From Sphingobacterium thalpophilum (GTDB lineage Bacteria; Bacteroidota; Bacteroidia; B-17B0; Aurantibacillaceae), in assembly GCA_943325195.2 (NCBI GenBank), contig CALPON020000017.1:1-34438 (forward strand): DNA of 34,438 nt, in the 5' to 3' direction. The notes beneath the pieces were generated by a model that worked only from the letters and a program-made list of their open reading frames with translations, was not told the DNA's origin and made no database searches. Numbering within the stretch: position 1 is the stretch's first letter; the number at the start of each line of letters is the position of its first letter. The translations under genes were made by a program, and so were the position numbers. Shown piece after piece: positions 1 through 34,438 of the stretch.

Positions 1-2
1 AA

Positions 3-71
3 ACGAAATATGACAACAAACTCATCACAAAAAAACTAAGCGACTTTTATTCCGAACGCATTACAAAGTAA
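3..71 (+). CDS. 3' end of an unidentified CDS (…TKYDNKLITKKLSDFYSERITK*), truncated by the window edge
   Basis: Frame 3 is open from the window start to TAA at 69-71. Composition is protein-like but there is too little sequence for a family call. Confidence 0.4.
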   Translation, partial: TKYDNKLITKKLSDFYSERITK

Positions 72-211
72 ATTGGGGCGCCTTAACGGGCTGTCACTAC
101 TCGCTCGCAAAAACGATTGTCACGAAACACCCGAAACATCGTTTTTTCGGAGCTCAAACAGGCCGTTCCATCCCTGGCGCAATGCAAGACAAAAAACCCT
201 AACAAAAGGAA

Positions 212-973
212 CTACTTCTCACAAAAGTAAATGATCTCACCCGCAGGCAAACGATACCGATCAACCAACTCCGGTGTTAATGTGTTTACAAAATCATCTG
301 CCTTTACCTTAAAGCCAGCTGCCGTCAACTTATCCTTGTAGTCCAAACCAAAAAGACGCACATGGTCTTTCTGCCAGAAATGTAGCTCACGTTGCTCAGG
401 ACTTGTAATCGACTTGTCTTCGTAGGTCTTCTCCCGCGCAGTATCCAAAGGCACCTGAAAAATACCCCAACCCCCCGGCTTCATAATCCGATACAACTCC
501 CGCATACACTGATCCGCATCTTCCACATGCTCTAACACATGATTGCAAAAAATCACATCATAGGTATTGTCAGCAAATGGCGCCTGGTGCAAATCAAAAT
601 GTATATCCGCAATGGGACTATTGTAATCCCCGGTCGTATAATCCAAATTCTTTTGTGCCTTAAATAATTTATAAAAACACTGTTCCGGCGCAATATGAAG
701 CATCTTATGAGGCACAGTAAAAAAATTAGTCCGCTGCTTCAAATACAACCAAAGCAACCGGTGGCGCTCCAGCGAGAGGCTGCCAGGACAAAGCACATTT
801 TTTCGTTTAGCTCTTCCACCATAACCGTAAGGTAAAAATTTACGATAAGTCGCACCAGTAATCGGATCTTCATAACGCTGCCCATAATAAAGAACAGGTG
901 CAACCTTACTGAAACCAATACTGAACCAAATCAATAGGGGACGGGGAATCGTTCTTAAAAGCCAATGAAACAT
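212..973 (-). CDS. Class I SAM-dependent methyltransferase
   Basis: 253-aa ORF with MLHIAPE…DLHQAPFADNTYDVIFCNHVLEHVEDADQCMRELYRIMKPGG, typical of the Methyltransf_11 type. The N-terminal FLPYGYGG…CPGSLSLERHRLLWLYL resembles a degenerate zinc-ribbon lead-in. Confidence 0.85.
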   Translation of the reverse strand: MFHWLLRTIPRPLLIWFSIGFSKVAPVLYYGQRYEDPITGATYRKFLPYGYGGRAKRKNVLCPGSLSLERHRLLWLYLKQRTNFFTVPHKMLHIAPEQCFYKLFKAQKNLDYTTGDYNSPIADIHFDLHQAPFADNTYDVIFCNHVLEHVEDADQCMRELYRIMKPGGWGIFQVPLDTAREKTYEDKSITSPEQRELHFWQKDHVRLFGLDYKDKLTAAGFKVKADDFVNTLTPELVDRYRLPAGEIIYFCEK

Positions 974-1032
974 ACAGGGATAAAGATAAGTATTTCAATC
1001 GCTGAAGGATAACAAAAAATAAAAAAGCAAGG

Positions 1033-2061
1033 CTAGTCCTCAAATAAAGTCCCCGTGCGCTGTATCGGATTTTTACCGAGGTGCTTATACGCCATCTCCG
1101 TGGCCTCACGCCCACGAGGGGTGCGGACAATATATCCCTCCTGAACGAGAAAGGGTTCATACACTTCTTCTATCGTACCACTCTCTTCTCCCACAGCCGT
1201 GCTGATGGTCGTTATACCAACCGGCCCACCCTTAAATTTATCAATAATGCAACTCAAAATTCGTAAGTCCATTTCATCGAGACCATTCTTATCCACATTC
1301 AATGCCTTTAAAGCATACGTTGCAATAGCAATATCAATATCACCATCCCCTTTTATCTGCGCAAAATCACGTACCCGCCGCAACAGCGCATTCGCAATCC
1401 GCGGTGTGCCGCGACTCCTTCTCGCAATCTCAAAAGCAGCTTCATCACTGATCTTAACATTTAAGATCCCCGAACTCCGCTGCACAATGCCTGTTAATAC
1501 CTTACTATCGTAATAATTCAAACGACTCGTAATGCCAAAACGAGCCCGCAATGGTGCCGTCAACAAACCACTCCGCGTGGTTGCACCAACCAATGTAAAC
1601 GGATTTAATTTAATCTGAACCGAACGCGCATTCGGCCCACTGTCAATCATAATGTCAATCTTGTAATCCTCCATGGCAGAGTAGAGGTACTCTTCCACAA
1701 CTGGACTCAATCGGTGAATCTCATCAATGAATAAAACATCAAAGGGCTCCAGATTAGTTAATAAACCCGCCAGATCACCTGGCTTATCTAACACCGGACC
1801 ACTACTCACGCGCAGATTCACACCAAGGTCATTCGAAATAATATGCGCCAAAGTGGTCTTACCCAAACCCGGAGGGCCATGCAATAACACATGGTCCAGC
1901 GATTCATTCCGCTGCTTGGCTGCTGCGACAAAAATCCGTAGGTTATCCACCACCGATTGCTGACCACTGAAGTCCTCAAAAGCAATGGGACGCAGCGCCC
2001 GCTCTACATCCTTGTCTGTCGGACTGAGATGTTCCTCACTGGCGTCTAGATTTGTATTCAT
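1033..2061 (-). CDS. ruvB: Holliday junction branch migration helicase RuvB
   Basis: 342 aa. Walker [14 protein letters not shown], Walker [29 protein letters not shown], and C-terminal TPRGREAT. Confidence 0.98.
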
Positions 2062-2260
2062 AAAGTAAAGATAACAGATCGAGCGGCCGATCCCTGCTAT
2101 AAATTATAGAATGTTAATAGAAATACAATATGCTGCCGCCTTTCCACTCATCAAATCATCTTTTGTCAAAATTCTCAGCCAATCCCTCTTCCTGAATCTT
2201 TCCCAAGACTCCTCCTACCTTATTTCTCGCATACAAGCACTGCCTTTCCCGATTAAAAGC

Positions 2261-2268
2261 TAATTTTG
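2261..2268 (+). promoter_or_regulatory. Bacteroidota -7 element (TAATTTTG) upstream of pepD
   Basis: TAATTTTG matches TAnnTTTG and lies 20 nt before the ATG. No clear -33 TTG. Confidence 0.45.
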
Positions 2269-2287
2269 TAGCCTTATTCTATCGCTT

Positions 2288-3733
2288 ATGAAAATCACCG
2301 ACTTGCAACCCACCAACCTCTGGAAAAATTTCGCTAATCTGAACGCAGTTCCCCGTCCTTCCAAAAAAGAACAACGGGTCATTCAGTTTGCAAAGGAGTT
2401 TGGTGAAAGTCTGGGACTACCCGTCCTGGTTGACCATGCCGGTAACGTGATCATTTCTAAGCCCGCTACGCCGGGTATGGAAAATAAAACGCCGGTCGTA
2501 CTCCAAAGTCATCTCGACATGGTCCACCAAAAAAACGCAGATACCGCCTTCGATTTTGAGAAACAAGGTATCGACATGTTCGTCGATGGAGACTGGGTCA
2601 AAGCAAGAGGGACCACATTGGGCGCGGATAATGGAGTAGGGGTAGCCGCGATCATGGCTATTCTTGAGAGTAAAGACATTCCACACCCCCCTCTGCAGGC
2701 GCTGTTTACGATTGATGAAGAAACCGGAATGACCGGTGCGTTGGCATTAAAAGGGGGCGTTCTGAATGGAAAAATCCTTCTAAATCTAGATACAGAAGAA
2801 GATACCGAATTGACGATTGGTTGCGCTGGAGGTATTGATATCACCGCATCTGGGAACTACCTGCAAAAAAAGACAACGGAGAGGGAAGGACTTCGCATCT
2901 CTGTCAGTGGCTTAACCGGCGGGCACTCGGGAATGGACATTCAGAAGGGTAGAGGCAATGCAAATAAAATCCTCGCACGCATTTGTCTTACCCTTTGCCA
3001 AAGCGAACTCATCGAACTAGCTTCTTTTACGGGTGGAAGTCTTCGGAACGCAATCCCTCGCGAAGCCGCTGCAGAGGTCACTTTGAAAAAATCAGACCAC
3101 GAAAACATTCTAAAGACAATCGCGGTGCTGACCGAACAAATCAAAAAAGAATTCCACTTTACCGATCCTGCTTTAGACTGCAGCTGCAGGGCAGTTCCTG
3201 CCGCCGATCTGGTCGCGGACTCTTCTTTTAGTGTTAATTTTCTACGCTCATTATATGCTTGTCCAAACGGCATCTACCGCATGAGTCCCGATATTGCCGG
3301 ATTAGTGCAAACTTCCAATAACCTGGCACGCGTTGAATTAAAAGAGGGAAACTTTCAGGTACAGTGCCTCGGTCGAAGCTCCATCGATTCTGAAAAAACA
3401 GATTTGCAAAATGCAGTTGCTGCAGTATTTGAACTTTCCGGCGCTGCCGTGAAATTCTCGGGAAGCTATCCCGGCTGGACACCTCTTCCAAATTCAGAAC
3501 TGGTCCGTTTTATGTCCGATCTCTATGCCCAAAAGTTTGGCCACGCACCAAATGTCAGTGCCGTCCACGCTGGACTGGAATGTGGCATTCTAGGCAGAAA
3601 TTATCCTGATATCCAAATGATTTCCTTCGGTCCAAATATCTTTGGTGCCCACTCTCCCGATGAACGCGCGCAAATCAGTTCCGTTCAAAAATTCTGGGAC
3701 TATCTGCTGGAAATTCTGAAGCAAATTAAATGA
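2288..3733 (+). CDS. pepD: Aminoacyl-histidine dipeptidase (PepD, M20 family)
   Basis: 481 aa. VVLQSHLDMVHQ, TTLGADNGVGVAAIMAILE, LFTIDEETGMTGA, HAGLECGIL and FGPNIFGAHSPDE metal and active-site motifs. Confidence 0.95.
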   Translation: MKITDLQPTNLWKNFANLNAVPRPSKKEQRVIQFAKEFGESLGLPVLVDHAGNVIISKPATPGMENKTPVVLQSHLDMVHQKNADTAFDFEKQGIDMFVDGDWVKARGTTLGADNGVGVAAIMAILESKDIPHPPLQALFTIDEETGMTGALALKGGVLNGKILLNLDTEEDTELTIGCAGGIDITASGNYLQKKTTEREGLRISVSGLTGGHSGMDIQKGRGNANKILARICLTLCQSELIELASFTGGSLRNAIPREAAAEVTLKKSDHENILKTIAVLTEQIKKEFHFTDPALDCSCRAVPAADLVADSSFSVNFLRSLYACPNGIYRMSPDIAGLVQTSNNLARVELKEGNFQVQCLGRSSIDSEKTDLQNAVAAVFELSGAAVKFSGSYPGWTPLPNSELVRFMSDLYAQKFGHAPNVSAVHAGLECGILGRNYPDIQMISFGPNIFGAHSPDERAQISSVQKFWDYLLEILKQIK

Positions 3734-3790
3734 TTTCGCGGCTACCTTTTAGAAGCAATTGACTCTGCTTTTACGGCGAGCTTTGCCAAA

Positions 3791-4100
3791 ACTTTTCAGT
3801 AAAGAAGTCTGAAAGACATCTCACTTCTTTACCATGAACCGCGTCCAAGGCCTTCCTGGAACTTTTCAGCAGAGAAGTCTGAAAGAATTCACAGTGGTTT
3901 ACCATGAATCGCGTCCAGGGCTTTCCTGGAATTTTCAAGCAGAGAAGTCTGAAAGACTTAACAGTGCTTTACCATGAACCGCGTCCAGGGCTTTCCTTGA
4001 ATTTTCAAGCAGAGAAGTCTGAAAGACTTAACAGTGCTTTACCATGAACCGCGTCCAAGGCCTTGCCGGAACTTTCAGCAGAGAAGTCTGAAAGACTTCA
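3791..4100. repeat. Tandem 69-70 bp direct repeat, ~4.5-5 copies
   Basis: GAAGTCTGAAAGA recurs at 3804, 3874, 3944, 4014 and 4083 (spacing 70, 70, 70, 69), each followed by TTTACCATGAA(C/T)CGCGTCCA-type sequence. A dispersed copy lies at ~4494-4557. Confidence 0.93.
4083..4099. repeat. Hairpin GAAGTCT-GAA-AGACTTC
   Basis: Perfect 7-bp stem with a 3-nt loop. Repeated exactly at 4507-4523 and degenerate in the other units. Confidence 0.9.
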
Positions 4101-4104
4101 CACA

Positions 4105-4135
4105 CATTTACCACGGACGCAGTCCGTGGTAAATG
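4105..4135. repeat. Perfect hairpin CATTTACCACGGAC-GCA-GTCCGTGGTAAATG
   Basis: 14-bp perfect inverted repeat with a 3-nt loop. Imperfect second copy at 4531-4557. Confidence 0.95.
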
Positions 4136-4333
4136 CTGTTCACGATGAAGACAAGCCCGAAGGGCTTGAATACGGGGTAACTCTTTTCTGAAAGTAATGA
4201 GTGTTACTTTTTGAAAGATAAACCATGGATACGTCAAGCCCTTCAGGCTTGTGGGAACCGGTTAGTCGCCCTTACCTGAGGCTCTGCCTCAGGTAAGGGG
4301 TATTGAACTCCTCCGGAGTTCCTCGTGAACAGC
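4135..4333. repeat. Multi-hairpin module closed by an 11-bp inverted repeat (GCTGTTCACGA … TCGTGAACAGC)
   Basis: Outer arms 4135-4145 and 4323-4333. They enclose hairpins at 4152-4168 (CAAGCCC-GAA-GGGCTTG), 4191-4210 (AAAGTAA…TTACTTT), 4235-4251 (CAAGCC…GGCTTG), 4269-4299 (CCCTTACCTGAGGC-TCT-GCCTCAGGTAAGGG) and 4305-4321 (GAACTCC-TCC-GGAGTTC). Confidence 0.85.
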
Positions 4334-4493
4334 TTTCAACAACCATAAAAAGAACAAAATACAGTATACCATGCCTTTCGAAAGACATCACATACATCGT
4401 CTAAAAGTTATTGAACCAAAGCTAGCTCTGCCCTCCTTTGTACTTGGGTCTACCCTCAATATCACTTATCGCTGCACGGCCTAGCTTTGTGGG

Positions 4494-4557
4494 AACTTCC
4501 AGTACAGAAGTCTGAAAGACTTCACACGCCTTTACCACTGACGCAGTCCCTGGTAAA
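4494..4557. repeat. Dispersed copy of the 70-bp repeat plus imperfect TTTACCA..GAC-GCA-GTC..TGGTAAA palindrome
   Basis: AGAAGTCTGAAAGACTTCACACGCCTTTACCACTGACGCAGTCCCTGGTAAA is closely similar to 4081-4133. Confidence 0.88.
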
Positions 4558-4686
4558 AGCCCCTTGATTCATGGCATTTCGATACTTATTGACGCATTAG
4601 CCCGCAGCCGGCCTGATCGTTCCGTCACTATGTTAAATTAATTAACTATCTGATTAACAATGTCTTAATTTGTATAAACGACACTC

Positions 4687-4714
4687 TTGCAACGATTTAT
4701 TTCAAGTATATTTG
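4687..4714 (+). promoter_or_regulatory. Bacteroidota-type promoter for rpsA (TTG-N17-TATATTTG)
   Basis: TTG at 4687-4689 and TATATTTG at 4707-4714, about 90 nt before the rpsA ATG. Confidence 0.65.
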
Positions 4715-4804
4715 TGGTCCTGTTTTAAATAAGGCTTAAAACACAAAAATTTAAGTTTAACCGCTCAGACCGGCCTTATCAGTCTGATACAATTAAAAAA
4801 TAAC

Positions 4805-6598
4805 ATGGCAGAAAAAGCCCCGGTAACCGGAAATCCCGATTTTGACTGGAACTCAATCGGAAAAAAACAAGACAATTACACAGCGGAAGAAAAAACCAAG
4901 CTGGATGAATTGTATGGAGAGAAATTAAGCACCATCACTGATCTTCAGATCATCGAAGGTGTGGTTGTTGCAAAAAACAACCGCGAAGTTGTTGTCAACA
5001 TTGGATACAAATCTGACGGAGTTGTTCCTCTTTCAGAATTTCGTTATAATCCTGATTTGAAAGTAGGCGACACCATTGAAGTCTTTGTTGACCAAGCAGA
5101 AGATACACAAGGACAGCTAGTGCTATCACACAAAAAAGCACGTGCAGGTAAGAGCTGGGATCGTGTTAATGAATCCCTTGCAAATGACGAAATCATTAAA
5201 GGTTTTGTTAAATGCCGCACAAAAGGTGGTCTCATTGTTGATGTGTTCGGCATTGAAGCATTCCTTCCAGGTTCACAAATTGATGTGAAACCAATCCGCG
5301 ATTACGATATCTACGTTGGTAAAACAATGGAGTTTAAAGTAGTAAAAATCAACAACGAATTTAAAAATGTTGTTGTATCGCACAAAGCACTCATCGAAGC
5401 AGAACTTGAAACTCAAAAACGTGAGATCATCTCTAAATTAGAGAAAGGTCAGGTTCTTGAAGGGACTGTTAAGAACATCACTTCTTATGGTGTGTTCATT
5501 GATTTAGGCGGTGTTGACGGACTTATCCACATCACTGACTTATCATGGGGACGTATCAATCACCCTGAAGAAATCGTGAAATTAGACGAGAAAATTCAAG
5601 TAGTTATCCTCGAATTTGATGACGATAAAAAACGTATTGCACTTGGTCTAAAACAATTAACACCACATCCTTGGGAAGCACTTTCTCAAGAAGTGAAAGT
5701 AGGCGATAAAATTAAAGGAAAAGTAGTTGTAATCAATGATTATGGCGCTTTCGTTGAAATCGCTGCTGGTGTTGAAGGACTTGTTCACGTAAGTGAAATG
5801 AGCTGGAGCCAGCATTTACGCAGTGCACAGGAATTTGTGAAAATCGGTCAGGAAATCGATGCGGTAATCCTCACATTAGATCGTGAAGAGCGTAAAATGA
5901 GCTTAGGTATGAAACAATTAACTCCTGATCCTTGGAATATGATCATGGAGAAATATGCCAAAGGATCTAAACACACTGGTACAGTTCGTAACTTCACTAA
6001 CTTCGGCGTTTTCGTTGAATTAGAAGAAGGTGTTGACGGACTTGTTCACATCTCTGACCTGAGCTGGAGCAAGAAAATCAAACACCCAAGCGAATTCTGT
6101 AAAGTGGGTGAGAAAATGAATGTTACCGTTCTGGAAATTGATGGTGAAAACCGTCGTCTCAGCCTCGGCCACAAACAACTCGAAGAAAATCCATGGGATG
6201 TTTTTGAAACTGTATTTACCGTTGATTCTATCCACAAAGGAACCGTCACGTCTGTAAACGACAAAGGCGCTCTCGTTGGTTTAACATACGGAGTAGAAGG
6301 TTTCTGTCCTGCACGTCACCTCGCGAAGGCAGACGGCGGTACATTAAAATTAGATGAAACGGCAGAATTCAAAGTAATTGAATTCAGCAAGGATGCGAAA
6401 CGCATCGTCGTTTCTCACGCTCGTCTTCACGAAGAAGTGAAAGAAGAAGCTAAACGTGCCGATAAGGTATCTAAAAAAGCAGATTCAGATGATGCGAAAA
6501 AAGCAATCAAAAAGGTAAAAGATAGCCAGGAAAAAACCACCTTAGGTGACTATTCCGCGCTGTCTGACCTGAAAGATAAGCTCGACGGCAAAAAGTAA
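4805..6598 (+). CDS. rpsA: 30S ribosomal protein S1
   Basis: 597 aa with repeated S1 domains (KGQVLEGTVKNITSYGVFIDLGGVDGLIHITDLSWGRI and similar). Confidence 0.98.
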   Translation: MAEKAPVTGNPDFDWNSIGKKQDNYTAEEKTKLDELYGEKLSTITDLQIIEGVVVAKNNREVVVNIGYKSDGVVPLSEFRYNPDLKVGDTIEVFVDQAEDTQGQLVLSHKKARAGKSWDRVNESLANDEIIKGFVKCRTKGGLIVDVFGIEAFLPGSQIDVKPIRDYDIYVGKTMEFKVVKINNEFKNVVVSHKALIEAELETQKREIISKLEKGQVLEGTVKNITSYGVFIDLGGVDGLIHITDLSWGRINHPEEIVKLDEKIQVVILEFDDDKKRIALGLKQLTPHPWEALSQEVKVGDKIKGKVVVINDYGAFVEIAAGVEGLVHVSEMSWSQHLRSAQEFVKIGQEIDAVILTLDREERKMSLGMKQLTPDPWNMIMEKYAKGSKHTGTVRNFTNFGVFVELEEGVDGLVHISDLSWSKKIKHPSEFCKVGEKMNVTVLEIDGENRRLSLGHKQLEENPWDVFETVFTVDSIHKGTVTSVNDKGALVGLTYGVEGFCPARHLAKADGGTLKLDETAEFKVIEFSKDAKRIVVSHARLHEEVKEEAKRADKVSKKADSDDAKKAIKKVKDSQEKTTLGDYSALSDLKDKLDGKK

Positions 6599-6705
6599 TT
6601 CTGCTGGACTTTAAATAGTCCGCACGAGCTGCCACACTCCCGTAACGAACGTGTTCGTAAGCGGGCAACTAAATACCTCGCCAGGGTTTTTAGTTTTTGA
6701 GAGCC

Positions 6706-6733
6706 AAAGCCCCGACCGAAAGGTTGGGGCTTT
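6706..6733 (+). terminator. Stem-loop terminator downstream of rpsA
   Basis: AAAGCCCCGACC-GAAA-GGTTGGGGCTTT: 12-bp stem with one G-T and a GAAA loop. The following U-tract is short. Confidence 0.7.
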
Positions 6734-6985
6734 GTGCTTGTGTTAACTACTGAAATCTCCGCTGTAAATCTGCAAGCCAATAGGCATCGGCGAGTCCGTA
6801 AAAGCTGTCGAGATGCCCGGAGAGCAATAGTTAAAACTAAAAGTGCTCGGACCGAAAACCGAAACTGGCGCTTAATCCACTCTGCAAAAAGCAGTATCTG
6901 GTGAATTAATAAGCATTCAGCTACTTAAACAATAAATCAGGCTTTCATCCGTTTTACTTGAAACGAAGAAGAAATAAGTTAGCCT

Positions 6986-7174
6986 ATGATGACAACATCT
7001 ACTCCTGAATTAGAATTTCTAAACACCCAAGCCCCAAAAAAACGAGAAGATCACAGTCACTTGGCAACTGCTGAGCCTTCCAAGCACTGCCTAGATCATA
7101 TTTTGAATTTTAGCAAAAACCTGGAAGTCAAAAAATCCGAACAGCTGGGTGAATGGACATTTATGCGCAGCTAG
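6986..7174 (+). CDS. Small hypothetical protein (62 aa)
   Basis: Isolated ORF in a non-coding gap. KHCLDHILNFSKNLEVKKSEQ resembles short ILNFSK-type proteins I recall from Bacteroidota; this was not verified by a search. Confidence 0.45.
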   Translation: MMTTSTPELEFLNTQAPKKREDHSHLATAEPSKHCLDHILNFSKNLEVKKSEQLGEWTFMRS

Positions 7175-7419
7175 ACTTTTTTAGCAATTTTTAACAATTC
7201 TCAGAAAAGAAAGCCGTCGCTGTTTTTTTGGACCAATTTAATGGCCAAAAAACGGTAACTTGGCGTTCTGAAAGGTTTTTGCTCAATCTCCCCTTATTTG
7301 GAATATGTATTCCGGTATTTAAGACCCTGTGAAATTTCTCAGAATTTGATTTTTGATCAATTCGTTGATCTATCTCAGGCCTAAAGCCTTAATTATCAAA
7401 AATATTTGCCCAAAAAGAA

Positions 7420-7456
7420 TTGGAGATACAAATTATTTCAGTATCTTTGCCCTCCC
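7420..7456 (+). promoter_or_regulatory. rpsL operon promoter (TTG-N19-TATCTTTG, then GCCCTCCC-type start region)
   Basis: TTG at 7420-7422 and TATCTTTG at 7442-7449. AGTATCTTTGCCCTCCC is identical to rRNA P1. Confidence 0.75.
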
Positions 7457-7511
7457 TAAAATGGGGAAATAGCTGAAACACCAGTAAAATCAAGTAATTC
7501 AAAGGATTGAA

Positions 7512-7913
7512 ATGCCTACAATATCGCAATTAGTAAGAAAAGGTCGCACTAAACCGACCAACAAAAGTAAATCGGCCGCTTTGGACTCATGTCCACAACG
7601 CCGTGGCGTATGTACAAAGGTATATACCACTACGCCCAAGAAACCTAACTCTGCCATGCGTAAAGTGGCGAAGGTACGTTTGACTAACAAACAGGAAGTA
7701 ATTGCTTACATCCCGGGTGAAGGTCATAACCTTCAGGAGCACTCGATTGTGCTTGTACGCGGTGGTCGTGTGAAAGATCTTCCAGGTGTTCGATATCACA
7801 TCGTTCGCGGAAGTCTTGATACGGCGGGTGTAGAGGGACGTAAACAACAACGTTCAAAATACGGAGCTAAACGTCCTAAAGCGGGTGCAGCTGCACCAGC
7901 AAAGAAAAAATAA
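7512..7913 (+). CDS. rpsL: 30S ribosomal protein S12
   Basis: [12 protein letters not shown]…[33 protein letters not shown]. Confidence 0.99.
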
Positions 7914-7939
7914 TCAGTAATTAGTAGAGATAGTATACA

Positions 7940-8407
7940 ATGAGAAAAGCCAGAGCAAAAAAGCGCGTCCTGTTGCCAGACCCGATTTATAATGACGTGT
8001 TGGTAACCCGTTTTTTAAATAACCTGATGTACGATGGTAAGAAGAATACTGCTTCCGCCATCTTTCACGATGCCATTGGTATCGTTGCAAAACGGACAAG
8101 TGAAGATGGTCTTGAAGTGTTTAAGAAAGCACTTGCCAACGTAACCCCTCAGGTTGAGGTGCGTTCACGTCGTGTAGGTGGTTCAACCTTCCAGATTCCT
8201 TCAGAGATTCGCCCTGACCGCAAAGTGTCTATGGCCATGAAATGGATGATTTCTTATTCACGCAGACGTAACGAAAAATCAATGGCTCAGAAATTAGCTG
8301 GTGAAATCGTTGCTGCTTCGAAAGAAGAAGGTGCTGCTTTCAAAAAGAAAGAAGACATTCATAAGATGGCTGAAGCCAACAAAGCATTTTCACACTTTAG
8401 ATTCTAA
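7940..8407 (+). CDS. rpsG: 30S ribosomal protein S7
   Basis: MRKARAKKR…[21 protein letters not shown]. Confidence 0.99.
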
Positions 8408-8415
8408 TTACCGAA

Positions 8416-10530
8416 ATGGACTTACGTTATACAAGAAATATAGGAATCGCTGCTCACATTGATGCTGGTAAAACCACCACAACAGAGCGGATTCTTTATT
8501 ATACAGGTGTTAATCACAAAATTGGTGAGGTACATGACGGTGCAGCAACAATGGACTGGATGGCGCAAGAGCAAGAGCGTGGTATTACCATTACCTCTGC
8601 TGCGACAACCTGTTTCTGGAATTACCGCGATAATAAATACAAACTGAACATTATTGACACCCCGGGTCACGTGGATTTTACCGTTGAGGTGAACCGCTCC
8701 CTGCGTGTACTTGATGGTTTGGTGTTCTTATTCTCCGCTGTTGATGGTGTTGAACCACAATCCGAAACGAACTGGCGCCTGGCTGATAATTATAACGTAA
8801 CCCGGATTGGTTTCGTAAATAAAATGGATCGTCAGGGTGCTGACTTTCTCAACGTAGTAAAGCAAACACGCGAAATCCTCGGTGGTAACGCGGTTCCACT
8901 TCAGTTACCTATTGGTGCTGAAGATAACTTCACGGGTGTGGTCGATTTGATCAACAACCGCGGAATGGTATGGAATGAGGAAGATAAAGGAATGACTTAC
9001 AAAGAAGTTCCAATTCCTGAGGACATGAAGGATGAAGTGTACGAATGGCGTGAAAAAATGCTTGAGGCAGTTTCTGAATTTGATGATAAAATTATGGAGA
9101 AGTTTTTCGATGCTCCTGAAACAATCACTGAACGTGAGGTTTTAGATGCACTTCGTAAAGCTTGTCTTGCAAATAAAATTGTACCAATGGTTTGTGGTTC
9201 ATCTTTCAAAAATAAAGGTGTACAAACAATGCTCGATCTGGTAATGGAATTAATGCCATCGCCACTCGATAAAGAAAACACAAAAGGAATCAACCCGGAT
9301 ACGGAACAAGAAGTGATCCGTCGTCCTAATGTTTCTGAACCATTTACAGCATTAGCATTTAAAATCGCAACAGATCCTTTCGTGGGCCGTCTCTGCTTTT
9401 TCCGTGCTTATTCTGGTCGCCTCGATGCAGGTTCTTATGTACTGAACACACGTTCAGGAAATAAAGAACGAATCAGCCGTATCTTCCAGATGCATGCAAA
9501 TAAACAGAATCCAATCGAATTCATCGAAGCAGGTGATATCGGTGCTGCGGTAGGTTTTAAAGACATCCGCACCGGTGATACACTGTGTGATGAAAAACAT
9601 CCGATCGTTCTCGAAGCAATGAACTTCCCTGAACCGGTAATCGCCATCGCCATTGAGCCGAAAACTCAGGGTGACCTCGATCGCTTAGGTGTGGGTCTTA
9701 ATAAGTTGGCTGAAGAAGATCCAACCTTCCGTGTTAAAACGGACGAGGATTCCGGACAGACAATCATCGCCGGTATGGGTGAACTTCACCTTGAAATTAT
9801 TGTTGACCGTTTAAGACGCGAATTCAAAGTAGAGGTTAACCAAGGCGCCCCACAAGTGGCTTATAAAGAGGCCATCTCTGGAAGTGTTGAACACCGTGAA
9901 GTATACAAAAAACAATCTGGTGGTCGTGGTAAATTTGCTGATATCAAATTTAAATTAAGTCCTGTTGATGAGGGATACGATACATCCAAAACAGGTGGTT
10001 TACAATTCGTAAATGAAATTACCGGCGGTAATATTCCCCGTGAATTTATCCCTGCAGTTGAAAAAGGATTTAAGAACTCCTTATCAAATGGTGTTTTAGC
10101 TGGATATCCTTTGGTGGGACTGAAAGTTATTTTAACTGACGGTTCATACCACGCGGTTGACTCGGATGCCCTCTCATTTGAAATTTGCGCGCGTAGCGCC
10201 TACCGTGAAGCACTTCCTAAATGTAAGCCAACTTTGCTTGAGCCGATCATGAAGGTCGAAGTCCTCACTCCAGAGCAAAACATGGGTGATGTGGTAGGTG
10301 ACTTAAACCGTCGCCGTGGTCAGATCGAAGGAATGGATACCCGTGGTAATGCACAGGTTATCAAAGCAAAAGTTCCACTCTCCGAAATGTTCGGTTATGT
10401 AACACAATTACGTACACTGACTTCAGGTCGCGCAACTTCAACAATGGAATTTAGTCATTACAACGAGGCGCCAAACAACGTGGCGGTAGATGTAATCTCT
10501 AAAGCAAAAGGAAAAGCAGAAAAAGTTTAA
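8416..10530 (+). CDS. fusA: Elongation factor G
   Basis: 704 aa. [44 protein letters not shown]. Confidence 0.99.
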
Positions 10531-10551
10531 AAAATAGACGTTCTTTTAAAT

Positions 10552-10857
10552 ATGAGCCAGAGAATCAGAATTAAATTAAAATCGTACGACTTTAACCTAG
10601 TGGATAAATCCGCAGAAAAGATCGTTAAAACTGTTAAAGCAACAGGCGCAGTAGTGAATGGTCCAATTCCACTTCCTACGAACAAACGGATTTTCACCGT
10701 CCTGAAATCCCCACACGTTAACAAAAAAGCGCGTGATCAGTTTCAATTGTGTGCCTACAAACGTCTGTTAGACATTTACAGCTCTTCCAGCAAAACAGTT
10801 GATGCGTTAATGAAACTCGAACTTCCTAGTGGAGTAGAGGTAGAGATTAAGGTTTAG
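10552..10857 (+). CDS. rpsJ: 30S ribosomal protein S10
   Basis: 101 aa. [23 protein letters not shown]…[28 protein letters not shown]. Confidence 0.99.
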
Positions 10858-10920
10858 TGGCTGAACCAGTGGCGACTGGGCTAATAGTAAATAAATAATA
10901 AACAATAAATAATAGAATAA

Positions 10921-11544
10921 ATGTCAGGATTAATTGGTAAAAAAATCGGAATGACCAGCTTCTTCGATGCCAATGGCAAATATCTGCCATGCACAGTAAT
11001 TGAAGTAGGTCCTTGCGTTGTAACGCAAGTAAAAACCAATGAAAAAGACGGTTACTCAGCAGTACAGTTGGCTTTCGACGAGAAAAAAGAAAAAAACACG
11101 TCAGGAGCCATGAAGGGTCACTTTGCAGAAGCAAAAACGACCCCGAAGCGTAAAGTAGTTGAGTTTCGTCATTTCACTGAAGAAAGAACCTTAGGTGATG
11201 TACTTACTGTTGATTTGTTTGCAGAAGGCGATTTCGTAGATGTCGTTGGAACGAGCAAGGGTAAAGGTTTTCAGGGTGTTGTAAAACGTCATGGATTCAG
11301 CGGGGTAGGTCACGCCAACAAATCTCACGGTCAGCATGATCGTGAAAGAGCTCCTGGATCACTCGGCGCTTCCTCAGATCCTTCACGCGTTATGCCGGGT
11401 CGGCGTATGGCGGGACGTCTTGGTGGAAACCGCAAGAAAGTTCAGAACCTCGTGGTGATGAAAGTTATGCCTGAGAAAAACATTCTCCTTGTTAAAGGGT
11501 CTGTTCCAGGTGCTAAAGGGTCTTACGTTTTAATCGAGAAATAG
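10921..11544 (+). CDS. rplC: 50S ribosomal protein L3
   Basis: [13 protein letters not shown]…[17 protein letters not shown]…[11 protein letters not shown]. Confidence 0.99.
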
Positions 11545-11546
11545 TC

Positions 11547-12176
11547 ATGCAAGTAGAAGTAATAAATATAAGCGGCAAAAAAACAGCCAAGAAACTGGAC
11601 CTTTCGGATGCCATCTTCGCTGCAGAGCCTAATGATCATTGTATCTATCTTGACGTGAAGCAATATCTTGCTAACCAACGTCAGGGTACACATAAATCCA
11701 AAGAACGTGCTGAAATATCACGTACTACTAAGAAATTAAAACGTCAAAAAGGTACCGGTGGTGCCCGTGCCGGCTCAATGAAATCTCCTCTCTTCGTAGG
11801 TGGTGGTCGTGCTTTCGGTCCCCGTCCACATGAGTATGGTTTTAAATTGAATAAGAAAGTGAAGGCACTTGCAAGAGTTAGCGCCCTGTCCTACAAGGCG
11901 AAGGATAATGCAATCACCGTTCTGGAAGACTTTAATTTTGAAGCACCAAAAACAAAGAACTACATCGATTTGATGAAGAACTTGAATATGGCGGATAAGA
12001 AGACACTTTTAGTGTTGCCTGATACAAACAAAAATGTATATTTGTCCTCCCGTAATATTCAGGGTGCAAGAGTCGTAAAGGCCTCTGATTTAAATACTTA
12101 TGATATTTTAAATGCAGAAAGTCTGATTCTCTCAGAAAGTTCAGTGAAAGTAATTGAAACAATTTTAAACAAGTAA
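11547..12176 (+). CDS. rplD: 50S ribosomal protein L4
   Basis: [41 protein letters not shown]. Confidence 0.98.
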
Positions 12177-12177
12177 G

Positions 12178-12468
12178 ATGGATATTTTAATTAAGCCAAT
12201 CATCACTGAAAAGATGACCGCCCAAGCCGAAAAATTAAATCGCTATGGCTTTGTGGTAGCAAAAGAGGCTAATAAATTGGAGATCAGGGCTGCTGTTGAA
12301 AAGATGTACAACGTAAAAGTTGATAGCGTTAATACTCAGCAATATGTGGGAAAAGTAAAAACCCGCAACACCACCCGTGGTATGGCCATTGGTCGCGTAA
12401 ACCGTAACAAAAAAGCAATCGTTACCCTGAAACAAGGTGAAGCGATCGATTTTTACGCTAGTATATAA
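12178..12468 (+). CDS. rplW: 50S ribosomal protein L23
   Basis: MDILIKPIITEKMTA…YGFVVAKEANKLEIRAAVEKMYNVKVDSVNT. Confidence 0.98.
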   Translation: MDILIKPIITEKMTAQAEKLNRYGFVVAKEANKLEIRAAVEKMYNVKVDSVNTQQYVGKVKTRNTTRGMAIGRVNRNKKAIVTLKQGEAIDFYASI

Positions 12469-12485
12469 ACTGGGTTAACTGTTGA

Positions 12486-12503
12486 GGAGCGTTAAAACGC
12501 TCC
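12486..12503 (+). promoter_or_regulatory. Hairpin in the rplW-rplB gap
   Basis: GGAGCGT-TAAA-ACGCTCC, a perfect 7-bp stem in a 66-nt intergenic gap. Confidence 0.45.
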
Positions 12504-12534
12504 GCGAAACACGAAACCAAAAACATTAAAAAAA

Positions 12535-13362
12535 ATGGCATTAAGAAAATATAAACCACTTACTCCGACATTACGGTATAAGATTACCTCAGGGTTCGAT
12601 GAGATAACAGCGAGCAAACCTGAGAAGAGCCTCATTACAAAACCAAATTACAGTTCTGGTGGACGGAACAATTCTGGTAAAATGACCATGCGTTACATCG
12701 GTGGTGGACACAAAAAGGTGCTCCGTGCAATCGATTTCAAACGCGATAAAGATGGCATCGAAGGAACAGTGAAGACCATCGAATACGATCCAAATCGTTC
12801 GGCTCGTATCGCTCTTATCTTCTACAAAGATGGTGAGAAGCGTTATATTATTGCTCCGCAAGGTCTCAAGGTGGATCAAAAAGTAATCTCCGGTAAAGGT
12901 GTTGCACCTGAAATTGGAAATACGCTTTTGCTCTCCGAAATTCCACTCGGTACAATCGTTCATAATATTGAACTTCGTCCAGGTCAAGGTGCCGTTCTGT
13001 CCCGTAGTGCTGGATCTTATGCACAATTGGCGGCACGCGATGGTAAATATGCAATCCTCAAAATGCCTTCAGGCGAGGTGCGCATGATCCTAATTACTTG
13101 CAAAGCTTCTATTGGCGCAGTATCTAATCCTGATCACAATCAGGAGGTTTTAGGTAAGGCTGGTGCAAAACGCTGGAAAGGTGTTCGTCCGCGTACACGT
13201 CCGGTCGTGATGAATCCTGTTGATCACCCTATGGGTGGTGGTGAAGGGCGCGCTTCAGGTGGACATCCACGGTCACGTAAAGGTATCCCTGCAAAAGGCT
13301 ACAAGACACGTTACAAAGCAAAAGCGTCCAACAAACACATCATCGAACGCAGAAAGAAATAA
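12535..13362 (+). CDS. rplB: 50S ribosomal protein L2
   Basis: 275 aa. C-terminal [35 protein letters not shown]. Confidence 0.99.
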
Positions 13363-13420
13363 TTACTAACGTTTAATGGTCCCGGCTCAACTGGGATTCA
13401 AAACAAAAACAAATAAATAA

Positions 13421-13690
13421 ATGGCAAGATCATTAAAAAAAGGCCCTTTCATCGACCACAACCTAGAAGGTAAAGTGGATAAGTTGAATGAGAGCGGTAA
13501 GAAGTCAGCAATCAAGACTTGGGCCCGTCGTTCTACAATCCCACCAGAATTTGTTGGGCATACCTTTGCAGTACACAACGGTGCGAAATTTATTCCCGTT
13601 TATGTTACGGAAAACATGGTTGGACACAAGCTGGGAGAGTTTGCACCAACCCGCGTATTTAAAGGTCACGCTGGCCATAACAAGAAATAA
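13421..13690 (+). CDS. rpsS: 30S ribosomal protein S19
   Basis: [19 protein letters not shown]…[22 protein letters not shown]. Confidence 0.99.
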
Positions 13691-13698
13691 TCTTAGCC

Positions 13699-14094
13699 AT
13701 GGGAAAAAGAAAAAGATTAGTCGCTGAAAAGCGCAAAGAAGAAAATAAGACCTCGTATTTCGCGAAACTGAATAACTGCCCGACATCACCACGCAAAATG
13801 CGTCAGGTGGCAGATCTGGTAAGAGGTAAAGATGCGTACATGGCTCTTAATATCCTGAAGTTTAACACACGTGAAGCTTCTGGTCGTTTGGAAAAACTCC
13901 TCAAATCTGCAATTGCAAATTATGAGGCTAAAAGCCAACAGCGCGCTGACGAAGGGACCCTTTTTGTAAAGGATGTCCACGTAGATAGCGCTTTGATGGT
14001 AAAACGTCTGCGCACTGCGCCGCAGGGTCGTGGATACCGGATCAGAAAGCGCACCAATCACGTTACGTTAGTTTTAGATACAAAAAATAGTTAA
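13699..14094 (+). CDS. rplV: 50S ribosomal protein L22
   Basis: [29 protein letters not shown]…[20 protein letters not shown]-type C-terminus. Confidence 0.97.
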
Positions 14095-14100
14095 GAAGAA

Positions 14101-14862
14101 ATGGGACAAAAAGTAAATCCAATTGGTATTAGATTAGGAATCATCAAAGGATGGGATTCTAACTGGTTTGGCGGACATGACTATGCTGATAAGCTGGTTG
14201 AGGACGACAAAATCCGTTCCTACTTGAAAGCTCGTCTTGCTAAAGGCAGTATCTCTAAAATCGTAATCGAGCGTACTTTAAAGCTTGTCACTGTTACAAT
14301 CAACACGGCCCGCCCAGGTATCATTATCGGTAAGGGTGGAAAAGAGGTTGATAAACTGAAAGAAGAATTAAAGAAACTGACTACTAAAGAAATTCAAATC
14401 AATATTTTCGAAATTAAACGTCCTGAACTCGATGCACGTCTCGTTGCTGACAGTATCGCTCGTCAAATCGAAGGTCGTATCTCTTTCCGCCGCGCAGCAA
14501 AGATGTCAATGGCATCTACCATGCGTATGGGCGCTGAAGGTATCAAAATTAAGGTTTCTGGCCGTTTGGGTGGAGCTGAAATGGCGCGTACTGAAGGATA
14601 TAAAGAGGGACGGACACCACTCCACACCCTGCGTGCTGATATTGATTATGCAATCGCAGAGGCACACACCAGTTACGGTCGTATCGGTGTAAAGGTTTGG
14701 GTTTGCCGCGGAGAAATCTTCGGAAAACGCGATCTTTCTCCTAATGCTGGTCTGAGCAAAGAAAAAGGTCCTGGATCCGCTGGAGACAGGGGAGATAGAA
14801 GAGATGATCGTCCTAAATTCGCTGGAAAGAAAAGACCAGGAGCTAGAAAAGACGATAAATAA
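14101..14862 (+). CDS. rpsC: 30S ribosomal protein S3
   Basis: [25 protein letters not shown] motif [18 protein letters not shown]; basic C-terminal tail. Confidence 0.99.
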
Positions 14863-14888
14863 TTTAGAACCGAAAAAAATTCAAGGTC

Positions 14889-15323
14889 ATGTTACAACCG
14901 AAAAGATCGAAATATAGAAAATCACACAAAATGAAAATCAAAGGCGACGCGAAGCGTGGCCATGAATTAGCCTTTGGTTCATTTGGTATTAAAGCAATGG
15001 ACGAGTGCCGGATGACAGGTCGCCAGATTGAAGCTGCCCGTATCGCAATCACTCGTTTTATGAAACGTGAAGGTCAGGTGTGGATCCGTGTGTTCCCGGA
15101 TCGTCCCGTAACTTCCAAACCTGCTGAGGTACGTATGGGTAAAGGTAAGGGTGCTCCTGAATACTGGATGGCACCTGTTAAGCGCGGAAGAATCATTTTT
15201 GAAGCCGAAGGTGTTCCACTGGAAGTTGCAAAAGAAGCACTTCGCCTAGCCGCACAGAAACTGCCGATCGTGACTAAGTTCATTGTTCGCAGAGATTACG
15301 TGGAAGCAGCTGCTACGAAGTAA
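14889..15323 (+). CDS. rplP: 50S ribosomal protein L16
   Basis: [24 protein letters not shown]…[24 protein letters not shown]. Confidence 0.99.
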
Positions 15324-15454
15324 AAAACTGAATTAACAACACTGATTTTTAATTAAACCGTTACTTTAATTAAGAAGAGGGTGGAGCGGAAAGCAACAAC
15401 ACCGCTTTCATTAATAACGAGGCACTGAAAAGTGCATAATTAAAAAAAAGAAAA
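15324..15454 (+). promoter_or_regulatory. Structured 131-nt gap between rplP and rpmC
   Basis: Contains TTAATTAAA…TTTAATTAA, AGCGG/CCGCT and GCACT-GAAA-AGTGC (15422-15435) inverted repeats. One of the longest gaps in the cluster. Confidence 0.4.
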
Positions 15455-15652
15455 ATGGCAACTAAAGAAATACAAGGCTTATCTGACCAGGATTTAATGG
15501 AAAAGATTGCCGCTGAGAAAGCTGATTTAAACAAGATGACCTTAAATCATACCATCTCTCCCGCAGAAAATCCGTCCAAAATTCGGATCAATCGCAGGAA
15601 CATCGCCAGGATGTTAACTGAAGTCAATAATCGTAAAAACGCAGCAAAGTAA
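15455..15652 (+). CDS. rpmC: 50S ribosomal protein L29
   Basis: 65 aa at the expected position. SDQDLMEKIAAEKADLNKM…NPSKIRINRRNIARMLTEVNNRK. Confidence 0.95.
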   Translation: MATKEIQGLSDQDLMEKIAAEKADLNKMTLNHTISPAENPSKIRINRRNIARMLTEVNNRKNAAK

Positions 15653-15665
15653 TTGCTTCTGAATC

Positions 15666-15920
15666 ATGGAAAGAAATTTAAGAAAAGAAAAAGTTGGTGT
15701 CGTAAAAAGCAACAAGATGGATAAAAGCATCGTTGTGGCGGTTATGCGTAAAGTAAAGCACCCGAAATATGGTAAGTTCGTGAATAAGACCAGTACATTT
15801 GTTGCTCATGACGAGAAAAACGAGTGCAGCATTGGAGACACTGTGAAAATCTCTGAAACACGTCCCATGAGTAAGACCAAAAACTGGCGCTTGGTGGAAG
15901 TACTGGAGAAAGTGAAATAA
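15666..15920 (+). CDS. rpsQ: 30S ribosomal protein S17
   Basis: [41 protein letters not shown]. Confidence 0.98.
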
Positions 15921-15949
15921 TTTGTTAATCGTATTAAGAATATTACAAG

Positions 15950-16318
15950 ATGATACAAAATGAATCAAGATTAACAGTAGCTGACAACAGTGGTGCCAAA
16001 GAAGTATTGGTTATCCGCGTACTGGGTGGTACCAGAAAGCGTTATGCATCTATTGGTGATAAAGTAGTGGTAACTGTTAAACACGCAATGCCAAGTGGTA
16101 ATGTGAAAAAAGGAACTGTAAGTAAGGCCGTTATCGTGCGCACCAGAAAAGAAATCAGCCGTGCAGATGGCTCTTATATCCGATTTGATGACAATGCGGT
16201 TGTTCTTTTAAATGCAACAGATGAAATCCGTGGCACTCGTATTTTCGGACCAGTGGCCCGCGAACTGCGTGATAAGCAATTTATGAAAATCATTTCACTG
16301 GCACCAGAAGTGCTTTAA
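15950..16318 (+). CDS. rplN: 50S ribosomal protein L14
   Basis: [37 protein letters not shown]. Confidence 0.99.
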
Positions 16319-16331
16319 ATAGAGATTAAAC

Positions 16332-16649
16332 ATGTCGAAATTAAAATTAAAAAAAGGCGATACTGTTAAGGTGATCTCAGGCGAAGCCAGGGGTCAGCAA
16401 GGAAAGATCGTAACGATAGACGTTAAGAAAATGCGCGTTATTGTTGAAGGTGTAAACATGATCAGCAAAAGCGAAAAACCTAACGCCAAAAATACAAACG
16501 GTGGCATCACTAAAAAAGAAGGTTCTATCCATATCTCTAACCTCATGTTGTTAGAAGGTGGTAAGACTGTTCGTGTGGGTCGCATTATCAATGAGAAAAC
16601 TCAGAAAATTGAGCGCATCTCTAAAAAAACTAAGGAGGTATTGAAATAA
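16332..16649 (+). CDS. rplX: 50S ribosomal protein L24
   Basis: [21 protein letters not shown] (KOW motif). Stop overlaps the rplE start by 1 nt. Confidence 0.98.
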
Positions 16650-17212
16650 TGGCAACAACAACTTATCAACCCCGCTTAAAGGAAAAGTACGCTGCAGACG
16701 TGATTCCTGCTTTGCAGAAACAATTTCAGTACAAATCTGCTATGCAGGTTCCTAGACTGAAGAAAATCTGTATCAACCAGGGTATCGGTGATGCAGTTTC
16801 TGATAAAAAAATGATTGAATCGGCAGTGAAAGAAATGAGTACCATTTCCGGACAGAAAGCCGTTCCTACCTACTCGACAAAAGATATCTCCAATTTCAAA
16901 CTTCGTAAAGGTGTTGCGATTGGTGTACGCGTTACGCTTCGTGGGGATAAGATGTATGAGTTTCTGGATCGTTTAATCGCCGCTGCTCTGCCACGTATCC
17001 GTGATTTCAAGGGCGTGAACGATAAAGGATTTGATGGCCGCGGTAACTACACCCTAGGTGTAACTGAGCAAATCATTTTCCCAGAAATCGATATCGACAA
17101 AGTAAGCAAAATCCAGGGTATGGATATTACCTTTGTGACAAGTGCGCCAACTGATAAAGAGGCACATGCATTATTAACTGAATTTGGTATTCCTTTCAAA
17201 AAGAAGCAATAA
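16649..17212 (+). CDS. rplE: 50S ribosomal protein L5
   Basis: [22 protein letters not shown]…[30 protein letters not shown]. Confidence 0.99.
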
Positions 17213-17482
17213 ATGGCAAAAGAATCAATGAAGGCCCGTGAGGTCAAGCGTAAGGACTTAGTGGAAAAATTTGCGGTAAGACGCGAAGAACTTAAAAAAG
17301 CAGGCGACTGGACAGCACTTCAAAAACTGCCGCGCAACTCTTCTAAAGTTCGCGTACGGAACCGTTGTAATATGACAGGTCGTCCACGTGGCTACATGCG
17401 TGATTTCGGACTTAGTCGCGTCACTTTCCGCGAAATGGTTCTGTTCGGATTGATCCCGGGCGTTACCAAATCCAGCTGGTAA
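17213..17482 (+). CDS. rpsN: 30S ribosomal protein S14 (89-aa zinc-free form)
   Basis: [17 protein letters not shown]…[27 protein letters not shown]. Lacks a CxxC…CxxC ribbon. Confidence 0.98.
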
Positions 17483-17484
17483 GC

Positions 17485-17513
17485 TTTTCTTTTGCGTGGT
17501 GGCAAAAAGAAAA
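17485..17513. repeat. Inverted repeat TTTTCTTTTGC…GCAAAAAGAAAA upstream of the rpsH promoter
   Basis: 11-bp stem with one bulged A and a ~6-nt loop, directly after the rpsN stop. Confidence 0.6.
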
Positions 17514-17524
17514 CAAAAATAAAA

Positions 17525-17554
17525 TTGGAGGTACAGCAAATTATCGTATATTTG
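17525..17554 (+). promoter_or_regulatory. Internal spc promoter (TTG-N19-TATATTTG) before rpsH
   Basis: TTG at 17525-17527 and TATATTTG at 17547-17554, followed by CCCCCTC, in a 158-nt gap. Confidence 0.72.
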
Positions 17555-17640
17555 CCCCCTCAAAAAAAATAAATAATTGTTTAATATAATTATCCCGTTG
17601 ATTTTGAACGAAAGACGGGGTAACATATAAACTTAAAAAA

Positions 17641-18039
17641 ATGACAGATACAGTATCAGATTACCTGACGCGTGTAAGAAATGCCATCAAGGCAAATCAC
17701 CGCATTGTGGAAGTTCCTGCTTCCAATCTTAAAAAGGAAATTACCCGCATTCTTTTCGAAAAAGGGTACATTCTCAATTACAAATTTGAAGAAACAAGTA
17801 ACAAACAAGGCGTAATCAAAATCGCTTTGAAATATCATCCTGTTACAAAAATTTCTGCTATCCGTTCGCTGGATCGTGTTTCCTCACCAGGTTTACGTAA
17901 GTATTCCAGTGTAGTAAGTATGCCACGCGTACTAAATGGATTAGGCATCGCCATCGTTTCAACTTCTAAAGGTGTGATCACCGATAAGGAAGCTAAGAAA
18001 CTAAACGTTGGTGGTGAGGTTTTATGTTATATTTCTTAA
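17641..18039 (+). CDS. rpsH: 30S ribosomal protein S8
   Basis: MTDTVSDYLTRVRNAIKANHRIVEVPASNLKKEITRILFEKGYI. Confidence 0.99.
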   Translation: MTDTVSDYLTRVRNAIKANHRIVEVPASNLKKEITRILFEKGYILNYKFEETSNKQGVIKIALKYHPVTKISAIRSLDRVSSPGLRKYSSVVSMPRVLNGLGIAIVSTSKGVITDKEAKKLNVGGEVLCYIS

Positions 18040-18042
18040 TCT

Positions 18043-18050
18043 AGAGGAGG
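18043..18050 (+). promoter_or_regulatory. Strong Shine-Dalgarno (AGAGGAGG) for rplF
   Basis: AGAGGAGG ends 6 nt before the ATG at 18057, in the short rpsH-rplF gap. Confidence 0.75.
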
Positions 18051-18056
18051 AACGAC

Positions 18057-18611
18057 ATGTCACGTATTGGAAAGAACCCGATCGCCCTACCAAAAGGTGT
18101 AGAGGTAAAGGTAAGTAACGGAAATGTAACCGTTAAAGGTGCAAAAGGCGAACTCAACCAAAAGGTTGATACAGATATTACTGTAACCGTAGAAGAGAAT
18201 CAGATTTTGGTTACACGTCCGACTGATCAGAAACGTCACAAAGCTCTTCATGGCTTGTACCGCTCACTCATCGCAAACATGGTGAAAGGTGTCAGCGAAG
18301 GCTTTAAGACCGAACAGGAATTGGTTGGTGTGGGTTACCGCGCTACAAATAAAGGTCAACTATTGGAATTGTCATTGGGTTATTCACATAATATTACCTT
18401 CGATATTCCTGCAGAGATTAAAGTTACAACTGCAAGTGAAAAAGGTCAGAATCCGAAAGTGATTCTGGAAAGTGCAGACAAACAACTGATCGGCCTAGTT
18501 GCCGCTAAGATCCGCAGTCTGCGCAAACCTGAGCCATACAAAGGTAAAGGTATCAAGTTTACTGGCGAGGTTCTGAGAAGAAAAGCTGGTAAATCTGCAA
18601 GTAAGAAGTAA
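18057..18611 (+). CDS. rplF: 50S ribosomal protein L6
   Basis: MSRIGKNPIALPKGVEVKV…KPEPYKGKGIKFTGEVLRRKAGKSASKK. Confidence 0.99.
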   Translation: MSRIGKNPIALPKGVEVKVSNGNVTVKGAKGELNQKVDTDITVTVEENQILVTRPTDQKRHKALHGLYRSLIANMVKGVSEGFKTEQELVGVGYRATNKGQLLELSLGYSHNITFDIPAEIKVTTASEKGQNPKVILESADKQLIGLVAAKIRSLRKPEPYKGKGIKFTGEVLRRKAGKSASKK

Positions 18612-18669
18612 TTTTTAAAAAGCAGGCCTAGTTCACATATTTATTAATCATCTTCAAAAAATTGGAAAG

Positions 18670-19026
18670 ATGGCATTCAACAAACAAGAGAGAAGAACAA
18701 AAATAAAATTAAAGCTCCGCAAACGGATCAAGGGTAATCCTGAGACGCCACGCCTGAGTGTATTCCGCAGCAATGCTGAAATCTACGCACAATTAATCGA
18801 TGATAAAGGGGGTAAGACCCTGGTAGCCGTTGGTTCAGTTGAAAAGGGAATTGCAGCAGCAAAAGTTAACAAGTCTGAAAAGGCGAAAATGGTTGGAAAA
18901 TTGATCGCAGAGAAAGCTCTTGCAACAGGTATTTCTAAAGTGGTTTTCGATCGTAATGGCTTTTTGTACCATGGTCGTGTAAAATCACTTGCTGAGGGTG
19001 CTCGCGAGGGAGGATTAAATTTCTAA
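18670..19026 (+). CDS. rplR: 50S ribosomal protein L18
   Basis: [18 protein letters not shown]…[28 protein letters not shown]. Confidence 0.99.
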
Positions 19027-19038
19027 AAACTGATTAAG

Positions 19039-19557
19039 ATGTCAAAAGAAGTAGTAAAGCGCGTTAAATCTAGCGATATTGAATTAAAAGATAAACTGGT
19101 TGCTATCAACCGTGTTACGAAGGTAACTAAGGGTGGTCGCCACTTCAGTTTCTCCGCCATCGTTGTGGTAGGAAATGAGAAAGGTGTTATTGGTCAGGGA
19201 CTTGGTAAAGCAAATGAAGTGACTGATGCAATTACGAAAGGAATTGAAGATGCTAAGAAAAGCCTGGTGAAAGTGCCTGTCCTTAATGGGACTGTGCCAC
19301 ATGCTCAGGAAGGCAAATTTGGTGGCGCTCGCGTATTCCTTAAGCCTGCTGCTCACGGTACTGGTGTAATTGCCGGTGGTGCGATGCGTGCAGTTTTGGA
19401 GAGTGTAGGGGTGACCGACGTTCTTGCTAAATCAAAAGGTTCTAGTAATCCACATAACGTGGTAAAAGCGACCCTCGATGCTTTGATGAAAATGCGTGAT
19501 CCAATTACCATCGCTCAACAGCGTGGTATCAAACTCGCAAATGTGTTTAACGGTTAA
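19039..19557 (+). CDS. rpsE: 30S ribosomal protein S5
   Basis: [39 protein letters not shown]. Confidence 0.99.
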
Positions 19558-19568
19558 AATTGATAGAG

Positions 19569-19748
19569 ATGAGCAAAGTAAAACTGACACTCGTGAAAAG
19601 CATTGCTAAACGCAGTCCCTCACAAAGAGCTACACTAATCGCTCTTGGCCTTGGTAAGACCCACAGCACTGTAGAGAAGGATCGCAATCCCGCTATCGAT
19701 GGAATGATTAATAAGGTAGCACACGTTTTAAAAGTAGAAAATATTTAA
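19569..19748 (+). CDS. rpmD: 50S ribosomal protein L30 (start moved to the ATG at 19569)
   Basis: MSKVKLTLVKSIAKRSPSQRATLIALGLGKTHSTVEKDRNPAIDGMINKVAHVLKVENI. The ORF track begins at an upstream TTG (19560). Confidence 0.95.
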   Translation: MSKVKLTLVKSIAKRSPSQRATLIALGLGKTHSTVEKDRNPAIDGMINKVAHVLKVENI

Positions 19749-19791
19749 GCATTGCCTCTTCGGTACTGCATAAAATAAAATAAAATTCACA

Positions 19792-20241
19792 ATGAAATTA
19801 AACACATTAAAACCAGCAGCTGGTTCCGTAAAATCAAATTACCGTCGCGGTCGTGGACAAGGTTCAGGCGGTGGTGGAACAGCTACCCGCGGTCACAAAG
19901 GTGCGCAATCCCGTTCTGGTCACTCCAGTAAACGTGGTTTTGAAGGTGGTCAAATGCCACTTCAACGTCGCTTGCCTAAATTTGGATTCAAGAACTTTAA
20001 CCGCGTTGAATACCGTGGAATTAACCTGGATACCATTCAGGGACTGATCGAGAAAATCAATGCGACAGAAGTCAATATGGACATTTTGGTGCAAAATGGG
20101 CTCGCTCACAAACATGACCTCGTTAAAATTATGGGTCGCGGCGAATTAAAAGCAAAAGTAAACATCACAATACACGCCTTTACAGCAACTGCTAAAAAAG
20201 CAATTGAAGAAAAAGGTGGAACCGTAACGGAAGCTAAATAA
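19792..20241 (+). CDS. rplO: 50S ribosomal protein L15
   Basis: RRGRGQGSGGGGTATRGHKGAQSRSGHSSKRGFEGGQMPLQRRLPKFGFKN. Confidence 0.99.
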   Translation: MKLNTLKPAAGSVKSNYRRGRGQGSGGGGTATRGHKGAQSRSGHSSKRGFEGGQMPLQRRLPKFGFKNFNRVEYRGINLDTIQGLIEKINATEVNMDILVQNGLAHKHDLVKIMGRGELKAKVNITIHAFTATAKKAIEEKGGTVTEAK

Positions 20242-20242
20242 T

Positions 20243-21574
20243 ATGAAGCGTTTTATCGATACTCTCAGGAATATCTGGACCATCGAGGAGCTCAGGCAAC
20301 GAATCCTGGTGACTCTTGGCTTGGTGCTGATCTATCGCCTGGGGTCATACGTTGTACTGCCTGGTGTAAATGTGGACGCTCTTGCAGCTGCCAGTAATTC
20401 TAACCAGTCTGGCGGTATCGTAGGTCTAATCAACATGTTTGCCGGTGGAGCTTTCCTTCGCGCGTCTATTTTTGGTCTTGGAATTATGCCTTATATCACG
20501 GCCTCCATTATCATTCAGCTGATGGGTATGGCAGTGCCGTACTTTCAAAAACTGCAAAGAGAAGGAGAGAGTGGAAGAAAGAAAATTAATCAGTATACGC
20601 GCTTCCTCACCATTCTGGTGACGGCTGTGCAGGCTCCTGGTTATATTGCTTCCATCAAATCTTCTGCTCCCAATGCTTTCCCTGAAATGACAAGTTTCTG
20701 GTGGATGCAGTCTATCTTTATTCTCGTTACTGGTACCATGTTTGTAATGTGGCTCGGAGAAAGAATTACAGATAAAGGGCTTGGGAATGGTATATCATTG
20801 ATTATCATGATCGGGATTATCAGCCGCCTCCCTTTTGCATTTTTATCAGAAATTAAATCCCGCACTGCGGGTAACGGGGGCTTGATTATCTTCCTCATTG
20901 AAATTGTCATCCTGCTTCTTGTGATTGTTGGCAGTATCTTGCTTGTGCAGGGTACGCGTCGAATCCCCGTGCAATTTGCTAAGAAAATTGTCGGAAACAA
21001 ACAATATGGTGGTGTTCGTCAGTACATTCCCCTGAAAGTGAATGCCGCCGGTGTGATGCCGATTATCTTCGCTCAGGCGATTATGTTTATCCCAGCCGCG
21101 ATTTCTGGTTTTTCCGGGACGAGTGGTGGTATATTCTCAGAAAGATACGGTTTCTGGTACAATCTTATTTTTGCAGTTCTGATTATCCTCTTTACATATT
21201 TCTACACGGCCATCATGGTTAATCCAAACCAGTTAGCCGATGATATGAAACGTAATGGTGGCTTTATTCCCGGTGTAAAGCCCGGTAAGAAGACAGCAGA
21301 ATTTATTGATCTCGTGATGAGTCGTATCACGCTTCCGGGGTCTATTTTCCTTGCCGGAGTAGCAATCATGCCGGCATTTGCGCAAAAGCTGGGTATCAAC
21401 AGTGCATTTGCGGATTTCTATGGTGGTACTAGCCTCCTTATCCTTGTAGGTGTGGTACTAGATACGCTGCAACAGATTGAAACCTACCTTCTCAACCGTC
21501 ATTATGATGGTCTGATGAAGTCAGGACGAATCAAAGGCAGGGGCGCTAACGCGATGATGGTGCAGCAAGGATAA
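20243..21574 (+). CDS. secY: Preprotein translocase subunit SecY
   Basis: 443 aa, multispanning. IYRLGSYVVLPGVN, GLGIMPYITASIIIQLM, KQYGGVRQYIPLKVNAAGVMPIIFA. Confidence 0.99.
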   Translation: MKRFIDTLRNIWTIEELRQRILVTLGLVLIYRLGSYVVLPGVNVDALAAASNSNQSGGIVGLINMFAGGAFLRASIFGLGIMPYITASIIIQLMGMAVPYFQKLQREGESGRKKINQYTRFLTILVTAVQAPGYIASIKSSAPNAFPEMTSFWWMQSIFILVTGTMFVMWLGERITDKGLGNGISLIIMIGIISRLPFAFLSEIKSRTAGNGGLIIFLIEIVILLLVIVGSILLVQGTRRIPVQFAKKIVGNKQYGGVRQYIPLKVNAAGVMPIIFAQAIMFIPAAISGFSGTSGGIFSERYGFWYNLIFAVLIILFTYFYTAIMVNPNQLADDMKRNGGFIPGVKPGKKTAEFIDLVMSRITLPGSIFLAGVAIMPAFAQKLGINSAFADFYGGTSLLILVGVVLDTLQQIETYLLNRHYDGLMKSGRIKGRGANAMMVQQG

Positions 21575-21577
21575 GAA

Positions 21578-21796
21578 ATGGCGAAACAATCGAATATAGA
21601 AATTGACGGAACCATTGTTGAAGCACTGAGCAACGCCATGTTCAGGGTTGAACTTGAAAACGGACACATTGTGACAGCACATATTTCCGGTAAAATGAGG
21701 ATGCACTACATCAAAATTTTACCAGGCGATAAAGTGAAGTTGGAAATGAGTCCATACGATCTGACAAAGGCCCGGATCACCTTCAGGTATAAATAG
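21578..21796 (+). CDS. infA: Translation initiation factor IF-1
   Basis: 72 aa. [67 protein letters not shown]. Confidence 0.99.
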
Positions 21797-21835
21797 GCCA
21801 GTGAATTTTAGGTAAATAGAAATTAAAATAAAGAC

Positions 21836-21952
21836 ATGAAAGTAAGAGCATCCATCAAGAAAAGAAGCGCTGATTGCAAGATTGTTCGCCGCAAAGGGAA
21901 ACTCTATGTAATCAACAAAAAAAATCCTAAATTCAAGCAAAGACAAAAGTAA
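21836..21952 (+). CDS. rpmJ: 50S ribosomal protein L36 (absent from the ORF track)
   Basis: Manual translation: [38 protein letters not shown] (38 aa). Confidence 0.98.
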
Positions 21953-21996
21953 TTTTTATCTTTGAAAACGTTTTTTTAACATTATATTAAAAGAGA

Positions 21997-22374
21997 ATGG
22001 CACGTATAGCTGGTATTGATTTACCAAAAAACAAAAGGGGTGTAATTGGCCTGACCTACATTTACGGAATCGGTCGCAGTAGAGCTGCAAAAATTCTGAA
22101 TGATGCTGGTATTCATCAGGATAAGAAAGTAAGCGAGTGGACTGATGACGAGCAAAACGTTATCCGTACGCATATTAATAATAACTTCAAAATTGAAGGA
22201 GCGCTGCGTTCGGAAACCCAATTGAACATCAAACGTCTTACCGATATCAATAGCTATCGTGGAATTCGTCACCGTAATGGTCTGCCTACCCGCGGCCAGC
22301 GCACTAAGACAAACGCGCGTACCCGTAAAGGTAAACGGAAGACCATTGCCAACAAGAAAATGGCAGCCAAGTAA
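21997..22374 (+). CDS. rpsM: 30S ribosomal protein S13
   Basis: [34 protein letters not shown]…[25 protein letters not shown]. Confidence 0.99.
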
Positions 22375-22401
22375 TAAGTAAATTTTTTCAGATAAGATAA
22401 A

Positions 22402-22812
22402 ATGGCAAAACAACAATCAGGCGCTAACAACGCTAAAGCCGCGACCCGCAAACGCACTGTAAAAGTTGAGGCAATCGGTGAAGCTCACATTAGCGCTACG
22501 TTTAATAACATCATTATTTCACTCACTAACCTCAGTGGACAGGTAATTAGCTGGAGCAGTGCAGGTAAAATGGGTTTCCGTGGATCTAAAAAGAACACCC
22601 CTTACGCAGCACAAATGGCAGCGCAAGATTGCTCTAAAGTAGCCCACGAAGCAGGCTTACGCAAAGTAAAAGTATTTGTTAAAGGACCAGGTGGTGGAAG
22701 AGAAAGCGCCATCAGAACAATTGCCGCAAATGGCATTGAAGTTTCTGAGATTATGGACATCACACCGATGCCACATAATGGCTGCCGCCCTCCAAAACGC
22801 CGCCGCGTTTAA
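22402..22812 (+). CDS. rpsK: 30S ribosomal protein S11
   Basis: [49 protein letters not shown]…[13 protein letters not shown]. Confidence 0.99.
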
Positions 22813-22831
22813 TCAAATAACAAAAGGCCAG

Positions 22832-22925
22832 TCTCCTCCTTGTCGGTGGAGATTTGGAGTTATGATTCTAAAGGTTTCATAACTTAAATAATAACCGGCT
22901 GAGAATAAAGTAAAAAAACTCAGCC
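22832..22925 (+). promoter_or_regulatory. Three-stem leader upstream of rpsD
   Basis: TCTCC/GGAGA (22832-22852), AGTTATGA/TCATAACT (22858-22884) and GGCTGAG/CTCAGCC (22897-22925) in the 133-nt rpsK-rpsD gap. Confidence 0.5.
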
Positions 22926-22945
22926 ATAAAAAACAATTATTTAAA

Positions 22946-23551
22946 ATGGCAAGGTACACAGGACCTAAATCAAAGATCGCTCGTAAATTCAGAGAGCCGA
23001 TCTTCGGAGCAGACAAAGCGCTCGAAAAAAAGAACTACCCTCCGGGGCAGCACGGAAATACTAAGAAACGTACGAAGCAATCTGAGTATGCGATCCAGCT
23101 AATGGAGAAGCAGAAAGCTAAGTATACTTACGGTATTCTTGAAAAACAATTCGCAAGGACTTTTGATAAAGCAGCGCGCTCACACGGTATTACTGGTGAA
23201 GTATTGTTGCAATTAATCGAAAGTCGCCTCGATAATGTGGTGTACCGTCTTGGTATCGCTCCAAGTCGTCGCGGTGCACGTCAGCTCGTTTCTCACGCGC
23301 ACATTACAGTAAACGGTCAGGTTGTGAATATCGCATCCTATACCTTAAAACCAGGTGATGTGGTGGGTGTTCGTGAAAAATCAAAAGCGCTCGAAATTAT
23401 CTCAAATTCCGTTGCCGGTGCTGTTAATAAGCATCCTTGGCTCGATTTTGATAAAAGCAGTCTTAGTGGAAAATTCCTCTCTCGTCCTGAACGTTCACAG
23501 ATTCCTGAGAACATTAAGGAGCAGTTGATAGTGGAATTGTACTCTAAGTAA
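22946..23551 (+). CDS. rpsD: 30S ribosomal protein S4
   Basis: [21 protein letters not shown]…[34 protein letters not shown]. Confidence 0.99.
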
Positions 23552-23586
23552 TTAATCATTTTTTTAAATTAAACATATCTGTACAT

Positions 23587-24579
23587 ATGGCTATTTTAAA
23601 TTTCGTAAAACCTGACAAGGTTATCATGATCAACTCAACTGAAACAACTGGTCAGTTCGAGTTCAGACCACTGGAGCCTGGTTTCGGTATCACTATAGGA
23701 AACTCCTTGAGACGGATTCTTCTTTCGTCCTTGGAAGGATATGCTGTAACAAGCCTTAAAATAGAAGGAGTAGATCACGAATTCTCAACCGTTAAAGGTG
23801 TTGCAGAGGACGTGACTGAAATCGTTCTAAATCTGAAACAAGTGCGTTTTAAAAAACAACTTGATAATCACGATAATGAGAAAATTACAGTTCACTTCTC
23901 CGGTGCCGACAAATTTACCGCTGGTGATATCGGGAAATATGCGAATGGTTTTCAAATCCTTAACCCGGATCTGGTAATCTTTAATTGTGACCCGTCTGTC
24001 CGCCTTAAACTCGAGCTTACCGTTGAGCGTGGTCGTGGATACGTACCTGCTGAAGAAAATAAGTCAAATAGCGCCCCTATCGGGACTATCTTTATTGACT
24101 CTATCTACACACCGGTTAAAAACGTAAAATATACGATTGAAAACTATCGTGTTGAGCAAAAAACGGATTATGAACGCCTAATCGTTGACATCATCACCGA
24201 TGGATCTATCCATCCGAAAGATGCTCTTAAAGAGGCCGCAAAAATTCTGATTTTCCACTTCATGCTTTTCTCTGATGAGAAAATCACTTTGGATGCTGAA
24301 GAAAAACGCAACGAGGAAGAGTTCGATGAAACCAGTCTTCACATGCGCCAGTTACTTAAGACTAAATTGGTTGATATGGACTTGAGTGTTCGCGCTCTCA
24401 ATTGCCTGAAAGCAGCCGATGTTGAGACCTTGGGAGAACTTGTTTCATTCAATAAAAACGACCTCTTGAAATTCAGAAACTTTGGTAAAAAGTCATTGAC
24501 TGAACTGGAAGACCTCGTGCAATCTAAGTCACTCCAATTCGGAATGAATGTTGCAAAGTATAAGTTAGATAAAGATTAA
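23587..24579 (+). CDS. rpoA: DNA-directed RNA polymerase subunit alpha
   Basis: 330 aa. [49 protein letters not shown]; alpha-[18 protein letters not shown]…[16 protein letters not shown]. Confidence 0.99.
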
Positions 24580-24632
24580 AAACAGTTTTGCAGAACTTTG
24601 ATAGGTTTCGCAAACGATAAAATTTCATTACA

Positions 24633-25127
24633 ATGAGACACGGAGATAAAATAAATAATTTAGGTAGAAAAACCGCTCATCGTCACGCTTTGCTGATGAA
24701 TCTTGCGATCGCTCTGATCGAGAATAAGCGCATCTTTACTACTCTAGCTAAGGCAAAGGCGCTCAGAACTTATGTAGAGCCGCTGATTACTAAAAGTAAA
24801 GACGACTCAACTCACAGCCGTCGTACAGCTTTCAGTTATTTGAAAAACAAGGAAGCTGTTACCACACTTTTTAAGGAAGTTGCAGTGAAGGTTGCAGAAC
24901 GTAACGGGGGTTATACACGCATTATCAAAACGGGTAACCGTCAGGGTGATGCTGCTGAAATGGCAATGATCGAACTGGTTGATTTCAACGAAATCTATTC
25001 GGTTAACAAAAAAGGTGGCGCAGAAAAAGCTAAACCTGCAGCGCGACGTCGTGGTGGTAAAAAAACTGCCCCTAAAAAGACGGATGCTCCTACTACGGAT
25101 AGTAGCAGCGAGAGTGCTGGCGAATAA
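24633..25127 (+). CDS. rplQ: 50S ribosomal protein L17 with a low-complexity C-terminal extension
   Basis: [45 protein letters not shown], then an A/K/S-rich tail. Confidence 0.98.
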
Positions 25128-25145
25128 TCAATCTTTCTCAAATTT

Positions 25146-25181
25146 AAAAAAACCGTTTCTTATCTGGAACGGTTTTTTTTT
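25146..25181 (+). terminator. Rho-independent terminator of the r-protein cluster
   Basis: AAAAAAACCGTT-TCTTATCTGG-AACGGTTTTTTT: 12-bp stem followed by a T-run. Confidence 0.85.
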
Positions 25182-25321
25182 GGCCCCTTCTCCACCGATT
25201 TTTTGAAAAGAAAGTAGAAGTGACGGATTATTCTTTGGTCAAATTAGGCGATGCACAAATGGTTTTTTATTTGTAACTTTCTTTTTTAGTTCTTCTTATT
25301 TTTTATTTTTTTATCGTCAAC

Positions 25322-28300
25322 GTGCAGACCACTCGAAGGTGTAATTTCTATCTAATACTTTTCTTTTCTCTCTTTGTGATTCATGCGCAAAACGGGAATA
25401 AAAAGTGGTATTTCGGAAATGGCACAGGTTTAAGTTTTTTAACTGTGCCACCCTCAACGCTTGCGGGCAGTTCTATGAGTACACCCGAAGGCTGCGCGAG
25501 TATTGCGGACGGAAGTGGAAATCTTTTGTTTTACACAAATGGTGTAACGGTGTGGGACAGGAATCATGCAACAATGGCGAATGGTACAGGTTTGCTCGGT
25601 CATAATTCTACCAGCCAGTCGTGCCTCATTATTCCCTTGCCTGGCTCTTCTACCCTTTATTATATATTTACCAATGTTGGGAATAATATCCTGAATGTTC
25701 CCAATCTAAATTATTCGATTGTAGATATTAGTCTTTCTGCAGGTAATGGCTCTGTGACCACAAAAAATGCAGTGCTGAGCGCAGATCCTCAAACCGAGAT
25801 GCTAAGTGCTACCAGGCATTGTAATGGCATTGATTGGTGGATTGTCTCTCATATGCGCAGTACGAATTGTTTTCTGGCATTTCTACTAACGTCAACAGGC
25901 ATTACTGGCAATACGGTGGCAAGTTTTGCCGGCCCAACACTGCTTAGCGGCTTTTCGCAAATGAAAGTTTCACCAAACGGACGTAAACTTGCGATGAATG
26001 TGGGAGGCATCGTGTATCTGGGTGAGTTTGATAATGCGACTGGCCAGACATATGGATTTAATACGATTCAAAACAGCACATTAGGTTACGGATGTGAATT
26101 TTCGCCGGATGGAGGTAAACTCTATACATCCGCTGCTAATGGAATCTTCCAGTTTAATTTGTGCGCAGGCAGCTTGCCAGCTATCCTTTCCTCTTCAATA
26201 TCAGTTCACGCACAGAATGCAGCTTTTGGAAGTTTTCAGCTAGCGACCAACGATAAAATATACATCACTTACAATACCACTACTACGAGTTGCCATGTCA
26301 TAAATTCGCCCAATAATAGCGGCGCGGCATGCGGCTTTGCAACAGGTGTTCATCAGTTTCTTCCTACTTCCATTTCGGCTGGCTTACCGAATTTTCCTGG
26401 TTGTTACTTCTATAAAAAAGTGGTCCCAAATCCTTTTTTTGTTTCTGTAAGTTCTTCTTATGGTTGCTACGGGGCCATGTTTGATGCGACCATCTTGTCC
26501 AGCACTTGCACGGCTATTACCAATTCAATTAGTGGCTATACTTGGGATTTTGGAGATCCGCTTTCAGGCGCTAATAACGTCGCATACACTGCTAACAAGG
26601 TTCACAATTTTTCGGGCAATGGCACTTTTACAGTGACGCTTTATGTTTATTATGCGTGTGGTGTGGGAACAGACACGATACGGCAGCCTGTCATCATCAA
26701 CGATCAGTGTCTGACTTATACCAACTCAGCGGCAACCTGCGCAAGTCTTGGCTCAGCCACTCTCACCGGAGCTTCTGGAGTCGGACCTTTCACCTATACT
26801 TGGCTACCTTCTAATCAGACGGGGACCCTTGCATCTGCACTTACACCCGGCAATCATACGGTAGTAGTTCGGGACGCCTGGGCTAATTATACGTACTCGG
26901 TACCTATTTATCTGGCGCCCTCTTCACTTCTTTCTGCCAGTATCTCCTTACTTACTAATCCAACTTGTTTTGGTGGAAATAATGCGACTGCCACAATCAC
27001 TGGCATAGCCGGGGGTTCAGGCAACCAAAGTTATTTGTGGACCAACGGCATCCTTACATTCACCCAGCAAAATCCTTCCAATCTAACAGCGGGTAGTTGG
27101 TCTGTCACCGTAACGGATGCTTTGACTGCCTGTAAAGTTAATTCTATCCTACCAATTACGCAGCCCCTTCCTGTTTCTCCTCTCCTGTCGGCCACATCGC
27201 CCACGGCCTGTTGCACCAATTCAATCGTTCTCACCTGCTCTGTAAGTGGTGGTAATCCTGCATATAGTTATAGTTGGAATCCGGGCATTACCAGCTCATC
27301 TTGCACTGTGTCAGAGTCAATTGCCGGACCTCATGTTTATTCGGTGACAGTATGGGATAGTAATAATTGCATAGGGACCCAAAGTATTAGTCTCAGTTTT
27401 ATAAGCAGCCCTTCATTGAGTGTAAGTAATGCTTCTGTTTGTCCGGGTTCTGCCGCTACCTTGCAGGCATCAGGCGCAACAAGTTATACTTGGCTGGCGC
27501 CCGCAAGTCCTTCCTCTACGGGTGCCACTTTTTCTGCTGCACCACTTTCAAATTCAAGTTATACCTTGCTTGGCTCTGCTGCCGGCTGCACCTCGGTTGC
27601 CAGCGCCTCCATCATTTTGTTTTCTTTACCAAATCCAATCATCCAGCACAATGCACCGCAATGCGATGGAAGTAATTTTATTTTTTCTGCTTCCGGCGCT
27701 GTAAGCTATAGCTGGTCAGGACCAGGGAACTACCTCTCCTCTGCAAACAGCAATACCATTCAAAGTATAGCCTTATTAAATTCAGGTGTGTACAGTGTCA
27801 CAGCTGTTTCTGCCCAGGGCTGTATCGGCGGAAACACAGCTACATTGCTCGTCACAGCCCTTCCTGCTGTTGCTGCGACGGGAGGTACAATTTGTAATAC
27901 CCAAACCGTGCAGTTGACGGCAGCGAGTGTTGCCGGCGCATTTTATTATTGGGTAGGGCCGTCCGGCTATTACTCAAATTCTCAGAATCCGACCTTAGCA
28001 AACCCTCCGATTACCTCATCCGGTAATTATACCGTCATCGCCACTTCTCCTGCAGGCTGCACCAATTCAGCTGTTACAGATTTACAGATTATTTCACCAC
28101 CAACAATTAATCTTAGTCTGAGTAATTACAGCATTTGTAATTTTCCCTATAGTGGTTCTGTGAATACACTCACCATTAGTGCCTTTGGTGCTGCTTCGTA
28201 TACTTTCAGCGCATCGAATCAATTTTCAGTGAGTTCCAGTTCATCGCAATTCTATCTTCAGCCAATAACTTTGCTGGGTAGTAACGGCAACACCTATACG

Positions 28301-29845
28301 GCTGGTCTGTCTGGAACTAATGGAGTTTGTTCCACCATAAAAACTTTTACTTTTATAGTGATTAGCAATCCGCCGTTAACAGTGATTTCAAATACTCCAG
28401 CTATTTGTCTGGGGGAAAGTGTGACTCTTACTGCGTCAGGCGCAACTAATTATTTTTGGTCACCTGGAAGCAGTGCCGGTCAGATATCAAATAATGGCGC
28501 AACCTTGATTTCCTCTCCACAAACGAATGCCTCGTACTCGCTGATAGGTTCTGATAAAGGCTGTTTTTCTCAGCAGATTCCTATTTCCATTACTGTAAAG
28601 ACCTTACCTTCTTTTTCGGTTTCACCCTCAGGCACTACCATCTGCCTGAATAACCGCGTGCTTTTAAATGCTGATGGTTTTGGTAGTACATTCAGCTGGC
28701 TTCCCTCCTCAGGCTTAAATACAAGCAGCGGGACACAGGTTTTAGCTCAGCCTTTAGCTGATCAGATCTACACTATTGTGGCATTAAATAATGGTTGTAC
28801 TACTTCAAAGACGATTTCCATTACCGTGCTTCCATTGCCAATCCCCTTAATCAGTGTTCAGAAAAATAAAGTGTGTGTAACTGATAGCATCATTCTGGTC
28901 GGAAGCGGGGGGATAGAGCAATACTGGTATGGCCCTGGAGGCACAACTGGCAAAGGCCCAAGAGTATTTTTTCTGCCCCAGCCATTGAATAGTTTTCAGA
29001 CGTTTACATTACTTGTTCTAGGAACTAATGCCTGTGCGAATAGCACTTTACATACAGTTGAAGTCATGAAACTACCGGAAGGTGATTTTGATTTCGTTCC
29101 ACAGAGCATCTGTTTACCTCATTGTACCAATTTTAATTTTAAACCTTATTCTAAAAATACGGTAGCTGATTTTGTAATTGAAGGAAAAAAATTCAGCGGT
29201 GTCGATTTTAATTACTGTTTTCAGAAGACGGGGGCAATACCTATTTACTGCCAGTTGCGGGATGCAGCTACCTCATGCACCAGTGCACTGCAGTACACCG
29301 TTAACGCTTTCCCAAAGCCCATTGCAGATTTCTCTTTTTTTCCCCAGAATCCGGTCGAAAATGAGGACGAAGTTGTTTTTAAAAATAAATCTTCCGGAGA
29401 TCACCTTTCTGATTTTGTTTGGTCTTTTAACGACAATGGTGTTCAAAATTTTAACACAAAAAACGCATCTTACTTGTACACTATGCCAGGAACTTTTCAG
29501 GTTGCGCTCGTGGTAAGGAATGAATTCAATTGTGCCGATACGGTCGTTAAAAGTATAAATGTGGAACCTGACTTTTCGTTTTACATTCCTAACGCATTCA
29601 CGCCCGATGGCGATGGACGAAATGATAACTTCAGTGCAGTACTCCGTTCAACAAAGTTTTTTTCTCTGAAAATCTATAATCGTTGGGGTATAGAATTGTT
29701 TTATACAACAGATAGCTCTGAGGGCTGGAACGGGACCTTTCACGGATCCGAATGCCCCGCCGACTCTTACAGCTGGCAGATTGAGTTAACGACTGCTAAC
29801 GGTCTAAAAAAGCAGCTTTCAGGGCTGGTAGTTTTAGTCAGATAA
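25322..29845 (+). CDS. T9SS type B-sorted surface protein with SprB-like, PKD and Ig-like repeats (GTG start)
   Basis: 1507 aa. Signal peptide MQTTRRCNFYLILFFSLFVIHAQ. N-terminal domain WYFGNGTGLSF…GNLLFYTNGVTVWDRNH. SprB-like GGSGNQSYLWTNG…LTAGSWSVTVTDALTAC. PKD-like DFVWSFNDNG…YTMPGTFQVALVV. C-terminal FYIPNAFTPDGDGRNDNF…LKIYNRWGIELF…WNGTFHG. Confidence 0.9.
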   Translation: MQTTRRCNFYLILFFSLFVIHAQNGNKKWYFGNGTGLSFLTVPPSTLAGSSMSTPEGCASIADGSGNLLFYTNGVTVWDRNHATMANGTGLLGHNSTSQSCLIIPLPGSSTLYYIFTNVGNNILNVPNLNYSIVDISLSAGNGSVTTKNAVLSADPQTEMLSATRHCNGIDWWIVSHMRSTNCFLAFLLTSTGITGNTVASFAGPTLLSGFSQMKVSPNGRKLAMNVGGIVYLGEFDNATGQTYGFNTIQNSTLGYGCEFSPDGGKLYTSAANGIFQFNLCAGSLPAILSSSISVHAQNAAFGSFQLATNDKIYITYNTTTTSCHVINSPNNSGAACGFATGVHQFLPTSISAGLPNFPGCYFYKKVVPNPFFVSVSSSYGCYGAMFDATILSSTCTAITNSISGYTWDFGDPLSGANNVAYTANKVHNFSGNGTFTVTLYVYYACGVGTDTIRQPVIINDQCLTYTNSAATCASLGSATLTGASGVGPFTYTWLPSNQTGTLASALTPGNHTVVVRDAWANYTYSVPIYLAPSSLLSASISLLTNPTCFGGNNATATITGIAGGSGNQSYLWTNGILTFTQQNPSNLTAGSWSVTVTDALTACKVNSILPITQPLPVSPLLSATSPTACCTNSIVLTCSVSGGNPAYSYSWNPGITSSSCTVSESIAGPHVYSVTVWDSNNCIGTQSISLSFISSPSLSVSNASVCPGSAATLQASGATSYTWLAPASPSSTGATFSAAPLSNSSYTLLGSAAGCTSVASASIILFSLPNPIIQHNAPQCDGSNFIFSASGAVSYSWSGPGNYLSSANSNTIQSIALLNSGVYSVTAVSAQGCIGGNTATLLVTALPAVAATGGTICNTQTVQLTAASVAGAFYYWVGPSGYYSNSQNPTLANPPITSSGNYTVIATSPAGCTNSAVTDLQIISPPTINLSLSNYSICNFPYSGSVNTLTISAFGAASYTFSASNQFSVSSSSSQFYLQPITLLGSNGNTYTAGLSGTNGVCSTIKTFTFIVISNPPLTVISNTPAICLGESVTLTASGATNYFWSPGSSAGQISNNGATLISSPQTNASYSLIGSDKGCFSQQIPISITVKTLPSFSVSPSGTTICLNNRVLLNADGFGSTFSWLPSSGLNTSSGTQVLAQPLADQIYTIVALNNGCTTSKTISITVLPLPIPLISVQKNKVCVTDSIILVGSGGIEQYWYGPGGTTGKGPRVFFLPQPLNSFQTFTLLVLGTNACANSTLHTVEVMKLPEGDFDFVPQSICLPHCTNFNFKPYSKNTVADFVIEGKKFSGVDFNYCFQKTGAIPIYCQLRDAATSCTSALQYTVNAFPKPIADFSFFPQNPVENEDEVVFKNKSSGDHLSDFVWSFNDNGVQNFNTKNASYLYTMPGTFQVALVVRNEFNCADTVVKSINVEPDFSFYIPNAFTPDGDGRNDNFSAVLRSTKFFSLKIYNRWGIELFYTTDSSEGWNGTFHGSECPADSYSWQIELTTANGLKKQLSGLVVLVR

Positions 29846-29862
29846 ATAAGTAGAGAAAGCGA

Positions 29863-31494
29863 TTATTTATTTAAAACTTCAATCGCTTTGGAAATCGAAT
29901 TATCACTTGAGTAGAGCACTGGATAGTAGGCATCTTTATCAAAGAGTGTGCGACCAATCATTGCTTTTAGTAAAACAGATAAGCCATTTTCTTTTCCTGT
30001 AATTTCTGTTTTTACTTTCTTTTCAAACAAATAGCTTCTTAAGGCACTCAGTTCTGATGAACCAAGTTGGAATGCGTTCACAAATTGAGGTGCCGAACTA
30101 TATTTTTTAAATAATTCATTTCGGTGTGAGTCTGCATATTCAAACGCGAAACTATTTAGCAGACCACTACTGTAGATGCGATTAACCAGAGTGCTGAATT
30201 TCAAAGTATCAAGAGGTACAAAAATATCGGGTACGATTCCACCACCGCCATAAACTGTTTTTCCAGAAGGTGTTTTGTAAACTTTACTTTTATCCTGCTT
30301 TATGCTGTCTGCATTATAGAGTTCACCGTGTGCAAAACGCTCAACCTCTTCGTTATAATATTCATCTAAAGTACCATCATAGGGTTTTTGTATACACCTT
30401 CCTGTTGGTGTGTAATAACGTGCTATCGTTAATCGAACCGCCGATCCGTCCGGTAGATCCAACTGATCCTGCACCAGACCCTTGCCAAAACTTCTCCTGC
30501 CAATGATTGTAGCACGATCATTATCCTGTAAAGCTCCTGCAACGATTTCGCTGGCGCTTGCACTTCCCTCGTCAATCAATACTACTAGTTTACGATCCTC
30601 AAAACCACCTTTGGTAGTGGCCGTATATATTTTTTTTGGATGCGATTTACCTTCTGTGTAAACGATCTGAAGTCCTTTGGATAAAAACTCATCTGCGAGA
30701 TCAACGGCTGTCTTTAAGAATCCACCACCATTTCCGCGTAGATCGAGCACTAGTTTTTTCATTCCTTTTTTGGAAAGGGTATTAAAAGCTGAAAGATACT
30801 CCTCATAGGTTGTGCCCGCGAAGCGACTAATTTTAATAAATCCAATATCTGGTCGCAACATGTAGGCTACATCAATGCTGTAGATGGGGATTTTTCCTCT
30901 TGTAATGTCAAAGTCTAGTGGTGCTTTTTGTCCGGTCCGCATGATGCGCACCCGCACTTGTGTCCCGCTATTGCCGCGCAGATTATCAAAGACCTGCTTA
31001 TTGCTGATTTTTACGCCAGCGACCGGTTTCGCGTTGACGGCAATGATTTTGTCGCCAGCCTTGATGCCGAGTTTTTCCGATGGTCCGCCGATAATAGGAT
31101 TCACCACGCGAATGGTGTCGTTAGTAATATTAAATTCAATCCCAATGCCATCAAAGTTTCCTTCGAGTGGTTCATTTACTGCATTGAAATCCGCAGCCGG
31201 AATGTAGTCGCTGTGAGGATCGAGACTTTTAAGCATGGCGACGATCGTTTTATTCTCGATACTTTCGCGATTAACAGTGTCCACATACTGCATTTCAATA
31301 TAATCCAGCAAATTATTAATGCGGCTATTTGACTTGGAATGAAAGCCCGAAGCACTTTCAGGTGAATTACGAAAGGTGAAAAAGTAACCGATTGCTATAC
31401 CTGCGGCTAGCGCAAATGCAAAGAAAAAGGGTAAATAAGGATTGTTTTTTTTTCCTAAGGTCGGTAATTGTTTTTCGTTGTTTTCTTCTTGCAC
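29863..31494 (-). CDS. S41 family C-terminal processing protease with PDZ domain (GTG start)
   Basis: 543 aa. Signal anchor, PDZ GGPSEKLGIKAGDKIIAVN, LVLDLRGNGGGFLKTAVDLADEFL, LVVLIDEGSASASEIVAGALQDNDRATIIGRRSFGKGLVQ. Confidence 0.96.
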   Translation of the reverse strand: MQEENNEKQLPTLGKKNNPYLPFFFAFALAAGIAIGYFFTFRNSPESASGFHSKSNSRINNLLDYIEMQYVDTVNRESIENKTIVAMLKSLDPHSDYIPAADFNAVNEPLEGNFDGIGIEFNITNDTIRVVNPIIGGPSEKLGIKAGDKIIAVNAKPVAGVKISNKQVFDNLRGNSGTQVRVRIMRTGQKAPLDFDITRGKIPIYSIDVAYMLRPDIGFIKISRFAGTTYEEYLSAFNTLSKKGMKKLVLDLRGNGGGFLKTAVDLADEFLSKGLQIVYTEGKSHPKKIYTATTKGGFEDRKLVVLIDEGSASASEIVAGALQDNDRATIIGRRSFGKGLVQDQLDLPDGSAVRLTIARYYTPTGRCIQKPYDGTLDEYYNEEVERFAHGELYNADSIKQDKSKVYKTPSGKTVYGGGGIVPDIFVPLDTLKFSTLVNRIYSSGLLNSFAFEYADSHRNELFKKYSSAPQFVNAFQLGSSELSALRSYLFEKKVKTEITGKENGLSVLLKAMIGRTLFDKDAYYPVLYSSDNSISKAIEVLNK

Positions 31495-31608
31495 AGTCGT
31501 TATAATGAGTGAATAAAGGTACTTATTTAGGCTGGGTTCGAATCTCTTTTGGAATTATTTTATAATAATTAACGTTGATATCATGAGTTACTTGTTATCT
31601 TAGCATTG

Positions 31609-32049
31609 ATGAAAAGGAAAAGTTTTTCAATAGGTTTTGCTGCACTTTTTTTAATTGTTTTTTTTGTGGCATGTAAAAAGAAAGCGCAGCCCCAGAATAA
31701 TAATCCTGTGCCATACGCACCCGTGGCACTCAGTATTTACCCGAACGACCCGCTAAATTTCCAAATTCAGTCTGTTGGTGGATGGAAGTATATTGATGGA
31801 GGAATTAATGGCATCGTAGTTTACAGAAAGTCGGAACAGGAGTTTGTGGCGATTGAACGCACAAGTTCCGTGTTACCCGATAATAAATTAGCCAAAGTTT
31901 ATGTGCAAAGCGATAATTTTACTTTAAGCGACACGGTTAGTAAATCCGATTGGCGTATATTTGATGGTGCAGTGAGCAAGGGCGCCAGCTGGCCTCTGCG
32001 CGCATATGGAACTACCTTTGATGGTAATTTACTTCGCATTGTCAATTAG
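31609..32049 (+). CDS. Small lipoprotein, possibly a degenerate Rieske-like fold
   Basis: Lipobox VFFVACKKK. GGINGIVVYRKSEQEFVAIERTSS…WRIFDGAVSKGASWPLRAYGTTFDGNLLRIVN. The ORF track starts at TTG 31606; the ATG at 31609 is preferred. Confidence 0.75.
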   Translation: MKRKSFSIGFAALFLIVFFVACKKKAQPQNNNPVPYAPVALSIYPNDPLNFQIQSVGGWKYIDGGINGIVVYRKSEQEFVAIERTSSVLPDNKLAKVYVQSDNFTLSDTVSKSDWRIFDGAVSKGASWPLRAYGTTFDGNLLRIVN

Positions 32050-32190
32050 AAAAGCCTTCAGTTTAAATTTAGATCTGTTCGGATTAATGATTAATTAAAT
32101 AGGTCGTTTTTTTGGAGCTGCCTTATTTGCAGGAAGAACCTGCTTGAATAGTGCTAGTTTATTCTTTGTGCCAGCCTTAATAATTTTTTC

Positions 32191-32778
32191 TCAATTCTTC
32201 CAGTTAGCGGTGTTAATTAGATGAAGAATATCTTTCTTCAGAAAATCCACCACAATTTTCAGTGAGTCTGCATTGGGAACCGCATTGAAGTAGAGGGATC
32301 CGCGCAGGAAATGTTTTGTACTATCGGTTAGATAAAACTGGACGGAAGATGCTGTATTACCAGCAATGTCGAAAACGAGTCCATATACCTTAGCACTGTC
32401 ACGGACGACGGCAATTTCATCTAGTCCCGTCGCTTTTATTTGATGTTTGTTGGCGATTTCATGTGCGTCATCGAGATAGGTTGCTAGGTTTTTGTTTACG
32501 GGTTTATAGCTCAGGTGCAGTGTTGCCTTTAGGCCGGGGAACACTACATTGTACCAGCAAGGCTCCGCGTTTTTCCCCGCGTTTAAATTCATCTGGGAGT
32601 AGGCTGGAATTTCGAAGTCAAATGGACAATTGGTTTCGATTTTTTTATATTTTTTTTCCGGAAAGTCAATACGGATATATCCTCGTGGCTTAGGCGAGTA
32701 GGCGATGTCTTCATCATCACAATGGCTAAATAGAAAGGCTAACAGACCGGTAGCCAAAAGGAAAAATATTTTTTTCAT
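32191..32778 (-). CDS. gldD: Gliding motility lipoprotein GldD
   Basis: 195 aa. Lipobox-like LFSHCDDED, then YSPKPRGYIRIDFPEKKYKKIETNCPFDFEIPAYSQMN, C-terminal VVDFLKKDILHLINTANWKN. Adjacent to ssb as in known gld loci. Confidence 0.88.
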   Translation of the reverse strand: MKKIFFLLATGLLAFLFSHCDDEDIAYSPKPRGYIRIDFPEKKYKKIETNCPFDFEIPAYSQMNLNAGKNAEPCWYNVVFPGLKATLHLSYKPVNKNLATYLDDAHEIANKHQIKATGLDEIAVVRDSAKVYGLVFDIAGNTASSVQFYLTDSTKHFLRGSLYFNAVPNADSLKIVVDFLKKDILHLINTANWKN

Positions 32779-32829
32779 GTAGCGAAAATAGAAAAAGGAT
32801 GAATGCGAAGTCTGGAAGGAAAATAATTG

Positions 32830-33231
32830 TTAGTAAGATGACCCATCCTCTGGTTTTGAGGACTCACTTCCGGCACCGGTAAAACCCGACGAAGGAGAAT
32901 CTTTTTTATGCAGGAGGATGAAATGTTCAGCCACGATTTCTGTGACTGATTTTTTATGGCCTTCCCGATCGGTCCAGTTGTTCGTATGGATTTTACCTTC
33001 CACGTATATTTGCATGCCCTTTGAAAGTAATTTATGCGCATTTTCCGCCATTGTGCGCCACATAACGACGTTGTGCCACTCGGTTTGTTCACTGCGAGCA
33101 CCGTTCTTGTCTTTAAAAACTTCCGTAGTAGCTAATGAGAATCTTGTTTTGGCAATATTCCCGTCCATATAGCGTATTTCTGGATCCTTCCCAATATTTC
33201 CGACCAAGATTACTTTATTGACACCGCTCAT
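32830..33231 (-). CDS. ssb: Single-stranded DNA-binding protein
   Basis: 133 aa. MSGVNKVILVGNIGKDPEIRYMDGNIAKTRFSLATTE…EWHNVVMWRTMAENAHKLLSKGMQIYVEGKIHTNNW. Confidence 0.96.
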   Translation of the reverse strand: MSGVNKVILVGNIGKDPEIRYMDGNIAKTRFSLATTEVFKDKNGARSEQTEWHNVVMWRTMAENAHKLLSKGMQIYVEGKIHTNNWTDREGHKKSVTEIVAEHFILLHKKDSPSSGFTGAGSESSKPEDGSSY

Positions 33232-33257
33232 AAGTCTGACTTCGTTTAAAATTCATT

Positions 33258-33265
33258 CAAATTTA
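33258..33265 (-). promoter_or_regulatory. Candidate -7 element (TAAATTTG) for ssb-gldD
   Basis: TAAATTTG on the minus strand, 27 nt before the ssb start. No obvious -33 TTG at the expected distance. Confidence 0.4.
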
Positions 33266-33383
33266 AACCAAAACTGGCGGTACTTTTCAGTTAGTTTTTA
33301 CCTGATGGCGATTTTTACCCAAAAGAGAGGAGGGGAAACGGAGGCTTTCGAAGGCCTTTAAGAGCGGGTAGAGGGAGGAAAAG

Positions 33384-33420
33384 TTTTCCTTTTGGCCTGA
33401 TAGTCAAGGCAAAAGGAAAA
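33384..33420. repeat. Inverted repeat TTTTCCTTTTG(G)CC…GGCAAAAGGAAAA upstream of the rRNA promoters
   Basis: 13-bp stem with one bulged G and a 10-nt loop. Confidence 0.7.
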
Positions 33421-33445
33421 AAAGTTCAAAAACACGCTAAATAAT

Positions 33446-33483
33446 TTGTTGAAGCGATAAAGAGTTAGTATCTTTGCCCTCCC
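33446..33483 (+). promoter_or_regulatory. rRNA promoter P1 (TTG … TATCTTTGCCCTCCC)
   Basis: TTTGTTG at 33445-33451 and TATCTTTG at 33469-33476. Confidence 0.75.
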
Positions 33484-33593
33484 GTTTTTTGAGTAGATGA
33501 TTTGAATGATTAGGTTAGACTGGCGCTGGAGAAGGTGTTTGGGCGGCTGAAAAGGAGAAAAGGCTTATTTTTTTAAAAAAGATAAAAAAATAG

Positions 33594-33624
33594 TTGCGGG
33601 TTAAGAAAAGAAGTTGTAGTTTTG
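33594..33624 (+). promoter_or_regulatory. rRNA promoter P2 (TTG-N20-TAGTTTTG, then CACCCCC)
   Basis: TTG at 33594-33596 and TAGTTTTG at 33617-33624. Confidence 0.72.
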
Positions 33625-33972
33625 CACCCCCGAAACGAATAAAGGTTTTCAACGGAAAACTGGGAAGGTAAGAGGGAAACGTTCTGTAAGAGCATTGATA
33701 GTTTGAGAGTGAAGAATGCGAATGGTGTGGTACACTATTTAGAGTTCAACATTTTTATTTTATAGAGATGACGTTCATTGAAAAGATTGGTAAACAATAA
33801 TAGTAAGAAGTTCCATAATTTCTTTTAGGAGAGATTATAAGAAGTATTACGAACAAACACACATTATGTTATTCTGTGAAGAATGGCATATAGCTATAAC
33901 TAGCCCTTGAGGGATGTTGCAAAAGACAACATAACGTCCTTAAGATATGAAATGAGCAATAGCAAATTGAAG

Positions 33973-33988
33973 TTACCAGCAATGGTAA
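33973..33988 (+). other. Hairpin TTACCA-GCAA-TGGTAA in the 16S leader
   Basis: 6-bp stem with a GNRA-type tetraloop, about 30 nt before the 16S 5' end. Confidence 0.5.
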
Positions 33989-34016
33989 TGGATCTTAAAG
34001 GACAAACTTTTTTTTA

Positions 34017-34438
<422 letters not shown>

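Follow-up and report, generated by a model that had tools for sequence, protein, structure and literature searches.

A composite array of hairpins between pepD and rpsA in Sphingobacterium thalpophilum is, with a probability of about 0.75, a non-autonomous REPIN/MITE-like hairpin element that lacks tnpA and is probably mobile in trans. The array lies in the 34,438-nucleotide stretch of DNA analyzed here (the window), which is contig C17 of a 2.91-Mb assembly in 217 contigs. Inverted pairs of hairpin units without a transposase are dispersed over the window and other contigs, and the same units flank a cognate Y1 transposase gene on C147, where the element has its complete form, h1-h2-h3 - tnpA - h3'-h2'-h1'. 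Because the tnpA-less copies have one deletion junction in common, we read the island as a MITE/REPIN-like non-autonomous relative of that form. More tentatively, and a little short of even odds, we propose that Bacteroidota have a REPtron-like system, not recognised until now, whose subclass 1.2 Y1 transposase would read its repeats mainly by shape: GNA-triloop mini-hairpins at a fixed spacing of 29 nt would mark the strand and the stems would drift freely, each genome having its own sequences under one design. We found no earlier description of such a system in the accessible literature, which took in a minority of subscription papers and no bioRxiv preprints.

Anatomy and history of the pepD-rpsA island

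The first-pass annotation had described five tandem copies and one dispersed copy of a 70-bp direct repeat at 3791-4560. The repeat and the right end of this span hold; the true left edge of the island lies at ~3775-3780, not 3791. Tandem units start at 3780, 3850, 3920, 3990 and 4060. Units 1-4 (3780..4059, + strand; pairwise identity 79-97%) each consist of a GAA-loop hairpin, h1, and a degenerate second hairpin, h2; h1 forms a perfect hairpin at 3945-3959 and again at 4015-4029. The fifth unit (4060..4131, +) is shifted by 1 nt, and its second hairpin is intact; it provides an intact left end, h1-h2, that matches an h1-h2 unit model built from other genera. Here h1 (4083..4099, +; GAAGTCT-GAA-AGACTTC) and h2 (4105..4135, +; stem 14 bp, loop GCA) are 29 nt apart from loop to loop, a distance read off the sequence and equal to the modal value in other genera. 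They are followed by h3 (4152..4168, +; CAAGCCC-GAA-GGGCTTG) and by a 65-nt spacer that replaces tnpA (4169..4233, +), with an internal-deletion junction common to other tnpA-less copies. On the minus strand stand h3' (4234..4252), the inverted right-end partner of h3 with one mismatch (CAAGCCCTTCAGGCTTG; inverted repeat 95%), h2' (4269..4299; stem 14 bp, loop TCT) and h1' (4305..4321; loop TCC, which is GGA on the opposite strand). A linker containing a degenerate unit (4322..4483, +), comparable to those that connect successive units in C128, C49 and C175, leads to the dispersed sixth unit, a further left end (4484..4560, +; 86% identity to unit 5) with h1 at 4507-4523 and an imperfect h2, where the array stops.

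Within 3791-4560 there are eight perfect hairpins with a stem of at least 6 bp and a loop of 3 nt, as compared with a mean of 0.27 in 300 shuffles (maximum 2); six have stems of at least 7 bp, versus 0.05 in shuffles. Their triloops are GAA, GCA, TCT and TCC, as first reported, and the stem-loops fall outside long ORFs. That the island has no transposase was also correct: the longest ORF within 3734-4804 is 69 aa, and none there is convincing. At its far end (34016-34438) the window terminates inside a 16S rRNA gene.

The annotation had raised the case that the region is conserved by vertical descent, and it is not: the array is missing upstream of rpsA in all 29 congeners and downstream of pepD in all 13 congeners compared. 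Three congeners have ruvB at a distance of 339-362 bp from rpsA, and from ~4697-4707 onward the window shows homology to their rpsA leader. Because pepD and the array sit between what are ruvB-rpsA neighbours in these three congeners, the block is derived. No clean empty site was obtained; pepD is not beside rpsA in any sampled congener, and the insertion includes pepD. Among the sampled genomes the pepD-rpsA adjacency (2288-4804) is unique to the source genome, and the island coincides with this change in gene order.

Copies in the genome and a single Y1 transposase gene

Copy counts in the genome were taken from sequence-search matches. The hairpins do not occur only here, as might have been the case: the composite is found on eight further contigs (C128, C49, C175, C147, C127, C8, C39 and C19), between which the flanking genes differ. 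These copies share ~74-93% identity with that of the window; some are truncated or degenerate, and those checked sit outside long ORFs, several directly after stop codons. Nor does the genome lack a Y1 transposase. It has exactly one IS200-like Y1 gene (Pfam Y1_Tnp, 1.4e-18), which lies inside the C147 copy, flanked on the left by h1-h2-h3 and on the right by h3'-h2'-h1', which are also the hairpins of the window copy. This tnpA is intact, and its 150-aa product has the motifs DHLH (HUH motif DHxH) and YVQRQEVHH (Y---Q--HH); no tnpB was seen beside it. C147 is only 6.6 kb long, and tnpA and the island are on different contigs of a fragmented assembly. The original suggestion of a REP/BIME-like or MITE-like element with its transposase in trans is thus supported, for an element that has no GTAG tag and whose mobilization in trans we infer.

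The other copies without tnpA have a single internal-deletion junction, after h3, common to all. In the C127 copy the spacer aligns to the last tnpA codons and 3' flank with a score of 55, versus a best of 40 among 300 shuffles. The window spacer compared with tnpA alone gives no significant score (28; shuffle mean 24), and we link it to the tnpA 3' end because other copies bridge it in a multiple alignment. C8 bears a second tnpA 3'-end remnant (L036, ~3740-3830), longer than that in other copies, which points to a separate, independent deletion derivative. The simplest history would be that tnpA was lost by internal deletion and that the deleted form then spread. The assembly breaks within arrays on five contigs (C128, C49, C175, C147 and C8), so that unit counts are uncertain and the copy number is probably underestimated. 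The hairpin-unit model has 34 matches in the source genome, few by comparison with the ~600 REPs of E. coli (PMC8266576).

By analogy, the element is REPIN/REPtron-like in its presumed working. The tnpA body is missing from the island, and extra h1-h2 units have been added in tandem at its left, with recombination or slippage as the putative source of the 70-bp units. TnpA, an HUH/Y1 protein, would bind folded single-stranded hairpins in a strand-specific manner via their GNA loops and would cut beside them. It may then copy or move tnpA-less units in trans, probably at replication.

Hairpin arrays and transposases in other Bacteroidota

We searched 30 usable loci of closer relatives (at least 40% identity) for hairpins with a stem of at least 7 bp and a loop of 3 nt within 220 nt of tnpA. 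Upstream there are 50, versus 0.8 in shuffles, and downstream 51, versus 0.55. Upstream loops are GNA in 40 of 50 cases; downstream loops are TNC, which is GNA on the opposite strand, in 38 of 51. The h2' loops of the source genome (TCT, GCT, CCT) depart from this rule. More distant homologues (<40% identity) have little of the array. Hairpins are enriched in a wider phylum sample too (21 vs 0.8 upstream, 18 vs 0.4 downstream), with the loop rule clear upstream only (GNA 13/21; TNC 5/18 downstream). Of the 22 h1-h2 pairs with a loop-to-loop spacing of 24-34 nt, 17 have a value of precisely 29 nt. Of 103 GNA hairpins, one has a GT[AG]G tag at 0-2 nt from its 5' foot; in the window none has. The hairpins are stable; DNA folding energies were rejected as a strand discriminator, the GNA and TNC strands being equal with the parameters used. 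Missing G-T pairs were dropped as a sign of DNA over RNA because the stems had been selected for Watson-Crick pairing.

The unit model (R1) was built from 17 h1-h2 units in a gapless alignment, none of them from the source genome. Changes on both sides are seen in 12 of 15 base pairs; the units were picked for good stems, which biases the pairing percentage, and the covariance-model searches are the real test. R1 matches the window at 4082-4131 (E 6.5e-9). Across 41 genomes searched, it matches all 26 that have a tnpA of clade A (defined below), with 2-57 matches each; 12 of the 15 genomes without clade-A tnpA have no match, and the other three have one weak match (E 0.017-0.039). All 20 loci of the wider phylum sample match, 19 of these being independent of the model, and some clade-B loci match weakly. 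The negative control, the rpsA and pepD loci of congeners, gave nothing below E 0.47. A DNA search of 60 relatives with the island returned a 22-nt hairpin in G041 as its sole match; because the stems drift, DNA sequence search is too insensitive for the array. An earlier reading from DNA searches (G395 and G082), that arrays occur only near tnpA, was dropped when the covariance model found dispersed units. In a Chitinophagales relative a different hairpin pair is repeated in tandem beside tnpA (L103, 3482-3990), mostly with a ~92-bp period, a series that parallels the 70-bp series of the window.

TnpA homologues occur at E<=1e-20 in 140 of 395 genomes of the class, with 1-7 matches per genome among the genomes listed (one in the source genome), and the relatives found are in Bacteroidota. 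Nearly all homologues read full-length have Y---Q--HH, the signature of TnpA-Y1 subclass 1.2 (Quentin et al. 2018, PMC6006769). Subclass 1.2 is described as ~148 aa, of low copy number, from Bacteroidetes/Cyanobacteria, with "no" for REPs and with typical IS200 ends generally absent (PMC6006769). TnpA has its DHxH, Y---Q--HH, size, low copy number and occurrence in Bacteroidota; it departs from the "no REPs" trait, which was reported as an observation and does not define membership, in that a conserved hairpin array accompanies one clade. In a tree of 97 TnpA proteins, whose bootstrap is not fully settled, the array trait falls mainly in one clade (A; support 100/99), in which 31 of 54 members have an array, 11 one hairpin and 12 none. 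The corresponding numbers for the other clade (B, n=43) are 3, 6 and 34; the trait is enriched in clade A, not exclusive to it.

At E<1e-4, all matches to the predicted structure of the L103 relative (58% identity; mean pLDDT 77) are Y1 transposases, among them IS608 and ISDra2, both with bound hairpins, and a REP-associated tyrosine transposase in complex with a REP. Only this fold search gave matches; a PDB sequence search gave nothing. In relative pairs with measurable dS, dN/dS is 0.05-0.12, and tnpA is therefore under purifying selection in relatives. By NCBIfam, TnpA scores 53.5 bits with NF033573 (IS200), just under the cut-off of 55, and 21.4 with REP_Tyr (the RAYT model), far under the cut-off of 80.

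Alternative explanations and known systems

Among the best 150 unit-model matches, 104 lie >1.5 kb from any listed tnpA, and neighbouring dispersed units are mostly inverted pairs (+/- in 18 of 28). Many of the doublets examined in genomes G082, G041, G123 and G130 are enclosed by CAATGTCRTTWAGTTAAG terminal inverted repeats (TIRs), most with 7-12 bp direct repeats outside. This MITE-like element encloses doublets in several Bacteroidota families (L248-L267, ~160-430 in each), and it looks like a separate DDE-type MITE. For doublets enclosed in this TIR-bounded element, TnpA need not have done the spreading, and dispersal there is weaker evidence for TnpA activity. It is nevertheless very improbable that hairpin doublets in general are cargo of such a MITE: several doublets of the same four genomes have no such TIRs, neither the window nor the eight further contigs with copies has them, and 55 scanned tnpA loci have none beyond scattered 4-mismatch hits. 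We give as little credence to an assembly or binning artefact that brought in arrays or the tnpA contig from another organism. Five contigs ending within arrays and the short length of C147 might suggest one, but the island is an internal part of a 34-kb contig on which core genes also lie, arrays of the C147 type are also on C8, C127 and C39, GC is similar (0.39-0.48) and contamination is estimated at 1.5%.

The hairpins could instead be RNA elements of neighbouring genes (terminators, mRNA stabilisers or attenuators), with an incidental link to the transposase. Their stability and the location of checked copies outside long ORFs, several just past stop codons, are consistent with this idea, which we consider improbable: dozens of loci have the same array, with conserved spacing, around a transposase gene, loop polarity flips over tnpA, so that one end would always be transcribed in the opposite sense, an Rfam search of the island returned no family matches, and the array is not conserved at pepD or rpsA of congeners. 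A more serious alternative, though still an unlikely one, is that the copies are dead remnants of an old dispersal, subject now only to recombination and gene conversion, the tandem units being slippage products. Copies diverged to ~74-93% identity and partly degenerate, the tandem structure itself, and a pepD-rpsA adjacency unique among the sampled genomes, which fits rearrangement at repeats, all agree with such decay; the intact tnpA, its purifying selection in relatives and the separate deletion derivative on C8 argue against it.

Read as a tnpA-less copy of a hairpin element, the island bears on subclass 1.2, for which the 2018 survey, listing no REPs, gave no substrate: the array is a candidate substrate whose anatomy is conserved and which the covariance model finds. 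DNA mini-hairpins with GNA triloops are exceptionally stable (PMC4686876; PMC5815330 for the d(GNA) family); the complement of a GNA loop is a TNC loop, a possible code for strand identity. Loop-read, strand-specific recognition by single-strand transposases becomes directly testable in a Bacteroidota group, and the hairpin system would account for one class of palindrome that is dispersed in genomes of environmental Bacteroidota.

The element shares the Y1 transposase fold and subterminal hairpins with IS200/IS605 (IS608, ISDra2), where hairpins lie on the same strand at both ends, guide sequences direct cleavage at sites at either end, and transposase copies are multiple and near-identical. 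It is not a standard IS200, because its ends are inverted (GNA upstream, TNC downstream) and tnpA is single-copy in the source genome; nor does a tnpB adjoin. Like the atypical REP-like structures of subclass 2.6 (Bacteroidetes, PMC6006769), the hairpins lack GTAG, surround a Y1 gene and have copies elsewhere in the genome; that subclass, compared by its description rather than its structures, has the Y motif YIH[QN]NP and a larger protein. Subclass 1.2 (PMC6006769) agrees in motifs, size, copy number and phylum, and differs in being published without REPs and, in general, without IS200 terminal structures. REPIN/RAYT systems (REPtrons; best studied in Proteobacteria, PMC3116915, PMC8266576) likewise have dispersed, inverted pairs of short hairpins between genes, tandem clusters, and a Y1 transposase of low copy number with these hairpins on its flanks. 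Recognition by TnpA-REP proteins is established as strand-specific and partly loop-dependent, the latter in some tested cases (PMC8266576), and TnpA would presumably share this property. By contrast, the element described here is not a canonical REP, because the GTAG/GTGG tag is absent (1/103); it has three hairpins per end with GNA triloops and a fixed 29-nt h1-h2 spacing, and its TnpA is nearer to IS200 than to RAYT models.
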